NCBI GenBank assembly: GCA_020859985.1
Contig: JAJBVD010000039.1
Location: 1-64,000 of the forward strand
DNA from: Clostridiales bacterium
GTDB taxonomy: Bacteria > Bacillota > Clostridia > Lachnospirales > Lachnospiraceae
Length of the DNA stretch: 64,000 nucleotides
Direction of reading: 5' to 3'
Part shown: positions 1-64,000 of the stretch, one piece after another
Position numbering within the stretch: position 1 is the stretch's first letter
How the letters are laid out: each line of letters opens with the position of its first letter
Notes under the pieces: generated by a model
What the model was told of the DNA's origin: nothing
The model's input: the letters and a program-made list of their open reading frames with translations, nothing else
Databases searched by the model: none
Program-made: the position numbers and the translations under genes

Positions 1-225
1 ATGAAGGCTCAGGCTACCGAGTCCTTCGGTTACAACACCGATGAGATCGTTTCTTCCGATATCGTTGGTATGAGATATGGTTCTCTGTTCGATGCTACTC
101 AGACCATGGTTGTTAACCTTGGCAATGGCACTTCTCAGGTACAGGTTGTTTCCTGGTATGACAATGAGAACTCCTATGTAAGCCAGATGGTTCGCACCAT
201 CAAGTATTTCGCTGAGCTGGCATAA
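1..225 (+). CDS. gap: Glyceraldehyde-3-phosphate dehydrogenase, C-terminal part (5' end outside window)
   Basis: This is the last 74 codons of an NAD-dependent glyceraldehyde-3-phosphate dehydrogenase, the cytosolic glycolytic enzyme that makes 1,3-bisphosphoglycerate. The end matches the family closely: a [13 protein letters not shown] stretch, then [19 protein letters not shown], where the WYDNE segment is the family hallmark near the NAD site. The catalytic Cys and the Rossmann fold lie upstream of the window, so the ATG at position 1 is an internal methionine and not the start. pgk and tpiA follow on the same strand, as in the usual glycolytic cluster, but a strong terminator separates gap from pgk. 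Confidence 0.95.
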
Positions 226-295
226 TCTGTCTGACAGCAGACCCGGCGGTTCGTTTCCGTTTTGGACAGGCTGTCGGTGATAAAAGACCCTGATG

Positions 296-330
296 AGGTC
301 CGGTCTGAAAGGACCGGACCTTGTTTTCTA
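296..330 (+). terminator. Intrinsic terminator after gap
   Basis: A perfect 10-bp stem (AGGTCCGGTC at 296-305 with GACCGGACCT at 312-321) closes a 6-nt loop and is followed by TGTTTTCT. It lies 71 bp after the gap stop codon and should end gap transcription or reduce read-through into pgk. Confidence 0.85.
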
Positions 331-356
331 TGCGAAGGGGCTGGAAGCCTGCTATT

Positions 357-386
357 TTGACCATTAATTTTGGATTCGCATAGTAC
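357..386 (+). promoter_or_regulatory. Candidate promoter for pgk-tpiA
   Basis: TTGACC at 357-362 and TAGTAC at 381-386 are 18 bp apart, just after the gap terminator and upstream of the pgk ribosome binding site AGGAGG (405-410). The -10 is a weak match, so this is tentative. Confidence 0.4.
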
Positions 387-418
387 TCTGATATTTTAAT
401 AAACAGGAGGAATTTCCG

Positions 419-1639
419 ATGCTGAACAAAAAATCTGTTGATGATTTCAACGCAAATGGCAGAAAAGTTCTGGTTCGCTGCGATTTCAACGTACCGCTCA
501 AGAACGGTGAGATCACGGATGAGACCCGTATCGTAGCGGCGCTGCCGACGATTAAGAAGCTGATCGCGGATGGCGGCAAGGTAATCCTTTGCTCCCATCT
601 TGGCAAAGTAAAGAATGGCCCGAACGAGGGCGAGTCTCTTGCACCGGTTGCAAAGAGACTGAGCGAAAAGCTTGGCAAGGAAGTGAATTTCGTATCCGAT
701 TACAATGTGACCGGCGAGGCAGCTACCGCAGCGGTAGAGGCTATGCAGCCGGGCGATGTTGTACTTCTGCAGAATACCCGTTTCCGCGGAGCAGAGGAGA
801 CCAAGAATGGCGAGGCGTTCAGCAAAGAGCTGGCTGATCTGTGTGATGATTATGTATGCGACGCATTCGGTTCTTCCCACAGAGCACACGCTTCTGTAGC
901 TGGCGTTACCGATGTAGTTCGAGCAAAAGGCGGCAATTGCGCGGTTGGTTATCTGATGGAGAAGGAGATCAACTTCCTTGGCAACGCGGTAGAGAATCCG
1001 GTGAGACCGTTTGTAGCAATCCTTGGCGGTGCGAAGGTAGCGGACAAGCTGAACGTGATCTCTAACCTGCTTGAGAAGTGCGACACCCTGATCATTGGCG
1101 GCGGCATGGCTTATACGTTCCTGAAAGCACAGGGCTATGAGATCGGTACCTCTCTTTGCGACGATACCAAGCTTGACTACTGCAAGGAAATGATGGCGAA
1201 GGCTGAGTCACTTGGCAAAAAGCTGCTTCTGCCCATTGATACTGTTGTGACAAGCGAGTTCCCGAACCCGATCGACGCAGAGATTGAGACGGCAGTATAT
1301 GACTCTACTGCAATCCCGGCTGACAAGATGGGTATGGATATCGGACCGAAGACACAGGCGCTTTATGCGGAAGCTGTAAAGACCGCTAAGACGGTTGTAT
1401 GGAACGGACCGATGGGCGTATTCGAGAATCCGACCCTTGCAAAAGGCACCATCGCTGTAGCGAAAGCTCTGGCAGAGACCGACGCGACCACCATCATCGG
1501 CGGCGGCGATTCCGCGGCAGCTGTAAATCAGCTTGGCTTTGGCGATAAGATGTCCCACATCTCTACCGGCGGCGGCGCTTCCCTTGAGTTCCTTGAGGGC
1601 AAAGACCTTCCAGGCGTAGTAGCCGCGGACGACAAGTAG
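419..1639 (+). CDS. pgk: Phosphoglycerate kinase
   Basis: A full-length (406 aa) phosphoglycerate kinase, which transfers phosphate from 1,3-bisphosphoglycerate to ADP in the cytosol. The N-terminal substrate domain has [11 protein letters not shown] and the HLGK motif, and residues around 150 carry [10 protein letters not shown]. The C-terminal nucleotide domain has [18 protein letters not shown] and the final GGGDSAAAV and [10 protein letters not shown] motifs. AGGAGG sits 8 nt before the ATG. tpiA follows after 46 bp with no terminator between, so the two are probably cotranscribed. Confidence 0.98.
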
Positions 1640-1685
1640 AATGACGCGATATTTATAAATATAACAGAACAGGAGAACAATCATC

Positions 1686-2435
1686 ATGGCAAGAAAGAAA
1701 ATTATCGCTGGCAACTGGAAGATGAATATGACTCCGAGCGAGGCTGTTAAGCTTGTTGAGACCTTAAAGCCGCTCGTAGTAAACGATGATGTAGACGTTG
1801 TATTCTGTGTTCCTGCAATCGACATCATCCCGGTAGTGGAAGCTGCAAAGGGTTCCAATATTCAGATTGGCGCAGAGAATATGTACTTTGAGGAGAAGGG
1901 TGCTTATACAGGCGAGATTTCTCCGAATATGCTTACCGATGCTGGTGTGAAGTACGTAGTGCTCGGTCATTCCGAGAGAAGAGAGTATTTCGCTGAGACC
2001 AGTGAGACTGTCAACAAGAAGATGCTGAAAGCATTTGAGCATGGTCTTACACCGATCATGTGCTGCGGCGAGTCTCTTGAACAGAGAGAGCAGGGCATCA
2101 CAATGGACTGGATCCGTCAGCAAGTGAAGGTAGGCTTCCTGAACGTGACCGCAGATCAGGCTAAGACTGCAGTTATCGCTTATGAGCCGATCTGGGCAAT
2201 CGGTACTGGCAAGACCGCTACTACTGAGCAGGCACAGGAGGTTTGTGCAGAGATCCGTAAGTGCATCGCTGAGATTTATGACGATGCTACAGCAGCAGAG
2301 ATCCGTATCCAGTACGGCGGTTCTGTAAATGCAAAGACTGCTCCGGATCTGTTTGCACAGGCGGACATCGACGGCGGTCTGGTAGGCGGAGCCTCCCTTA
2401 AAGAAGAATTCGGGAAGATCGTAAACTATAAATAA
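1686..2435 (+). CDS. tpiA: Triosephosphate isomerase
   Basis: A 249-aa TIM-barrel enzyme that interconverts dihydroxyacetone phosphate and glyceraldehyde-3-phosphate. The N-terminus has the substrate residues Asn and Lys in AGNWKMN. The catalytic His is in GHSERRE, the catalytic Glu in [15 protein letters not shown], and the phosphate-binding GGSVNAKT and GGLVGGASL segments are at the C-terminus. AGGAGAA precedes the ATG. It is the last gene of the glycolytic run; a strong terminator follows within 25 bp. Confidence 0.98.
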
Positions 2436-2455
2436 TAATATGATTGTTAGCATAT

Positions 2456-2485
2456 AAAAGGGCGGCTGTTGAGCCGTCCTTTTGT
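2456..2485 (+). terminator. Intrinsic terminator after tpiA
   Basis: AAAAGGGCGGCT (2456-2467) and AGCCGTCCTTTT (2472-2483) pair around the loop GTTG. The T-run leads directly into the family B repeat, the arrangement seen at every family B copy. Confidence 0.85.
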
Positions 2486-2567
2486 AGTGCGCAGGGCTGC
2501 ATAAGGGATTTTCCGGCACGCAGCAACCGTGCGGGCAGGTGGGAGTCAGCAAGCCGCGTCCTACCCG
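2484..2567 (-). repeat. Family B intergenic element, copy 1 (divergent)
   Basis: Read on the minus strand it runs from CGGGTAGGA to ATGCAGCCCTGCGCAC, with the A-rich plus CCTT linker of the family. Both hairpins are less regular than in the copies at 9434, 19872 and 53772. The TGCGCA end touches the tpiA terminator. Confidence 0.6.
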
Positions 2568-2569
2568 AA

Positions 2570-3115
2570 TCACAGCCGCAAAGAATGATATACATTCCCA
2601 TCAAGCGTTTTCCAGTATACATCCTTTCCTTCAATTTTCATATAGCTGTGGGTACTGTTGGCCTTAGGGATTGACACAGAGCCAGGATTCAGGTATAGAT
2701 TGTTATTTCCGAAAGGTTCCCAGGCAGGAATGTGCGTATGCCCGTGAAGAAGGAGATCGCCTGTCTGCAAAGGAGGCGGCGTGACGACGGTATAATGATG
2801 CCCGTGGGTGGCGTAAAGCAAACGATCATCTGCTGTCAGCAGACAATAGTCTGCCAGAATGGGAAATTCCAGCACCATCTGGTCCACCTCAGTATCACAG
2901 TTGCCGCGTACACAGAAGATGCGCTCTTTACAGGCGTTCAGCATGGCAATCACCTTTTTGGGCTCGTATTCCAGAGGCAGGTCGTTGCGCGGCCCATGGT
3001 ATAAAATGTCGCCCAGAAGCAGAAGGCGGTCCGCTTTTTCCCGGTTAAAGGCTTCCAGCATTTTTTCACAGTAGTATGCGGAACCATGAATATCGGATGC
3101 AATCATCAGGTTCAT
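2570..3115 (-). CDS. yfcE: YfcE/MJ0936-type metallophosphodiesterase
   Basis: A 181-aa calcineurin-like phosphoesterase. Metal-binding motifs are in order: ASDIHGS near the N-terminus, LLLGDILYHGPRN, RGNCDTEVDQ, ATHGHHY, and LLHGHTHIPAW near the C-terminus, ending with NPGSVSIPK. The family hydrolyses phosphodiesters such as artificial bis-pNPP or cyclic nucleotides; the natural substrate is usually unknown. GGAGGAAAA precedes the ATG on the minus strand. The gene stands alone, convergent with tpiA, and no partner in the window indicates a specific role. Confidence 0.85.
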   Translation of the reverse strand: MNLMIASDIHGSAYYCEKMLEAFNREKADRLLLLGDILYHGPRNDLPLEYEPKKVIAMLNACKERIFCVRGNCDTEVDQMVLEFPILADYCLLTADDRLLYATHGHHYTVVTPPPLQTGDLLLHGHTHIPAWEPFGNNNLYLNPGSVSIPKANSTHSYMKIEGKDVYWKTLDGNVYHSLRL

Positions 3116-3460
3116 ATCCTATTTTCCTCCATCAATCTCTTTATATTTCGTTTTTGCTTTATTCGATTCATTTCCTTGACGCTGTTCATTGTGCAGAAAT
3201 TCCGATGAAATGTCAACCTGTTTTTTCATGTGTTTATTGGGTCAGCAGTAAAAATTCAAACGGAAGATATATTGTATATGAAAATGCGTGCCGCCTGTTT
3301 ACACAAAAATCTGAATCCGCAACAGAAATTGCTTGAAAAAAAGCGCCTAAAGAGATACAATGGTAAAGAATTTCAGAAGCCGATTCTGAAAATATTTGAA
3401 ACACCTGCGGCTGTAAAATTCTTATGCGGCCGCACATCAATTACATAAGGAGGTGAGCGT
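3116..3460. other. 345-bp divergent intergenic region
   Basis: The region separates the phosphodiesterase gene from the C1 operon. It holds a candidate promoter (3333-3361), an AT-rich hairpin (TTTCAGAA/TTCTGAAA near 3374-3394) in the resulting leader, and the AAGGAGGTGA site used by the TTG start at 3461. Short open frames here have no recognisable product and no ribosome binding site. Confidence 0.6.
3333..3361 (+). promoter_or_regulatory. Candidate promoter of the metV-metF-rnfC2 operon
   Basis: TTGAAA (3333-3338) and TACAAT (3356-3361) are separated by exactly 17 bp. Transcription would start about 95 nt before the TTG start codon of the RnfC2 gene. Confidence 0.6.
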
Positions 3461-5446
3461 TTGGAAGACTACACCAAGTACAGGCTGAAAACTCGCGAAG
3501 AACTGGCGCAGGCATTATCCGGGACAGATCATATTTTTGTGATCTCCTGCAATAAGTGCTTTAAGGAGTTCAATACCGTTGAAGAGCCGGAGCTTGCTGA
3601 GTTTGAGAAGATTGCTGCCGAAGAAGGAAAGACCATCACGGGGAACGCGAGGGTCGATTTTTTGTGCAACAAAACGCAGACAGCGAAAACGCTTTCTGAC
3701 ATTGTTCCGGAAGGAACAGAGAGTATCTTTGTAGTCTCCTGCGGACTGGGTGTCCAGACAATTGCGGATATGCAGACAGAGTGCTCCGAGTCGGACCCAA
3801 CACCGGTCTATTCTGCTACAGATTCGCTGAATTATACCGGACATCATGGCATGGCGCTGACAGACAAGGCCTGTGATGCATGTGCACAGTGCTATCTGAA
3901 CGTGACAGGCGGTATCTGTCCGATCGTCGACTGTTCTAAAAGTCTGGTTAACGGCCAGTGCGGCGGCGCGAAGAACGGCAAGTGTGAGGTAGATCCGAAC
4001 AAGGATTGCGCGTGGGAGAAGATTTACCAGAGGCTTAAAAAGCAGGGAAGACTGGAAGAGTTCCTTAATCAGCCGGTGCAGATGCGGGATTACTCAAAGA
4101 CCAGCTTCAAATTTGTACATGACTATGTGACTTCCATTCGGGAAAACAGGCTCGACGGCTATTACGGCGGAGTGCATCCTCTTGAGAACAAGGGATATAC
4201 AGAGCAGATTGCTCTGGCAAGATTCCCGGAGCCGGAGACTGTAGTGATTCCGCTCTCCATGCATGCGGGCGCTCCTGCGACACCGATCGTGGCAGTGGGA
4301 GATACCGTAAAGGTCGGCCAGAAGATCGGCGAATCCGCAGGCTTTATCAGCAGCCCGGTACATTCGAGCGTAAGCGGTACAGTCATTGCGATCGAGGATC
4401 ATGGTCACGCGACCAGAGGCACCTGCCCGGCTGTTGTGATTCAGTCGGATGGGAAAAATACGCTGGATGATTCCGTGAAGCCGCACAAGTCCCTGGAGGA
4501 ACTGACTCCGGATGAGATTATTGATATTGTGAAAGAAGCCGGCATCGTCGGTATGGGCGGCGCAGGCTTCCCGACATCTGTGAAGCTTAAACCTGCAAAG
4601 CCGGTTGACACGATCCTGCTGAACGGGTGCGAGTGTGAGCCGTATCTGACAGCGGATCACCGTGTGATGCTGGAGTATGCGGATGACATCGTATTCGGCC
4701 TGCGTGCAATCGTGAAAACCGTTGGCGCAGAAAAAGGCCTGATTGTGATCGAGGATAACAAGCCGGACGCAATCGAGGTCATGAAAGCCAAAGTAGCGGA
4801 TTATGATAATCTGGATGTGGTTGTCGCAAAGACCAAATACCCGCAGGGTGCTGAAAAGATGCTGATCAAGCGTGTGATGAAACGTCAGGTGCCAAGTGGC
4901 GGACTTCCTGCGGATGTCGGCTGCGTAGTAAGCAATATCAGTACGACGAAGGCAATTTCTGACGCGATCCAGAAAGGCATGCCGCTCATCGAGCGTGTCG
5001 TTTCCGTGACGGGTGAACGTCTGAAGAATCCGGGCAATTATATTGTGAAGATCGGTACGAATACGAAGGATCTGATTGATTACTGTGGCGGTGTCGTTGG
5101 AGACGGAGAGATTACATACAAGGCCGGCGGCCCGATGATGGGATTTGTCTTAAAAGATCTGAATGTCCCGATCATGAAGGGTTCGAACGGCATCATCTGC
5201 GTGGACACGGACTACACGGAAGAGCAGCCCTGCATCAAGTGTGGACGCTGTATGGATGTCTGTCCGATGGAGCTGAAGCCTCTTTACTTCGCGAAATACG
5301 CGGATGAGGAGAATTGGCAGGGCATGAAAGACCAGCATGTTATGGATTGTCTGGAATGCCGCTGCTGCGAATATATCTGCTCCTCCAAGATTCCGCTGGT
5401 GACAAAGATTAAGGCCGGAAAAGCGGCAGTAAGGGGGATGAAGTGA
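3461..5446 (+). CDS. rnfC2: MetV-like domain fused to RnfC2 (electron-input subunit of methylenetetrahydrofolate reductase)
   Basis: This 661-aa protein has two parts. Residues 1-205 are a MetV-type cysteine-rich domain, with CDACAQCY, TGGICPI, CSKSLVNGQCGG and NGKCEVDP motifs nearly identical to the adjacent MetV. Residues 230-661 are RnfC-like: a barrel-sandwich start, the NADH/FMN-binding GMGGAGFPT, NGCECEPYLTADHR, and two Cys4 iron-sulfur sites (CIKCGRCMDVCP and CLECRCCEYIC). In acetogens RnfC2 feeds NADH electrons to MetV/MetF. The start is TTG, chosen because AAGGAGGTGA lies correctly upstream and no ATG does. metV begins 1 nt after its stop codon, so the two are translationally coupled. 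Confidence 0.88.
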   Translation: MEDYTKYRLKTREELAQALSGTDHIFVISCNKCFKEFNTVEEPELAEFEKIAAEEGKTITGNARVDFLCNKTQTAKTLSDIVPEGTESIFVVSCGLGVQTIADMQTECSESDPTPVYSATDSLNYTGHHGMALTDKACDACAQCYLNVTGGICPIVDCSKSLVNGQCGGAKNGKCEVDPNKDCAWEKIYQRLKKQGRLEEFLNQPVQMRDYSKTSFKFVHDYVTSIRENRLDGYYGGVHPLENKGYTEQIALARFPEPETVVIPLSMHAGAPATPIVAVGDTVKVGQKIGESAGFISSPVHSSVSGTVIAIEDHGHATRGTCPAVVIQSDGKNTLDDSVKPHKSLEELTPDEIIDIVKEAGIVGMGGAGFPTSVKLKPAKPVDTILLNGCECEPYLTADHRVMLEYADDIVFGLRAIVKTVGAEKGLIVIEDNKPDAIEVMKAKVADYDNLDVVVAKTKYPQGAEKMLIKRVMKRQVPSGGLPADVGCVVSNISTTKAISDAIQKGMPLIERVVSVTGERLKNPGNYIVKIGTNTKDLIDYCGGVVGDGEITYKAGGPMMGFVLKDLNVPIMKGSNGIICVDTDYTEEQPCIKCGRCMDVCPMELKPLYFAKYADEENWQGMKDQHVMDCLECRCCEYICSSKIPLVTKIKAGKAAVRGMK

Positions 5447-5447
5447 T

Positions 5448-6071
5448 ATGCTGATTACTGAATTAAAATCAAAAGAAACGATCTTCTCCCTTGTTGATGG
5501 AAAAAAAGCATTTATCATCAACTGCCATGGCTGCAGAGAAGTATACTTCCCTCTTGAGGAGGCGGCACAGCTTCAGGAAGAGCTTCACGCAAATGGAAGC
5601 GTGACTGGCATTCTGACGACAGATTATATCTGCAACCCGGACAACCTGAAGGTACGTCTGGAAGGTCATAAGGCTGAGATCGATGCCGCGGATGTAGTTC
5701 TGGTCTTTTCCTGCGGCGTCGGCGTACAGACGGTGGCTTCTTATCTGGAGGACAAGAAGGTCTGTGCGTGCTGCGATACGAGCCGTCTTCCGGGCTTTCA
5801 GGGCGTCACACCGCTGGAGTATGACTGCGGCCAGTGCGGCGAGTGCTATCTGAATCTGACCGGCGGCATCTGCCCGATTACAGCCTGCTCCAAGAGCCTG
5901 GTCAACGGCCAGTGCGGCGGCTCCAAGAACGGCAAATGCGAGGTTGACCCGAATATGGACTGCGGCTGGGAGCGTATCTACCGCAGACTGGAAAAGATCG
6001 GACGTCTGGACGCGCTGAAGTGCCCGACACAGATCCGCAATTTCGCGACTGATCAGGAAGTTGCTAAATAA
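5448..6071 (+). CDS. metV: MetV, zinc/iron-sulfur subunit of methylenetetrahydrofolate reductase
   Basis: A 207-aa MTHFR C-terminal-domain protein. Cysteine motifs in order are NCHGC, CGVGV, CACCDTSR, CGQCGECY, TGGICPITACSK, GQCGG and KCEVDP. MetV forms a complex with MetF and passes electrons to its flavin. It is a close relative of the N-terminal domain of the preceding gene, suggesting local duplication. The ATG is 1 nt after the rnfC2 stop codon, and metF follows after 30 nt with its own AGGAG, so this is one operon. Confidence 0.9.
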   Translation: MLITELKSKETIFSLVDGKKAFIINCHGCREVYFPLEEAAQLQEELHANGSVTGILTTDYICNPDNLKVRLEGHKAEIDAADVVLVFSCGVGVQTVASYLEDKKVCACCDTSRLPGFQGVTPLEYDCGQCGECYLNLTGGICPITACSKSLVNGQCGGSKNGKCEVDPNMDCGWERIYRRLEKIGRLDALKCPTQIRNFATDQEVAK

Positions 6072-6101
6072 TAATTTGTATAGAAACAGGAGTGACAGAT
6101 C

Positions 6102-6980
6102 ATGAAAATCACAGAATTATTTGAACGTGGTGAGTTTGTAGTCACAGCAGAAGTCGGACCGCCTAAGGGCTGCCACATTGAGAATCTGCTGGAAGAGGCG
6201 AAGACATACTTAAGCGGTATCACGGCTGTCAACGTAACGGACAACCAGTCGTCTGTCATGCGTCTTGGCTCTCTGGCTACCTGTAAGGCATTAAAAGATG
6301 AGGGGCTGACCCCGATATTTCAGATCACCTGCCGTGACCGGAACCGGATTGCGCTGCAGTCTGATCTTTTGAGCGCAGTAATGCTTGGCATCGAGAATGT
6401 GCTGCTTCTGACCGGTGATCATACAAAGCTTGGCGATCATCCGCAGGCAAAACCGGTCTTTGACCTGGATTCCGTTTCGCTGCTGCACACGGCGAAGCTG
6501 CTGGAGTCCGGTGTGGATCTTGGCGGAAATCAGCTTGTTGGTGAGCCGCCGAAGTTCGCGAAAGGCGCGGTTGTATCTCCGTGCAGCGATTCCGTGGACG
6601 CGCAGCTGGCAAAGATGGAGCGCAAGGTAGCTGCCGGTGCAGATTACTTCCAGACGCAGGCTGTCTATGAGCCGGAGAAATTCATTAAATTTATGGAAAA
6701 GGCGAAACAGTTCGGCAAGCCGGTTCAGCTCGGCATCGTTATTCCGAAATCAGCCGGTATGGCGAAGTATATGAATGACAACGTGGCTGGCATCCATGTG
6801 CCGCAGGAGATGCTTGATGAGCTTCGTGCGGATAAGGAGAAGACCAAGGCAGGTATCACCGGTGTGGAGATTGCGGCGCGCATCATCAAAGAGTGCAAGC
6901 CGTATTGCCAGGGCGTACATATCATGGCGCTTGGCTGGGAATCCAAGGTACCGGCGCTTCTGGAGCAGGCCGGGATCTGA
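6102..6980 (+). CDS. metF: 5,10-methylenetetrahydrofolate reductase
   Basis: A 292-aa flavin TIM-barrel enzyme that reduces methylene-THF to methyl-THF, for acetogenesis or methionine synthesis. The N-terminal VVTAEVGPPKG holds the conserved acidic active-site residue, followed by NVTDNQSS, TCRDRNR, LLTGDH and a C-terminal GVHIMALGWE. It is of the short MetF type found in Wood-Ljungdahl organisms, which works with MetV. A strong terminator begins 56 bp downstream, so it closes the core operon, with possible read-through to the DUF3786 gene. Confidence 0.93.
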   Translation: MKITELFERGEFVVTAEVGPPKGCHIENLLEEAKTYLSGITAVNVTDNQSSVMRLGSLATCKALKDEGLTPIFQITCRDRNRIALQSDLLSAVMLGIENVLLLTGDHTKLGDHPQAKPVFDLDSVSLLHTAKLLESGVDLGGNQLVGEPPKFAKGAVVSPCSDSVDAQLAKMERKVAAGADYFQTQAVYEPEKFIKFMEKAKQFGKPVQLGIVIPKSAGMAKYMNDNVAGIHVPQEMLDELRADKEKTKAGITGVEIAARIIKECKPYCQGVHIMALGWESKVPALLEQAGI

Positions 6981-7036
6981 ACATCCAGTGACATCCGTTG
7001 AACAGATGCGGCAGTTTTGCTGCTGAATTATTTGTG

Positions 7037-7064
7037 AAAAAGGGAACGCAGCCGTTCCCTTTTT
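7037..7064 (+). terminator. Intrinsic terminator after metF
   Basis: A perfect 12-bp stem, AAAAAGGGAACG with CGTTCCCTTTTT, closes the tetraloop CAGC. It ends 25 bp before the DUF3786 start codon, so that gene depends on read-through or a promoter not seen here. Confidence 0.85.
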
Positions 7065-7089
7065 CCATAACAGAAGGAGAGCGAATAGC

Positions 7090-7737
7090 ATGGAGATTGC
7101 ATACGAAAAAGACAACAAAGAGCGTGTCCCCTTTGAACATTATCTGGCGGAATATAAAGAAGCGGATCCGCTCGAGATGAGCGCGCGTACAGGAGCTGCT
7201 TACGATGAAGCAAAAAAAATGTTTCTCCTGAATTTTATGGGGCGGACATATTCTGTAGCGTTTCCTGATTTTGCCATTACGCCGGATGGAGAGTCAGATG
7301 GGCTGTGGCTTCCAGTGTCCATGAATGCCGCTAAAATTCTGGTGATTCGCTTTCTTCTGGAAGGATGTACAGCTAAAAGCACCGGAAAATTTCTGACTTA
7401 CCGGGAAGTGCCGTGGGGAGAGGTCTACTATCGCCAGTTCAGCGGAAGATGCCTGTCCCGACTGGCCTTTTCCTATGGGAATAAATTAGATCAGTTCAAT
7501 CTGGCAATGGAAAAGCTTGGCGCTGTAAAACTGGAGCAGGGGGATGCTGCTTATGAGATGGAAATCTTTGACGGCTACCGGGTACGCTTTCTGATCTGGG
7601 CAGGAGATGAGGAATTCCCTCCATCCGCACAGATATTGTTCAGTGATAATTTTGCAGCAGCCTTTCATGCTGAAGACCTTGTGGTTGTCTGTGACGTTGT
7701 CATCGGCTCCATGAAAGCGATGAAAGATGTGAAATAA
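7090..7737 (+). CDS. DUF3786 family protein
   Basis: A 215-aa soluble protein without signal peptide or membrane segment. It matches my recollection of DUF3786: an N-terminal acidic helix, a central LNFMGRTYSVAFPDF segment with residues around 75 reading GLWLPVSMNAAKILVIRFLL, and a C-terminal QILFSDNFAAAFHAEDLVVVCDVV. The family has no known biochemical function but tends to occur in anaerobes with C1 or corrinoid metabolism. Here it sits between metF and fchA, which supports a role near tetrahydrofolate C1 chemistry. AGAAGGAGAG precedes the ATG. Confidence 0.7.
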   Translation: MEIAYEKDNKERVPFEHYLAEYKEADPLEMSARTGAAYDEAKKMFLLNFMGRTYSVAFPDFAITPDGESDGLWLPVSMNAAKILVIRFLLEGCTAKSTGKFLTYREVPWGEVYYRQFSGRCLSRLAFSYGNKLDQFNLAMEKLGAVKLEQGDAAYEMEIFDGYRVRFLIWAGDEEFPPSAQILFSDNFAAAFHAEDLVVVCDVVIGSMKAMKDVK

Positions 7738-7754
7738 AATAACGCCGTTTTTTC

Positions 7755-7784
7755 TTGACGGAAACAGCGGGTTAGACTTATAAT
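7755..7784 (+). promoter_or_regulatory. Promoter for fchA-folD
   Basis: TTGACG (7755-7760) and a perfect TATAAT (7779-7784) are 18 bp apart, 71 bp upstream of fchA. This makes fchA-folD a separate transcription unit from metF. Confidence 0.75.
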
Positions 7785-7854
7785 TTTAATGAAACGGTTC
7801 AGAACAGTGAAAAGTATGAATCCAACACAAAGCCGAAATTAAAAGGAGGACGAT

Positions 7855-8487
7855 ATGGGATTTTCAACTGTACCATGCAATGAATTCGTAGAGGTACTTG
7901 CGTCAAAGGCACCGGTACCAGGCGGCGGCGGAGCTTCTGCACTGGTAGGCGCGGTCGGTACGGCGCTTGGCAACATGGTCGGCAGTCTTACGGTAGGTAA
8001 GAAAAAGTATGCGGACGTCGAAGATGAGATGTGGGAACTGAAAGGCAAATGCGATAAGCTTCAGGCCGAACTTTTGACATTGGTCGAGAAAGATGCCGAA
8101 GTGTTTGAACCGCTCTCAAAGGCTTACGGTATGCCGCGCGCGACTGAGGAAGAGAAAGCGGAAAAAGCACGCGTGATGGAGATTGTATTAAAGGATGCCT
8201 GCTCTGTTCCGATGGAGATTATGGAAAAATGCTGCGAAGCCATTGAACTGATCAGGGAGTTTGCTGCAAAGGGCTCTGCTCTGGCAATCAGTGATGCAGG
8301 CGTGGGTGCTGTATTCTGTAAGGCTGCTCTGCAGGGTGCGAGCCTGAACGTTTACATCAATACGAAGTCTATGGCGAACAGAGAGTATGCCGAAGAGTTG
8401 AATGCTAAAGCGGACGCAATGCTGGCAAAATATCCGGCGATGGCAGACGAGATTTATGAGAGCGTTCTGGCAAGGCTGAAAGGATGA
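7855..8487 (+). CDS. fchA: Methenyltetrahydrofolate cyclohydrolase (FTCD_C family)
   Basis: A 210-aa protein of the cyclodeaminase/cyclohydrolase family that interconverts 10-formyl-THF and 5,10-methenyl-THF in the cytosol. Visible signatures are the N-terminal APVPGGGGASALVGAVGTALGNMV and the C-terminal DAGVGAVFCKAALQGASLNV. As a stand-alone protein next to folD it is the dedicated cyclohydrolase seen in acetogens and purine fermenters. AAAAGGAGG precedes the ATG. The altered FolD active site immediately downstream supports this assignment over a cyclodeaminase role. Confidence 0.88.
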   Translation: MGFSTVPCNEFVEVLASKAPVPGGGGASALVGAVGTALGNMVGSLTVGKKKYADVEDEMWELKGKCDKLQAELLTLVEKDAEVFEPLSKAYGMPRATEEEKAEKARVMEIVLKDACSVPMEIMEKCCEAIELIREFAAKGSALAISDAGVGAVFCKAALQGASLNVYINTKSMANREYAEELNAKADAMLAKYPAMADEIYESVLARLKG

Positions 8488-8559
8488 CTGTAAACATAAT
8501 AGAATAACAGAGTCTTTTATTGTTTGAAAACAAGAAAAACATAATGGAGGTACAGTACA

Positions 8560-9414
8560 ATGGCAAAGCAACTTCTCGGGAAAGAGGTTACTGCGGCTCT
8601 GAATGAGCGTATTAAGGCAAAAGTAGCAGAACTGGAAGTAAAGGGTGTTAAGCCTACACTCGGCATTATCCGTGTAGGCGAGAATGAGAGCGATATTTCT
8701 TATGAAAGAGGTGCAACCAAACGCTGCGAAACACTCGGTGTAGCGTGTGAGAAGATTCTGCTTCCTGCGGACGTGTCACAGGATGAGCTTTTGAAGGTGA
8801 TTGATGAAGTAAATAAAAATGATGCGATTCACGGCGTCCTTTTGTTCCGTCCGCTGCCGAAGCATCTGGATCAGAACGTGATTGAGAATGCTCTGGATCC
8901 TGCAAAAGATGTAGATTGCATGACGGACGGCTCCATGTCCGGCGTATTCACAGGAAAGGCAGTGGGATATCCGCCGTGTACTCCGCAGGCCTGCATGGAA
9001 ATTCTGGATCACTACGGAATCGACTGTACAGGTAAGAAAGCGGTTGTTATTGGCAGAAGCCTTGTCGTAGGCAAGCCGGCGGCGATGATGCTTGTGAAGA
9101 AAAACGCAACGGTTACGATCTGCCATACCAGAACGGTTGATATGCCGTCTGTTGCGAGAGAGGCGGATATTATTATCGTGGCGGCAGGTCGCGCCGGAGT
9201 TGTAGGCGCGGAATATGTAAAGCCTGGGCAGGTCATCATTGATGTCGGCATCAATGTCAATGCGGAAGGGAAACTCTGCGGAGACGTAGATTATGCGGCA
9301 GTAGAGCCAATTGTCGAGGCAATTACTCCGGTTCCGGGCGGCGTTGGCAGTGTAACAACCTCCGTGCTTGTAAGCCATGTTGTAGAAGCTGCGGCGAAAA
9401 AGGCTGGGATCTGA
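8560..9414 (+). CDS. folD: Methylenetetrahydrofolate dehydrogenase (FolD family, probably dehydrogenase only)
   Basis: A 284-aa FolD-family enzyme. The substrate domain has PTLGIIRVGENESD and GVLLFRPLPKHLD, and the nucleotide-binding domain has VVIGRSLVVGKPAAMML, CHTRT and IDVGIN, ending in TPVPGGVGSVTTSVLV. Bifunctional FolD has YxxxK in the active site; here the segment is Y48-ERGA, so Ala52 occupies the position of the lysine needed for cyclohydrolase activity. I infer that it oxidises methylene-THF only and that FchA supplies the other step. GGAGGTACAG precedes the ATG. Confidence 0.93.
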   Translation: MAKQLLGKEVTAALNERIKAKVAELEVKGVKPTLGIIRVGENESDISYERGATKRCETLGVACEKILLPADVSQDELLKVIDEVNKNDAIHGVLLFRPLPKHLDQNVIENALDPAKDVDCMTDGSMSGVFTGKAVGYPPCTPQACMEILDHYGIDCTGKKAVVIGRSLVVGKPAAMMLVKKNATVTICHTRTVDMPSVAREADIIIVAAGRAGVVGAEYVKPGQVIIDVGINVNAEGKLCGDVDYAAVEPIVEAITPVPGGVGSVTTSVLVSHVVEAAAKKAGI

Positions 9415-9433
9415 TAGCTCTTGTATTGTAAAT

Positions 9434-9547
9434 CGAGTAGGGTGACTTTGTCCTACTCGCCGCGCGGGCTGCGTCCAGCAACAGCTGGAAAAATTCCTTA
9501 CGCAGCCCTGCGCATTATAAAGCAGCGGTCAATAAAAGGCCGCTGTT
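9434..9547 (+). repeat. Family B intergenic element, copy 2, with terminator-like hairpin
   Basis: Hairpin I pairs CGAGTAGG (9434-9441) with CCTACTCG (9452-9459). Hairpin II pairs GGGCTGCGT (9466-9474) with ACGCAGCCC (9500-9508), with an inner stem CCAGC/GCTGG, loop AACA, and an A-rich CCTT linker on one side. TGCGCATTATAAA follows, then a local hairpin AGCAGCGG/CCGCTGTT (9521-9547). It fills the folD-cobU gap. Confidence 0.85.
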
Positions 9548-9577
9548 GTCATTTACAGACAGAAAGATGTGAACAGC

Positions 9578-9994
9578 ATGAAGTTGATCATTGGCGGTGC
9601 TTTTCAGGGAAAGTTGGAATTTGCCCGTAAAACATATGGGGTAGCGGATGGCTGGATTGATGGCTGTACCTGTGATTATACAGAAATCATGGATTGCCGT
9701 GGAATTTATCACTTCCATGAATATCTTCGCCGGCTTCTGGATAGAGACGGCTTGACGGAGAATCTGACTGAACTGGAAGAACAGGCCGGTCTATTTGCAG
9801 ATTGGATTTATCATAAGAATCCTGATTTGATTATTGTATCTACAGAGCTTGGCTATGGCATTGTTCCAATGGAGCCCAATGACAGGCTATGGCGTGAAAC
9901 AGTTGGGCGTGTATGTACGAGTCTCGCTTCCAAATCGGATGAAGTAGTGCGTGTTGTCTGCGGCCTTGGCACATGGCTGAAGAAAGCAGATTAA
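9578..9994 (+). CDS. cobU: Short CobU-like adenosylcobinamide kinase/guanylyltransferase
   Basis: About 138 aa, shorter than the roughly 180 aa of classical CobU. The N-terminal nucleotide loop reads GGAFQGKLEFA, and the central VSTELGYGIVPMEPNDRLWRE matches the CobU GMP-transfer region. CobU phosphorylates adenosylcobinamide and attaches GMP. The Walker A loop lacks the usual Ser/Thr after GK (it has Leu), a feature of the clostridial short form. I chose the ATG at 9578 over the GTG at 9569 because the homologous start is MKLIIGGA; neither has a strong ribosome binding site. cbiB follows after 23 bp. Confidence 0.75.
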   Translation: MKLIIGGAFQGKLEFARKTYGVADGWIDGCTCDYTEIMDCRGIYHFHEYLRRLLDRDGLTENLTELEEQAGLFADWIYHKNPDLIIVSTELGYGIVPMEPNDRLWRETVGRVCTSLASKSDEVVRVVCGLGTWLKKAD

Positions 9995-10017
9995 AACAAT
10001 GACTGGAGAAGTTTTTT

Positions 10018-11070
10018 ATGTACAGGTATTTTTTTGGTTCTTTGACAGCCGTTCTGATTGGTTTTTTGCTGGACCTGATTTTCGGGGATCCGGTGACACC
10101 GCTGCATCCGATCTGCCTGATCGGCAATCTGATAGCGGGACTGGAAAAGAAAATCCGTCATTTGCTACAGGCAGATGTACAAAAGGATATCCCGGACCCC
10201 ATGTCAAACAATGATGGTGTCTCTTCTCACAACGGAGAATTGTTTGGTGGAATGCTGATGGCTCTTCTTGTTATTATTATTTCCACAGGGATACCATTAC
10301 TTCTTCTGTTTTTTTGCTACCGTATCTGTCTGCCGCTTGGCGTAGCAGCGGAAGCTATCATGTGCTTTTTCCTTTTTGCGGTGCGCTCTCTGAAAAAAGA
10401 GAGCATGAATGTCAAAAATTCGCTTGCTGTATCACTGGAAGATGGAAGAAATGCTGTGGCAAGAATTGTAGGACGTGATACGCAGGTACTTTCCGGAGAA
10501 GGAGTTGTAAAAGCTGCAGTTGAGACCGTTGCCGAAAATTTTTCAGACGGCGTTTTTGCACCAATGTTTTATATGATGTTGGGCGGCGGCGTGCTCGGCT
10601 TTGCCTACAAGAGCATCAATACAATGGATTCCATGGTTGGCTACAAAAATGAAAAATATCTGTATTTTGGCCGTTTTGCGGCGAAGCTTGACGACGTAGT
10701 CAATTACATACCGTCGAGACTGGCAGCCCTGTTTTTGATCCTTGCAGCGCCGCTTGTGGGTCTGGATGGGAAAAATTCCCTGAGAATCTGGAAACGAGAC
10801 CGCAGAAATCATGCCAGTCCGAATTCCGCGCAAACAGAATCTGCCGCAGCGGGAGCACTTCATGTGCAGCTTGCGGGTGATGCATACTACTTTGGTAAGC
10901 TTTATAAAAAACCGTTTATCGGGGATGACGACCGGCCAATTGAACCGGAGGATATTGCTCGGGTCAACTCTTTGATGATGGCTGCGTCTGTCCTTTCACT
11001 GCTTGTGATGACCGCGGTCAAAGCACTTCTTCTTTATGGAGGATTACATGTATTTTCCTTTGTTTCTTGA
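10018..11070 (+). CDS. cbiB: Adenosylcobinamide-phosphate synthase CbiB
   Basis: A 350-aa integral membrane protein that joins the aminopropanol (phosphate) arm to adenosylcobyric acid. The N-terminus carries the family signature LLDLIFGDPVTPLHPICLIG. Further marks are RDTQVLSGEGVVKAAVETVAEN, FSDGVFAPMFYMMLGG, and AYKSINTMDSMVGYKNEKY with a final AGALHVQLAGDAYYFGK. Four to five hydrophobic segments are visible. Residues 60-75 are a hydrophilic insert. The next gene starts inside its 3' end, so the two are translationally coupled. Confidence 0.92.
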   Translation: MYRYFFGSLTAVLIGFLLDLIFGDPVTPLHPICLIGNLIAGLEKKIRHLLQADVQKDIPDPMSNNDGVSSHNGELFGGMLMALLVIIISTGIPLLLLFFCYRICLPLGVAAEAIMCFFLFAVRSLKKESMNVKNSLAVSLEDGRNAVARIVGRDTQVLSGEGVVKAAVETVAENFSDGVFAPMFYMMLGGGVLGFAYKSINTMDSMVGYKNEKYLYFGRFAAKLDDVVNYIPSRLAALFLILAAPLVGLDGKNSLRIWKRDRRNHASPNSAQTESAAAGALHVQLAGDAYYFGKLYKKPFIGDDDRPIEPEDIARVNSLMMAASVLSLLVMTAVKALLLYGGLHVFSFVS

Positions 11071-11533
11071 TCTGTCTGAAAAAGAAATTCTTGTTGTTGG
11101 TGCAGGGCACATCGCCTTACGAAGAGTTCGTTCTCTTTGCGGCTTCGCAGGACATATCACTATTATTGCACCGCAGATTTCGGAAGCGCTTCACGCATTG
11201 GTTCTGGCGCAGACAGGATCTGCTACAGGGATCACCATGATCAGACGATGTTTTGAGAAGGATGATCTAAATGGGAAGGATTTTGTTCTTGCGGCAACGG
11301 ATGACGCACATCTGAACAGAAACATTTTTGAATTGTGCCGTTCGAGTGGGATTCCGGTCAATGTCTGCTCCGATTCTGGTCTTTGTGATTTTCAGTTTCC
11401 TTCCATTGTAGAAAGCGGAAAGGTTGTCATCGGCCTCAATGCATCAGGCCGGGATCATCATCTGGTCAAAGAGACCCGGAAACAGGTAGAAGGATTGCTT
11501 CAGAATGAAAACTTTCATAGCAGGTATGACTAA
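11048..11533 (+). CDS. Precorrin-2 dehydrogenase / siroheme synthase N-terminal family
   Basis: A 161-aa NAD-dependent dehydrogenase of the CysG N-terminal/MET8 type that makes sirohydrochlorin from precorrin-2. The Rossmann motif is LVVGAGHIALRRV near the N-terminus, followed by DFVLAATDD and NVCSDSGLCDFQFPSIVESGKV. It is somewhat shorter than typical family members and lacks the C-terminal helical region. I chose ATG 11048 because GGAGG lies 5 nt upstream at 11038-11042; it overlaps the cbiB end by 23 nt. It can serve cobalamin or siroheme synthesis. Confidence 0.85.
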   Translation: MYFPLFLDLSEKEILVVGAGHIALRRVRSLCGFAGHITIIAPQISEALHALVLAQTGSATGITMIRRCFEKDDLNGKDFVLAATDDAHLNRNIFELCRSSGIPVNVCSDSGLCDFQFPSIVESGKVVIGLNASGRDHHLVKETRKQVEGLLQNENFHSRYD

Positions 11534-11728
11534 TTTTTTGAATATGTTTTCATGTGCTGTATCTGCTTTTTTTCAGAAATAAAGTGACAGCGTTTGTCTG
11601 ATGTGTTATACTTCAAGCTGATTGGGTTTTTTCCTCATTCTATAACAGAATATAATTCTGTCACATAATGCGGAGAAAGAAGGACTGACTAATCACGTGT
11701 TAATTTTCAGAAGGAAAGATTTGGATCT
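11534..11728. other. 195-bp gap with promoter before cobD
   Basis: The gap holds a candidate promoter (11584-11612) and a 7-bp palindrome ACAGAAT-ATA-ATTCTGT (11645-11661) in the leader that could be an operator or a small hairpin. I see no cobalamin riboswitch (no B12-box-like core). Confidence 0.5.
11584..11612 (+). promoter_or_regulatory. Candidate promoter for cobD-cbiP
   Basis: GTGACA (11584-11589) and TATACT (11607-11612) are 17 bp apart, 117 bp upstream of the cobD start. Confidence 0.6.
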
Positions 11729-12898
11729 ATGACACATAAGCACGGCGGAGATATTTACAATTATCAGGACATAAAGGATTTTTCCGCAAATATTAATTTC
11801 CTTGGAATGCCGCGGGCTGTGAGAACAGCGGCCATTAGAGCGGTCGATGAGTCCATACATTATCCCGATCCGGAATGCCGCTCCCTGCGGGCTGCGCTTG
11901 TACAAAGAGAAAAGTCATTCTGCAGTGATATTCTTCCGGAACATATCATCTGCGGGAATGGAGCTGCTGAGCTGATCTTTGCTCTCGCAGGTGCCTGGCA
12001 GCCAGAGCGGGCGCTTATCGTGGCCCCTTCTTTTTATGAGTATGAACAGGCACTTTATGTATCCGGCTGTGAGATTACAAGATTTGTGCTTGATCCGGAG
12101 GAGCATTTTTGCCTTGGAGATTCTTTTGTAAGCGCAGCAGCTTCATTTGTTGCCAACGACGCATTTGCAGATGACACGCGCATAAAAGAAGGTTCCTACT
12201 GTGAAACATTCTCAAAGGGATTTTCTGCAAACCGCCGCTCAATGATCATACTCGGCAATCCGAACAATCCGACCGGTGCCCTGATTGAGAGGAAAATTCT
12301 GGAAAAGCTGATTTGCTTGTGTGAAAAGTACCACATACTGCTTGTGCTGGATGAAAGCTTTTTGGATTTTCTGGATACGGACGATCAGAAAAGGACTTAC
12401 TCCGGTGCTGTAAAGATTTTAGGAAATCCGAATCTGTTTGTCATTCGTTCGTTTACAAAAATCTATGCACTTCCGGGAATTCGGTTTGGATACGGCCTGT
12501 CCTCGGATCGCGATCTTCTTGAACGGATGCGGATGCTGATACAGCCCTGGAATGTCTCACTCATAGCACAAAAAGCCGCTGAGGCTGCGGCGTCAGAATA
12601 TGAATTTGTGAGAAACAGTGCTAAGATGATTTCCCTAAATCGTGATCATCTTATCCGTGCTTTGCGTGACTGTGGTCTTACGGTATTTCCCTCCGCAGCC
12701 AACTTTCTGCTGGTTCGTGGACCGAAGAATCTGAAAGAGGCCTGCCTTGAAAATGGGATTTTGATCCGCGACTGCAGTAATTTTCCGGGTTTGGAACCAA
12801 CAGGCGATGGACAGGGGTTTTTTCGGGTCTGTGTGAGAAGCCGGGAAGAAAATGATGAGCTTGTCGGTATCATTCGAGAATGCATGAACAGTAGATGA
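11729..12898 (+). CDS. cobD: Threonine-phosphate decarboxylase-like PLP aminotransferase
   Basis: A 389-aa class I/II aminotransferase fold. It begins with THKHGGDIYNYQDIKDFSANIN, typical of CobD, then YPDPECRSLRAAL, NPNNPTGALI, the LDESFLDF segment, and RSFTKIYALPGIRFGYG, which contains the PLP lysine. CobD makes aminopropanol phosphate from threonine phosphate for CbiB. Distinguishing it from histidinol-phosphate aminotransferase rests on the N-terminal HGG motif and the cobalamin neighbours. Length is slightly above usual because of an insert around residues 135-165. Confidence 0.85.
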   Translation: MTHKHGGDIYNYQDIKDFSANINFLGMPRAVRTAAIRAVDESIHYPDPECRSLRAALVQREKSFCSDILPEHIICGNGAAELIFALAGAWQPERALIVAPSFYEYEQALYVSGCEITRFVLDPEEHFCLGDSFVSAAASFVANDAFADDTRIKEGSYCETFSKGFSANRRSMIILGNPNNPTGALIERKILEKLICLCEKYHILLVLDESFLDFLDTDDQKRTYSGAVKILGNPNLFVIRSFTKIYALPGIRFGYGLSSDRDLLERMRMLIQPWNVSLIAQKAAEAAASEYEFVRNSAKMISLNRDHLIRALRDCGLTVFPSAANFLLVRGPKNLKEACLENGILIRDCSNFPGLEPTGDGQGFFRVCVRSREENDELVGIIRECMNSR

Positions 12899-12981
12899 TG
12901 ACGGCCGCCGCATTCATCAATTGCATATTTTTCTGAAGGATGGCGGGCGGCGCTTTGAGGACGGGCGAAGGAGTTTGATTT

Positions 12982-14559
12982 ATGGCGAAAGCGATCATGA
13001 TACAGGGTACCATGTCGAATGTCGGTAAAAGTGTGATTGCTGCAGGACTCTGCCGGATTTTTCGGCAGGACGGATACAGGGTGGCCCCTTTTAAATCACA
13101 GAACATGGCTCTGAATTCCTTTATCACAAAGGAAGGTCTCGAAATGGGACGAGCGCAGGTGATGCAGGCGGAGGCTGCCGGGGTGGAGCCCGTGGTAGCA
13201 ATGAATCCCATCCTGTTAAAGCCGACAAATGATATCGGTTCGCAGGTCATTGTGAATGGCGAGGTGCTCGGCACGATGAACGCCCGTGATTATTTTAAGA
13301 TGAAAAAAAATCTGGTTCCGGACATCATGAAAGCATATGAAACTCTGGATCAGGAATACGATATTATCGTGATCGAGGGTGCTGGCAGCCCGGCGGAGAT
13401 TAACCTGAAGCAGGACGATATCGTAAATATGGGGATGGCGAAGCTTGTTGACGCGCCGGTTCTTCTGGTCGGCGATATTGACCGCGGCGGTGTATTTGCC
13501 CAGCTTTATGGGACGACAGAGCTTCTTGAAAAAGAAGAAAAGGAACGGATCAAGGGGCTGATCATTAACAAGTTTCGTGGAGATAAATCCATTCTTGACC
13601 CCGGTGTGGAGATGCTGGAGAATCTGACCGGTATTCCGGTCGTTGGTGTGACGCCTTATTTGCATGTCAGTCTGGAGGATGAGGATTCCTTAAGCGAACG
13701 GCTGGATGGTGCTGATACGATGAAAGCCCCCGAAAAGGTTCCTCTGATCGATCTTGCGGTGATCCGTCTTCCACGTATTTCCAACTTTACGGATTTCAAT
13801 GTGTTTGAAAGCATCGAGGGTGTTTCTGTGCGTTATGTTTCTTCTGTAAGAGAGCTGGGAACGCCGGATCTGATCTTTTTGCCCGGCACAAAAAATACGA
13901 TGCGGGATCTCCTGTGGATGCGGCAAAATGGCTTGGAGGCTGCTATTTTAAAATCGCATCAGGCAGGCGCTGTGATATTTGGCATCTGCGGGGGCTATCA
14001 GATGCTTGGACAATCGATCACGGATGCGGAAGGCGTGGAGGAAGGCGGCACGATCCGCGGGATGGGGCTGCTCGACATGGACACGGTATTTGAGAGTGAA
14101 AAAGCGCGTACGCGCGTTGAGGGAAGCTTTCTCGTACCCGGAGGTGTACTGTCCGGACTTTCCGGTGTGCCGCTTCGCGGTTATGAAATTCATATGGGAA
14201 GGTCATCATTCTGTCAGCCTGTTACATCAGATATAGATTCCCGTCAAGCTGGATTTACAAATGAAAACAGGAATCCTGCCGGGCAGAGTCTTACTTCCAT
14301 TCGGGATACAATTACCGGTGTACAAAAGCAGGAGGGAGCCTGGGGAGACAATGTCTACGGCACCTATGTACATGGGATTTTTGACCGTGAGGAAGCTGCG
14401 GCCGCTGTTGTTGCTTCGCTCGCCAAAGCGAAGAATCTCTCGGAAGAGTTAGGCACCGCCATGGATTATGCCGCTTTTAAAGAGACACAGTATGACCTCT
14501 TGGCGGAAGGTTTAAGAGCGAATCTCGATATGGAAGCGATTTATCGGATATTATTATAG
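12982..14559 (+). CDS. cbiP: Cobyric acid synthase
   Basis: A 525-aa amidotransferase that amidates four side chains of adenosylcobyrinic acid diamide using glutamine and ATP. The N-terminal dethiobiotin-synthetase-like domain has [19 protein letters not shown] and [11 protein letters not shown]. The C-terminal glutaminase domain has the nucleophile Cys in [11 protein letters not shown] and the His in [11 protein letters not shown] variable insert lies near residues 410-445. GAAGGAG precedes the ATG. It follows cobD by 83 bp with no visible terminator, so the two are probably one transcript. Confidence 0.95.
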
Positions 14560-14564
14560 AAAAA

Positions 14565-14595
14565 TCGTAACTGTAAGGATACGGAACAGTTACGA
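14565..14595 (+). repeat. Family A palindromic repeat, copy 1
   Basis: TCGTAACTGT and ACAGTTACGA form a perfect 10-bp inverted repeat around an 11-nt centre. It lies 6 bp after the cbiP stop codon. Confidence 0.85.
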
Positions 14596-14625
14596 AAGAT
14601 CAAAATAACAAAGGAGAAACTGAAA

Positions 14626-15600
14626 ATGAAAGAGATCTCAAAACTGATGGATTACCGCGAAAGTGTGCGGGTCATTGATGCGACGCTGCGTGACGGAGGA
14701 CTGGTGAATGATTTTTATTTTTCCGATGATTTTGTGCGCGCACTGTATCAGGCCAATCTGAAAGCCGGAGTGGATTATATGGAATTTGGCTATAAAGCGT
14801 CCCGCGAGATGTTTGACCCGAATAAATTCGGCAAATGGAAATTCAGCAGTGACGACGATATCCGAGCCATTGTCGGGGATAACAATACGAACCTGAAAAT
14901 TTCTGTCATGGCAGACGTTGGACGCTGCGATTATAAGACGGATATCATCAACCGTTCCGACAGTCCGATTGATCTGATCCGCGTCGCTACCTATCTGAAT
15001 ACGATGCCCGGCGCTGTAGAGATGATTGAGGATGCACACGCAAAGGGCTATGAGACGAGCTGCAACATTATGGCAATCTCTAACGCACAGGAAGGTGATC
15101 TGGAGGTTGCGCTTGATCTTCTGGGAAAAACTCCTGTGGACGTCTGCTATATTGTGGACAGCTATGGTTCGCTATATCCGGAGCAGATTGCGCGTATTGC
15201 AGATCTTTATATGAATTTTGCCGCGAAATACGGCAAAAAAGTTGGCATTCACGCTCATAACAATCAGCAGCTTGCTTTTGCCAACACCATTGAGGCAGTT
15301 GGGGATGGCGCTGACTGGCTGGACGGTACTTATGCGGGTATGGGACGCGGCGCCGGCAACTGCGCAATGGAACTGCTGCTCGGATTTTTGCGCAACCCCA
15401 AATATAAGATTTATCCGGTCATTCAGTTTGTCGATGAGTACATCAGTCAGCTAAAAAAAGAGGGAGCTGTGTGGGGATACGACCTGCAGTATCTGATGAC
15501 TGGCATTTTGAATCAGCATCCGCGTACCGCTATTGCTTTCACAAAGGCCGGAAGAACCGACTATGCGGAATTTTATCGCGAGGTTGTGGCACAGGACTAA
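14626..15600 (+). CDS. DRE-TIM (HMGL-like) aldolase-family protein of unknown substrate
   Basis: A 324-aa TIM barrel of the HMG-CoA lyase/4-hydroxy-2-oxovalerate aldolase superfamily. The metal and catalytic signature RVIDATLRDGG is at residues 15-25, followed by VDYMEFGYK, CYIVDSYGSLYPEQ, the metal-binding HAHNNQQLA, and DGTYAGMGRGAGNCAMELLL. It lacks the C-terminal communication domain of the full aldolase. It lies between two cobalamin genes, but no cobalamin step calls for it. The substrate cannot be told from sequence. AAAGGAGAAAC precedes the ATG. Confidence 0.75.
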   Translation: MKEISKLMDYRESVRVIDATLRDGGLVNDFYFSDDFVRALYQANLKAGVDYMEFGYKASREMFDPNKFGKWKFSSDDDIRAIVGDNNTNLKISVMADVGRCDYKTDIINRSDSPIDLIRVATYLNTMPGAVEMIEDAHAKGYETSCNIMAISNAQEGDLEVALDLLGKTPVDVCYIVDSYGSLYPEQIARIADLYMNFAAKYGKKVGIHAHNNQQLAFANTIEAVGDGADWLDGTYAGMGRGAGNCAMELLLGFLRNPKYKIYPVIQFVDEYISQLKKEGAVWGYDLQYLMTGILNQHPRTAIAFTKAGRTDYAEFYREVVAQD

Positions 15601-15648
15601 CGATTTCTCCGAATGATACATAATCTGTGAGAAAATGGAGGAGCTTGC

Positions 15649-16320
15649 ATGACATTACATGACCAGCCGAAACGGATAACAATAGATGATATTGAGCGTC
15701 TGGGACCAATGGCGATAGAACGGCGCAGTTTTTCTATCATTACAGAGGAAGCGGGCGACAGGATTGCGGATGACGAGCGGACGATGATCATCAAGCGTGT
15801 GATCCATACAACAGCGGATTTTGATTACATTGACAATCTGTGCTTTTCAGACGGCGTTGTATCGCACGCGCTTGATGCTATTAAAAAAGGTGCCTGGATC
15901 ATCACAGATACGAATATGGCTCTTTCCGGTATCAATAAAGCCAGCCTTAAAAGATCTGGTGGAGAAGCACACTGCTTTATGGCTGATGAGGATGTGGCAA
16001 GCCAGGCGAAGCTTCTCGGAGTGACGCGTGCTTCTGTCTGTGTTGATAAGGCTGCATCACTTGATCACCCGCTAATCTATGCGGTCGGCAATGCTCCTAC
16101 CGCTCTTATACGGCTTTATGAGCTTATTTGTGAAGGGAAAATTCGTCCTGAGCTGATCATCGGTGTGCCAGTAGGCTTTGTTAATGTCGTGCAGTCTAAG
16201 GAGCTGGTCATGCAGACGGACATTCCGTTTATCGTGGCCAGAGGCCGCAAAGGGGGCAGCAACGTCGCTGCATGTATCTGTAACGCACTTTTGTATATGC
16301 TGGACGGCAGCCGTGACTGA
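15649..16320 (+). CDS. cbiC: Cobalt-precorrin-8 methylmutase
   Basis: A 223-aa CbiC/CobH family enzyme that moves a methyl group from C-11 to C-12 to make cobyrinic acid. Signatures are IERRSFSII near the N-terminus, RVIHTTADFDY with the catalytic His, ITDTNMALSGINK, GNAPTALIRL, and VPVGFVNVVQSKE with RKGGSNVA near the end. ATGGAGGAG precedes the ATG. It is the last corrinoid gene; a terminator-like hairpin follows. Confidence 0.93.
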   Translation: MTLHDQPKRITIDDIERLGPMAIERRSFSIITEEAGDRIADDERTMIIKRVIHTTADFDYIDNLCFSDGVVSHALDAIKKGAWIITDTNMALSGINKASLKRSGGEAHCFMADEDVASQAKLLGVTRASVCVDKAASLDHPLIYAVGNAPTALIRLYELICEGKIRPELIIGVPVGFVNVVQSKELVMQTDIPFIVARGRKGGSNVAACICNALLYMLDGSRD

Positions 16321-16331
16321 GCATAACAGAT

Positions 16332-16370
16332 AATGATATCCGATTGTTTTTAGATGGTATCATTTCTTTT
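16332..16370 (+). terminator. Terminator-like hairpin after cbiC
   Basis: AATGATATC (16332-16340) pairs with GGTATCATT (16356-16364) and is followed by TCTTTT. The stem is AT-rich and the loop is 15 nt, so strength is uncertain. Confidence 0.55.
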
Positions 16371-16395
16371 GATTTAAGAAGAAGGGAGAACACTT

Positions 16396-18234
16396 ATGTG
16401 CGGAATAGTAGGATATACGGGAGAACAGCAGGCCGCTCCAATCCTTCTGGATGGACTTTCCAAGCTGGAATACAGAGGATATGATTCCTCTGGAATGGCG
16501 GTTCGCGATGGCGAGAAAAAAACAGAAGTCGTAAAGGCAAAAGGACGTCTGCGTGTTCTGGCTGAGAAGACGAATGAGGGGACAGCGATGCGCGGTACCT
16601 GCGGGATTGGCCATACGAGATGGGCAACACATGGGGAGCCGTCTGAGATCAACGCACACCCGCATATGTCGGAGAATATGAATATTGTAGCTGTCCACAA
16701 TGGTATTATCGAGAATTACCAGGAACTGAAGGATAAGCTGACCCGTAAGGGTTACACCTTTTATTCCAACACAGATACAGAGGTCGCTGTAAAGCTGATT
16801 GATTATTATTACAAAAAATATCAGATTGGGCCGATTGATGCGCTTGCAAAATCCATGGTCCGCATTCGTGGCTCCTATGCACTTGCCGTTATGTTTCAGG
16901 ATTATCCCGGAGAGATTTATGCTGCAAGAAAAGACAGCCCGATGGTCATTGGTATTGAAGACGGAGAAGCTTATCTTGCCAGTGACGTGCCGGCAATCTT
17001 AAAACACACAAGAAACGTATATTATATTGATAACCTTGAGATGGCCAGGCTTGCAAAAGGCAAGGTTGAGTTTTATGATCTGAACGGCGACCTTGTTGAA
17101 AAGCAGCCGACTATGATTGAATGGGATGCAGAAGCAGCTGAGAAAGGCGGCTTTGAGCATTTTATGATGAAGGAGATCCATGAGCAGCCAAAAGCTGTGG
17201 AGGATACGCTTCATTCGGTAGTAAAAGATAATGGTCTGGATTTCGATTCGATAGGCCTTACCGATGAAATGATACGGGAGATCCGTCAGATTTATATTGT
17301 GGCCTGCGGTTCCGCGTACCACGTCGGAATGGCTGCACAGTATGTGATTGAGGATCTTGCACGTATTCCGGTGCGCGTTGATCTGGCTTCGGAATTCCGC
17401 TATCGGAACCAGATACTGGATCCTGACGGTCTGGTGGTCGTCATCAGTCAGAGCGGTGAGACAGCGGATTCTCTGGCTGCACTTCGCAAAGCGAAGGAGC
17501 ATCATCTTCGCACTCTGGCTATTGTCAATGTGGTCGGAAGCTCGATCGCGCGGGAAGCGGATCACGTATTCTACACATTGGCCGGACCGGAAATCGCGGT
17601 AGCGACCACAAAGGCTTACAGTACGCAGTTGATCGCATGCTATCTGCTGGCTTTACAGATGGGAGCGGTAAAGGAAACACTGACGCAGGAGGAATGTGCT
17701 TCTCTTGTTGCGGAGCTTATGACAATCCCGTCAAAGATTTCCAAAATTCTCGATGATAAAGAGCGCCTTCAGTGGTTTGCAGCCAAATTTGCCAATGCAA
17801 GGGATGTTTTCTTTATCGGAAGAGGACTTGATTATGCCATTTCTCTGGAAGGCAGCCTGAAGATGAAGGAGATCAGCTATATTCACTCTGAAGCCTACGC
17901 GGCCGGCGAGCTGAAGCATGGTACGATTTCGCTGATTGAGGAGGGAACTCTGGTCATTGGTGTATTGACACAGAATGATCTTTATGAAAAAACGGTGAGC
18001 AATATGGTGGAAACGCAAAGCCGCGGCGCTTATCTTCTTGGGCTGACTACTTACGGTAATTATGCAATTGAGGATCACGTGAATTTCACCGTATACATAC
18101 CAAAGACTGACCCTCATTTTGCTGCATCGCTGGCAGTCGTTCCGCTCCAGCTGCTTGGCTATTATGTATCCGTTGCCAAGGGCCTTGATGTTGATAAGCC
18201 GCGCAATCTTGCCAAGAGCGTGACAGTAGAATAA
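16396..18234 (+). CDS. glmS: Glutamine-fructose-6-phosphate aminotransferase
   Basis: A 612-aa two-domain enzyme that makes glucosamine-6-phosphate for peptidoglycan. The N-terminal glutaminase begins with the catalytic Cys2 in MCGIVGYTG, with GHTRWATHG downstream. Two SIS sugar-isomerase domains follow, with YIVACGSAYHVG, SQSGETADSLAAL and TTKAYSTQL, and the C-terminal DKPRNLAKSVTVE is diagnostic. There is no room for a glmS ribozyme: cbiC ends 75 bp upstream. AAGAAGGGAGAA precedes the ATG. Confidence 0.98.
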   Translation: MCGIVGYTGEQQAAPILLDGLSKLEYRGYDSSGMAVRDGEKKTEVVKAKGRLRVLAEKTNEGTAMRGTCGIGHTRWATHGEPSEINAHPHMSENMNIVAVHNGIIENYQELKDKLTRKGYTFYSNTDTEVAVKLIDYYYKKYQIGPIDALAKSMVRIRGSYALAVMFQDYPGEIYAARKDSPMVIGIEDGEAYLASDVPAILKHTRNVYYIDNLEMARLAKGKVEFYDLNGDLVEKQPTMIEWDAEAAEKGGFEHFMMKEIHEQPKAVEDTLHSVVKDNGLDFDSIGLTDEMIREIRQIYIVACGSAYHVGMAAQYVIEDLARIPVRVDLASEFRYRNQILDPDGLVVVISQSGETADSLAALRKAKEHHLRTLAIVNVVGSSIAREADHVFYTLAGPEIAVATTKAYSTQLIACYLLALQMGAVKETLTQEECASLVAELMTIPSKISKILDDKERLQWFAAKFANARDVFFIGRGLDYAISLEGSLKMKEISYIHSEAYAAGELKHGTISLIEEGTLVIGVLTQNDLYEKTVSNMVETQSRGAYLLGLTTYGNYAIEDHVNFTVYIPKTDPHFAASLAVVPLQLLGYYVSVAKGLDVDKPRNLAKSVTVE

Positions 18235-18265
18235 TGTTTCAGTGAAATATTTTTGAAAAATGTCC

Positions 18266-18294
18266 TTGTAAATTTTGAGAAGCTGTTATATAAT
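18266..18294 (+). promoter_or_regulatory. Promoter for tRNA-Gly
   Basis: TTGTAA (18266-18271) and a perfect TATAAT (18289-18294) are 17 bp apart, 30 bp before the tRNA. Confidence 0.75.
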
Positions 18295-18324
18295 CATTCG
18301 CAGGGATAAGCTTCCTTATCATCT

Positions 18325-18395
18325 GCGGATATAGTTCATCGGTAGAACACCAGCTTCCCAAGCTGGGGAGGCGAGTTCGATTCTCGTTATCCGCT
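18325..18395 (+). tRNA. tRNA-Gly(CCC)
   Basis: A 71-nt cloverleaf with acceptor stem GCGGATA/TATCCGC, D arm GTTC/GAAC, anticodon arm CCAGC/GCTGG with loop TTCCCAA (anticodon CCC), and T arm GCGAG/CTCGT with loop TTCGATT. CCA is not encoded. It decodes GGG and is transcribed alone. Confidence 0.95.
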
Positions 18396-18418
18396 TTCCA
18401 TGTTGGTTGACGTTGATG

Positions 18419-18465
18419 ATGTGCCTGCACGATTTAATATGGATTCGTTGCAGGCACATTTTTTG
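18419..18465 (+). terminator. Intrinsic terminator after tRNA-Gly
   Basis: ATGTGCCTGCA (18419-18429) and TGCAGGCACAT (18449-18459) form an 11-bp stem followed by TTTTTG. Confidence 0.9.
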
Positions 18466-18521
18466 CTTTATCATGACGGATGGATCGATATGGATAATAT
18501 CATTTGTTTGGGGGGTCAGGT

Positions 18522-19718
18522 ATGAAAAAAAGATATGGTTTTTTACTGATGAGCATGGTTCTTCTGCTCAATGGCACGTTAGTCTGCGCGGAACAGGCGC
18601 AGACGGATCTGGATTCCGTGACACAGTCTTCAGAAGATATGACAGAGGACGTATCCGATGAGGATGCTGGAAGCTGGATGGATTATCAGCTTACGATTGA
18701 TGGCGATGTCTACACGTTTCCAATGATGTACGAGGATTTTACTGCATATGGCTGGGTACTGGATGATGAAGAAGATACGCTGGATCCTCACACGTACAGT
18801 ATCTACTATTTCACGAAAGAGGAAGTGCAGTGTTCGGTATATATCCTGAATCTCGGGATCAATACGGTTTCCATTGAAGACTGTATTGTAGCCGGCATCA
18901 CGATTGACAATTATTATTGGGAAGATGCTGACAGCACAGTAGAGCTTCCGTGTGGGATTGTAAAGGATGTTTCCACGCTGGATGACATCGTTGCTGCATA
19001 TGGTACACCTACCGATACGTATGAGGGAGAGCTTTATACGGAATATACCTATCAGGAGGATTACAATGAAGAAGTAGAACTGACCGTTTATAAGGAAAGC
19101 GGCGTTCTGGAAGAGATTACGATCGAGAAGTTTGTTGAACCTGATGGTTTTGATGAGGGTGAGGTGAGTTCAGAAGAACCGCAGAGCGTGATGGCCTACG
19201 TGAAGCCGGATGCTTTAAGTGATGATCTGACAGAGTATGAGATTGAACTGGACGGATCAGTATATTCCCTTCCTGTACCCGTGAACACGCTGCTTGAAGA
19301 TGGCTGGGAGCTGGTCGCGGACGACAGTGACTCTGTAGTGGCGGCTCATTATTACGGCTGGGTATACCTTCGCAAAGATAATCAGACATTTTCTACAACT
19401 GTGACAAATGAGGAGGATTACGCTACAATTCCAGAATACTGTTGGATCGAAGATTTAAGTGTCGGCGTCTATACGCTGGATATGGAAGGTGCTCTTCCGG
19501 GTAATATCCAGATTGGTATGAATGAGGAGGATTTCCTTGCGGTCCTGAACGACGCAGGTATGGAATATGAGTACACGGAGAGCGGAGATTACCACTATTA
19601 TACTTACAATTCACCCTCCTATGGCCATAGCTGTGAGGTAGCAATCTACGCCGGCGAGGATTCTTATTATGAAAAGGATACGATCATCGAGATTACCTGC
19701 GAGAATTCGTTTGACTGA
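18522..19718 (+). CDS. Secreted acidic protein with two related halves, function unknown
   Basis: About 398 aa. The start at 18522 gives a standard signal peptide (MKKRYGFLLMSMVLLLNGTLVCAE); an ATG 18 bp upstream would spoil it. No lipobox or sortase signal is visible, so it is probably released. The mature protein is rich in Asp, Glu and Tyr. Two similar halves of about 170 residues begin with QLTIDGDVYTFPMMY and EIELDGSVYSLPVPV; each opens with a strand-rich GDVY-type hairpin and a GW-containing turn. I do not recognise the family. GGGGGTCAGG precedes the start. Confidence 0.7.
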   Translation: MKKRYGFLLMSMVLLLNGTLVCAEQAQTDLDSVTQSSEDMTEDVSDEDAGSWMDYQLTIDGDVYTFPMMYEDFTAYGWVLDDEEDTLDPHTYSIYYFTKEEVQCSVYILNLGINTVSIEDCIVAGITIDNYYWEDADSTVELPCGIVKDVSTLDDIVAAYGTPTDTYEGELYTEYTYQEDYNEEVELTVYKESGVLEEITIEKFVEPDGFDEGEVSSEEPQSVMAYVKPDALSDDLTEYEIELDGSVYSLPVPVNTLLEDGWELVADDSDSVVAAHYYGWVYLRKDNQTFSTTVTNEEDYATIPEYCWIEDLSVGVYTLDMEGALPGNIQIGMNEEDFLAVLNDAGMEYEYTESGDYHYYTYNSPSYGHSCEVAIYAGEDSYYEKDTIIEITCENSFD

Positions 19719-19787
19719 TCGATATGACGAGACGCATCCCGGCTGCCTGATCCTGCATGATTTTACAAAAAATATACAGGAAAATAC

Positions 19788-19816
19788 TTGCAATCGCTGA
19801 TGATTAGTGCTATCAT
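19788..19816 (+). promoter_or_regulatory. Promoter of the rimP-nusA-infB operon
   Basis: TTGCAA (19788-19793) and TATCAT (19811-19816) are 17 bp apart. The leader to rimP is about 190 nt and contains a terminator-like hairpin and a family B element. Confidence 0.65.
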
Positions 19817-19845
19817 AGTTAAGAATTAAATAACTGTTGATCGTA

Positions 19846-19875
19846 AAGAGTGGGCCGTGTGGTCCACTCTTGTTT
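19846..19875 (+). terminator. Terminator-like hairpin inside the rimP leader
   Basis: AAGAGTGG (19846-19853) pairs with CCACTCTT (19864-19871) and is followed by GTTTA. It lies downstream of the promoter at 19788, so it may act as an attenuator for the rimP operon. Confidence 0.6.
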
Positions 19876-19958
19876 ATGCACAGGGGCGCGTAAGGTGTTT
19901 TGTGGCTTGCGCCACACGCGTCCCGCGCAGACGAGTAGGGGACAGGTCTCTCTACTCG
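19872..19958 (-). repeat. Family B intergenic element, copy 3
   Basis: On the minus strand hairpin I pairs CGAGTAG with CTACTCG, and hairpin II pairs GGGACGCGT with ACGCGCCCC, with the inner stem GTGGC/GCCAC and loop GCAA. Compared with copies 2 and 6, both sides of the inner stem have changed together. The conserved A-rich CCTT linker is present. Confidence 0.85.
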
Positions 19959-20012
19959 TTTGCACTGGGCTGAACTACGCGTTATGCGCGCATGTAGACT
20001 TGGGGGAATCAA

Positions 20013-20480
20013 ATGAGCAGACGGGAAACATATGAACAGAAAACGGAGGCGCTTCTTGCACCTTTGGTAGAAGAACATCAATTTGAACTGGTTGATGTCG
20101 AATATGTCAAAGAAGGCGGCAGCTGGTATCTTCGTGCTTACATTGATAAGCCGGGCGGAATCACGATCGACGACTGTGAATTGATCAGCCGGGCTTTGAG
20201 TGATCTGCTGGATGAACATGATTTTATTGAGGATGCTTACATTCTGGAAGTCAGCTCGCCAGGACTTGGGCGGCCGTTGAAAAAGGATCGGGATTTTGAA
20301 CGCAGCGTCGGTGAACAGGTGGAGATCCGCACCTTCCGGCCGATCGACCAGAAAAAGGATTTTACCGGAGTCTTAAAAGAATTCGATAAAAATACAGTTA
20401 CGATAGAGACAGACAATAAAGAGACCATGTTGTTTCAGCGCACAGACATCGCGCTGATCCGTCTGGCGTTTGATTTCTGA
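20013..20480 (+). CDS. rimP: Ribosome maturation factor RimP
   Basis: A 155-aa small-subunit assembly factor. It has the N-terminal LVEEHQFELVDVEYVKEGGSWYLR, the central IDKPGGITIDDCELISRALSDLLDE, and EVSSPGLGRPLKKDRDFER before the Sm-like C-terminal domain. It is the first gene of the conserved operon and is followed by nusA after 18 bp. GGGGGAA precedes the ATG. Confidence 0.96.
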   Translation: MSRRETYEQKTEALLAPLVEEHQFELVDVEYVKEGGSWYLRAYIDKPGGITIDDCELISRALSDLLDEHDFIEDAYILEVSSPGLGRPLKKDRDFERSVGEQVEIRTFRPIDQKKDFTGVLKEFDKNTVTIETDNKETMLFQRTDIALIRLAFDF

Positions 20481-20498
20481 CAGGGAGGAAAAAACAAA

Positions 20499-21734
20499 AT
20501 GAATAACGAGTTGTTGGAAGCACTCACGATACTGGAGAAGGAAAAAAACATCAGCAAGGATACGCTGTTGGAGGCTATCAGGCAGTCGCTGATTCAGGCC
20601 TGCAAAAACAACTGGAAGACCGAAGCTGATAATGTTGTGGTCAATATTGATCCGGATACATGTGAGTATGAAGTATATGCGCAGAAGACGGTTGTTGAGC
20701 AGGTTGAGGATGAGCTTGCCCAGATCAGCCTGACAAAAGCAAAGCTGATCGACTCCCGATATGAATTGGGCGACGTTGTCAGAGTCGATATCAAGTCCAA
20801 AGAGTTCGGACGCATTGCGACTCAGAATGCAAAGAATGTCATACTGCAGAAGATTCGTGAGGAAGAACGAAAGGTTCTCTACAACGAATACTTTGAGAAA
20901 GAACATGATGTCGTGACAGGCGTTGTACAGCGCTACTTTGGCAGGAATATCAGCATCAATCTTGGGCGTGCTGACGCTACGCTGGCAAGTGAAGAGCAGA
21001 TTCGCGGGGAGACATATCGCCCGAATCAGCGTCTCAAGGTTTATGTTCTGGAGGTAAAGGATACGCCGAAGGGACCAAGAATTCAGGTTTCCAGAACGCA
21101 TCCTGAGCTGGTAAAGCGCCTCTTTGAAGAAGAAGTGACCGAGGTCCATGACGGCACGGTTGAGATAAAAAGCATCGCGAGAGAAGCAGGCAGCCGAACA
21201 AAGATCGCAGTCTGGTCCAATAACCCGGACGTTGATCCGGTGGGCGCATGTGTAGGTCTGAATGGATCCCGTGTTAACGCAGTAGTCGATGAATTGAATG
21301 GAGAGAAAATTGATATTATTAACTGGGATGATAACCCGGCTCTTTTAATCGAAAATGCATTGAGTCCGGCGAAAGTCATAACGGTTCTCGCGGACCCGGA
21401 TGAAAAGACGGCTAAGGTAGTTGTTCCTGATTATCAGCTCTCTCTTGCAATTGGCAGAGAAGGACAGAATGCCCGTCTGGCTGCACGTCTTACCGGATTT
21501 AAGATCGATATTAAGAATGAGACGCAGGCTCGCGAGTCCGGCGATCTTCTCGAATACGAAGAAGATTATTACGAGGACGAGTACTACGACGAAGATGGAT
21601 ACTACGCAGACGAGTATGCCGAAGATGGTGCATATGATGAGGGAGACCCCTATGCGGAGCCGGAATCTTATGCCGACGACAGTGCGTATGCTGATGATGA
21701 CACTGTTTTTGACAATGAAGGTAATGAGGAATAG
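20499..21734 (+). CDS. nusA: Transcription termination/antitermination factor NusA with acidic tail
   Basis: A 411-aa protein that binds RNA polymerase and nascent RNA. It has the N-terminal polymerase-binding domain (residues 1-130), an S1 domain (HDVVTGVVQRYFGRNISINLG), and KH1 and KH2 with VGACVGLNGSRVNAVVDELNGEKIDI and LAIGREGQNARLAARLTG. Residues 345-411 form a tail of mostly Asp, Glu and Tyr (for example YEEDYYEDEYYDEDGYY), which takes the place of the acidic repeats of enterobacterial NusA and is unusually tyrosine-rich. rnpM starts 2 nt after the stop codon. Confidence 0.96.
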   Translation: MNNELLEALTILEKEKNISKDTLLEAIRQSLIQACKNNWKTEADNVVVNIDPDTCEYEVYAQKTVVEQVEDELAQISLTKAKLIDSRYELGDVVRVDIKSKEFGRIATQNAKNVILQKIREEERKVLYNEYFEKEHDVVTGVVQRYFGRNISINLGRADATLASEEQIRGETYRPNQRLKVYVLEVKDTPKGPRIQVSRTHPELVKRLFEEEVTEVHDGTVEIKSIAREAGSRTKIAVWSNNPDVDPVGACVGLNGSRVNAVVDELNGEKIDIINWDDNPALLIENALSPAKVITVLADPDEKTAKVVVPDYQLSLAIGREGQNARLAARLTGFKIDIKNETQARESGDLLEYEEDYYEDEYYDEDGYYADEYAEDGAYDEGDPYAEPESYADDSAYADDDTVFDNEGNEE

Positions 21735-21736
21735 AT

Positions 21737-22018
21737 ATGCCTGCAAAAGTAAAGAAGGTTCCTGTGCGTAAATGCACAGGTTGTCAGGAAATGAAAGGCA
21801 AAAAGGAACTGCTTCGGGTGCTTCACACTCCGGAAGGAGATATCCTGCTGGATGCGACCGGGCGGAAGAATGGCAGAGGCGCGTATCTGTGCCCCAGCCG
21901 GGAATGTCTGGAAAAAGCCATGCGAAGCAAAGGACTGGAGCGTTCTCTTAAAGTCAGGATTCCTGAAGAAACCTATGAGAACCTGAAAAAGGAGATTGAA
22001 TCATTTGAAGAGAGATAG
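21737..22018 (+). CDS. rnpM: RnpM/YlxR, RNase P modulator
   Basis: A 93-aa DUF448 RNA-binding protein. The family marks are PVRKCTGCQEMKGKKELLRV at the N-terminus and GRKNGRGAYLCPSRECLEKA in the middle. In Gram-positives it associates with the RNase P RNA. It lies in its conserved place between nusA and ylxQ. Confidence 0.92.
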   Translation: MPAKVKKVPVRKCTGCQEMKGKKELLRVLHTPEGDILLDATGRKNGRGAYLCPSRECLEKAMRSKGLERSLKVRIPEETYENLKKEIESFEER

Positions 22019-22364
22019 CGTGCTTTCGCTTGTCGGTATTGCTAAAAAGGCAGACAGGATCGCCTCCGGTGAGTTTCAGACCGAGACGGCGGTAAAATCA
22101 GGAAGAGCCAGTCTCGTTATGATTTCCCTGGAGGCTTCCGGGAATACGAGAAAGAAATTTCAGAATATGTGTTCCTATTATCAGGTACCTGCGTATCTGT
22201 ATGGATCCCGTGAGGAGCTGGGGGCAGCTTCAGGAACAGGCTTTCGGGCTGTTCTTGCAGTGACGGATGCAGGCCTTGCAGAAGCGATTGTGAAAAAGCT
22301 TGCTCTGTCGGAGGCTGTATGTGTAGTCCCAGAGGGTTCCGACGGAGAAGACAAAGGAGTTTAA
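22005..22364 (+). CDS. ylxQ: L7Ae-family RNA-binding protein YlxQ
   Basis: A 119-aa L7Ae/L30e/S12e/Gadd45 family protein, expected to bind kink-turn RNA. The sequence has [27 protein letters not shown] and [21 protein letters not shown] place the start at TTG 22005 because GGAG (21991-21994) is 10 nt upstream and [13 protein letters not shown] matches family starts; TTG 21996 is too close to it. It overlaps rnpM by 14 nt. infB follows with its ribosome binding site at the ylxQ stop codon. Confidence 0.85.
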
Positions 22365-22372
22365 GGGAGGTT

Positions 22373-25300
22373 ATGAGAATGGCTGATTTGGAGATAAAGA
22401 ATTCGGGGAAAAAAGATTCTATGAGTTATACGAAGGAGGATGGGCATATGCAGAAAAATCAGGATCCGGAAGCAGTAAAGAGTGGCGAAAAGGCTTTGGC
22501 ACAGGCTGGTGAAAGACCTGAACAGAAGCCTGCGGGTCCGCCAAAGAAAAAGAATATCATACAGGTGTTTCATCCTCAGAACAGTAAAACCGGCATGGTA
22601 AAGCCGGGTGGACGTCCCAGACCACAGGGCAGCCGCCAGCCATCGACAGGCGGCAGGCCCGCGGGCGGCAGGACTCAGGGCATGTCTGCATCCGGCGGCG
22701 GAACCCGACCGCAGGGAGCTGCTTCAGGTGCAAGACCGCAGACTGCTGCCGGAGTAAGGCCTCAGGTGGCAGGCACAAGAACGCAGAGCACGGCAGGTGC
22801 GGCGTCCGGAGCACGCCCGCTGGGAGCTGCAGCTGCTCCTGCAGGGACAAAGCCGCAATCTGCTGCAGGTTCATCCGCTGAAACAAGATCACAGAATCTT
22901 GCGGCAGCCTCGTCTGATATCAGGACGTCAGGAGTTCAGAATGTCGCAAAGACACAGGAAGCTGTTTCGGCCAAAACGCAGAACTCAGCTAATACTGCGT
23001 CTGCAGAAAATATGCGTGGTACAATAACGTCTTCTGCGGATAAGAATATTTCTGCTTCAAAAACACAAAATAATGCCGGTGGAGCGTCTTCTGCCAGAAC
23101 CCAATCTGCCGCTTCAGGAACAAAGGGGCAATCTGCAGGCCGACAGGGACAGTCAGGCCAGCGCCAGTCCTCCGACCGCCGCCCGCAGGATGGCAGAGGA
23201 AACTATAATAGAGGCTCCGATGGCCGCAGTTCTCAGGGCAGCTATAGCAGAGGCTCCGATGGCAGAAGCACGCAGGGCGGTTATAACAGAAGCTCTGATG
23301 GCAGAGGCGGTCAGGGCAGCTATAACAGAAATTCTGATAGCCGCGGTTCTCAGAGCAGCTATGGCAGAAATTCTGATGGCAGAAACGGTCAGAGCGGTTA
23401 CAACAGAAACAGCGATGGCAGAGGCGGTCAGGGCAGCTACAATAGAAACTCAGACAACAGAAATGGCCAGGGCGGTTACAGCAGGAGCTCCGATGGCCGC
23501 AGCGGTCAGGGCAGTTATGGCAGAGGTGGCCAGAGCGGCCGCGCTATGAATATTCCAAAGCCGTCTACTGACTCGAAGCCTTTAGAAAAAGAAAGCAGAA
23601 AACGCACGGAACGTGGCGACCGGAATCGTTCAAATAAGGGCGAAAAGCTGGATCGGATGGAGAAAAATGTACGTCCGGGCCAGAAGAATACCCAGAGGAA
23701 CGGAAATAAGAATACCCTGAAGAAGGGGCAGCCTGTAAAACCGGCTCCAAAGCCAGCGGAGAAGCCGCAGGATACGATCCGTACGATTACTCTTCCGGAG
23801 AAGATGACGATCTCAGAGCTTGCTGAAGTAATGAAGGTCACAGCATCGGTGATCGTGAAAAAGCTTTTCCTGCAGGGAGAGATGGTGACTGTCAATCAGG
23901 AGATTGATTTTGACAAAGCTGAAGAAATTGCTTTGGAATTCAACTGCATCTGTGAGAAAGAAGAAAAGGTTGACGTCATTGGCGAGCTGCTGAAGGAAGA
24001 AGAGGAATCGGAAGATGTTATGACGGCTCGTCCGCCTGTTGTCTGCGTTATGGGTCACGTTGACCATGGTAAGACCTCTCTGCTTGACACGATTCGCCAT
24101 ACCCACGTTATTGATAAAGAGGCAGGAGGCATCACTCAGCACATCGGCGCCTATGTAGTATCTATTGACGGAAGAAAGATTACCTTCCTTGATACGCCGG
24201 GACACGAGGCATTCACAGCGATGCGTATGCGCGGTGCGAACTCAACCGATATTGCGATTCTTGTAGTTGCTGCTGATGATGGCGTAATGCCGCAGACGAT
24301 TGAGGCGATCAACCATGCCAAGGCGGCCGGTATCGAAATAATCGTTGCAATCAATAAAATTGATAAGCCAAGCGCGAATATCGAGCGCGTAAAGCAGGAG
24401 CTCTCGGAATATGATCTGATCCCGGAGGATTGGGGCGGAAGCACCGTTATGGTGCCAGTATCGGCTCACACGCATGAGGGCATTGACAATCTGCTGGAGA
24501 TGATCCTTCTGACTGCGGATGTACTCGAGCTGAAAGCGAATCCGAACCGAAAAGCCCGCGGACTTGTGATTGAAGCTGAGCTTGATAAGGGTAAGGGGCC
24601 TGTTGCGACTGTGCTTGTTCAGAAAGGTACGCTTCATGTCGGCGATCCGATTGCAGCCGGTGCCTCATACGGGAAGATCCGTGCAATGATGGATGATAAA
24701 GGACGCCGCGTAAAAGAGGCTGGTCCTTCCACACCGGTTGAAGTACTTGGTCTTTCGGAAGTACCAAATGCGGGTGAAATCTTTATCAGCATGGATAATG
24801 AAAAAGAAGCTCGCAGCTTTGCTGAGACATTTATCAGCGAAGGCAGAGAGCGGATGCTTGAAGATACAAAGATGCGGATGTCTCTGGACGATCTGTACTC
24901 GCAGATACAGGCTGGCAAGCTCAAACAGCTTGACCTGATCGTAAAAGCAGATGTGCAGGGCTCCGTGGAGGCTGTAAAGCAGAGCCTTCTGAAGCTTTCG
25001 AATGAGGAAGTCGTTGTGAAGATCATCCACAGTGGTGTTGGTGCAATCAACGAATCTGATGTGATACTTGCTTCTGCTTCCAATGCCATCATTATTGGCT
25101 TTAATATTCGTCCGGATGCAATGGCAAAGGCTACTGCGGAGCGGGAGAATGTCGACGTTCGTCTGTACCGCGTGATTTACGATGCGATTGCGGATGTGGA
25201 GGCAGCCATGAAAGGCATGCTGGATCCGATTTACGAAGAAAAAGTGATCGGTCACGCTGAGATCCGGCAGCTCTTTAAGGCTTCCGGTGTCGGCACGATC

Positions 25301-25528
25301 GCCGGTTCCTATGTTCTGGACGGTATGTTCCAGCGAGGCTGCAAGGTACGCATCACGCGTGATGATCAGCAGATCTACGATGGTGCTCTGGCTTCCCTGA
25401 AGCGCTTTAAGGACGATGTAAAAGAAGTGAAAGCCGGATATGAGTGCGGCTTCGTATTTGAAAAGTTTAATGAAATCAAAGAAGAAGACAAGGTAGAGGC
25501 CTATGTCATGGTAGAGGTTCCGAGATGA
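22373..25528 (+). CDS. infB: Translation initiation factor IF-2 with repeat-rich N-terminal extension
   Basis: About 1051 aa. IF-2 is the GTPase that places initiator tRNA on the ribosome. The IF2_N domain ([20 protein letters not shown]) begins near residue 471, the G domain P-loop GHVDHGKTS near 561, then DTPGHEAF and NKIDKPSAN, and domains II-IV to the C-terminus. Residues 1-470 are disordered in appearance: first rich in Ala, Gly, Gln, Thr, then eight tandem 13-residue Gly/Ser/Arg/Asn repeats (276-379), then a Lys/Arg-rich stretch. I chose ATG 22373 because AGGGAGG precedes it. rbfA overlaps its stop codon. Confidence 0.95.
23198..23509 (+). repeat. Tandem 39-bp repeats within infB
   Basis: Eight in-frame 39-bp units encode 13-residue repeats of the form [13 protein letters not shown], followed by a partial ninth (GSYGRGGQ). 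Substitutions are mostly among Gly, Ser, Asn, and the Y-x-R-x-S-D-x-R core is kept. Confidence 0.95.
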
Positions 25529-25935
25529 GAAAAAACAGTATCAAGAATACCCGTATCAACGGAGAGGTATTGAAGGAACTTTCTGAGATTATTCAACGGG
25601 AGATCAAAGACCCGCGGATCGCACCGATGACCTCGGTCGTATCCGTGGAGGTTGCCCCGGATCTGAAGACCTGTAAGGCGTGGATTTCTGTCCTGGGAGA
25701 TGAGAAAGCCTGCGCAGATACGCTTGAAGGATTAAAAAGTGCCCTCGGATATATCCGCCGTCAGCTTGCCCGTAAAGTGAATCTGCGCAACACGCCGGAG
25801 ATTGAATTCATACTTGATCAGTCTATTGAGTATGGTGTGAATATGACCAGAAAGATCAATGAAGTCATAGAATCTGATGAACAGGCGGCGCAGGTCCGCG
25901 GTGATTCGGACGAGCAGACGATTACAAATATCTGA
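25525..25935 (+). CDS. rbfA: Ribosome-binding factor A
   Basis: A 136-aa KH-like 30S maturation factor. The N-terminus [23 protein letters not shown] and the central [20 protein letters not shown] followed by [19 protein letters not shown] are typical. The ATG overlaps the infB stop codon (ATGA), indicating coupled translation. The C-terminus is slightly extended and acidic. Confidence 0.95.
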
Positions 25936-25940
25936 ATTTA

Positions 25941-25970
25941 TCGTTACTGTTCCGTAGCTTCACAGTTACA
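25941..25970 (-). repeat. Family A palindromic repeat, copy 2
   Basis: The repeat is in reverse orientation (TCGTTACTGTTC ... CTTCACAGTTACA) with one mismatch in each arm, 5 bp after the rbfA stop codon and inside the rbfA-nrnA gap. Confidence 0.75.
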
Positions 25971-25995
25971 ATTTATCTAAGAAGGAGGAGCCGAT

Positions 25996-26955
25996 ATGAT
26001 CAATCTTGCACAGGAGCTTCAGGGGGTAAGGACAGCGGCAATGGCAGGACACATTCGTCCGGATGGGGACGCAATCGGATCCTGTCTCGGGCTGTATCTG
26101 TATCTTCGTGAAAATTATCCGGATATTCAGGCAAAAATCTATCTGGAAGAGGTCCCTACAGCATTTGATTCGGTTTATGGTGTTGAAGAAATTTCTACCG
26201 ACTACAGCGAGGATATCGAATACGATGTGTTTTTCTGCCTCGATTGCGCAGATGAAAGACGGCTTGGTCCGGCGGACAAATACCGTAAGACTGCAAGACG
26301 CACTGTCTGCATTGATCATCATGTCAGCAACGGTGGCTTTGCGGACGCAAATTATATTGTACCGGATGCCAGCTCTGCAAGTGAGCTTGTTTTTACGGTC
26401 TTAGAAGAAGATAAAATTCCGATTCATGCTGCAGAAGCACTTTATATGGGAATTGCACATGACACGGGAGTTTTTCGATATTCGTGTACATCCCCCCAGA
26501 CTATGCAGATTGCTGCCAGCCTGATCGCCCGCGGTATTGATTTTCCGTCTATTTTAAGTGCGACCTTTTATGATAAGACGTATTATCAGAAGCAGATTCT
26601 CGGACGCGCTCTGCTCGAAAGTATGCTTCTGATGGACGGAAAGGTCATCTTCAGTGCCATCAAGGCCAAGGATATGAAGTTCTATAATGTGACGTCGTCT
26701 GATATGGAAGGGATTGTAGAAAACCTTCTGCAGACTTCAGGCACGGAAGCTGCAATTTTCCTTTATGAAACCGGCGTAAACGAATACAAGGTAAGCCTTC
26801 GTTCCAAAAATGTGCTTGATGTCAGTGTGATTGCCAGCTATTTTGGAGGCGGCGGTCATGTGCGGGCCGCTGGCTGCACGATGCAGGGCAGTATTTACGA
26901 TGTAGTGAACAATATAACTCTGCATATGGAAAAACAGTTCCTTCATAAGGCATAA
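25996..26955 (+). CDS. nrnA: DHH-family bifunctional oligoribonuclease/pAp phosphatase NrnA
   Basis: A 319-aa DHH/DHHA1 phosphoesterase that degrades nanoRNAs and 3'-phosphoadenosine 5'-phosphate. Metal motifs are HIRPDGDAIGS, FCLDCADERRLG and the CIDHHVSNGGFAD triad, with AHDTGVFRYS following. The DHHA1 domain ends with GGGGHVRAAGC. AAGGAGGAG precedes the ATG. Its place between rbfA and truB is the usual one in Firmicutes. Confidence 0.93.
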   Translation: MINLAQELQGVRTAAMAGHIRPDGDAIGSCLGLYLYLRENYPDIQAKIYLEEVPTAFDSVYGVEEISTDYSEDIEYDVFFCLDCADERRLGPADKYRKTARRTVCIDHHVSNGGFADANYIVPDASSASELVFTVLEEDKIPIHAAEALYMGIAHDTGVFRYSCTSPQTMQIAASLIARGIDFPSILSATFYDKTYYQKQILGRALLESMLLMDGKVIFSAIKAKDMKFYNVTSSDMEGIVENLLQTSGTEAAIFLYETGVNEYKVSLRSKNVLDVSVIASYFGGGGHVRAAGCTMQGSIYDVVNNITLHMEKQFLHKA

Positions 26956-26985
26956 AAAATGAATGGGACGGTTGTAGAGGAAACT

Positions 26986-27975
26986 ATGGATGGCATAATC
27001 AATATATACAAGGAGCGTGGCTATACATCCCATGATGTAGTCGCTAAGCTGCGTGGAATCCTGCATCAGAAAAAAATCGGACATACGGGTACACTTGATC
27101 CTGAAGCGGAGGGAGTGCTTCCCGTCTGTCTTGGAAAAGCGACAAAAGTGTGTGATCTTCTGACGGATTGGGATAAGGAATACCGCGCAGTTCTCCTTTT
27201 AGGTGTTACAACGGATACGCAGGATATGACCGGGACGGTATTAAAAAAGTGCCCGGTTTTTTTGCATAAAGAAGATGATTCAAAGGATAGCGATGCGCTG
27301 TATCTTAGTAAAAGTACTATACGTTGCTGCATTGATAGTTTTGTCGGTGAGATCTGGCAGACGCCGCCAATGTATTCGGCTCTGAAGGTCAATGGAAAAA
27401 AGCTTTATGAGCTGGCACGTCAGGGCATCGAAGTGGAGCGTCAGCCCCGTAAGATTCGGATTCACGAGATTCAGATCAATAATATAGATGATAAGGAAAC
27501 ACCAGTCATTGAAATTCAGTTGGAAGTAAAATGCTCGAAAGGCACCTATATCCGTACTCTCTGTAATGATATAGGTGAAAAGCTGGGATGCGGCGGCTGT
27601 ATGGCATCTCTGCTTCGTACAGAGGTGGGGCCATTCCATCTGGACAATACCTGGCGGCTTTCTGATGTAGAGAGTCTTCGTGATGAGAACAGACTGGGAG
27701 AGTGTCTTTATCCCGTAGATTCCGTTTTTGCTGATCTGGATGCGGTCATGCTTTCACCTGAGGCGGAGCGCCTTGTGCGAAATGGCAACCCTTTATCAGA
27801 AGTAATGATGGAGAAATGCCTGCACGTTGATCATAAAAGCCAGGTATCATCAGACATGTATACTGAAAAGTCTCCTGTGCTGCGTGTATATGGACAGAAC
27901 CGGGAATTTCTCGCGATTTATGAATACAATGATGAAAGGCATAACTGGAGAGCCAGAAAGATGTTTTTATCATAA
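26986..27975 (+). CDS. truB: tRNA pseudouridine(55) synthase
   Basis: About 329 aa; makes pseudouridine 55 in the T loop of tRNAs. The catalytic Asp is in HTGTLDPEAEGVLPV, followed by DKEYRAVLLLGV, TQDMTG, and QTPPMYSALKVNGKKLYELARQG. I chose ATG 26986 because GAGG lies 5 nt upstream and MDGIINIYKERGYTSHDVV is the normal family start; ATG 26959 adds nine residues without a ribosome binding site. A hydrophilic insert near residues 86-100 makes it a little longer than usual. Confidence 0.94.
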   Translation: MDGIINIYKERGYTSHDVVAKLRGILHQKKIGHTGTLDPEAEGVLPVCLGKATKVCDLLTDWDKEYRAVLLLGVTTDTQDMTGTVLKKCPVFLHKEDDSKDSDALYLSKSTIRCCIDSFVGEIWQTPPMYSALKVNGKKLYELARQGIEVERQPRKIRIHEIQINNIDDKETPVIEIQLEVKCSKGTYIRTLCNDIGEKLGCGGCMASLLRTEVGPFHLDNTWRLSDVESLRDENRLGECLYPVDSVFADLDAVMLSPEAERLVRNGNPLSEVMMEKCLHVDHKSQVSSDMYTEKSPVLRVYGQNREFLAIYEYNDERHNWRARKMFLS

Positions 27976-28065
27976 ACCATCTGAACATGTATATAACGAT
28001 TGATGCTGTCGTATCGCAACTGCTATAAAGTAGAAAGACACATAGAAGGGATCGTCTGAAGGCGA

Positions 28066-29073
28066 ATGAAATATATTCACGATACAATCAATTTTAACAG
28101 TGGAGACAGCGATTCTGTTTCAACAGCCGCTACTCGTTTGGGCGCCGCTGTTACTTTAGGAAAATTTGATGGACTGCACAGGGGACATCAGAAGCTGATT
28201 CAGGAGGTTCTTCGTTTACAACGTAAAGGCTGCTATGGAATTGCATTTACGATTGCGCCGGAGGATCGGACCACTTTGATCACTGCGGAAGAAAAACGTC
28301 AAATGCTGGAGGCATATGGCATCGACTGTATGATCCGCTGTCCATATGTGCCGGAAATTCTCAGCATGGAGCCGGAAGCTTTCATTTCGGAAGTACTATG
28401 CAGGCAGCTGAATGCAAAACATATTGTAGTTGGAACAGATTTCCGCTTTGGCTGTCAGAGGCGTGGGGATGTTGAATTATTAAAAGCAATGCAGGAGAAA
28501 TACAGCTACACTCTTCATGTAATTCAAAAGGAATGCTATAATGGCAGGGAAATCAGCAGTACCTGGATACGTGAAGCTCTTTCCGGCGCTGACATGGAGC
28601 TTGTACAAAGCCTGATGGGAGGGTGGTTTCCTGTTGAGGGTACTGTGCTGCACGGACATCATCTGGGGCATCAGATCGGGATGCCAACGATTAATATAAA
28701 GCCCGATCCGTATAAGCTGCTGCCGCCGCCTGGAGTTTATTTCAGCGATGTGATTATAAGTGATCCGGAGAAGCTTCATTCCGCTGGAAATATGATGGAC
28801 TGCAACGATATATCGGATAAGCATCTGAATGTAGACGACTGCCGCATGATACACGGAATCACAAACATCGGCTACAAGCCCACTGTTGACGGAACATTCC
28901 TTGGTGTTGAGACTTATCTGTACGGGATAGAAGAGGATTTGTATGGCCGGGATGTAAAAGTACTTTTGAGATGTTTTCGCCGTCCGGAACAGAAATTCGC
29001 TTCCGTTGATGAACTAAAAGCACAGATGAAACGGGATATCGAGTCCGGAAAGGAGTATTTCGGTGCCAAATAG
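28066..29073 (+). CDS. ribF: Bifunctional riboflavin kinase/FAD synthetase
   Basis: A 335-aa two-domain enzyme making FMN and FAD. The N-terminal nucleotidyltransferase has LGKFDGLHRGHQKLI and VVGTDFRFGCQRRGD, and the ISSTWIREAL segment. The C-terminal riboflavin kinase domain has HHLGHQIGMPTINI and NIGYKPTVDGT. Residues 245-265 are an unusual short insert before HGITNIG. The next gene's GTG start lies inside the last codons of ribF. Confidence 0.94.
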   Translation: MKYIHDTINFNSGDSDSVSTAATRLGAAVTLGKFDGLHRGHQKLIQEVLRLQRKGCYGIAFTIAPEDRTTLITAEEKRQMLEAYGIDCMIRCPYVPEILSMEPEAFISEVLCRQLNAKHIVVGTDFRFGCQRRGDVELLKAMQEKYSYTLHVIQKECYNGREISSTWIREALSGADMELVQSLMGGWFPVEGTVLHGHHLGHQIGMPTINIKPDPYKLLPPPGVYFSDVIISDPEKLHSAGNMMDCNDISDKHLNVDDCRMIHGITNIGYKPTVDGTFLGVETYLYGIEEDLYGRDVKVLLRCFRRPEQKFASVDELKAQMKRDIESGKEYFGAK

Positions 29074-29506
29074 CTTATGGATAAAAGGAATCGTTTGTAT
29101 TTTTCTTGGACTGGCAGCGGATATTGCCGGATTGATCCTGAAAATCTATGGCGAACGTCAGAGACCATATGACGGCTACACCGAGGCAAAGGTCGTCGAT
29201 ATCATACCAATAGAGCGGGAGCGCTATGCAGAGGCACGTTTTCGAAACCGGCAGGCGGCTGTGTTTGAATTTTTTTCCGACGGGAAACTGATTAAGCTCA
29301 TAGATAAAGAAGATATTTATCCCTGTCCGTACCAGCTTGGACAACGAATCCGTATCTGTTACGACCGGAACGATCCGGAAAAATATATTGTCATACGAAA
29401 TGATAAACCACGCTGGCGGGCTACCGCACTCAATATTCTTGGCATGGTGCTGGTTTTAGCTGGAGTCCTGATGTTTCTCATGTATGCACAGAGGTACCAT
29501 TTATAA
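29063..29506 (+). CDS. Small membrane protein, DUF3592-like
   Basis: A 147-aa protein with a transmembrane helix at each end (IVCIFLGLAADIAGLIL and LNILGMVLVLAGVLMFLMY) and a strand-rich extracytoplasmic or cytoplasmic middle (EAKVVDIIPIER ... GQRIRICYDRNDPEKYIV). The two-helix layout with a D-P-x-x-Y/F segment resembles DUF3592, but I am not certain. It starts with GTG; AAAGGAG is 8 nt upstream, inside ribF, which it overlaps by 11 nt. Function unknown. Confidence 0.7.
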   Translation: MPNSLWIKGIVCIFLGLAADIAGLILKIYGERQRPYDGYTEAKVVDIIPIERERYAEARFRNRQAAVFEFFSDGKLIKLIDKEDIYPCPYQLGQRIRICYDRNDPEKYIVIRNDKPRWRATALNILGMVLVLAGVLMFLMYAQRYHL

Positions 29507-29564
29507 TCCAGCAGCATGGTGAACATGGTAAAGAGTTCACCAGAAAAATGTATTTATTTTCTGG

Positions 29565-29593
29565 TTGACGTGTATTTTATCTTGTGTTATATT
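29565..29593 (+). promoter_or_regulatory. Promoter for rpsO
   Basis: TTGACG (29565-29570) and TATATT (29588-29593) are 17 bp apart. The leader is about 90 nt. Confidence 0.75.
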
Positions 29594-29639
29594 GACTAAG
29601 TGTGATTTTTAGCCGATGCCCAGAAGCACGGATTCTCCA

Positions 29640-29690
29640 ACCGGTTTCCTGGTATCAGGCGATACAATATTTTATCAGGAGGATGTTTCA
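29640..29690 (+). promoter_or_regulatory. rpsO leader with possible Shine-Dalgarno sequestration
   Basis: TCCTG near 29648 can pair with CAGGA of the CAGGAGG ribosome binding site at 29677-29683, enclosing a smaller GTATC/GATAC hairpin. This is compatible with translational autoregulation by S15, which is known for rpsO in several bacteria with different leader folds. Confidence 0.45.
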
Positions 29691-29957
29691 ATGATTTCAA
29701 AGGAGAAAAAGGCAGAGATTATTAACGAGTATGCGAGAACCCCGGGCGACACCGGTTCACCGGAAGTACAGATTGCGATTCTTACAGAGCGCATTCAGGA
29801 GCTGACTGCTCATCTGCAGGCGAATCCGAAGGATCATCATTCCAGAAGGGGACTTCTGAAGATGGTTGGTAAGAGACGTGGTCTGCTGGCTTATCTGAAG
29901 AAGACCGATCTGGAGGGTTACCGTACTCTGATTGCAAAGCTTGGCATCAGAAAATAA
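29691..29957 (+). CDS. rpsO: 30S ribosomal protein S15
   Basis: An 88-aa primary 16S rRNA-binding protein. It shows the standard family sequence: [20 protein letters not shown] N-terminus ([18 protein letters not shown]), [18 protein letters not shown] and [13 protein letters not shown]. The ATG at 29691 is chosen over in-frame upstream codons because AGGAGG lies 8 nt upstream and the length is the family's 88-89 aa. Confidence 0.98.
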
Positions 29958-29964
29958 TGTTCAC

Positions 29965-29994
29965 AAAAGGGCGGACCTCATATCCGCCCTTTTT
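29965..29994 (+). terminator. Intrinsic terminator after rpsO
   Basis: AAAAGGGCGGA (29965-29975) and TCCGCCCTTTT (29983-29993) form an 11-bp stem with a T-tract. Confidence 0.92.
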
Positions 29995-30250
29995 ACAGTG
30001 AAACTGTTCTTCGAAGTATGTGACTGAAGACAGCCTATCGAGATCAATCATGCAGCGACAGCCGAGACCACTGAAAAGCCGGCAGGAGATGAATCTGTTT
30101 TATGGGTGACCGAACGGATATATGCATAAGTTTCATAATCTGCAGGTTTTTCAGTAGTTTCGGAGCTTTAGCTCATGATTGTTCTCTGACACTCAACCAT
30201 CGGAAAGACGTTTTGAGTCCGACCGACATTTATCAGAAAAGGAGAATAAC

Positions 30251-32341
30251 ATGTACAAGAGCTATTCAATGGAGCTTGCCGGCAGAACGCTCACCGTTGA
30301 TATCGGACGTGTAGGCGCTCAGGCAAATGGATGTGCGTTTATGCACTATGGAGACACGACCGTGCTCTGCACGGCGACTGCTTCAGAGAAGCCGAGAGAC
30401 GGAATCGACTTTTTCCCGCTTAGCGTGGAATACGAGGAAAAGTATTACGCCGTTGGAAAGATACCGGGCGGATTTAACAAAAGAGAGGGCAAGGCTTCAG
30501 AGAACGCAGTTCTGACAGACCGTGTTATTGACCGCCCGATGCGTCCGCTTTTCCCGAAGGATTACCGCAATGACGTTACCCTTGACAATATGGTTATGTC
30601 TGTAGACCCGGAGTGCCGTCCGGAGCTGACGGCCATGATCGGCACCGCGATCGCGACCTGCATTTCAGATATCCCGTTTGACGGTCCTTGCGCGATGACG
30701 CAGATGGGCCTTGTCAATGGTGAACTGATCGTGAACCCGTCTCAGGAACAGTGGGACAAGGGCGATCTGCAGCTGACTGTTGCTTCTACGCGTGAGAAAG
30801 TCATTATGATCGAAGCCGGAGCCAATGAGGTGAAGGATGATGTGATGATCGACGCCATCTACAAATGCCATGCCGTGAACCTAGAGCTGATCGCATTTAT
30901 CGACAAGATCGTAGCAGAGGTTGGCAAGCCGAAGCATGCCTATGAGAGTTGCGCAGTTCCGGAAGAGCTGTTTGAGGCGATCAAGAAGATCGTACCGCCG
31001 GAAGAGATGGAGAAGGCTGTATTTACGGATGTAAAACAGGTTCGCGAGGCGAATATCCGCGAGATCACAGCGAAGCTGGAAGAGGCATTTGCAGATAATG
31101 AGGAATGGCTGGCGGTTCTTTCCGAGGCTGTTTATCAGTATCAGAAAAAGACCGTACGTAAGATGATTCTGAAGGACCACAAGCGTCCGGACGGCCGCGA
31201 GATTACCCAGATTCGTCCGCTGGCAGCTGAGGTTGATATTATTCCGAGGGTGCATGGTTCTGCAATGTTCACACGTGGCCAGACACAGATCTGCACGGTG
31301 ACGACGCTTGCTCCGCTCTCCGAGGTACAGAAGATTGACGGACTGGACGACAATATCAACTGCAAGCGCTATATGCATCATTACAATTTCCCGTCCTACT
31401 CCGTAGGCGAGACGAAGGTCAGCAGAGGACCGGGACGCCGCGAGATCGGCCATGGTGCTCTGGCGGAGAAAGCCCTGATGCCTGTACTTCCGACTGAGGA
31501 AGAATTCCCGTACGCGATCCGTACCGTATCTGAGACTTTTGAGTCCAACGGTTCGACTTCGCAGGCCAGCGTCTGCGCGTCTACCATGTCCCTGATGGCG
31601 GCCGGTGTACCGATCAAAAAGCCGGTAGCAGGTATCTCCTGCGGTCTGGTGACCGGAGAGACAGATGATGATTATGTTGTATTGACTGATATCCAGGGGC
31701 TTGAAGATTTCTTCGGCGACATGGACTTTAAGGTAGCCGGTACACTGGACGGTATCACAGCAATCCAGATGGATATTAAGATTCACGGCCTGACCCGCCC
31801 GATCGTCGAGGAAGCGATTTCCCGCACCCATCAGGCGAGAGAGTATATCCTCAAAGAGATCATGATGCCGTGCATCGCAGAGCCGAGACCTACCGTTAAC
31901 AAGTATGCGCCGAAGATCATGCAGATGACCATCGACCCGCAGAAGATCGGCGATGTGGTTGGCCAGAGAGGCAAGACCATCAACACGATCATTGAGCGCA
32001 CTGGCGTGAAGATTGATATCAACGACGACGGATTTGTATCAATCTGCGGTACCGATCAGGCGATGATGGATAAGGCGGCCGAGATGATCCGCATTATCGT
32101 GACAGACTTCGAGGCCGGGCAGGTATTCGACGGCGTAGTCGTAAGCATCAAGGATTTCGGCTGCTTCGTAGAGTTTGCTCCGGGCAAAGAGGGCATGGTT
32201 CACATCTCTCGTATTGCAAAGCACCGCATCAACCGCGTTGAGGATGTCCTGACTCTTGGCGATAAGGTTAAGGTTGTCTGCCTCGGCAAGGACAAGATGG
32301 GCCGCATGAGCTTTAGCATGAAGGATGTAAAGCAGAACTGA
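30251..32341 (+). CDS. pnp: Polyribonucleotide nucleotidyltransferase (PNPase)
   Basis: About 696 aa; a trimeric 3'-5' phosphorolytic exoribonuclease. Two RNase PH domains are visible (GDTTVLCTATASEKPRDGIDF, RDGKRPDGREI-like KRPDGREITQIRP, FTRGQTQ, YNFPSYSVGE), then a KH domain (IGDVVGQRGKTINTI) and an S1 domain (FDGVVVSIKDFGCFVEFAPGKEG). I use ATG 30251 with AAAAGGAGAA upstream; an in-frame codon at 30179 adds 24 non-family residues. The 256-bp gap from rpsO has no clear promoter. Confidence 0.97.
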   Translation: MYKSYSMELAGRTLTVDIGRVGAQANGCAFMHYGDTTVLCTATASEKPRDGIDFFPLSVEYEEKYYAVGKIPGGFNKREGKASENAVLTDRVIDRPMRPLFPKDYRNDVTLDNMVMSVDPECRPELTAMIGTAIATCISDIPFDGPCAMTQMGLVNGELIVNPSQEQWDKGDLQLTVASTREKVIMIEAGANEVKDDVMIDAIYKCHAVNLELIAFIDKIVAEVGKPKHAYESCAVPEELFEAIKKIVPPEEMEKAVFTDVKQVREANIREITAKLEEAFADNEEWLAVLSEAVYQYQKKTVRKMILKDHKRPDGREITQIRPLAAEVDIIPRVHGSAMFTRGQTQICTVTTLAPLSEVQKIDGLDDNINCKRYMHHYNFPSYSVGETKVSRGPGRREIGHGALAEKALMPVLPTEEEFPYAIRTVSETFESNGSTSQASVCASTMSLMAAGVPIKKPVAGISCGLVTGETDDDYVVLTDIQGLEDFFGDMDFKVAGTLDGITAIQMDIKIHGLTRPIVEEAISRTHQAREYILKEIMMPCIAEPRPTVNKYAPKIMQMTIDPQKIGDVVGQRGKTINTIIERTGVKIDINDDGFVSICGTDQAMMDKAAEMIRIIVTDFEAGQVFDGVVVSIKDFGCFVEFAPGKEGMVHISRIAKHRINRVEDVLTLGDKVKVVCLGKDKMGRMSFSMKDVKQN

Positions 32342-32383
32342 TTGCGGGATATGCGTCAATAAACGAATAAGTAATGTAAAAAT

Positions 32384-32417
32384 ACCGGCTGCGCGTTAAG
32401 TGTGCGGCCGGTTTCAT
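32384..32417 (+). terminator. Terminator between convergent pnp and alarmone synthetase genes
   Basis: ACCGGCTGCGC (32384-32394) pairs with GTGCGGCCGGT (32402-32412), followed by TTC. The T-run is short. Confidence 0.65.
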
Positions 32418-32426
32418 TATATGTCG

Positions 32427-33041
32427 TCAATCTCTGAGAATGGGGCGGTTTTCATTATACATTTCGAAGCTCTGTTCCATATCCTTCAGCGTATCCGCGA
32501 ATTTCAGCAGCTGCGCCTGAATCTGTTCTTTATCAGAACGATCCTGCTTATAGTTGATGCGGTGCTCCATGCTTGCCCAGAAGTCCATACTCAGCGTGCG
32601 TACCTGGATTTCTACCGGATAATATTCTGTGACATCCATATAACGCACCGGTATTCCGAGAATAATGTGGTAGCTACGATAGCCGTTGGGCTTTGGATGC
32701 AGGATATAATCCTTTTCATTGACGACGATCAGGTCATTCTGTCTTTTCAGTGCATCGATCATCTGATAAGCATCCTGCTCGAAATAACAGATTACACGAA
32801 TTCCTGCGATATCCTGCAAAAACTCACGCGCATTGGATGGAGTCGCATCATGGTTCCCTCTTGCAAGCTTTTCATCAAGACTTTTATGTTTTTTGATTCG
32901 GGAATAGACCGTATGAACCGGTCTGGAGGATGAGCCCTTTTCTTTATAAAGAGAATGGTTCAGAACATCCAGTCTGCCAAGCAGCAGATTCATGGCGTCT
33001 TGATAAGGGATGATCAATTCGTAGTATTCTTCACTGGTCAT
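32427..33041 (-). CDS. Small alarmone synthetase (RelA/SpoT synthetase domain)
   Basis: A 204-aa single-domain (p)ppGpp synthetase of the YjbM/YwaC type. Visible motifs are VHTVYSRIKKHKSLDEKLAR, DIAGIRVICYF, HPKPNGYRSYH (substrate binding), and VEIQVRTLSMDFWASMEHRINYK with the catalytic Glu. There is no HD hydrolase, TGS or ACT domain. It probably responds to cell-envelope or growth stress, as in other Firmicutes, but no regulator is adjacent. AGGAGAA precedes the ATG on the minus strand. Confidence 0.92.
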   Translation of the reverse strand: MTSEEYYELIIPYQDAMNLLLGRLDVLNHSLYKEKGSSSRPVHTVYSRIKKHKSLDEKLARGNHDATPSNAREFLQDIAGIRVICYFEQDAYQMIDALKRQNDLIVVNEKDYILHPKPNGYRSYHIILGIPVRYMDVTEYYPVEIQVRTLSMDFWASMEHRINYKQDRSDKEQIQAQLLKFADTLKDMEQSFEMYNENRPILRD

Positions 33042-33254
33042 TTATGATAAATTCTCCTATGGAATATTGTGATTCTGGTAAAAACATACAAAATGAATAT
33101 GTTTATCATGTGAACGGGATATTAAGAGTAAATGAAACACAAAAAGTCATAGATCAATTACTCAATAGCAAATTAAAAATGAATTTAAAAGAAGAAGCGC
33201 TTCTGATGAGCGCTCCTTTCCATGTGTTTTAGGATATATCTGCAGATCTTTCCC

Positions 33255-33285
33255 TCGTAACTGTGAAGTTACTGAACAGTTACGA
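33255..33285 (+). repeat. Family A palindromic repeat, copy 3
   Basis: TCGTAACTGT, centre GAAGTTACTGA, ACAGTTACGA: the consensus form. It lies 4 bp after the aroA stop codon (aroA is on the minus strand) and may act as its transcript-end hairpin. Confidence 0.9.
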
Positions 33286-33288
33286 GCA

Positions 33289-34644
33289 TTATACTTTACG
33301 ACATACAGCGGCCAGATCATCATAAAATCCCGGATAACTGATATTGACGATTTCCGCGCCCTGAATGTCCATCTCACCCCGACACGCCAGCGCCGCGACA
33401 GCAAAACTCATCGCGATGCGGTGATCCATATGAGAATCGATAACTGCGCCATGGAGCGGCCTTCCGCCTGTGATGATCATGCCATCCTCCGTGGCTTCAA
33501 CCGGACAGCCAATGCGGCTCAGATTTTCTGCCATGACAGCGATGCGGTCGGATTCTTTGACACGCAGTTCAGCAGCGTCACGGATCACGGTCGTACCGTC
33601 CGCGAAAGCAGCGAGAACGGCCAGTACAGGCAGTTCATCGATCAGGGTAGGAATAATGTCTCCGCCAATCTCTACGGCTTTCAGATGGCTGCTGCGCACC
33701 AGCAGGTCAGCGCAGGGCTCGGCTCCGGAGTGATCCTCATTGAGGGGCGTAATATCTGCGCCCATGTCCCGGCAGACACGAAGCATCCCGTCCCGGGTCG
33801 GATTAATGCCGACATTTTTCAGCAGAAGCTCCGAGCCGGGTACAAGTAAGGCTGCCGCGATAAAATAAGCAGCAGAGGAGATATCTCCAGGAACACTGAT
33901 TTTCTGACCGGTGAGTTTCGGCTCGGGAGAAACAGATACCGTAAATCCGGTTTTATCCGCACATGCAGGATGGCTGATTGATAATTCGGAACGGGAATTC
34001 GTTGCTGCTCCCATATTCATGCCGGTCTTAACATCCGCTCCAAAATAACGCAGCATCAGCTCGGAATGGTTCCGTGAAACAGCCGGTTCTGTGACGCTGG
34101 TAATACCGTCCGCATACAGACCGGCCAGCAGGATACAGGACTTTACCTGTGCGGAAGCAACGGGGGAATCATAATGCGCACCGTGCAGCTTTTTCCCATG
34201 AATCTGCAGCGGAGCACAGCCATTCCCCCGTACAGAAGTGACGTCCGCCCCCATACCTGCAAGCGGTGTCATAATGCGCTTCATCGGCCGCTTCTGAATG
34301 GTTTCGTCTCCGGTGATGACGGAATCGAAATTCTGTCCGGCAAGGATGCCGGAGAGCAGACGGACCGTCGTCCCGCTGTTGCCAGCGTCAAGAATCTCCG
34401 ACGGCGCTTTCAGGCCGTGCAGTCCTTTTCCGTGAACCAATACATGCGTATCCTTTTGTTCAATCTTTATTCCCATCTGCCGGAAGCAGGAGATGGTCGA
34501 GAGACAGTCTGCTCCGGTCAGGAAATTCGTAACCTCGGTTGTCCCATCCGCAAGCGCACCGAACATCACGCTCCGGTGCGAGATGGATTTGTCTCCCGGT
34601 ATGGAAAGCTCACCGCGAAGCGGAGCTGTGTATTTGATGATCAT
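33289..34644 (-). CDS. aroA: 3-phosphoshikimate 1-carboxyvinyltransferase (EPSP synthase)
   Basis: A 451-aa shikimate-pathway enzyme that joins phosphoenolpyruvate to shikimate-3-phosphate. Signatures are GDKSISHRSVMFGALADG near the N-terminus, LDAGNSGTTVRLLSG, the SAQVKSCILLAGL segment, VPGDISSAAYFIAAA, and LRVKESDRIAVMAENL with MDHRIAMSFAVAAL at the C-terminal end. It follows tyrA on the same strand after 114 bp that contain a degenerate family A repeat. Confidence 0.97.
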   Translation of the reverse strand: MIIKYTAPLRGELSIPGDKSISHRSVMFGALADGTTEVTNFLTGADCLSTISCFRQMGIKIEQKDTHVLVHGKGLHGLKAPSEILDAGNSGTTVRLLSGILAGQNFDSVITGDETIQKRPMKRIMTPLAGMGADVTSVRGNGCAPLQIHGKKLHGAHYDSPVASAQVKSCILLAGLYADGITSVTEPAVSRNHSELMLRYFGADVKTGMNMGAATNSRSELSISHPACADKTGFTVSVSPEPKLTGQKISVPGDISSAAYFIAAALLVPGSELLLKNVGINPTRDGMLRVCRDMGADITPLNEDHSGAEPCADLLVRSSHLKAVEIGGDIIPTLIDELPVLAVLAAFADGTTVIRDAAELRVKESDRIAVMAENLSRIGCPVEATEDGMIITGGRPLHGAVIDSHMDHRIAMSFAVAALACRGEMDIQGAEIVNISYPGFYDDLAAVCRKV

Positions 34645-34677
34645 GACAGTTTTTCCCTTTCTTCTAAACGATTATAA

Positions 34678-34709
34678 ATGGCAACTGTTCAGTGCTTTTA
34701 CAGATACCA
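34678..34709 (-). repeat. Family A repeat, degenerate copy
   Basis: GCAACTGTTCAGTGC and TTTTACAGATACC align to the reverse-orientation consensus with several mismatches. It lies between tyrA and aroA. Confidence 0.55.
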
Positions 34710-34758
34710 TTTGTTGTGGATGCAAATAGAAATAAAACAACAAGCCGAAAGCGTTGCT

Positions 34759-35862
34759 TTACCGCTCCCACACCTGATACTTCTGCTGCCGCAGCAGTTC
34801 GGCTGCAGCTCTGGACGGCGCCTCCTCATAAAACTCAATCCGCAGCACACCTTCCTCGAATTCTCTGCTCTGTACGATGCCGATATTCTTGATACTGATG
34901 CCATTTTTTGCGAGGATGGTCGCGATCGTGGCGATTGAGCCGGATTCGTCGAGCACATCGCAGTAAATGCGATAGGTCTTTTTGAAGTTTCCCGGACCGC
35001 TGGATGAAAAGGAATTGCGGTAATCGCGGGATTTTTCAAACATTTTGTAGATTGCATTGCCGTCGCCCGCCTGCATAGCGTCACGGGATTCGGTCAGGAG
35101 CCGGATAAAGGTATTCATGACATCCACTATATTGTCACTGTTGGTCAGGCAGATCTGCTCCCACATCTCCGGAGAGGAGGAAGCAATTCTTGTAATATCC
35201 TTAAAGCCTCCAGCCGCGAGTGTCTTCATCAGCTCCTCTTTGGAATCCAGATCGTGCACCGTATTTACCAGAGCAGCGGCGATCAGATGCGGCAGATGGC
35301 TGATTGCCGCGGTCGCGAAATCATGCTGCTTGTAATCCAGAACAATCGGCAGAGCGCCTGTGGAAGCAGCCAGACTTCGCATGCTTTCCGTCCATGCGTC
35401 CGGTGTCCCCGGCGAAGGCGTCAGAATGTAATAAGCGTTTTCAAACAGATGCGCCTGGGCATACTGAATACCGGATTTTTCCGAACCGGTCATCGGATGG
35501 CCGCCGATGAAACGCCCGTTCAGTCCCATCCGCTCCACAGCCATGTGGATGTCTGTCTTGACACTTCCGACATCAGAGAGTATACAATCATCCGACACAA
35601 TCTCTTTTAACTGCTCAAGAGCCGCAACGTTGCTTGCTACGGGCGCACATAAAAAAATACAGTCACATTCGGCAAACCGGGTATCTGCAGTGGAAGAGCA
35701 GATGCTGTCAATAATGCCCTCCGACAGGGCGGTTTCTGTTGTCTTTGCTGTACGCGTATATGCCATAATACGGCAGTCCGGAAACGATCGTTTTAATGCT
35801 TTTGCGAGAGAGCCGCCGATCAGTCCGAGGCCGACAAACCCGAATGTATGTAATTCCATCAT
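34759..35862 (-). CDS. tyrA: Prephenate dehydrogenase with ACT domain
   Basis: About 367 aa; converts prephenate to 4-hydroxyphenylpyruvate for tyrosine. The NAD-binding motif GFVGLGLIGGSLAKALK is at the N-terminus, followed by DVGSVKTDI, GGHPMTGSEKSG and DYKQHDFATAAISHLPHLIAAAL. The last 75 residues are an ACT domain (YRIYCDVLDESGSIATIATILAKNGISIKNIGI), suggesting tyrosine feedback. I chose the ATG at 35862 because AAAGGA lies just upstream; ATG 35859 is equally possible and the in-frame ATG at 35883 is not supported. Confidence 0.95.
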   Translation of the reverse strand: MMELHTFGFVGLGLIGGSLAKALKRSFPDCRIMAYTRTAKTTETALSEGIIDSICSSTADTRFAECDCIFLCAPVASNVAALEQLKEIVSDDCILSDVGSVKTDIHMAVERMGLNGRFIGGHPMTGSEKSGIQYAQAHLFENAYYILTPSPGTPDAWTESMRSLAASTGALPIVLDYKQHDFATAAISHLPHLIAAALVNTVHDLDSKEELMKTLAAGGFKDITRIASSSPEMWEQICLTNSDNIVDVMNTFIRLLTESRDAMQAGDGNAIYKMFEKSRDYRNSFSSSGPGNFKKTYRIYCDVLDESGSIATIATILAKNGISIKNIGIVQSREFEEGVLRIEFYEEAPSRAAAELLRQQKYQVWER

Positions 35863-36007
35863 GATTTCCTTTCTGAGTTGCATTATATTTCAGAACACCT
35901 TGTGAAAGATCACAGGATGATCGAAACATTAAAATTTTACTATTTTACGCGGATAATGTCAATTCCGGCTTCGCAGAAAAATAAATTGTTAAAATTGAAT
36001 AAAATGC

Positions 36008-36036
36008 TTGAACTGTTTGTATATTTTTAGTAGAAT
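36008..36036 (+). promoter_or_regulatory. Promoter for the EF-G-like gene
   Basis: TTGAAC (36008-36013) and TAGAAT (36031-36036) are 17 bp apart, giving a leader of about 120 nt. Confidence 0.65.
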
Positions 36037-36166
36037 ATAACTATGTGAGGCAAAAACGTGTTTGTGAATTAATTAGAATGCGCCAGTGCGCATCTGTCAG
36101 CCTGTCTTGAACAGAGCATGCACGTTTGACGCATGAGCGAACTACTAAAAATGGAGGATGAAGATT

Positions 36167-38239
36167 ATGAATGTTTACACCACTGACAAGATCCGCAACG
36201 TCGTAATTCTCGGTCATGGCGGCGCTGGCAAGACGAGCCTGACCGAAGCTATGGCATATCTGTCCGGAATTACGAGCCGGCTGGGCAATGTCACTGACGG
36301 TAATACGATCAGCGATTATGATAAAGAGGAGATTAAGAGAAAGTTTTCCATCACCACGACGATGGTGCCGATTATCTGGGGTGATACGAAGATCAACATT
36401 CTTGATACGCCGGGTTATTTTGACTTTGCCGGTGAAGCTGTTGAGGCATGCGCAGCGGCAGATGCTGCTGTCATCGTAGTGAACGGAAAGAATGGTGTTG
36501 AAGTCGGTACACAGAAGGCATGGGATCTCTGTGAGAAGTTCAAGCTTCCGCGTTTCTTCTATGTGTCAAACATGGATTTTGATAATGCCAGCTACCGTAA
36601 GGTTGTTGAGTCTCTTACTGAGCTGTATGGTAAGAGGATTGCTCCGATTCATGTTCCATTCCGTGAGAATGAAAAGTTTGTCGGATATGTGAATGTAGTC
36701 AAGATGGCTGCCCGCAGATATGTAAATAAGCAGGAGAAGGTCGAGTGCCCGATTCCGGAATATCTGCAGGACTATGTAGATAAATACCGTGAGAATCTGA
36801 TCGAGGCAGTTGCAGAGACCAGTGAGGAATTCATGGATCGCTATTTCAACGGCGAGGAATTCTCCGAGGCGGAGATCATGGCTGCTCTTCATACGAACGT
36901 AGGCGATGGATCGATCGTACCTGTGACGATGGGCGCCAGCGTCAATCTGCAAGGTATCCTGATTCTTCTTGACGATATTGTCAGCTACATGCCGTCTCCG
37001 GAAAAGCGCAAATTCGCGGGTGTGAATACAAAGACAAAGGAAGTCTTTGAAGCAAATTATGATTTCTCCAAGGCGAAATCTGCCTATGTGTGGAAGACCC
37101 TTGTGGATCCGTTTATCGGTAAATATTCCTTCATCAAGGTGGCTTCCGGTGTAATCAAAGGCGATGATACCCTTTACAATGACGCAAAGGGCTCTGAAGA
37201 TCGTGTCGGCAAGCTCTATGTGATGGAAGGCAGCAAGCCGGTGGAAGTGAAGGAGCTTCACGCGGGTGATATCGGCGCAATCGGCAAGATTGAGGCTGCT
37301 ACAGGCGATACGCTTTCCACGAAGGCGACGCCGATTTCCTACGGTAAGATTGAGACGCCGGTTCCGTATACCTATAAGAGATATGAGCCGAAGGTGCGCG
37401 GCGAGGAAGATAAGGTAGCGCAGGCGCTGAACAAGATGGCGCAGGAAGATCTGACTCTGAAAGTGGTCAATGACGGTGAGAACCGCCAGACTCTGCTGTA
37501 TGGTCTTGGTGATCAGCATCTGGATATCGTTGTCAGCCGTCTGCTTGCGAAATATAAAGTTGACGTAGTTCTGGAGAAACCGAAGGTGGCGTTCCGTGAG
37601 ACCATCCGCAAGAGTTCGGATGTAGATTCCAAGTACAAGAAGCAGTCCGGCGGTCACGGACAGTATGGCCATGTAAAGATGCGTTTCTCACCGATGGATT
37701 CTCTGGATCAGCCGTATGAATTTGATCAGGAAGTTGTCGGCGGCGCGGTTCCGAAGAATTACTTCCCGGCAGTGGAAAAGGGTATTGCTGATTCCTGCCA
37801 GAAAGGACCTCTTGCCGGATATCCGGTAGTTGGTGTCAAAGCCGTCCTTTACGATGGTTCCTATCATCCGGTAGATTCCTCTGAGATGGCATTCAAGACA
37901 GCTGCTTCTCAGGCGTTTAAGAAAGGCTTTATGGAAGCCAGCCCGGTACTTCTTGAGCCGATCGCATCCATGAAGGTAACGGTTCCGGATAAGTTCACCG
38001 GCGACGTTATGGGCGACCTGAATAAGAGACGCGGCCGTGTACTCGGCATGAACCCGGATCACAAAGGAAATACGATCGTTGAAGCGGACGTGCCGATGTC
38101 GGAGCTGTACGGCTATTCAACCCAGCTTCGCTCCATGACCGGTGGTTCGGGAGATTTTACCTATGAATTCGCCCGTTACGAGCAGGCGCCGAATGACGTG
38201 CAGGAGCGTGAGATTGCGGCAAGAAATGCAGAAGAGTAA
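36167..38239 (+). CDS. Elongation factor G-like GTPase (EF-G paralogue)
   Basis: A 690-aa protein with all five EF-G domains. It is a paralogue and not canonical EF-G: the P-loop reads GHGGAGKTS rather than GHIDAGKTT, the switch II motif is DTPGYFDF with Tyr84 where EF-G has the catalytic His, and the G4 motif is SNMD rather than NKMD. The C-terminal half keeps GGHGQYGHVKM and NKRRGRVLGM. This EF-G2-like family is widespread, with unclear function. Start 36167 is chosen because GGAGG (36153-36157) directly abuts the upstream in-frame ATG 36158, which would be too close. Confidence 0.85.
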   Translation: MNVYTTDKIRNVVILGHGGAGKTSLTEAMAYLSGITSRLGNVTDGNTISDYDKEEIKRKFSITTTMVPIIWGDTKINILDTPGYFDFAGEAVEACAAADAAVIVVNGKNGVEVGTQKAWDLCEKFKLPRFFYVSNMDFDNASYRKVVESLTELYGKRIAPIHVPFRENEKFVGYVNVVKMAARRYVNKQEKVECPIPEYLQDYVDKYRENLIEAVAETSEEFMDRYFNGEEFSEAEIMAALHTNVGDGSIVPVTMGASVNLQGILILLDDIVSYMPSPEKRKFAGVNTKTKEVFEANYDFSKAKSAYVWKTLVDPFIGKYSFIKVASGVIKGDDTLYNDAKGSEDRVGKLYVMEGSKPVEVKELHAGDIGAIGKIEAATGDTLSTKATPISYGKIETPVPYTYKRYEPKVRGEEDKVAQALNKMAQEDLTLKVVNDGENRQTLLYGLGDQHLDIVVSRLLAKYKVDVVLEKPKVAFRETIRKSSDVDSKYKKQSGGHGQYGHVKMRFSPMDSLDQPYEFDQEVVGGAVPKNYFPAVEKGIADSCQKGPLAGYPVVGVKAVLYDGSYHPVDSSEMAFKTAASQAFKKGFMEASPVLLEPIASMKVTVPDKFTGDVMGDLNKRRGRVLGMNPDHKGNTIVEADVPMSELYGYSTQLRSMTGGSGDFTYEFARYEQAPNDVQEREIAARNAEE

Positions 38240-38265
38240 TGATAATCTCGTAATTACATGAATAA

Positions 38266-38296
38266 TCGTAACTGTGAAGATACTGAACAGTTACGA
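38266..38296 (+). repeat. Family A palindromic repeat, copy 4
   Basis: A perfect consensus copy (TCGTAACTGT, centre GAAGATACTGA, ACAGTTACGA) 26 bp after the EF-G-like stop codon. Confidence 0.9.
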
Positions 38297-38321
38297 ATCA
38301 TCAATCGAATATAGTACATGA

Positions 38322-38347
38322 GAAAGGCGGCTGAATGGCCGCCTTTC
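38322..38347. terminator. Bidirectional terminator between EF-G-like gene and rnfB
   Basis: GAAAGGCGGC (38322-38331) and GCCGCCTTTC (38338-38347) form a 10-bp stem that works in either direction between the two convergent units. Confidence 0.8.
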
Positions 38348-38408
38348 ATCATGTTGCATGGCTTTTAATATATAACGTTTAAATACTGTACAGTCGAGTC
38401 GATTTTCT

Positions 38409-39197
38409 TTACAGCATCTCAATTGCTTTTGCCGGACATTTCTCCGCGCATTTACCGCAGCCGACACATTTATCATAGTCGATATGCGCGATATTGTTCT
38501 CAACCGTGATCGCATCGTGTTCACACTGCTTTACACAAAGCTTGCAGCCGATACAACCGACATCGCAGCTTTTTTTCACCACAGGTCCGCGATCCTTATT
38601 GGAACAGCGAACAGCATAGGATGCCTTCGCAGGGATGAGCTCGATCAGGTGCTTGGGACAGGCAGTCACGCACTGCCCGCAGCCTTTGCACATTGTGCGG
38701 TCGATTACAGCGACACCGTTCTGTATGCGGATGCCGCCGAACTGGCAGGCCGCAACACAGGAGCCAAAGCCCAGACAGCCAAAATCACACTCCCAGGGCG
38801 AGAGACCGCTGGAAACGGCTGCCGCACAGTCGTGGATGCCGATATAGTTACTTCGGTTGACGGTATGTTCACAGGAACCCAGGCACTTTACATAAGCCAC
38901 CTTTTTTTCCTGTGCTTCTGCACTCACGCCCATGATCTGGCTGATTTTTTCGGCTACAGGCTCGCCGCCGACGGGGCATCCGCTCACAGGAGCCTCTCCT
39001 TTAGCGATTGCAGCCGCCATCGCGTCACAGCCCGCATAGCCGCATGCACCGCAGTTATTTCCGGGCAGATATTCACGCACAGCGAGCTCTTTTTCGTCTA
39101 CCTCTACCTTAAATTTCTTTCCGACCGTGATCAGGAGCATTCCCATCACAAAGCCGATCACCGCCACGGTTACCGTGGCTATCAGAACAGGATACAT
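38409..39197 (-). CDS. rnfB: Rnf complex subunit RnfB (ferredoxin-type iron-sulfur protein)
   Basis: About 262 aa. A single N-terminal transmembrane helix precedes a Cys4 Fe-S domain (NNCGACGYAGCDAMA ... SGCPVGG). Several ferredoxin clusters follow: CLGSC, CDFGCLGFGSC, CKGCGQCVTACPKH, CIGCKLCVKQCEHDA and the C-terminal CVGCGKCAEKCPAKA. RnfB is the likely entry point for reduced ferredoxin. It is the last gene of the rnf operon. I chose ATG 39197 because GGGAGG lies 6 nt upstream; the TTG two codons earlier overlaps that site. Confidence 0.95.
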   Translation of the reverse strand: MYPVLIATVTVAVIGFVMGMLLITVGKKFKVEVDEKELAVREYLPGNNCGACGYAGCDAMAAAIAKGEAPVSGCPVGGEPVAEKISQIMGVSAEAQEKKVAYVKCLGSCEHTVNRSNYIGIHDCAAAVSSGLSPWECDFGCLGFGSCVAACQFGGIRIQNGVAVIDRTMCKGCGQCVTACPKHLIELIPAKASYAVRCSNKDRGPVVKKSCDVGCIGCKLCVKQCEHDAITVENNIAHIDYDKCVGCGKCAEKCPAKAIEML

Positions 39198-39277
39198 ATT
39201 CAACCTCCCATATAAGAGTATCTGAAATGATTGTAACTATCAGACGATACCTCGCATTGAAGAGTTACTGAAAATCA

Positions 39278-39859
39278 TTAAAACGACAGACCACTGAATC
39301 CCATAAACGCGATAGACATCAAGGCAGCGGAGAGCAGTACGACCGGAGCGCCGCGGAACGGAGCCGGAATCGCAGATTCATCGATCCGTTCACGGATACC
39401 GGCAAGCAGTACGATTGCGATGGTGTAGCCAACAGCTGTACCAAAGCCGGCAACGACGCTTTCCACAAAGCCATAGCCATCCTGCACGTTTGTCAGTGCC
39501 ACGCCGAGTACAGCGCAGTTTGTGGTGATCAGAGGCAGGTAAATGCCGAGTGCCTGATAGAGCGGCGGAGCTGTTTTTTTCAGAAACATTTCTACAATCT
39601 GCACCAGAGTCGCGATCACGAGGATGAATACGATGGTGTTCAGATACGTCAGGTTCAGAGGTTCCAGTATAAATGTATACAGGAGACTGGCCACAGCGGA
39701 AGCAATTGTCATGACGAAGATAACCGCCACGCCCAGACTGGCTGAAGTCTTGATCTGCTTTGATACGCCAAGGAACGAGCAGATGCCGAGGAACTGACTT
39801 AATACAACGTTATCCACCAGCGCTGTGGTAATGATGATCAAAATCAAAGAGGAATTCAT
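39278..39859 (-). CDS. rnfA: Rnf complex subunit RnfA
   Basis: A 193-aa integral membrane subunit with six hydrophobic helices. The N-terminus LVDNVVLSQFLGICSFLGVS and the central TTNCAVLGVAL contain the conserved Cys residues expected to hold the intramembrane Fe-S centre with RnfE. The start overlaps the rnfE stop codon (ATGA), and the same-strand upstream extension has no ribosome binding site of its own. Related to RnfE by inverted topology. Confidence 0.95.
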   Translation of the reverse strand: MNSSLILIIITTALVDNVVLSQFLGICSFLGVSKQIKTSASLGVAVIFVMTIASAVASLLYTFILEPLNLTYLNTIVFILVIATLVQIVEMFLKKTAPPLYQALGIYLPLITTNCAVLGVALTNVQDGYGFVESVVAGFGTAVGYTIAIVLLAGIRERIDESAIPAPFRGAPVVLLSAALMSIAFMGFSGLSF

Positions 39860-40569
39860 GCCTTTGTCGCCTCCTTCTTCGTATCCTTGCACGGATTGTC
39901 AGTTACAGCCGATGAGCCGTGGCTGATCTGGCAGGTTGCGCAGCAGCCATCGCAGCCCTCCACCTTTTTATTCGCTTCTGTATGAATATGTATGGCATTC
40001 ATGATCGCGATGATGAAGGCGATCACGAGAAATGCGCCGGGAGCCTTTACGAAGATTGCCACAGGCGGTATCGAATCAGGAATCACCTGAATATTAAACG
40101 CGGTGCCGGCTCCGAAAAACTCACGGAGCAGTCCGATGACCGTGAGCGCGATGGTAAAGCCGAGACCCATGCCGATACCGTCAAATGCCGCCAGATCCGG
40201 CGTATGCTTGTTCGCATAGGCTTCCGCGCGGCCGAGGATGATACAGTTAACTACGATCAGCGGAATATAGATGCCGAGAGAATCATAGAGACCCGGTGTA
40301 TAGGCTTGCATCAGCAGATCGACGACCGTCACCAGCGAAGCGGTGATGACGATGTAAGCCGGGAGACGTACCTGATCCGGGATGACATTGCGCATCGCCG
40401 AGATAATAATGTTTGAAAAGATCAGTACGATCATCGTGGAGACGCCCATGCCAAGTCCGTTGATAGCCGAGGTAGTGACCGCGAGAGTGGGGCACATACC
40501 GAGCATCAGGACCAGACAGGGATTCTCTTTAACGATGCCGTTGTATATTCGTTCCAGATATGGATTCAT
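39856..40569 (-). CDS. rnfE: Rnf complex subunit RnfE with Cys-rich C-terminal tail
   Basis: A 237-aa integral membrane subunit. The N-terminus NPCLVLMLGMCPTLAVTTSAINGLGMG and the central IVVNCIILGRAEAYA carry the conserved Cys residues. Beyond the last helix there is an extra hydrophilic tail of about 40 residues, KVEGCDGCCATCQISHG followed by another Cys, which is not part of the core family. It could bind metal or an Fe-S cluster at the cytoplasmic face. The stop codon overlaps the rnfA start. Confidence 0.93.
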   Translation of the reverse strand: MNPYLERIYNGIVKENPCLVLMLGMCPTLAVTTSAINGLGMGVSTMIVLIFSNIIISAMRNVIPDQVRLPAYIVITASLVTVVDLLMQAYTPGLYDSLGIYIPLIVVNCIILGRAEAYANKHTPDLAAFDGIGMGLGFTIALTVIGLLREFFGAGTAFNIQVIPDSIPPVAIFVKAPGAFLVIAFIIAIMNAIHIHTEANKKVEGCDGCCATCQISHGSSAVTDNPCKDTKKEATKA

Positions 40570-40663
40570 GCAAATCCCTCCTTATTTAAGAATCATGTTT
40601 AAATATCATGACACATTGTATTCTGAACTACAAAGAAAAAAGATAATGAGTTTTATCTTACTA

Positions 40664-42211
40664 TCATCCGATGTATTCTGCAAAGAATGCAAGTGCCGTA
40701 TTGACTGCATTGACAACTGCGCCCGATGAAGTAGAAGCACCGGAAACGGTATCAATCTCGTTGTCCTCTGTTGAATCGCCAGACTTGTTCAGGATAAATG
40801 CGTCTGTATTGACACCCTCAAACTGCCCCTTGAAGGCATCCTCATCGACACGCATTCCCATACCGGCTGTCTCTGTCAAAGTTGTAAAGGCCAGCTTGAT
40901 GACGGTTCCGTCTGTCGTGAGTCCGATAGAGAGTGTGATGTCTCCATCATATCCGTCACTGCTTGTCACACTTAAAACATAACCGACCACCTCACCGTCT
41001 TCGTCATAGCCGACGACTGCGGTGTTGACATAGGTCCGCCCAAAGGACTCATCGTAAACATCGTCGCCGAGAGACTCGATTGCCGTGTCCAGATCATCAT
41101 CAAACTCAAAGGAAAACGCATCCGGACAAACTTCCTGATAAGAGGCCAGAGTGTCCGCAAGCTCCTGTTCTTCAATTTTGGATTTCGTCATTGCATAAAT
41201 ACCGCTTAAAACAAGTCCGGCAACAAGTGTGATCACGGTCAGATTGACCGCCGCTTTCGGGAATTCCCGTTCCTTGTATTCGCCATTGTTGTAGCCGAGT
41301 GGTTTGGGCACAGGAATCTTATCAATGAACGGTACAAGCATATTAGTGATAATGATCGCATAGCTGAAAGAATCCGCGGAAGAACCAAATACACGGAACA
41401 GACCGCCGATCAGACCGACCAGAGCGCCATAGACGAGGTGTCCTCTTGACGTTACCGGACTGGTGACCGGGTCTGTCGCCATAAAGAACGCTCCCATCAG
41501 AAGTCCGCCGCCGCAGATCTGCAGCGCCAGATAAGAGGGAGTAAAACCGCCTTCGCCGAAAAGCCCCATAAATAAGGTAAAGACTGCAATGCAGGATACC
41601 GGGATCTCCCAGCTGATGCCGCCGGTAACAAGTAAAAACAGACCGCCAAGCAGCAGCGCGAGAGCAGAACTGCCAATAACTCCGGTGGAACCTCCCAGGA
41701 AAACACTCATCACATTGACAGATTCTCCGGCATTGAATGCAGCGAGCGGCGTTGCCGAACTGACAGAGTCCACACTGTAATTCGTCATGGCCGTGCCAAA
41801 TGATATCAACAGGAAACAGCGCGCTGTAAGTGCTGGATTCAGGAAATTCTTTCCGAGTCCGCCAAAGAGGCATTTAACGACCACAATTGCAAAAACACTT
41901 CCAAGAATCGGAAGATAGAGCGGCGCTTTGGGCGGAAGGCAGAGGGCAAGCAGAAGCCCTGTCACGACCGCACTGCCATCCGTGATTGTATTCGGGCGTT
42001 TTGTGATGCGGTCAAAAATGTATTCAGAAGCCACAGCAGATAACACAGACAGCAGGATCACCAGAAACGCATGAAATCCATATCGTATGACGCCGACGAT
42101 CGTGACCGGCATCAACGATAAAATCACATCCAGCATCACTTTGCCGGTGGTCAGTTTTCCGTCGCGCACATGAGGGCTGGAAGAAATGTTCAGTAATTGA
42201 TGTTCATTCAT
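40664..42211 (-). CDS. rnfDG: Fused Rnf subunits RnfD-RnfG
   Basis: A 515-aa fusion. Residues 1-310 are RnfD: SSPHVRDGKLTTGKVMLDVI, several transmembrane helices, and the flavinylation-type motif DSVSSAT (Thr154). Residues 320-515 are RnfG: one helix, an extracytoplasmic domain, and DTVSGAS near the C-terminus (Ser493 at the flavin-bearing position). In most bacteria rnfD and rnfG are separate genes; here the reading frame is continuous, with an acidic linker after the RnfG helix. Ten bp follow the rnfC stop codon. ApbE, which would attach FMN, is not in the window. Confidence 0.93.
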   Translation of the reverse strand: MNEHQLLNISSSPHVRDGKLTTGKVMLDVILSLMPVTIVGVIRYGFHAFLVILLSVLSAVASEYIFDRITKRPNTITDGSAVVTGLLLALCLPPKAPLYLPILGSVFAIVVVKCLFGGLGKNFLNPALTARCFLLISFGTAMTNYSVDSVSSATPLAAFNAGESVNVMSVFLGGSTGVIGSSALALLLGGLFLLVTGGISWEIPVSCIAVFTLFMGLFGEGGFTPSYLALQICGGGLLMGAFFMATDPVTSPVTSRGHLVYGALVGLIGGLFRVFGSSADSFSYAIIITNMLVPFIDKIPVPKPLGYNNGEYKEREFPKAAVNLTVITLVAGLVLSGIYAMTKSKIEEQELADTLASYQEVCPDAFSFEFDDDLDTAIESLGDDVYDESFGRTYVNTAVVGYDEDGEVVGYVLSVTSSDGYDGDITLSIGLTTDGTVIKLAFTTLTETAGMGMRVDEDAFKGQFEGVNTDAFILNKSGDSTEDNEIDTVSGASTSSGAVVNAVNTALAFFAEYIG

Positions 42212-42221
42212 GTCTCATCCC

Positions 42222-43556
42222 TCACTTTCTTTTTGCGGCCATAATCTCGGCCTTTGCCTGTTTGAACAGCTGCATCAGAGGCCGCTTTGCCGGACAGATG
42301 TAAGTACAGGAGCCGCAGGCGATACAGTCGAGGCCATAAAGCTTATGCTCATATTTCTCATAATCTTTTCTCTCAGCGGCGTCTGCCATCATCTGCGGGA
42401 TCAGGTGGATCGGACAGACTCTGGAACAGCGCCCGCAGCGGATACAGGCCGTCTGCTGTGTCTCGGCAGTTTCCACCTCATCCTCGGCAAGCAGCGTAAG
42501 CGCATTGCTTGCTTTGGTGACTGGTGCGTCAAGAGAAGGCATCGCGATGCCCATCATTGGTCCGCCGCTCAAAGCTTTTTTCAAAGTCACTCCGGGCTTC
42601 ATGCCGCCCGCCGCTTCAACAAGTTCGGCGCAGGAGGTCCCGATGGGGACTTCGAATGTGGCCGGATTTGCGACTGCGTCGCCGGATACCGTAAAATAAC
42701 GTTTCATCAGCGGTTCGGAATAATAACACGCCCGATAGATCGCATAGAGCGAAGCTACGTTGCAGACGATGCAGCCGACGTCAGCAGGCAGCTGACCGAA
42801 TTTCAGGTCGCGTCCGCTGACTACGGAGATCAGATTGCGCTCGCCGCCCTGCGGATATTTGGTCATGACCGGCTGCACCATAACTCCTTTTTCACCGGCA
42901 CAGACCGCTTCCATCGCCTTGATTGCCTCTGGCTTGTTGTCTTCAATCGCGATCACGCCCATAGCGTCCGGGAAAAGCTGCAGCACAAGTCTCAGACCTT
43001 CATAGATGCCGCGGCTCTTCTCCTGCATCAGACGGTCGTCACAGGTGATGTACGGCTCGCACTCAGATCCGTTGGCGATGATATATTCAATCGAATCTGG
43101 AGTCTTGGAAGTGAGCTTAACATGAGTCGGAAATCCGGCTCCTCCCATACCGACGATGCCTGCGCGAGATATTGCGTCCAGAATGTCCTTGCTGGAAAAG
43201 GTACCGGCATTGTGTTTTTGCCCCACACCTTCGAAAGGCGTATATTCGCCGTCATTCTCAATGACAATGCACATAGCCTTAGCTCCGGAAGCAACGCGGC
43301 GTTCCTCAATGGCTTTTACCCTGCCTGAACAGGAACTGACAATGTTTGCCGACACAAATCCGTCGGCTTCTGCAATCACCTGCCCTGCTAATACCTGATC
43401 GCCCTTAGCCACAACCGGCTTCGCCGGTTTGCCAATATGCTGGTTTACCGGAAATACCAGGTCACCTTTGGGTAAAAAGCTCTTCACCGGGCTGCCCAGA
43501 GAAAGCTCCTTGTATTCCGGGGGATGAATTCCGCCTCGAAACGTTTTAAGCTTCAT
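42222..43556 (-). CDS. rnfC: Rnf complex subunit RnfC
   Basis: About 444 aa; the NADH-binding cytoplasmic subunit. It starts KLKTFRGGIHPPEYKELS, then has the GMGGAGFPTHVKL flavin/NADH loop, NGSECEPYITCDDRL, a SLBB domain, and two Cys4 ferredoxin sites (CIRCGRCSRVCP and CIACGSCTYICPAKRP). I chose ATG 43556 because AAGGAGG lies 8 nt upstream; the longer frame contains no family sequence. It is the first gene of the minus-strand rnf operon and is paralogous to the RnfC2 part of the gene at 3461. Confidence 0.95.
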   Translation of the reverse strand: MKLKTFRGGIHPPEYKELSLGSPVKSFLPKGDLVFPVNQHIGKPAKPVVAKGDQVLAGQVIAEADGFVSANIVSSCSGRVKAIEERRVASGAKAMCIVIENDGEYTPFEGVGQKHNAGTFSSKDILDAISRAGIVGMGGAGFPTHVKLTSKTPDSIEYIIANGSECEPYITCDDRLMQEKSRGIYEGLRLVLQLFPDAMGVIAIEDNKPEAIKAMEAVCAGEKGVMVQPVMTKYPQGGERNLISVVSGRDLKFGQLPADVGCIVCNVASLYAIYRACYYSEPLMKRYFTVSGDAVANPATFEVPIGTSCAELVEAAGGMKPGVTLKKALSGGPMMGIAMPSLDAPVTKASNALTLLAEDEVETAETQQTACIRCGRCSRVCPIHLIPQMMADAAERKDYEKYEHKLYGLDCIACGSCTYICPAKRPLMQLFKQAKAEIMAAKRK

Positions 43557-43914
43557 ATGTAAGTCCTCCTTAGAAAATCGCATAAAAACTCTATAATATA
43601 TTACCAGTTTTTTAATTGCTTTTCTGTGTATGATTTTTGGATTTTTTTGGACAATTTTTACCTGCAGATGACACCAGGTGATTTCTCTTTTAAGATAAGG
43701 GAGCTTGTAAAGACATGTCGGAAAAGTTTTTATAAAAATGCTTTTATTTTCTGCTTTTCTGTGGTAATATAGCACATAGCTGTGGTCACATGCCGATCTG
43801 GCTGTATCATGAGAATGAACAGTGACTTTTCATTTGAGAAAGCTGCCTGTATTCAGAAAACGGCCCAAAACAGGACTACAGAAGTATATGGAACATATAA
43901 GGAGGACGTTTAAA
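43557..43914. other. 358-bp divergent region between rnfC and scfA
   Basis: This AT-rich region must carry promoters for both the rnf operon (minus) and the SCIFF gene (plus). TAATAT at 43765-43770 is a possible -10 for scfA, and the AT-rich run near 43593-43604 a possible -10 for rnf, but neither has a clear -35. No gene is visible. Confidence 0.45.
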
Positions 43915-44058
43915 ATGAAACACATCAAAACATTAAATACGAAGCCTTTACAGAGCACCCTGAAAAAGGGCGGATGCGGCGAATGCCAGACTTCCTGCCA
44001 GTCAGCATGCAAGACCAGCTGCACGGTTGGCAATCAGTCATGCGAGAGCAATAAATAG
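43915..44058 (+). CDS. scfA: SCIFF ranthipeptide precursor
   Basis: A 47-aa peptide of the six-cysteines-in-forty-five family, the precursor of a radical-SAM ranthipeptide widespread in Clostridia. Cysteines are at 21, 24, 28, 32, 36 and 43, with Thr residues between them (26, 34, 37) available for Cys-Thr thioether links. The leader KHIKTLNTKPLQSTLKKGG is the family's conserved N-terminal part. AAGGAGG lies 9 nt before the ATG. The maturase follows, but two strong hairpins separate them. Confidence 0.95.
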   Translation: MKHIKTLNTKPLQSTLKKGGCGECQTSCQSACKTSCTVGNQSCESNK

Positions 44059-44104
44059 TCGTTCCGACCGCGTATATAGAATGACAGCAGACGGCAAAGC
44101 GTTG

Positions 44105-44137
44105 GTCGTTTGCTATCCGATCATATCAGCAAACGAC
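44105..44137 (+). terminator. Strong hairpin between SCIFF gene and maturase
   Basis: GTCGTTTGCT (44105-44114) and AGCAAACGAC (44128-44137) form a perfect 10-bp stem around 13 nt. It has no T-tract and is immediately followed by a second hairpin. Confidence 0.6.
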
Positions 44138-44182
44138 AGAACCGTGCCGTGCGGATCCGCAGGATGCACGGTTCTTGTTTAT
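44138..44182 (+). terminator. Terminator between SCIFF gene and maturase
   Basis: AGAACCGTGC (44138-44147) pairs with GCACGGTTCT (44166-44175), the loop contains a GCGGATCCGC palindrome, and TGTTT follows. It leads into family B copy 4 and probably lowers maturase expression relative to the peptide. Confidence 0.75.
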
Positions 44183-44232
44183 GCGCAGAGCCGGGCAAGG
44201 TGTATTGCGGCTAAAGCCGCATCCTGCCTGAT
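44176..44232 (-). repeat. Family B intergenic element, copy 4 (partial)
   Basis: It keeps TGTTTATGCGCAG, the CCTT linker and a perfect inner stem GCGGC/GCCGC with a TAAA tetraloop (44207-44220), but lacks the CGAGTAGG hairpin. Confidence 0.75.
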
Positions 44233-44271
44233 CAATAGTATAAAACTGTAACTTAAGAGAGGTGTCATGCT

Positions 44272-45849
44272 GTGATCCATCAATATAAAAATAATGGATA
44301 CAACATTGTTTTAGACGTGAACAGTGGTTCGGTTCATCTGGTCGATGAGCTTACATACGAGGTGATTGCCCTGCTCGATCAATGGCAGTCAGATGGGAAA
44401 ACGCTTTCTCTTTGGCCTGTTTCGAACGGTTCTGATCAGGAAGTTGCTTCTGATAAGGATGCCGCCGATGTAATAGCAAATGGCTGGTCACAGGAGATTG
44501 AAACGCATATTATCGATGCGCTGACTGACCGGTATGAACTGACAGAAATACAGGAGGCTCTCGGTGAGTGCGCTCAGCTTACCGATCTGGGCGTCCTGTT
44601 TACAGAAGATATTTATGAAAAATCCATCACCGACTATAAGGCACGGCCGACGGTAGTCAAGGCACTTTGTCTGCATATCGCGCACGACTGCAATCTTGCC
44701 TGTCGCTATTGTTTTGCGGAGGAGGGCGAGTATCACGGACGCCGCGCGTTGATGAGCCTGGAAGTCGGCAAAAAGGCGCTAGATTTTCTGATAGCGAATT
44801 CTGGCTCCAGACGCAATCTTGAGGTGGACTTTTTTGGCGGGGAGCCGCTGATGAACTGGCAGGTCGTAAAAGATATCGTTAAATATGGCCGTGAGCAGGA
44901 AAAGCTCCATAATAAAAACTTTCGCTTTACGATGACCACGAACGGAGTCCTTTTAAATGACGAGATCATGGAGTTCCTGAATCGGGAGATGGCAAATGTC
45001 GTGCTCAGCATCGACGGCCGTCCCGAAGTACACGATTATATGCGGCCGTTCCGCAGCGGCAAAGGCAGCTATGATCTGGTTATGCCGAAGTTCAAACATT
45101 TTGTGGAGCTTCGCGAAGGAAAATCTTTTGAAGATAAGGAAGCTGGTGAAGGTGCAGCACCTGCGAATACTGCGCCTACAGGGCAGGAAGCATCCGGGAA
45201 AAGAAAAGCCGCAGGGTCTACCGCTTCTGAGAAGACCTGGTATGTCCGCGGTACATTTACGCATCATAATCTTGATTTCTGCAGTGATGTCCTGCATCTT
45301 GCGGATGAGGGCTTTGACCGGATTTCCGTTGAGCCGGTAGTAGCGGAGGATTCCGAGGACTATGCAATTCGCAAAGAGGATCTGCCGCAGATTTTCTCGG
45401 AATATGACCGGCTGGCAAAAGAGATGGTGAAACGGAATAAAGAGGGCAGAGGCTTCACCTTTTTCCATTTTATGATCGATCTGACCGGCGGCCCCTGCGT
45501 ATACAAACGTTTGTCCGGCTGCGGCTCGGGGACAGAGTATCTCGCTGTCACTCCGTGGGGCGATCTGTATCCCTGCCACCAGTTTGTAGGGCACGAGGAA
45601 TATCTTCTGGGCAACGTAGACGAAGGCGTGGTGCGGACGGATATTGTGGATCAGTTTAAGTCCTGCAATGTCTATACCAAGGAAAAATGTAAAAATTGTT
45701 TCGCGAAATTTTACTGCAGCGGCGGCTGCGCGGCAAATTCTTATAATTTCCACGGCACGATTCAGGATGCATATGACCTGGGCTGTGAGATGATGCGTAA
45801 ACGCGTGGAATGCGCGATTATGATAAAAGCGGCGGAGGCGGAAGCCTGA
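44272..45849 (+). CDS. scfB: SCIFF radical SAM maturase
   Basis: A 525-aa radical SAM/SPASM enzyme that forms thioether links in the SCIFF peptide. An N-terminal peptide-recognition domain (about 125 aa) precedes the SAM cluster motif CNLACRYC, then FFGGEPLMNW. The SPASM end has CGSGTEYLAVTPWGDLYPCHQF and CKNCFAKFYCSGGC for auxiliary clusters. Residues 283-321 are an inserted Ala/Gly/Glu/Lys-rich segment absent from the core family, interrupting the barrel. The start is GTG: AGAGAGG is 9 nt upstream, while the ATG at 44267 opens only two codons. Confidence 0.93.
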   Translation: MIHQYKNNGYNIVLDVNSGSVHLVDELTYEVIALLDQWQSDGKTLSLWPVSNGSDQEVASDKDAADVIANGWSQEIETHIIDALTDRYELTEIQEALGECAQLTDLGVLFTEDIYEKSITDYKARPTVVKALCLHIAHDCNLACRYCFAEEGEYHGRRALMSLEVGKKALDFLIANSGSRRNLEVDFFGGEPLMNWQVVKDIVKYGREQEKLHNKNFRFTMTTNGVLLNDEIMEFLNREMANVVLSIDGRPEVHDYMRPFRSGKGSYDLVMPKFKHFVELREGKSFEDKEAGEGAAPANTAPTGQEASGKRKAAGSTASEKTWYVRGTFTHHNLDFCSDVLHLADEGFDRISVEPVVAEDSEDYAIRKEDLPQIFSEYDRLAKEMVKRNKEGRGFTFFHFMIDLTGGPCVYKRLSGCGSGTEYLAVTPWGDLYPCHQFVGHEEYLLGNVDEGVVRTDIVDQFKSCNVYTKEKCKNCFAKFYCSGGCAANSYNFHGTIQDAYDLGCEMMRKRVECAIMIKAAEAEA

Positions 45850-45935
45850 CATCGTCTGCATGACGGGCAACTGCCGACGCAAAACGGTACCGGATATCTT
45901 GTGGCAAATTATCAGGTGCCGAATCATTTTCGTAT

Positions 45936-45988
45936 CGAGTAGGGCGTTTTTTTCTGCGCATAAATAAGCAACCGTTTAAAACCGTTGC
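45936..45988 (+). repeat. Family B intergenic element, copy 5 (internal deletion)
   Basis: CGAGTAGG is joined almost directly to TCTGCGCATAAATA, so hairpin II is missing. The adjoining local hairpin GCAAC/GTTGC (45968-45988) is retained. Confidence 0.65.
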
Positions 45989-46032
45989 ATACTGAAATCG
46001 AAAATGCAAATGAAAAGAGGAGGAAGCAGACT

Positions 46033-48360
46033 ATGAAAATGAACAAGAAGAACGCGAGGATTACCCTCGTCGTCATGGCAGTGCTGTTGATTTTCTTCGC
46101 ATTTCTGACGACAGTCGGCCTCGGCACCAGTCACAAGGGTTCTGCGCGGAACATCATTCTGGGACTGGATCTGTCCGGCGGTGTGAGTGTGACCTATCAG
46201 GTTGTGGATGAGAATCCGACATCCGAGGAGATGAGCGATACGGTCTACAAGCTGCAGCAGCGTGCGGATACGTACAGCACAGAGGCCAATGTATATCAGG
46301 AAGGCTCTGACCGGATCAACATCGAGATCCCGGGTGTGACGGATGTCAATGAGATTCTGGAGGAGCTGGGACAGCCCGGTTCTCTGGAATTCCAGCTGGA
46401 CGACGGTACAGTCGTGCTGACCGGTTCCGAGGTTGATACGGCTTCTGCGGGAACACAGCAGGATGATCTCGGAAATACCGAGTATGTCGTAAAGCTGGAG
46501 CTGACCAGCGAGGGTGCGGAGGCATTCGCTACCGCGACTTCTGAAAATGTCGGCAACTATATTTACATTGTATATAATGATGAGGTGATCAGTGCTCCTG
46601 TGGTAAATGAAGCAATCACGGGCGGCACGGCGATTATTTCCGGTATGAGCGATGCGGCAGAGGCACAGAGCCTTGCATCTTCTATCCGTATCGGTGCGCT
46701 TTCCCTTGAGCTGGAAGAACTCAGCTCGAAGGTAGTAGGCGCTCAGCTCGGCCAGAACGCAATCAAGACGAGTCTGATTGCCGGAGCGATTGGCATTGCG
46801 ATCGTCATGATCTTCATGATCGTTGTCTACGCGCTGCCCGGTATTGTGGCTGCGTTCTGCCTGCTCCTTTACATCTGTATGTTCCTGATCTGCCTGAACG
46901 GCTTTGATATGACATTGACGCTTCCGGGCATCGCGGGTATCATCCTGACGATCGGTATGGCTGTGGACGCGAACGTCATTATCTATGCGCGTATCCGCGA
47001 GGAGATTTCTGCAGGGAAATCTGTCAAGGGCGCCATTGACGCCGGCTACAAGAAAGCATTCAGCGCGATCCTCGACGGCAACGTCACGACCCTGATCGCC
47101 GCGTTTGTATTGAATATGCTCGGCACCGGTTCTGTCAAAGGATTTGCCCAGACGCTGGCACTTGGTATTGTGCTCTCCATGATCACCGCTCTGATTATTT
47201 CCAGACTGATCATGAACGCCCTCTATCAGGTTGGTTTCCGTGATGAAAAATATTATGGCAGGGCAAAGACTTACAAGTCCTTTGATTTTGTCGGACACCG
47301 CCGTACCTTTTTTGCAATCTCTATCGTGCTGATCCTCATTGGACCGGCGGCCATGGGCGTCAATTCAGCCATGGGCAATGGCGCGCTGAACTTAAGCCTT
47401 GATTTCAAGGGCGGTACCTCCACTACAGTATCCTTTAATGAGGAAATGACACTGGATGAACTGGAAGCGGATGTTAAGCCGATCTTTACGGAGATAACCG
47501 GTGATGCTGAAGTACAGTTCCAGACAGTACAGGACTCCACAGACGTCTATATTAAGACCGCGGTGCTTGACCTTGATCAGCGTCAAGAAGTATCCGAGGC
47601 TCTGCAGGAGGCGTTTGATCTGGAGGAAGAAGCGATCACGTATGAATCTATCTCCGCAACGGTCAGCAATGAAATGCGCCAGGACGCAGTGTTAGCAGTC
47701 ATTGTGGCTGCGATCTGTATGCTGATTTATATCACCATCCGGTTCCATGACGTCCGCTTTGCGGGCAGCGCGGTACTGGCTCTGCTGCATGATGTACTGG
47801 TGGTGTTTGGCTGCTATGCCCTTGTGCGCATCTCGGTGGGCAGCACGTTCATCGCCTGTATGTTGACAATCGCCGGTTATTCGATCAACGCCACGATCGT
47901 CATTTTTGACCGTATCCGTGAGAATCAGAAGCTGATGGCGGGAGAACCGCTGACGGAGATCGTGAACACTAGTGTTACGCAGACCCTGACCCGAAGCATC
48001 TATACCTCGTTTACAACGTTTATTACGATCTTCATGCTGTACATTCTCGGCATTGCGACAATCAAGGAATTTGCGCTGCCGCTGATGGTCGGTATTGTAG
48101 CCGGCGCTTATTCGTCCGTGTGCGTGACCGGTTCCCTGTGGTATGTGTTGAAAGCTCATCAAGCAAAGACGGCTACGGCTGGTGCTGAAGTTTCAGGCAG
48201 TGTAAAGAATACCGCAAATGATGCTGCTTCGGCAAAAACTACTGCGCAGACTTCTGCCACGGCATCGAATGCTTCTGCATCCGCAGCACCAAAGCAGAAC
48301 GCGTCAGGAACAGCACAGGGTTCATCAAAGAAGAGCAAAAAGAAATCAAAGAAGCGTTAA
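46033..48360 (+). CDS. secDF: Fused protein translocase subunit SecDF
   Basis: About 775 aa, joining SecD and SecF in one membrane protein that uses the ion gradient to help Sec export. The SecD part has LGLDLSGGVSVTYQV, a P1 domain, and IILTIGMAVDANVIIYARIREE. The SecF part begins near FDFVGHRRTFFAISI with LDFKGGTSTTVSF, and has AGYSINATIVIFDRIREN. The C-terminal ~55 residues are a Ser/Ala/Thr-rich linker ending in KKSKKKSKKR. I chose ATG 46033 because GAGGAGG lies upstream at good distance; 16 residues of the longer frame are not family sequence. Confidence 0.95.
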   Translation: MKMNKKNARITLVVMAVLLIFFAFLTTVGLGTSHKGSARNIILGLDLSGGVSVTYQVVDENPTSEEMSDTVYKLQQRADTYSTEANVYQEGSDRINIEIPGVTDVNEILEELGQPGSLEFQLDDGTVVLTGSEVDTASAGTQQDDLGNTEYVVKLELTSEGAEAFATATSENVGNYIYIVYNDEVISAPVVNEAITGGTAIISGMSDAAEAQSLASSIRIGALSLELEELSSKVVGAQLGQNAIKTSLIAGAIGIAIVMIFMIVVYALPGIVAAFCLLLYICMFLICLNGFDMTLTLPGIAGIILTIGMAVDANVIIYARIREEISAGKSVKGAIDAGYKKAFSAILDGNVTTLIAAFVLNMLGTGSVKGFAQTLALGIVLSMITALIISRLIMNALYQVGFRDEKYYGRAKTYKSFDFVGHRRTFFAISIVLILIGPAAMGVNSAMGNGALNLSLDFKGGTSTTVSFNEEMTLDELEADVKPIFTEITGDAEVQFQTVQDSTDVYIKTAVLDLDQRQEVSEALQEAFDLEEEAITYESISATVSNEMRQDAVLAVIVAAICMLIYITIRFHDVRFAGSAVLALLHDVLVVFGCYALVRISVGSTFIACMLTIAGYSINATIVIFDRIRENQKLMAGEPLTEIVNTSVTQTLTRSIYTSFTTFITIFMLYILGIATIKEFALPLMVGIVAGAYSSVCVTGSLWYVLKAHQAKTATAGAEVSGSVKNTANDAASAKTTAQTSATASNASASAAPKQNASGTAQGSSKKSKKKSKKR

Positions 48361-48363
48361 AGT

Positions 48364-48405
48364 GATATAGCATCCGATATGAAGGTTTGTTTTTTATGCT
48401 ATATC
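48364..48405 (+). terminator. Hairpin after secDF
   Basis: GATATAGCAT (48364-48373) pairs with ATGCTATATC (48396-48405); the T-run lies in the loop. Together with the next hairpin it probably ends secDF transcripts. Confidence 0.55.
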
Positions 48406-48418
48406 CGTTTGGAAATAT

Positions 48419-48455
48419 ACCGGTCGGGAGTGAGTTTGCTTCCGGCCGGTTATGT
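48419..48455 (+). terminator. Second hairpin after secDF
   Basis: ACCGGTCGG (48419-48427) and CCGGCCGGT (48442-48450) form a GC-rich stem followed by TATGTT. Confidence 0.6.
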
Positions 48456-48557
48456 TCATGTGAAGACCTGGATTAAAACCGACTGAAACAGAACACAAAC
48501 AGGAATTATAAAACAGAGACTACAAAACAGAAGATACAAGGCAGTCAGGAGATAAAG

Positions 48558-50525
48558 ATGCGCAAAAAAGAGAAATGGTATATTACCGCGAAAAAAGCGG
48601 ATTTTGCAGCGCTGGGAGCTGCGTATGGGATTGATCAGGTGACCGCCAGACTGATTCGTAACCGTCTGGAATGGCCGTCTGTGCCTGCACCTACCCCCGC
48701 TCTGACTGATGACAGACTGGAAACATCGGTGAAAAACAGGGATGCGGCTCGCACACAGCCAGAGACGATCGTTGGCCTGAATGCTGTTGGACATTATCTG
48801 CATGGAGGACTGGAGGATCTGCACGATCCTGCGCTGATGAAAGGCTGTCCGGAAGCGGCAGCGCTTCTGATTGAGAAAATACGGGATCAAAAAAAGATTC
48901 GAATCATCGGCGATTACGACATCGACGGTGTATGCGCGACCTATATTTTATACCGCGCAATCCTGGCCTGCGGCGGCTGCGTCGATTATGAGATTCCGCA
49001 CAGGATGAAGGACGGATACGGACTCAGTATGCATCTGATCGAGCTGGCGTATCAGGAAGAGGTGGATACGATTCTTACCTGTGACAACGGCATCTCAGCG
49101 ATTGACGAGATCGCTTTTGCCAGAGAAAAGGGTATGACTGTGATCGTGACCGATCATCATGAACCGTTATTTGTCACTGGTGATTCCATTGATATCAGGA
49201 ATGTCGATGCGGCGGTTTGCGTTTCTGTTCCATCAGAACAGCGTATCTATCGCCTCCCTCCTGCTGACATTATCGTCAATCCGCATCAGCCGGGTTGTCC
49301 TTATCCCTATAAAAAGCTTTGCGGAGCTGCCGTTGCATGGAAGGTCATTTGCGAGCTGCATGAGCAGATATGTGTCTCTGATAAAGACAGGAAGAATGCG
49401 GGTGCGCAGCAGGATGGGCTGACCACCGGACTGATTGACGAACTTCTGACCTTTGCTGGTTTTGCAACGGTTGGTGATGTCATGGATCTTGACGGCGAAA
49501 ACAGGATTCTGGTAAAGGAAGGATTGAAGCGTCTGCGTACCACGAACAATCAGGGTATGGCTGCATTGATCCGCGCGAATGAACTGAATCAGGAGTCTGT
49601 TACTTCCTATCATATTGGTTTTGTGCTCGGCCCCTGCATCAACGCGAGCGGCCGACTGGACACGGCAAAGCGCTCTCTGAAGCTGCTTTTATCCGAAACA
49701 AGAGCGGAAGCGGAGAAGATTGCCGGAGAGCTGAAAGAATTAAATGATGAGCGGAAAACGCTCACACAGCAGGCGGTCGATACAGCCTGTGCGCAGATAG
49801 ATTCCGATGCCGGCTACGAACAGGATCGGGTGCTGGTCATTTACCTTCCGGCCTGCCATGAGAGCATCGCGGGAATCGTTGCGGGAAAGATACGCGAGCG
49901 CTATTACAAACCGGTCTTTGTGATCACGGATGCGGAAGGGTGTGCCAAGGGCTCCGGACGCTCGATTGAAGCCTACTCTATGTTTGAGGAGATGGTAAAA
50001 TGCCAGGACCTGTTTCTGAAATTTGGCGGACATCCGATGGCAGCCGGATTTTCTCTTGAGCAAAGCCGTATTCCTGAAATGCGCCGACGGCTGAACGAAA
50101 ACTGCACTCTGACGGAGGACGATTTGACCGAGAAGGTACACATTGACGTCGCCATGCCGATCCATTACATATCCGAAAAGGTGATCGACGAACTGTCTCT
50201 TCTGGAACCATTTGGGAAAGGCAATGAAAAACCGTTGTTTGCGGATACAGCACTCCAGGTGCTTTCCGCCCGCATCATCGGAAAAAACAAAAATGTTATC
50301 AAAATGCAGGTACGGAATAAGAACGGCTATTCCATTGAAGCGTTATATTTTGGAGATCCCGCGCCTTTTCAGGAGTATCTCACAGAAAAATACGGAGAAT
50401 ACGAAGTACAGAATCTTTTCTGGGGGCGGCCCAATCAGATCCGGATGGATTTTACCTATTATCCGTCAGTCAACGAATATATGGGGCGAAAGTCGCTGCA
50501 GATCGTGATTAAAAATTATCGTTGA
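48558..50525 (+). CDS. recJ: Single-stranded-DNA-specific exonuclease RecJ
   Basis: A 655-aa DHH-family 5'-3' exonuclease of recombination and repair. Motifs in order are IIGDYDIDGVCATYILYRAI, ILTCDNGISA, VIVTDHHEP, NPHQPGCPYPYKKLCGAAVAWK, and GPCINASGRLDTAKR, with DHHA1-type SGRSIEAYSMFEEM and FGGHPMAAGFSLE. The C-terminal OB-like domain follows. There are two short inserts (around residues 50-75 and 210-235) of no recognised function. CAGGAGA precedes the ATG. Confidence 0.95.
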   Translation: MRKKEKWYITAKKADFAALGAAYGIDQVTARLIRNRLEWPSVPAPTPALTDDRLETSVKNRDAARTQPETIVGLNAVGHYLHGGLEDLHDPALMKGCPEAAALLIEKIRDQKKIRIIGDYDIDGVCATYILYRAILACGGCVDYEIPHRMKDGYGLSMHLIELAYQEEVDTILTCDNGISAIDEIAFAREKGMTVIVTDHHEPLFVTGDSIDIRNVDAAVCVSVPSEQRIYRLPPADIIVNPHQPGCPYPYKKLCGAAVAWKVICELHEQICVSDKDRKNAGAQQDGLTTGLIDELLTFAGFATVGDVMDLDGENRILVKEGLKRLRTTNNQGMAALIRANELNQESVTSYHIGFVLGPCINASGRLDTAKRSLKLLLSETRAEAEKIAGELKELNDERKTLTQQAVDTACAQIDSDAGYEQDRVLVIYLPACHESIAGIVAGKIRERYYKPVFVITDAEGCAKGSGRSIEAYSMFEEMVKCQDLFLKFGGHPMAAGFSLEQSRIPEMRRRLNENCTLTEDDLTEKVHIDVAMPIHYISEKVIDELSLLEPFGKGNEKPLFADTALQVLSARIIGKNKNVIKMQVRNKNGYSIEALYFGDPAPFQEYLTEKYGEYEVQNLFWGRPNQIRMDFTYYPSVNEYMGRKSLQIVIKNYR

Positions 50526-50545
50526 CGCATGCATATAACTATTTC

Positions 50546-50575
50546 TTGACAAAGACAGTCTTACAGGCATAAAAT
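50546..50575 (+). promoter_or_regulatory. Promoter for leuS
   Basis: TTGACA (50546-50551) and TAAAAT (50570-50575) are 18 bp apart. The leader of about 95 nt is too short for a T-box and shows no T-box core. Confidence 0.7.
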
Positions 50576-50676
50576 AGCGGTTGAGTGAAATGGCATGTTA
50601 CAAAATCAGAAAAATCCGGATTTCATACTTATATATAAAGATCGTGAATATCCGGTTATAATGGAGGAGTGAAAAA

Positions 50677-53091
50677 ATGGCAACACCGTACAACCACAGA
50701 GCCATCGAGCAGAAATGGAGAGCGCACTGGGAGGAGCACCCGGTGAATGTTGACGATGGAAAGAAGCCGAAATATTACTGTCTGGATATGTTTCCCTATC
50801 CGTCCGGCAACGGCCTTCATGTAGGGCACTGGAGAGGATACGTGATCTCCGATGTCTGGAGCCGCTATAAGCTGATGCAGGGCTATTACCTGATCCATCC
50901 GATGGGCTGGGACGCATTCGGACTTCCGGCGGAGAATTATGCGATCAAAAATCACGTTCATCCGGCCATTTCGACAGCCGAGAATGTGAAAAAAATCAAG
51001 CAGCAGATTCAGGATATCTCGGCAATCTATGACTGGGACCGCGAGGTCAATACGACCGATCCGGAGTTCTATAAATGGACGCAGTGGATTTTTGTGCAGA
51101 TGTTTAAAAATGGGCTTGCCTATGAGAAGGAATTCCCGATCAACTGGTGTCCGTCCTGCAAGACCGGCCTTGCGAATGAGGAGGTCGTCAACGGCTGCTG
51201 TGAGCGCTGCGGCTCTCCGGTAACGAAGAAAAACATGCGTCAGTGGATGCTGCGCATTACCAAATATGCGGATCGTCTGCTGAATGATCTGGACAAGCTC
51301 GACTGGCCGGAGAAGGTTAAGAAGATGCAGACCGACTGGATCGGCAAATCCTACGGTGCGGAAGTGGACTTCCCGGTAGACGGCCGTGATGAGAAGATTA
51401 CAGTCTATACGACCCGTCCGGACACGTTACACGGAGCGACCTTTATGGTACTTGCACCGGAGCACGCGCTTGCCGCTTCTCTGTCGACACCGGAGACAAA
51501 GGAAGCGGTAGAGAAGTATATCTTTGACTCCTCGATGCGCTCCAATGTAGACCGTATGCAGGATAAAGAAAAGACCGGCGTGTTTACCGGCTCCTACGCG
51601 ATCAATCCGCTGAACGGCAAAAAGATCCCAATCTGGCTGTCCGATTACGTACTGGCGGATTATGGTACCGGCGCGATCATGTGCGTTCCTGCACATGACG
51701 ACCGTGACTTTGAATTTGCAACAAAATTCAACATTCCGATCATTCAGGTCATTGCCAAGGATGGCCAGGAGATTGAAAATATGACCGAAGCCTACACGGC
51801 TGCTTCCGGTACGATGATCAATTCCGGCGAGTGGAATGGCATGGAATCTGCTGTGCTGAAAAAAGAAGCGCCGCACATCATCGAGAAGATGGGCATCGGA
51901 CGTGCAACAGTCAATTACAAGCTGCGTGACTGGGTATTCTCCCGTCAGCGCTACTGGGGCGAGCCGATTCCGATTATCCACTGCCCGCACTGCGGCAATG
52001 TTCCGGTTCCGGAGGAGGAGCTTCCGCTGCGCCTGCCGGATGTGGAATCCTATGAGCCGACCGGCACAGGCGAATCGCCGCTGGCTACGATTGACGAGTG
52101 GGTGAACTGCAAGTGCCCGGTCTGCGGAGCAGATGCAAAGCGCGAGACCAATACAATGCCGCAGTGGGCAGGATCCTCCTGGTATTTCCTGCGCTACGTG
52201 GACAATAAAAACGACAAAGAACTGGTTTCCCGTGAGAAAGCAGACAAATATCTGCCGGTCGATATGTATATCGGCGGTGTGGAGCATGCGGTGCTGCATC
52301 TTCTGTATTCCCGCTTCTACACCAAGTTCCTGTGCGATATCGGCGTGATCGACTTTGATGAGCCATTCCAGAAGCTGTTCAATCAGGGTATGATCACCGG
52401 TAAGAACGGCATTAAGATGAGCAAATCCAAGGGCAACGTGGTCTCTCCGGATGATCTCGTGCGCGACTATGGCTGCGATTCCTTGCGTATGTATGAGTTG
52501 TTCGTGGGTCCGCCGGAACTCGACGCCGAATGGGACGACCGCGGCATCGACGGCGTATACCGTTTCCTGAACCGTTTCTGGAAGCTGGCGTGCGACAGTC
52601 TGGAAGCAAATGTGGCAGAGACAAAAGAGATGGTCAAGCTTCGCCACAAGCTCGTGTACGATATTACACAGCGTCTGGAAAGCTTCAGTCTGAATACCGT
52701 GATCTCCGGCTTTATGGAGTATAACAACAAGCTGATTGATCTGGCAAAGAAGACCGGCGGCATCGACCGTGAGACAATCGAAACATTTATCCTGCTTCTT
52801 GCGCCGTTTGCTCCGCATATCACTGAGGAATTGTGGGAGATGTACGGACATACCGATTCTGTCTTCCACAACGAATGGCCGAAGGCAGACGAAGATGCGA
52901 TGAAAGAGGATGAGATTGAGATTCCTGTCCAGATCAATGGTAAGACAAGAGTGGTCATCACCATCCCGGTCGACATTTCCAAAGAGGACGCAATTGCCAA
53001 AGGCAAGGAGGCACTCGGCGACAAGCTTTCCGGCAATGTTGTCAAGGAAATCTATGTGCCGAAGAAGATCGTGAACCTGGTTGTCAAGTAA
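50677..53091 (+). CDS. leuS: Leucyl-tRNA synthetase
   Basis: An 804-aa class I synthetase that charges tRNA-Leu. The HIGH-type motif is in PYPSGNGLHVGHWRGYV, the KMSKS loop in GIKMSKSKGNVVSPDD. A zinc-type CPSCKTGLANEEVVNGCCERCG segment is near residue 160, the CP1 editing domain follows, and WGSSWYFLRY-like AGSSWYFLRY is present. It is of the bacterial type and of usual length. ATGGAGGAG precedes the ATG. Confidence 0.98.
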   Translation: MATPYNHRAIEQKWRAHWEEHPVNVDDGKKPKYYCLDMFPYPSGNGLHVGHWRGYVISDVWSRYKLMQGYYLIHPMGWDAFGLPAENYAIKNHVHPAISTAENVKKIKQQIQDISAIYDWDREVNTTDPEFYKWTQWIFVQMFKNGLAYEKEFPINWCPSCKTGLANEEVVNGCCERCGSPVTKKNMRQWMLRITKYADRLLNDLDKLDWPEKVKKMQTDWIGKSYGAEVDFPVDGRDEKITVYTTRPDTLHGATFMVLAPEHALAASLSTPETKEAVEKYIFDSSMRSNVDRMQDKEKTGVFTGSYAINPLNGKKIPIWLSDYVLADYGTGAIMCVPAHDDRDFEFATKFNIPIIQVIAKDGQEIENMTEAYTAASGTMINSGEWNGMESAVLKKEAPHIIEKMGIGRATVNYKLRDWVFSRQRYWGEPIPIIHCPHCGNVPVPEEELPLRLPDVESYEPTGTGESPLATIDEWVNCKCPVCGADAKRETNTMPQWAGSSWYFLRYVDNKNDKELVSREKADKYLPVDMYIGGVEHAVLHLLYSRFYTKFLCDIGVIDFDEPFQKLFNQGMITGKNGIKMSKSKGNVVSPDDLVRDYGCDSLRMYELFVGPPELDAEWDDRGIDGVYRFLNRFWKLACDSLEANVAETKEMVKLRHKLVYDITQRLESFSLNTVISGFMEYNNKLIDLAKKTGGIDRETIETFILLLAPFAPHITEELWEMYGHTDSVFHNEWPKADEDAMKEDEIEIPVQINGKTRVVITIPVDISKEDAIAKGKEALGDKLSGNVVKEIYVPKKIVNLVVK

Positions 53092-53118
53092 AATAATAAT
53101 ATAAATAGTATATGGACG

Positions 53119-53157
53119 AAAAACGCCGAAGAAGCTTGTTCTTTTGCGGCGTTTTTC
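53119..53157 (+). terminator. Intrinsic terminator after leuS
   Basis: AAAAACGCCG (53119-53128) and CGGCGTTTTT (53147-53156) form a 10-bp stem; U-runs on both strands make it bidirectional. Confidence 0.88.
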
Positions 53158-53244
53158 CGATTATAGCTTTTTTAGATTTCCATACATATTACAGACCTTG
53201 TGATCACAATAATATCAGACTGCCGGGCGCGAAGGAATGTATTG

Positions 53245-53625
53245 TTATGATGCGGCGGCTTTCTCAAAGAACAGCCCGGTAAGAAACCAGATCGGTGCGT
53301 AGTCCAGCCGGATGACGCCATTCACCTGATATGGCGAATCACTGTAATCCCAGGGGCATTTTCCCCTCTTTTTCAAAAATGAGCCGGATGTATATTCTAC
53401 CGCAAATATCCCAAGCATATAAATGAATCCGCGCGTAAATGTATTGAATTTTTTCAGCGCATGAGAAAGCGGAGCAATCATGGATGCCATTCCGTAGATG
53501 GGGAACATCCGCAAAGAAGAAACTCCGGTCAGTTTCGGGTCATGATTGATCAGGGAATGCAGACCGGTCCAGAACACTTCCATGCACCAGCCGTACATCC
53601 CGCAGCGTATAAAACGGTTTTTCAT
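53245..53625 (-). CDS. Small membrane protein, putative ABC-transporter type IV (PF06541-like)
   Basis: A 126-aa membrane protein. The sequence resembles the 'putative ABC transporter permease' family PF06541, with MYGWCMEVFWTG, FPIYGMASMIAPL, the central helix IYMLGIFAVEYTSG, and KCPWDYSDSPYQVNGVIRLDYAPIWFLTGL. It has about four helices. No ATP-binding partner is present, and the real role of the family is unknown. I chose the ATG at 53625 because AGGAGG lies 6 nt upstream. Confidence 0.75.
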   Translation of the reverse strand: MKNRFIRCGMYGWCMEVFWTGLHSLINHDPKLTGVSSLRMFPIYGMASMIAPLSHALKKFNTFTRGFIYMLGIFAVEYTSGSFLKKRGKCPWDYSDSPYQVNGVIRLDYAPIWFLTGLFFEKAAAS

Positions 53626-53740
53626 TTGTACCTCCTGTTGCTGTATTTGTCGCAACTGCATAGATAGTTTTTGAGGAAAAGGAAAGAAATATACGATAAA
53701 TTTGTTAGATCAGAACCAGAATCCTCGTTTACTACAAAAT

Positions 53741-53864
53741 CGATTAGGAGGCGGCTTGACGTCTCTGCGATCGAGTAGGAGACGGCTTGTCGGCTCCTAC
53801 TCGTACGCGCGAGCTGCGTCCGACGCCAGTCGGAAAAACTCCTTACGCAGCTCTGCGCATTATA
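53741..53864 (+). repeat. Family B intergenic element, copy 6, with duplicated first hairpin
   Basis: CGAGTAGGAG (53772-53781) pairs with CTCCTACTCG (53794-53803). GAGCTGCGT and ACGCAGCTC form hairpin II with inner stem CCGAC/GTCGG and loop GCCA. A 31-bp degenerate copy of hairpin I precedes it (53741-53771). TGCGCATTATAAAA leads into the adjoining terminator hairpin. Confidence 0.88.
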
Positions 53865-53899
53865 AAAGAACCCCGGTATCATCCGATATCAAGGTTCCT
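53862..53899 (-). terminator. Terminator for the GH3 gene (minus strand)
   Basis: GAACC (53868-53872) pairs with GGTTC (53893-53897), and an inner stem GGTATC/GATATC closes on ATCC. On the minus strand it is followed by TTTTATA and family B copy 6. Confidence 0.65.
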
Positions 53900-53931
53900 C
53901 TTTACAGTGTATATGAGATAATTGAGAAGAT

Positions 53932-53962
53932 ACGTAACTGTGAAAGTACTGAACAGTTACGA
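53932..53962 (+). repeat. Family A palindromic repeat, copy 5
   Basis: CGTAACTGT and ACAGTTACG arms with centre GAAAGTACTGA, 56 bp beyond the end of the GH3 gene. Confidence 0.88.
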
Positions 53963-54018
53963 AGATACTAACAATTATTGAGAATATAAGAAAACAGGAA
54001 AGTTTTCCACTGACAGCA

Positions 54019-56262
54019 CTACCATGAAAGCCCAAAATTCAGCTCGTAATAGTTACCGGCCGTATCGCGGTAAGCATAGGCCTTTCCATTTTCGTCTTTC
54101 AGTTCGTCAGGCATATACTGATCTTTATCATAGCCGGGAACGTCATTCGGTGAAATGCAGACGCCGTCTTTGTTTACTGCCAGCACCTCGTCGCCTCTGG
54201 GCAGAGTAAAGGGCAGCCTGCCTACGGGAGCGAAGCGCCCGAACATCACATCCAGAGTGGCGTCCGGATTCGTCTCAAAGCCTGCCGTCAGAGCATCCGC
54301 ACAGCGCTCCACATTGCCAACCAGCCATGCCAGATGGAAGTTGATATTGGCAATGACCTTACCGCCGTGTGCGTGGACAGCATTAGCGATATCCGTGATC
54401 TTTTTCGCTCCGGTAAGAGTAGTTTCCAGATGCGTTTCCGCCATGGGACGGCAGAAGGAATCTACATCATGTACTTCTTTCCCCTCGCAGATGTCCAGTT
54501 CCAGATAGCCCGCTGTCGCGGAGAAATATTCGCCGGAGGATGGATTTACGAACAGGAGAGCGATATCCGCCTCGTTGTAATCATCAGTCAGGGTCAGCTC
54601 AACCAGCATATCCCGCAGCGCTCTGGTAGCGGCCTCACCTGCTTCGGCGGTCTTGTGGAACGCTTCAGCATATACTTTCTTTCCGGCATATTTTTCAGCC
54701 GTCAGAGGAAGGATACCGTCATTCTTGAGCAGAACGACACTCTGATGGTGAGCGCGGTCCGCGTTGGCCAGATCCTCTTTATTTTCGCAGAGGGCAGCGG
54801 ATTTTTTCGCGTCCCGGTAGGTATTTTCAAACATACCAAGCTCGAACATTTCTGTCAGCGTTCTGGTGACTGCGCGGTCCAGACATTCGTCATTCAGCGT
54901 CACCATATCTGGCGTAAAGCCTTCGGGAAGTTCATGTGTCTCATAATATCCGTTCTTAGCGCGTTCATAAGCCTCCCGGCCATAGGCATTGTCAAAGAAG
55001 CCGGAGATCAAGTCGACGCCCGAATGATTAACCGCAAAACCTATGCGCTCCGGCTCGTCCAGCATCTCTACGCCCCATTTCATATTGTGGACAATGCCGG
55101 TATCGGAATTGACATAACCCTGAAAGCCCATTTGGCCGCGGAGAATGTCATGGATAAACACCCGGTTATAGGCAAAACCGTAGGGCTCCAGAGGGATATC
55201 CTTCCCCTCAAAATCCTGCTGCGCGGCGGATTTTTCAGCGGCAGGCTTGGAATAGTAGGGCATGATGGACGACGTATGTTTGCCGACCGCCGCAGCAAAG
55301 CCTGGCATATGATATTTTTTCAGAGAGCCGGACGTTGCGTAGACATTCCACTGACCGGCAGCATAGTGCGGATCAAAGCCGTTTTCACGAGCGCCGCCTC
55401 CCGGGAAATGCTTGGTCGTCATGGCGACGCCGTCCGCAGTCACGCCATTTTCGTTTCCCTGAATCCGCGGGATGATATGCTCCGCAATCTCGCAGATCAG
55501 ATCCGTATCCTCGCCGAATGTACCGTAGCTTCTCTGCCAGCGCGGATCGGTCATACAGTCCACCATATACATGTAACCCTTGCGCAGGTTGCAGGCCTCC
55601 CAGCTTCGGCGGATCGCCTCCGCCCACTGGTCTGCAACCTCAATACCTGCTCCTTTTACGGCTGCTGCGATGCCTAAGGTGCCGGGCCAGGTGGGGAATA
55701 CGCCTCCCGCGTCGTTCATACCAAAGACTGCCTCCCCGTTCTCATTACGGGAATTCGAGGCAGCCTGAACCGGTACGAAGCGCTCGCATTCCTCCGCTAC
55801 TGCCTGAAGCTGGTTCAGATAATCGGTAAGATCCTCCGGTGTGGCATTTTCACGGAGAATGGTATGACGGGCAAACCACTCTTTGATCAGAGTGGAGGTG
55901 CCGGGCAGATGCATCTCTCCGAAGATAAGCTTTGTGAAAACTTCTCCTTCATCCAGTATGCCGGATTCATCCGGAGTGACGACATGATCCTTGAACGTCG
56001 GGTTCGGATATTTTTGCCCCATACGCCAGTCTGAGATAAACAGCTGCCCGATCTTCTCATCGACAGTCATCTGTTTGACATATGCCGCGGCGCGCTGTGC
56101 GGCCGGAAGCCGCCAGTCGTTGACTTCCGATACCGTGCCGGAGCCGTCGATATCTTTAAAATACAGACCGTCTGCTTCGATAACGGGACGCGTCATGGTG
56201 GTGATGACGGGGCCGTTAGGGTTTGCCCAGGTTTTGAAATGATCACTTGCCTTTTTTGCCAT
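54019..56262 (-). CDS. Glycoside hydrolase family 3 protein
   Basis: A 747-aa family 3 glycosidase with no signal peptide, so cytosolic. The N-terminal barrel has RLPAAQRAAAYVKQMTVDEKIGQLF, GSYGTFGEDTDLI-like RSYGTFGEDTDLICEIA, KHFPGGGARENG, and QGYVNSDTGIVHNMKWGVE, where the Asp of NSDTG is the expected nucleophile. The second domain includes SVVLLKNDGILPL and a later ANINFHLAWL; VGRLPFTLPRGDE is near the C-terminus. Substrate is likely a beta-linked glucoside or xyloside oligomer but cannot be set. AAAGGAGG precedes the ATG. Confidence 0.9.
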   Translation of the reverse strand: MAKKASDHFKTWANPNGPVITTMTRPVIEADGLYFKDIDGSGTVSEVNDWRLPAAQRAAAYVKQMTVDEKIGQLFISDWRMGQKYPNPTFKDHVVTPDESGILDEGEVFTKLIFGEMHLPGTSTLIKEWFARHTILRENATPEDLTDYLNQLQAVAEECERFVPVQAASNSRNENGEAVFGMNDAGGVFPTWPGTLGIAAAVKGAGIEVADQWAEAIRRSWEACNLRKGYMYMVDCMTDPRWQRSYGTFGEDTDLICEIAEHIIPRIQGNENGVTADGVAMTTKHFPGGGARENGFDPHYAAGQWNVYATSGSLKKYHMPGFAAAVGKHTSSIMPYYSKPAAEKSAAQQDFEGKDIPLEPYGFAYNRVFIHDILRGQMGFQGYVNSDTGIVHNMKWGVEMLDEPERIGFAVNHSGVDLISGFFDNAYGREAYERAKNGYYETHELPEGFTPDMVTLNDECLDRAVTRTLTEMFELGMFENTYRDAKKSAALCENKEDLANADRAHHQSVVLLKNDGILPLTAEKYAGKKVYAEAFHKTAEAGEAATRALRDMLVELTLTDDYNEADIALLFVNPSSGEYFSATAGYLELDICEGKEVHDVDSFCRPMAETHLETTLTGAKKITDIANAVHAHGGKVIANINFHLAWLVGNVERCADALTAGFETNPDATLDVMFGRFAPVGRLPFTLPRGDEVLAVNKDGVCISPNDVPGYDKDQYMPDELKDENGKAYAYRDTAGNYYELNFGLSW

Positions 56263-56557
56263 GGTGTGGAACCTCCTTTACTTTCCGGAAATGTGGTTGA
56301 TCGCAGATCAGGTAACCGCTTCCTGTTTTTACAAATTTCGTTACTGTTTATTGTAACAGAAAGCAGTAGAAAAACAAACTATTTTCATGAAAGATACCGG
56401 CAAATCTGTGCTGCAGTATTGAAAAATAATGGAAATGCTGTATATTTGTAACTGTAAAAGACCGAACGGTTACAAATATTTAAGATAAGTATTGATATAG
56501 GTTTAATATAAGATAGATTAACAAATATAAAAAAGACCAGAAGGAGCAGTATTTCCC
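56263..56557. other. Divergent region between GH3 and GH125 genes
   Basis: About 295 bp, AT-rich, holding promoters for both glycosidase genes. It has a GTTAC/GTAAC palindrome (about 56340-56360) that looks like a shortened family A derivative, and a family A copy at 56445. No clear -35/-10 pair stands out and no gene is seen. Confidence 0.45.
56445..56476 (+). repeat. Family A palindromic repeat, copy 6
   Basis: TTTGTAACTGT and ACGGTTACAAA arms around a centre AAAAGACCGA. The outer bases differ from consensus but pair with each other, so the stem is kept. Confidence 0.8.
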
Positions 56558-57877
56558 ATGCATAAGGATTCGATATCAGAAGAAAAATTGAGTGAATTAC
56601 CCTCTGTGAAGCGGCTGATTTCTGCGGTAAAAAAGCAGCTGGAAGAAGAAGGACTGGAGGTTGGACAGACATTTGAAAACTGCTTTAAAAGTACGCTGGA
56701 TACAACCATCCGACGGGAAGAGGATGGGACGACCTTTATCATCACCGGCGATATTCCGGCGATGTGGCTGCGGGATTCGGCCTGTCAGGTAAGGCCGTAT
56801 CTGCTCCTTTCAGGAGAAGATGAAACGATTGCCGACATGCTGGAAGGTCTGATCCGGCGGCAGATTCGATGTATTCAGACCGACCCTTACGCGAACGCGT
56901 TCAACGAAACAGCAAACGGGAAGGGCTGGCAGGACGACAGGACGGATATGAAGCCGGAGGTGTGGGAGAGAAAGTTTGAAATCGACTCACTGTGTTATCC
57001 CGTTCAGCTGGCATGGCTGTTCTGGAAATACAGCGGCAGGACCTCTCATTTTACGGAAGAATTTCTGAGAGCCGCAAAGACAATCCTGCGGGTGTTCCGG
57101 ACAGAACAGGACCATGAAAATCGGTCGGACTACCGTTTTGAACGGAGCGGCTGCGTCTATACCGATACCCTTTCAAGAGATGGGAAGGGCGCGCTGGTAA
57201 AACCAAATACCGGCCTGATCTGGTCCGGTTTCCGGCCAAGTGATGACGCCTGTGTTTACGGATATCTGATTCCGTCCAATATGTTTGCGGCTGTGATTCT
57301 GGAATATCTGGCGGAGATCGCGGATTCCGTGTATCAGGATGCGCAGCTGGCCTCCGAAGCAGCGGCTTTCGCAAAAGAGCTGCGGGCTGCGATTGAGAGG
57401 GAGGCTGTCGTACCGATGGGAGATAAGCTGGAGCCTTTTTACGCGTATGAGGTCGATGGATATGGACAGTATTTGATCATGGATGACGCGAACATCCCCA
57501 GCCTATTATCCATCCCGTATCTGGGATACTGTCCGGCGGACGATCCTATGTATCAGAATACAAAGAAGGTCATCCTAAGCGAAGTCAACCCTTATTATTT
57601 TAAAAGCCGCCGTCTGGAAGGAATCGGAAGTATCCATATGCCGGGAGCAAAAGTCTGGCATCTGGCTATGGGAATGAAGGGGCTGGCCGCAAAAGATCGG
57701 AACGAAAAGAGAAAAATGATCCTGGCAATGGCTGATACCGACGCGGGCACCGGCTATATGCATGAGAGTATTGACGTGGATGATCCACAGATATTTAGCC
57801 GTCCGTGGTTCGGCTGGGCAAATGCCATCTTTGCGGAGCTGGTGCTGGATTACTGCGGCTATCCTGTCAGAAAATAA
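56558..57877 (+). CDS. Glycoside hydrolase family 125 (exo-alpha-1,6-mannosidase)
   Basis: A 439-aa metal-independent alpha-mannosidase of GH125. Signatures are [38 protein letters not shown], and [18 protein letters not shown], with [26 protein letters not shown] in the middle and [24 protein letters not shown] at the end. It trims alpha-1,6-mannose from N-glycan-type structures. There is no signal peptide, so it acts on imported oligosaccharides. It is divergent from GH3; both may serve host-glycan use. AGAAGGAG precedes the ATG. Confidence 0.93.
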
Positions 57878-57915
57878 ATTCCAGTTGAAGTAGTAACGAT
57901 CCGAAATCGAATAGT

Positions 57916-57971
57916 AATCCTCGTGAAGAGATATGGGAATCCATATGATTCATGAGGATTCTTTCTATTTT
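57916..57971 (+). terminator. Long terminator after GH125
   Basis: A 12-bp outer stem (AATCCTCGTGAA at 57916-57927 with TTCATGAGGATT at 57949-57960) carries an inner 6-bp hairpin ATATGG/CCATAT and is followed by CTTTCTATTTT. Confidence 0.85.
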
Positions 57972-57991
57972 GAATATTTTCTAAATACCGC

Positions 57992-58044
57992 TTGACATAG
58001 ATCTGCGCTTATGATATACAGTATTTAGAAAAAAATCTAAATAC
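57992..58044 (+). promoter_or_regulatory. Promoter and palindromic operator of the sdpRI-like operon
   Basis: A consensus TTGACA (57992-57997), 17-bp spacer and TATACA (58015-58020) are followed directly by a perfect palindrome, GTATTTAGA-N6-TCTAAATAC (58021-58044), over the transcription start. A second CTAAATAC half-site lies at 57981-57988, before the -35. This is a textbook position for autorepression by the ArsR-family protein. Confidence 0.88.
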
Positions 58045-58059
58045 TATGAATAGGAGCTG

Positions 58060-58404
58060 ATGCTTTTGAGCTTTGCGGAGACGTTTAAGGCTTTGTCAGA
58101 CCCTGTGCGGCGGGACATACTGGAATTATTAAAAAAGAAAAGCCTGTCCGCTGGGGAAATCGGGAGCCATTTTGACATGACCGGTGCAACCATCTCGTAC
58201 CACCTGAGCATTTTAAAAAAAGCCGGACTGGTCGAGGAGACCCGTGTCAAAAACTATATTTATTATGAACTGAACACCTCTGTTCTGGAGGAGATTATGG
58301 TCTGGTTGGCAGATTTACAGGGATATTCCTCTGCTAATAGAAAGACAGAAGTCCTTCGCAGCGACACACAGCAGAATTTGTCTCCAAAAAACGAGGATGC
58401 GTAG
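58060..58404 (+). CDS. sdpR: ArsR-family repressor, SdpR-like
   Basis: A 114-aa winged-helix repressor. It begins SFAETFKALSDPVRRDILELLKKKSLSAGEIGSHF, with the recognition region MTGATISYHLSILKKAGLVEETR, and has no metal-binding Cys motif, as in SdpR. The start may be ATG 58060 or TTG 58066; TTG gives better spacing from AGGAG and matches SdpR-type starts. It overlaps the frame upstream of the SdpI-like gene and most probably represses its own operon through the palindrome at 58021-58044. Confidence 0.85.
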   Translation: MLLSFAETFKALSDPVRRDILELLKKKSLSAGEIGSHFDMTGATISYHLSILKKAGLVEETRVKNYIYYELNTSVLEEIMVWLADLQGYSSANRKTEVLRSDTQQNLSPKNEDA

Positions 58405-58423
58405 AAAGAGGGAGAATAGAAAA

Positions 58424-59056
58424 ATGTTGAAACAATATCGTAATAGAATCCTGATAACAAGTATTGTGATCCTGCTGCCGGTTTTGATTGGCCTGATTAA
58501 CTGGAACGTGCTGCCGCTGAACATGCCGACCCATTTTGGCTTTGACGGCGAGGCGAATGGATGGAGCAACAAATATTTTGCAGTCTTTGGCATCCCGTGC
58601 TTTGTGCTTGTCATGCATATAATCTGCGTGTTCGCAACGCTCTTTGATCCCAAAAAGCAGGAAATCAATGACAAATTACTTTCACTTTTATTCTGGATAT
58701 GCCCGGCGACCAGCTGGTTCTGTGCTGCGCTCATTTACAGCAGCGCACTGGGAATCGCCATCGATGAGATGATCGTCGTGGATCTTTTTATGGCCGCATT
58801 CTGTATTGGCATTGGCAATTATCTGCCGAAATGCAGGCAGAATTATACGGTGGGAGTCAAGCTCCCCTGGACTCTGGCGGACGCAGAAAACTGGAACAAG
58901 ACCAATCGGCTTGCAGGCTGGCTTTTTGTAGCTGACGGTTTTCTGTGGCTTATTTCTGTTTTTACCGGATATGTTGCTGTGCCTTTGGCAGGAATCTTTC
59001 TGGCGGCTGTCATTTCGACGGTGTACTCGCTGGTGATCTATCTGAGGAAAAAATAA
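58424..59056 (+). CDS. sdpI: SdpI-family membrane protein (DUF1648)
   Basis: About 210 aa with six hydrophobic helices. The DUF1648 mark is LPLNMPTHFGFDGEANGWSNKYFAVFGIP, and the SdpI-type C-terminal part has GNYLPKCRQNYTVGVKLPWTLADAENWNKTNRLAG. In Bacillus subtilis SdpI is the immunity protein against the SdpC toxin and also sequesters SdpR. No sdpC-like gene is present here. I chose ATG 58424 because AGAGGGAGAA precedes it; the ATG inside the sdpR end has no such site. Confidence 0.88.
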   Translation: MLKQYRNRILITSIVILLPVLIGLINWNVLPLNMPTHFGFDGEANGWSNKYFAVFGIPCFVLVMHIICVFATLFDPKKQEINDKLLSLLFWICPATSWFCAALIYSSALGIAIDEMIVVDLFMAAFCIGIGNYLPKCRQNYTVGVKLPWTLADAENWNKTNRLAGWLFVADGFLWLISVFTGYVAVPLAGIFLAAVISTVYSLVIYLRKK

Positions 59057-59073
59057 CGAAATAATGAGAATTG

Positions 59074-59112
59074 GCGGTTTCCGAAACTACTCCGGTTACC
59101 GCTTTTTCTTTT
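59074..59112 (+). terminator. Terminator after the sdpI-like gene
   Basis: GCGGT (59074-59078) and ACCGC (59098-59102) plus an inner CCG/CGG stem, followed by TTTTTCTTTT. Confidence 0.75.
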
Positions 59113-59123
59113 CGAAATCAGCC

Positions 59124-59152
59124 TTGCATTTTCCTTTTCCTTCTTATATACT
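59124..59152 (+). promoter_or_regulatory. Promoter for the MNT/HEPN pair
   Basis: TTGCAT (59124-59129) and TATACT (59147-59152) are 17 bp apart, 30 bp before the first gene. Confidence 0.7.
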
Positions 59153-59182
59153 GAAACCAATCCTGACGGAAGGAGGCGGCGT

Positions 59183-59551
59183 ATGTGTAAAATGGTTGAA
59201 ATATCAACAAATCATGGAGAAAAATGTAAAGTAGCTGACATAAAAAAAGATTATGTCCTCAATATTATCCAAAACGCTCCTAAATGTCAGGCGATACAAG
59301 AAATCATTCTGTTTGGCTCGACAACCGAAGAACGATGCACAGAAGATTCCGATATTGATATCGCCATATTTGGTGACAAAACGGAGTATCAGATGTTTTC
59401 ATCTAACAGTTATCGTCATTTTACTGATGCTGTATATAAATATGGAGATTTTCAGGATTATGATATTTTATATTTTCGATACACAAAACTGCCAAAAGCA
59501 GATATTTTAACGGATATTAAAAAAGGAATTTGTATTTATAAGCGAAAATAA
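59183..59551 (+). CDS. MNT-type nucleotidyltransferase
   Basis: A 122-aa minimal nucleotidyltransferase. The active site is ILFGSTTEERCTEDSDIDIAIFG, with the GS pair and the DxD metal ligands. In HEPN/MNT systems the MNT protein is the antitoxin or a modifying partner of HEPN; some AMPylate the HEPN toxin. The gene is rich in A and T with codons such as AAA, ATA and TTA, unlike its neighbours, which suggests recent transfer. GGAGG precedes the ATG. The HEPN gene follows after 11 bp. Confidence 0.85.
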   Translation: MCKMVEISTNHGEKCKVADIKKDYVLNIIQNAPKCQAIQEIILFGSTTEERCTEDSDIDIAIFGDKTEYQMFSSNSYRHFTDAVYKYGDFQDYDILYFRYTKLPKADILTDIKKGICIYKRK

Positions 59552-59562
59552 GGAGATTTTCG

Positions 59563-59970
59563 ATGGCTGAGATTTCATCTGGATTAATTTATGCTGATAT
59601 ATTAACGGCCAGACAGGCGCTGGCAACATATAAAGAGAATCCTCGAATAAAAGACATCAAAAATATAGCCGCTTATCATCTGCAGCAGGCAGCAGAAAAA
59701 ATGATAAAGGCACAGATTTATCGATCAGGACACCCATATAAAGACAGAGAGATGTATACTCATAATCTTGCTCTTTTGATTGCATATACAGAGCGCAATA
59801 ACATTGCCGTATACATACCTGAACATATTCGAAAAAACAGCCATATTATTACCGGGTGGGAGGCCGGAAGTCGTTATGACATACATTTTTCTGTACGAAT
59901 CGATACTTTGGAAAAATGTCTTGAAGTTATAGAAGAGTGGTATAAATCAATTTGTCGTAAACTTAAGTAA
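59563..59970 (+). CDS. HEPN-domain protein
   Basis: A 135-aa all-helical HEPN protein. The core IAAYHLQQAAEKMIKAQIYRSG and a THNLALLIAY helix are typical of the family, and GSRYDIHFSVRIDTLEKCLEVIEEW is the last part. A classical RNase motif Rx4-6H is not evident; only RKNSH and RYDIH are present. It may therefore be a non-ribonuclease variant. It is the second gene of the pair and is AT-rich like its partner. AAGGAG precedes the ATG. Confidence 0.82.
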   Translation: MAEISSGLIYADILTARQALATYKENPRIKDIKNIAAYHLQQAAEKMIKAQIYRSGHPYKDREMYTHNLALLIAYTERNNIAVYIPEHIRKNSHIITGWEAGSRYDIHFSVRIDTLEKCLEVIEEWYKSICRKLK

Positions 59971-59977
59971 TAACATG

Positions 59978-60010
59978 AAACAGTCGTCTAAACATGGCGG
60001 CTGTTTTTAT
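59978..60010 (+). terminator. Terminator after the HEPN gene
   Basis: AAACAGTCG (59978-59986) pairs with CGGCTGTTT (59998-60006), followed by TTAT. Confidence 0.8.
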
Positions 60011-60030
60011 TTGAAAGATCCTTTTAATAT

Positions 60031-60046
60031 TTACAATTTGGTTACA
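60031..60046 (+). promoter_or_regulatory. Tandem TTACA operator upstream of the response regulator
   Basis: TTACA-ATTTGG-TTACA is a direct repeat with an 11-bp period, the arrangement bound by OmpR/PhoB-family dimers. A perfect TATAAT lies at 60083-60088, about 40 bp downstream. The same 16-bp block occurs at 63659-63674. Confidence 0.75.
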
Positions 60047-60132
60047 TTTCATCCATTGAAAAACAGGCTCGTACATATTAATATAATTGAATTAATAGTT
60101 CATAAAACTGATAAACAGGGGAAGCGTGTGGT

Positions 60133-60810
60133 GTGAATATGAAAGAAAGAATACTGGTCATTGAGGATTCTGCAGCAATCAATGAACTGATCTGCATCAA
60201 CCTGGAGACAGCGGGGTATGAGCCGATGCCATTTTGGGACGGCGATGCTGTCAGTGCCTGGCTTCATGACAAGAAGCGTCCATGGATCGATCTGGCTCTT
60301 CTTGATATAATGCTTCCGGGAAAAGATGGTTTCGCGCTGTTGCCGGAGCTGCGTGCGTTGGGGATCCCGGTGATCTTTCTGACGGCAAAGGACGACCTGA
60401 ACAGTAAGATTCATGGCTTAAAAGACGGGGCGGAGGATTATATCGTCAAGCCGTTTGAAATGCTGGAGCTGCTTGTACGTGTGGAAAAGGTGCTGACACG
60501 CTACCGAAAGGGATCTGAAGTCTTTGCGGTGCGGGATGTCGAGATCTTTCCTGAGGAACGGCGTGTGACGAAGGCAGGGAAAGAGATTTCTCTGAAGCCA
60601 ATGGAATTCGACTGTCTGCTGCAGCTTGTAAAATATAAAAACATTGCTCTCAGCCGTGAGCAGCTGCTCAATGCGCTTTGGGGTGTGGACTTTGACGGCG
60701 AGACACGCACGATTGATGTGCATATTGCGAGGCTGCGGAAAAAACTGGAGTTTCAGGATGTCATCCAGACTGTACCCCGCATCGGCTACCGACTGAATAC
60801 ATGTCCATGA
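60133..60810 (+). CDS. OmpR/PhoB-family response regulator
   Basis: A 225-aa regulator. The receiver domain has the acidic pair in LVIEDS, the phospho-acceptor Asp in LALLDIMLPGKDGF, and the conserved Thr/Lys in FLTAKDD and DYIVKPFEMLELL. The winged-helix output domain has EERRVTKAGKEISLKPMEFDCL and RTIDVHIARLRKKLE. The start is GTG 60133 with AGGGG upstream; ATG 60139 is the alternative. It probably binds the TTACA repeat before its own gene. A perfect hairpin overlaps its stop codon. Confidence 0.92.
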   Translation: MNMKERILVIEDSAAINELICINLETAGYEPMPFWDGDAVSAWLHDKKRPWIDLALLDIMLPGKDGFALLPELRALGIPVIFLTAKDDLNSKIHGLKDGAEDYIVKPFEMLELLVRVEKVLTRYRKGSEVFAVRDVEIFPEERRVTKAGKEISLKPMEFDCLLQLVKYKNIALSREQLLNALWGVDFDGETRTIDVHIARLRKKLEFQDVIQTVPRIGYRLNTCP

Positions 60811-60831
60811 TTTGTGAAGCAAATCATGGAC
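60803..60831 (+). repeat. Perfect hairpin over the response-regulator stop codon
   Basis: GTCCATGATTTG (60803-60814) and CAAATCATGGAC (60820-60831) form a 12-bp stem with loop TGAAG. It includes the TGA stop codon and lacks a T-tract, so it is not a standard terminator. Confidence 0.8.
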
Positions 60832-60838
60832 GAAGGAC

Positions 60839-60877
60839 GAGCCATCGAGCAAAGCTCGATTTCATAATGGCGAAGCT
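60839..60877 (+). repeat. Family C nested hairpin, copy 1
   Basis: GAGCCAT and ATGGC arms enclose a CGAG/CTCG hairpin and an ATTTC spacer. It lies between the response regulator and sensor kinase genes and resembles the copy at 63757. Confidence 0.7.
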
Positions 60878-60911
60878 TTTCATATATGTCCGTGAGTAAG
60901 GAGGCTGATAC

Positions 60912-62561
60912 ATGAGACACGAAAATACAGATTCGATTCATTCTGTGGCAGGGAAGCTCACTTCATTCAAAACAATTCGTTCGAGATGGCTCTTAAGAAC
61001 GAAGCTGTCAGTCGTGTCAGCGCTGCTGCTTCTGGTATTATCGCAGATTTTTTCCATCTGGAACCTGTATGAGACACAAATGCGGATGATTGGTGTTGTG
61101 CTTGGAGATGAACAGACGAACCTCTCTTCTGACATGAGTTCTTTTTTGAAACAGCTCTCAAAACTCGGCATTACGGATGACCGGTGGGTACCTGCTGCGG
61201 CGCGGTCGGTTTTTCAAGGTTCCTACAGCAACAATGCAGTTCTGTATTATGATGGCGAAGTGCTAGCAAACAGTACATCCTATGATTTTGATCTGGAAGC
61301 GGGGACTCCCCTTGATGAGAAATATCAGAAATACGCGCTCATCAGGGCGTACAGTTCGAATGATTCCATCGCTTATCTTGCCGGAATAAACGGGAGTATT
61401 CTTCTGATCACATACATGGAGGAAACCTCTTATGGCCTTGGAAATGGATTCGCTCTTTTGCATTATCGGGATATTACGGCTGTTTTCCGGGAAAGCAGGC
61501 TCCTTTTTTTGCGCGGAATCGTTATTTCACTGGCTCTTGCGCTGATTCTTGGCCTCGCGCTGGCTCTGATCATACGCGGACTTTTTGTGCCGCTTTATCA
61601 ACTGAAAGACGCTGCAAACGTCATTGCGGAAGGGCAGTATGAAGAACGTGTTCCTTTGAAAAAGAGAACCGGAAGAAAAGAAGATGAAGTTTCGGAAATT
61701 GCCCTGGCCTTCAACCGCATGGCAGAGAACGTGGATGAACATATCCGGACACTGGATGAGATGAATGAGAAACAGCGAATGCTGCTTGGCGCGCTTTCCC
61801 ATGAACTGAAAACGCCGATGACCAGCATTCAGGGATACGCAGAACTGTTACAGCGCGTTTCGCTTTCCCCGGAGCGCCAGGTATCTGCGCTGAACTATAT
61901 CGAGCAGGAAAGCCGGAGACTTTCTCACCTGTCCGTTAAAATGCTTCAGCTGCTTGATCTGTCGGATGAGTCCGATATTGAATCGATGGACATTTCCGTT
62001 GAATCGCTTTTCTCGAAAGCAAAAGATATCGTTCAAAAAAGACTGGAGGAAAAAGAAATTTCGTTGCAATTTATGATTCAGGATGCAGCAAGCCAAAATT
62101 GTACAGAACAGTTGGATAGCGCCGAAAACCGACCGCTGCAAAATGACTCTGACCTGACAGTTACTGGAGATGAGGATTTATTACTCTCTTTGTTGATCAA
62201 TCTGATCGATAACGCAAGGAAAGCCAGCCCGCAGGGCAGCACCATTACCCTGATTGCTTCCCCGGAAGGACTGTATGTTCAGGATGATGGCTGCGGCATC
62301 GCATCAGAGGAACAGGATAAGATTCTGGAACCGTTTTACATGGTTGATAAAGCCAGAACACGCCGGGAAGGCGGTGCCGGTCTGGGACTGGCCTTGTGTG
62401 CGCAGATTGCCAGACTGCATGGAGGCAGGATTGAAATAGAAAGCATTCCTGGGATAGGCAGCCGGATAGGGGTGAGGTGGAATGCTTCGCTGGAAAAATC
62501 TGCTGAAAATTATGGGCGTGATGCGGAAGTGCCGCAGAAAGGAACTGCGTATGCTATATAA
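60912..62561 (+). CDS. Sensor histidine kinase with HAMP domain
   Basis: A 549-aa membrane kinase. There are two transmembrane helices (about residues 33-52 and 195-218) flanking an extracytoplasmic sensor domain, then a HAMP domain. The HisKA H-box is ALSHELKTPMTSIQGYAELLQ, the N-box LINLIDNARKAS, and the G-boxes VQDDGCGIA and GGAGLGLALCAQIARLHGG. It should phosphorylate the preceding regulator. AAGGAGG precedes the ATG. The following membrane-protein gene overlaps its end by 11 nt. Confidence 0.92.
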   Translation: MRHENTDSIHSVAGKLTSFKTIRSRWLLRTKLSVVSALLLLVLSQIFSIWNLYETQMRMIGVVLGDEQTNLSSDMSSFLKQLSKLGITDDRWVPAAARSVFQGSYSNNAVLYYDGEVLANSTSYDFDLEAGTPLDEKYQKYALIRAYSSNDSIAYLAGINGSILLITYMEETSYGLGNGFALLHYRDITAVFRESRLLFLRGIVISLALALILGLALALIIRGLFVPLYQLKDAANVIAEGQYEERVPLKKRTGRKEDEVSEIALAFNRMAENVDEHIRTLDEMNEKQRMLLGALSHELKTPMTSIQGYAELLQRVSLSPERQVSALNYIEQESRRLSHLSVKMLQLLDLSDESDIESMDISVESLFSKAKDIVQKRLEEKEISLQFMIQDAASQNCTEQLDSAENRPLQNDSDLTVTGDEDLLLSLLINLIDNARKASPQGSTITLIASPEGLYVQDDGCGIASEEQDKILEPFYMVDKARTRREGGAGLGLALCAQIARLHGGRIEIESIPGIGSRIGVRWNASLEKSAENYGRDAEVPQKGTAYAI

Positions 62562-63519
62562 AAAATGTCAGATCCGTTCTTCTGACGGGTTGGTCTTCAA
62601 GCAAGGAGAGAGAAAGAGTTTACATCTTGGAGGAAGCACTCACCAGATTCTCTCTGCCACGCGCTGCAGCTTCCTCGGCTTTTTTCGAAACCCGAGGACA
62701 ATCATCCTCTTCCTTTTTGGCGTGGTGCTCTGCTTTTTGCTGAGCAGCCGGGTCACGGAGGTGGCTGAATATTACGGGACGACAATGCAGGCAGCAGAGC
62801 CATTTATCTGGACATTCGGTGATTCTACCGCGATCCTGCTGATATCCCTGCTTCTGATCCTTCTGTTTTCTGATCTGCCAAAGCTGACGCCATTTACGCC
62901 GTTTCATCTGATGCGGACCACGAAAAAACGCTGGCTGATCTCGCAGCTGCTCTATATCATGCTTTGCACAGCGTTGTACATTCTCTTTATTCTGACTGTC
63001 ACAGCTGTACTCTGCATGAAATATTCCTACACTGGAGATTTATGGAGTGAAACGGCGGCCATCCTTGGTTATTCCTCTTTAGGCGATCAGCTGAATGTTC
63101 CATCTACTGTCAAAGTAATGGAGAGCATTACCCCGATCGGCTGTATGCTGCAAGTCGCCCTGTTGATGTTTGCTTATAGTCTGGCGCTTGGATTTCTGAT
63201 TTTGCCGGGCAATCTGCTGTTCGGAAAAAAGACCGGGATGTTTTTCGCTCTGCTCTACAGCCTGTACGGATTTCTGCTCGACCCGGATGTACTTGGGAAA
63301 ATGCTGGGGCTTGAGACCTGGGAACTCTATCGAGTCCGCAGTATTGTCGGCTGGATCAGCCCGCTGAACAACGCGGTCTATGGGATGCATGATTTCGGAT
63401 ATGACAACCTGCCGTCCATCGCGCAGTCTTTGATGATCTTCGGAGGAATACTGGCAGCTGGAATTATCATTTCCTGGCGGGCAGTAAAGAAATATAATTT
63501 TACGTTTCTGGGGACGTGA
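62551..63519 (+). CDS. Polytopic membrane protein, ABC-2-permease-like
   Basis: About 322 aa with roughly six hydrophobic segments (for example TIILFLFGVVLCFLLSS, STAILLISLLLILLF and LLYIMLCTALYILFILTVTAVLC). The layout resembles ABC-2-type permeases, but no ATP-binding gene is adjacent. I chose ATG 62551 because AAAGGAA lies about 8 nt upstream; it overlaps the kinase stop codon, so expression is coupled. The longer in-frame start at 62482 is deep inside the kinase gene. Its neighbours suggest envelope sensing or export. Confidence 0.75.
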   Translation: MLYKKCQIRSSDGLVFKQGERKSLHLGGSTHQILSATRCSFLGFFRNPRTIILFLFGVVLCFLLSSRVTEVAEYYGTTMQAAEPFIWTFGDSTAILLISLLLILLFSDLPKLTPFTPFHLMRTTKKRWLISQLLYIMLCTALYILFILTVTAVLCMKYSYTGDLWSETAAILGYSSLGDQLNVPSTVKVMESITPIGCMLQVALLMFAYSLALGFLILPGNLLFGKKTGMFFALLYSLYGFLLDPDVLGKMLGLETWELYRVRSIVGWISPLNNAVYGMHDFGYDNLPSIAQSLMIFGGILAAGIIISWRAVKKYNFTFLGT

Positions 63520-63637
63520 TATCGGAGCAAGAAACAAGCCTATTCTCTTTGATGAGGATGCGCAGGAGCTATCGCCTGCAATGGAAAAAGCATTTTCACT
63601 TGCTGCAAAAAGCAGAAACAGAGTTCGGAATAAATGA
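63518..63637 (+). pseudogene. Possible coding remnant after the membrane-protein gene
   Basis: Thirty-nine codons beginning DIGARNKPILFDEDAQELS and ending at a TGA have protein-like composition, but the frame has no start codon or ribosome binding site. It could be the tail of a lost gene; chance is equally possible. Confidence 0.25.
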
Positions 63638-63658
63638 AATTCGATTCGTCAATAACGT

Positions 63659-63674
63659 TTACAATTTGGTTACA
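63659..63674 (+). promoter_or_regulatory. Second tandem TTACA operator, upstream of the lipoprotein gene
   Basis: TTACA-ATTTGG-TTACA is identical to the site at 60031-60046. TATACT (63707-63712) lies 37 bp from the second half-site, with no good -35, as expected for an activator-dependent promoter. Confidence 0.75.
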
Positions 63675-63756
63675 GCCTGGCAAGGACTTGGCAATATCTT
63701 TCCTGGTATACTGTGGTCGTAAGAAGAAAACCTATGACAGATAAGGGACAGCTACC

Positions 63757-63795
63757 GAGCCATCGAGTAAATCTCGATTTAAAATGGTGAGGCTC
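63757..63795 (+). repeat. Family C nested hairpin, copy 2
   Basis: GAGCC and GGCTC form the outer stem, CCAT/ATGG the middle and CGAG/CTCG the inner hairpin. It lies in the leader of the lipoprotein gene. Confidence 0.75.
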
Positions 63796-63824
63796 TCTGT
63801 TCCGCATATCGAAAGGGGAGCATT

Positions 63825-64000
63825 ATGAAAAAAAGAAGACATTACCTTGCTCTGATACTTAGCGCAGCGTTGTTGTCGGGCTGCGCTGCCACACCGGACA
63901 GCAGTATAGTGCGGCAGAAGGGAAGCCAGAGTCAGGCTAATTATCGTGAGGCAGATGCAGATGCTGATACGGAAGCAGAGGCATCAGCAGACGCAGAGGA
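63825..64000 (+). CDS. Lipoprotein, N-terminal part (3' end outside window)
   Basis: Fifty-eight codons are visible. MKKRRHYLALILSAALLSGC is a lipoprotein signal peptide with lipobox LSGC, so Cys20 is expected to be lipidated at the outer face of the membrane. The start of the mature protein (AATPDSSIVRQKGSQSQ) is followed by an Ala/Asp/Glu-rich linker. AAAGGGGAG precedes the ATG. The family cannot be set from this part; DUF6034-type lipoproteins found with kinases are one possibility. The upstream TTACA site suggests control by the adjacent two-component system. Confidence 0.8.
   Translation, partial: MKKRRHYLALILSAALLSGCAATPDSSIVRQKGSQSQANYREADADADTEAEASADAE

Follow-up and report, generated by a model that had tools for sequence, protein, structure and literature searches.

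A mobile two-hairpin mini-element behind terminators in Lachnospiraceae, with ends like those of group IIC introns

What is the two-hairpin sequence at positions 9434–9547 of a Lachnospiraceae contig, and why does it recur between other genes in changed but still paired form? The window considered here is the whole stretch of 64,000 nt of contig JAJBVD010000039.1 (assembly GCA_020859985.1), in which a sequence-only reading had pointed to six such places (2484–2567, 9434–9547, 19872–19958, 44176–44232, 45936–45988 and 53741–53864). The sequence belongs to a large family of mobile elements; their mobility and their intron-like ends were not seen in that reading. The explanation that we favour, tentatively, is a non-autonomous mobile mini-element (85–92 nt in aligned intact copies) that has the tips of a group IIC intron and uses the IIC kind of target.

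The type copy is intact and occupies 9431–9515 on the plus strand (91.2 bits with covariance model R1; fold z −6.85). It consists of a first hairpin, H1 (9434–9459), a linker and a second hairpin, H2 (9462–9513), the latter containing an inner stem, a bulge of 11 nt (A-rich/CCTT) and a single T bulged out. Across the family, the H1 stem is formed by CGAGTAGG and CCTACTCG, and a short linker separates it from H2. At the base of H2, GCGC pairs with GCGC and a single T is bulged out; H2 further has an outer stem of nine pairs, an inner stem of five pairs that ends in a short loop, and on one side a bulge of 10–11 nt that typically contains TTCCTT (AAGGAA on the opposite strand). The single T is left over when TGCGCA pairs with the upstream GCGC. 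A locus-specific, terminator-like inverted repeat, recognised in the sequence and by hairpin scan and assigned to no strand, abuts the TGCGCA tip of the type copy at 9521–9547. In the intron-like sense, which is here the minus strand, the type copy reads as a T-rich flank followed by ATGCGCAG ... CCTACTCGAT.

All six places exist, and the single architecture ascribed to them is complete in three and damaged in three. The second intact copy lies at 53769–53860 on the plus strand (89.4 bits with R1); directly before it, 53738–53768 is, by eye, a remnant of another H1 and thus a tandem insertion. The third, at 19876–19961 on the minus strand (81.3 bits with R1), stands behind a hairpin in the leader of a gene which we take to be rimP-like, and about 45 nt resembling a second remnant come next. 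The minus-strand copy at 2487–2570 is degraded (34.5 bits with R1), with the inner stem of the second hairpin lost; its tip in the intron-like sense is GTGCGC, as in full introns. A truncated minus-strand copy at 44181–44253 (23.9 bits, E 0.03 with R1) has H2 only, H1 being lost. The plus-strand sequence at 45934–45962 is, by eye, a derivative with an internal deletion and both tips preserved (ATCGAGTAGGG ... TGCGCAT); it is not among the 67 R1 matches in its own genome, drawn from the best 150 of 1295 candidates. The locus-specific hairpin beside the TGCGCA tip, with T-rich sequence reading into the element, had been reported for every copy and is indeed present, by eye, at six of six places.

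Both strands of the element fold well. In the orientation first described, three intact copies have fold z-scores of −6.85, −6.24 and −4.77, with none of 200 shuffles as good in each case; the opposite strands score −6.84, −5.52 and −4.46 (0, 0 and 1 of 200 shuffles as good). A scan of the window with Rfam gave only a tRNA and no family at gathering score over an element; a relaxed scan of seven element loci gave two matches that overlap an element, each scoring far short of gathering. Known RNA families were ruled out as the identity of the element by these scans, which bear out the impression that no described family could be recognised. A second dispersed repeat of about 50–60 nt (GGTTGCTGCGTGCCAGTGGCACGCG..TTTAGCAACGACCGGAGCG) occurs inside some long element copies and also elsewhere: in the genome that holds the window (G000) at L229:337–394, L230:360–433 and L232:317–376, and in the relative G009 at L240, L243, L244, L254, L270 and L272.

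The family is far larger than six copies. With one copy as query, BLAST gave 36 matches in the same genome at E ≤ 10. A covariance-model search, which the sequence-only reading had proposed, revealed many further copies in the genome, the genus and the family. R1, built from 14 copies, finds at least 67 matches in the home genome at E ≤ 10, at least 50 of them below E 2e-4, among the best 150 of 1295 candidates. In the genus, 38 of 47 genomes match at E ≤ 0.1 (the home genome included) and nine have no match; there are up to at least 94 matches per genome. At family level, matches at E ≤ 0.01 come from 68 of 299 genomes and from 67 of 298 sampled genera (home genome included; best 14 candidates per genome). 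Exact-pattern matches in named records belong to Lachnospiraceae and Clostridiales MAGs, one labelled goat rumen. Searches with one copy as query and with one exact pattern gave no match to phages, plasmids or viruses. No publication describing such elements was found in the open-licence literature, as covered by titles and abstract openings; the catalogue of 3161 candidate structured RNAs outlined in PMC8040213 could contain the motif unrecognised.

Among distant relatives, 36 matches were aligned from 33 family- and genus-level loci, and most end ..CTACTCGATT or similar behind a T-run. Six loci in other genera (L352, L355, L358, L359, L360 and L362) keep H2 with an AAGGA-like bulge next to an unrelated H1, five of them without a T-run. 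H2 may be the older core, and the intron-like 3′ end may be a property of the terminator-targeting branch. L362 holds three related copies within about 330 bp.

The stems covary, as first described from the window. In the 14-copy alignment, 14 of 27 pairs show double-sided change, with 45 double-change cells against 16.8 (sd 3.2) after shuffling; the number of pair types is not above that of the shuffles (123 of 500 as high). In an alignment of 103 matches (93 distinct), 23 of 27 pairs are changed on both sides in some copy, and 352 cells compare with 101.3 (sd 12.2) after shuffling, none of 500 shuffles being as high. This alignment was fitted to the covariance model and so leans towards it, and relatedness inflates the counts; 96.4% of its cells are paired, and sliding the partners, a control that preserves relatedness, gives at most 32 double-change cells. 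The repeat family and its fold are solid. Departures from pairing favour neither strand clearly: there are 88 G-T against 50 A-C in alignment A3 overall, 53 against 46 without two subfamily pairs, and 15 against 11 in alignment A2. The 40 best-scoring rows have 23 G-T against 2 A-C, a ranking by score that itself favours G-T. These departures fit decay after insertion, or folded DNA; they do not prove RNA.

The element is mobile, as is evident from filled sites that are empty in relatives and from identical copies amid unrelated flanks. At the 53741 site, G009 is without 116 nt (53745–53860), the tandem H1 remnant included. The copy at the 44176 site is absent from G009 and G013, where the junction has GTGCA, perhaps a remnant tip. 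At the 45936 site, G013 has an intergenic stretch without the element, and the whole stretch is missing in G009. At the 19872 site, an uninterrupted leader with the same hairpin is found in four relatives (G008, G018, G011 and G012); G009 and G013 carry a longer, degraded sequence. G009 also has the L049 site without the element, and at L050, L058 and L234 it seems to hold decayed or shared older copies. The junctions are fixed to within 2–3 nt and target duplication is not visible. Copies identical to each other and set in unrelated flanks are found in G007, G010 and G020, and at four distinct loci in G050, where two pairs of overlapping contig ends were counted once each. Head-to-tail tandem copies stand at one place at L212, L068, L072, L088, L208, L144 and L040, as expected from repeated insertion at the same site.

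The targeting of terminators is equally solid, and it is one-sided. A strong hairpin (an inverted repeat scoring at least 12 and starting within 25 nt of the tip) lies beside the TGCGCA(T) tip in 72 of 94 copies and beside the other tip in 11 of 94, with 7.9% in shuffled flanks. The 94 copies are those with flanks long enough among 95 left from the 103 aligned matches after removal of repeats and N stretches; in seven of the 72, the hairpin counted is H1 of a tandem neighbour. The hexamer preceding ATGCGC has four or more T in 100 of 127 copies; for the hexamer following the other tip, the figure is 16 of 127. According to passages in PMC4424553 and PMC8919778, group IIC introns insert after intrinsic terminators; the hairpins, T-runs and empty sites place the element directly after such terminators too. 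Most IIC introns examined here sit, by eye, behind a hairpin or a T-rich stretch.

Some neighbours of the element are themselves of regulatory kind. At L081 (1275–1586) a copy lies beside a lysine riboswitch, whose terminator may be the target of the element. Near the copies at L057 and L059 there is sequence which we take, from its motif, to be T-box-like. The AAGGA bulge was considered as a site of pairing with the T-run; it fits most T-runs, and a similar motif in full introns misfits several flanks by eye, so that the idea remains a guess.

The closest likeness between element and intron is in the ends. In the terminator-first sense, the element runs T-run, ATGCGC, H2, H1 and typically CTACTCGAT or CTATCCGAT, the next base usually being T. 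Full IIC introns of the same bacterial family run GTGCGCC, domain V, domain VI and CTACTCGAT; at the loci examined they have a short domain VI end, and of 19 intron 3′ ends read, 16 are followed by T and 3 by C. Two 3′ classes of intron occur in the genus, CTCCTACTCGAT (G046, G030, G037 and the home genome) and CCCCTATCCGAT (G008, G010, G012 and G019). The home copy, at G000:C6:40005–41344, is a group IIC-type intron with its protein split into two frames and a domain V/VI end ..CTCCTACTCGAT. In other genera, nine introns also end CTCCTACTCGAT and four other loci end CTCTACTCTAT or CTCTACCCTAT.

Over ten bases (the last nine and the next), 38 and 13 of 127 distinct element copies match the two intron classes exactly, and a third class, CTACCCTATT, is shared by one element (L348) and an intron of G077. 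An intron 3′ class is thus matched by 52 of 127 elements, against 2 of 20,000 random decamers; the pool of flanks from which these were drawn also contains neighbouring elements. Because the copies are related, the end classes and not the copy count are the real evidence. The AY 3′ end of group II introns is found in the element, whose commonest end is ..GAT, with 51 of 127 copies matching one of the two local classes. The 5′ tip is ATGCGCA in 88 and ATGCACA in 20 of 127 copies, and GTGCGC in at least 2 of 127; intron 5′ ends are GTGCGCC or GTGTGCC. Relative to the GUGYG feature of group II introns, the element has A as base 1, with ATGCGC or ATGCAC in 108 of 127 copies. At one site (L147/L281) the two stand together: the intron ends ..CCGAT and an element (65 bits) follows without a gap; at L296 a remnant seems, by eye, to follow an intron. 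We think that the match of element ends to those of IIC introns is specific and real, and that it may reflect either common descent or mimicry.

The interior of the element differs from that of an intron. Domain V (RF00029) is matched in the home genome on contig C6 only and at no element (strict filters, 78 candidates scored), and is found neither in the window nor in the relaxed Rfam scan of seven element loci. At the position equivalent to the bulged branch-point A of domain VI, the element has a paired base that is often G; pair 9–41 is UA in 45 copies, CG in 26, UG in 9, AU in 1 and other in 9. In H1 the 5′ strand complements its partner almost perfectly, which is not the case in domain VI of introns. 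According to passages in PMC7161350, IIC-type introns rely almost entirely on hydrolysis for splicing when the ribozyme reacts in the absence of the intron protein. An element of 85–92 nt has no room for a reverse transcriptase or maturase and encodes no gene.

Judging by tips and position, H1 would be a domain-VI-like 3′ hairpin and H2 an enlarged first hairpin of domain I, with domain V and the reverse-transcriptase gene absent. Such an element may spread as a short RNA, or as its DNA copy, inserted behind terminator hairpins by IIC-type machinery that is provided in trans; a similar dependence on trans factors is assumed for the group III introns of Euglena. The element shares with IIC introns the target behind terminator hairpins in fixed orientation, the 5′ RTGYRC tip, the 3′ CTACTCGAT or CTATCCGAT tip and the T or C that comes next; some genomes contain both, and in one case the two directly adjoin. 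In contrast to the introns of about 1.9 kb, the element has about 88 nt, no recognised domains II–V, no reverse transcriptase, A as base 1 and the branch A paired or replaced, and the presence of introns does not track that of elements.

Candidate drivers exist in the genus. Reverse transcriptases were searched across it, and an Rfam scan of 11 loci yielded several group II introns with IIC-type proteins; the resident enzyme at L147 is IIC-type, its best PDB match being GsI-IIC RT (E 9.5e-124). A search for the element around 30 RT loci and L194 gave one strong hit (L147, beside the intron), a second, weaker hit that overlaps it, and a weak, partial match in L170. In the genus, IIC-like proteins (at least 42% identity to the G046 protein, short pieces included and large proteins of other types excluded, by eye) are found in 7 of 20 genomes with at least 50 element matches against 3 of the other 27, a weak tendency. 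Family-wide, hits of intron-encoded protein (IEP) at E ≤ 1e-40 occur in 7 of 23 element-rich genomes (at least five matches in the family-wide search) against 7 of 23 element-free ones, and IIC-like hits only, by eye, in 3 of 23 against 7 of 23. G046 has eight identical IIC intron protein genes (C1, C2, C7, C9, C11 and C16) yet one weak element match, which shows that introns can multiply without the element.

RVT_1 gave no match in 5 of 12 element-rich genomes examined (G099, G133, G188, G218 and G282). G013, with 78 element hits, has a single RT hit far below the group II cut-off; the single RT hit of G050, which carries recent identical copies, is of defence type UG26, and no intron trace was found there in 40 contig starts (one end per contig, about 70 contigs in all). 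The UG26 reverse transcriptase (L387, G050:C13) adjoins a second ORF of 310 aa. RT proteins of copy-rich genomes were classified as UG26, a retron type and several weak scores, with no type common to the genomes examined. This mismatch of drivers and copies lowers the claim of mobilisation in trans without closing it, because multicopy introns can drop out of MAG assemblies and a non-autonomous element can persist after the loss of its drivers, which may come and go.

The alternative that survives best, and one we hold to be rather unlikely, is a REP- or MITE-like mini-transposon of single-stranded DNA: an unknown transposase would recognise the folded hairpins and join the element beside terminator hairpins, and the likeness to intron ends would be convergence on the same kind of site. 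It agrees with hairpins at both ends, a fixed orientation, the lack of visible target duplication, departures from pairing that point clearly to neither strand, internal-deletion derivatives that retain both tips, and the presence of identical copies in a genome where no group II RT was hit, and yet it leaves the 3′ end classes shared with local IIC introns unexplained. REP/BIME with RAYT and mini-elements derived from IS200/IS605 are small dispersed intergenic hairpins, as is the element here, which differs from them in one-sided terminator targeting, intron-like ends and the lack of a Y1_Tnp link. The obvious enzyme, Y1_Tnp (PF01797), was searched for in 47 genomes and gave no hit in the well-assembled, copy-rich G007, G014 and G016 and others; around Y1_Tnp hits, the element was found at 0 of 30 loci at E ≤ 1. 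The suggestion of a linked REP-associated transposase finds no support, and REP/RAYT identity was rejected, no RAYT gene flanked by copies having been found at those loci.

It is improbable that the family consists of relics, that is, of internally deleted IIC introns that moved long ago and now only drift. Truncated and damaged copies are common, and the seemingly decayed or shared older copies of G009 are in keeping with such drift; against it stand identical copies beside unrelated terminators (G007, G010, G020 and G050) and compensatory change in most pairs, observations that demand a source which kept its fold and remained active.

A cis-acting regulatory or mRNA-stability element, placed after terminators because it functions there, is just as improbable: it would suit the adjoining terminator-like hairpins and neighbours such as the lysine riboswitch and the T-box-like sequence, but the distribution is patchy within the genus and whole elements are absent at orthologous sites. 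Conservation also bears on this reading. In four orthologous pairs the element is identical at 88/88, 84/85, 87/91 and 85/92 positions, with 0.77 to 0.99 in the 150-nt flanks; in no pair does the element fall below the average of its two flanks, so slight constraint is possible, but in the most diverged pair (85/92) one flank is better conserved than the element. Selection for folded RNA or folded single-stranded DNA, as first proposed from the window, may hold in so far as the fold covaries; neither strand is favoured, and there is no clear excess of conservation over both flanks in the four pairs.

For a mini-element with IIC intron tips, the nearest known counterparts are reduced introns. 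According to passages in PMC2882425, ORF-less introns can be driven in trans; in Thermosynechococcus, non-autonomous copies of ORF-less group II introns exceed full ones in number and depend for their movement on the protein of another intron. Those introns differ from the element in that only parts of domain IV, with the ORF, are deleted and full introns are present in the same genome. Bacterial ORF-less introns are described as rare in passages of PMC4424553, where group III introns, known from Euglena chloroplasts, have about 90–120 nt and sometimes domains I and VI only. The element resembles group III introns in size (85–92 nt), in the lack of domain V and in its putative domain I- and VI-like parts, that likeness of H2 and H1 resting on tips and position; according to passages in PMC4424553 and PMC2882425, trans factors are thought to be needed by group III introns. 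Group III introns interrupt genes and are spliced, whereas the elements lie behind terminators. It is a doubtful further step to call the elements bacterial group III introns, that is, retroelements of about 88 nt reduced to the first hairpin and the domain-VI hairpin, needing a group II core and RT in trans, present in dozens per genome and outliving their drivers.

New here is an element whose ends are like those of resident group IIC introns at the same kind of site. Elements with intron tips but without domain V would escape intron searches. Even if a DNA enzyme is the mover, a family that marks terminators and occurs in 67 of 298 sampled genera amounts to a large component of these genomes that annotation lacks. 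If the elements are bacterial group III introns, they would stand to full introns in a bacterial SINE-to-LINE relationship and would represent a living stage between introns that splice themselves and introns for which a common machinery does so. Mobilisation in trans, if true, would offer a tractable bacterial model for intron fragments coming to depend on a shared catalytic core, a dependence that has been proposed as the stage linking group II introns to the spliceosome.
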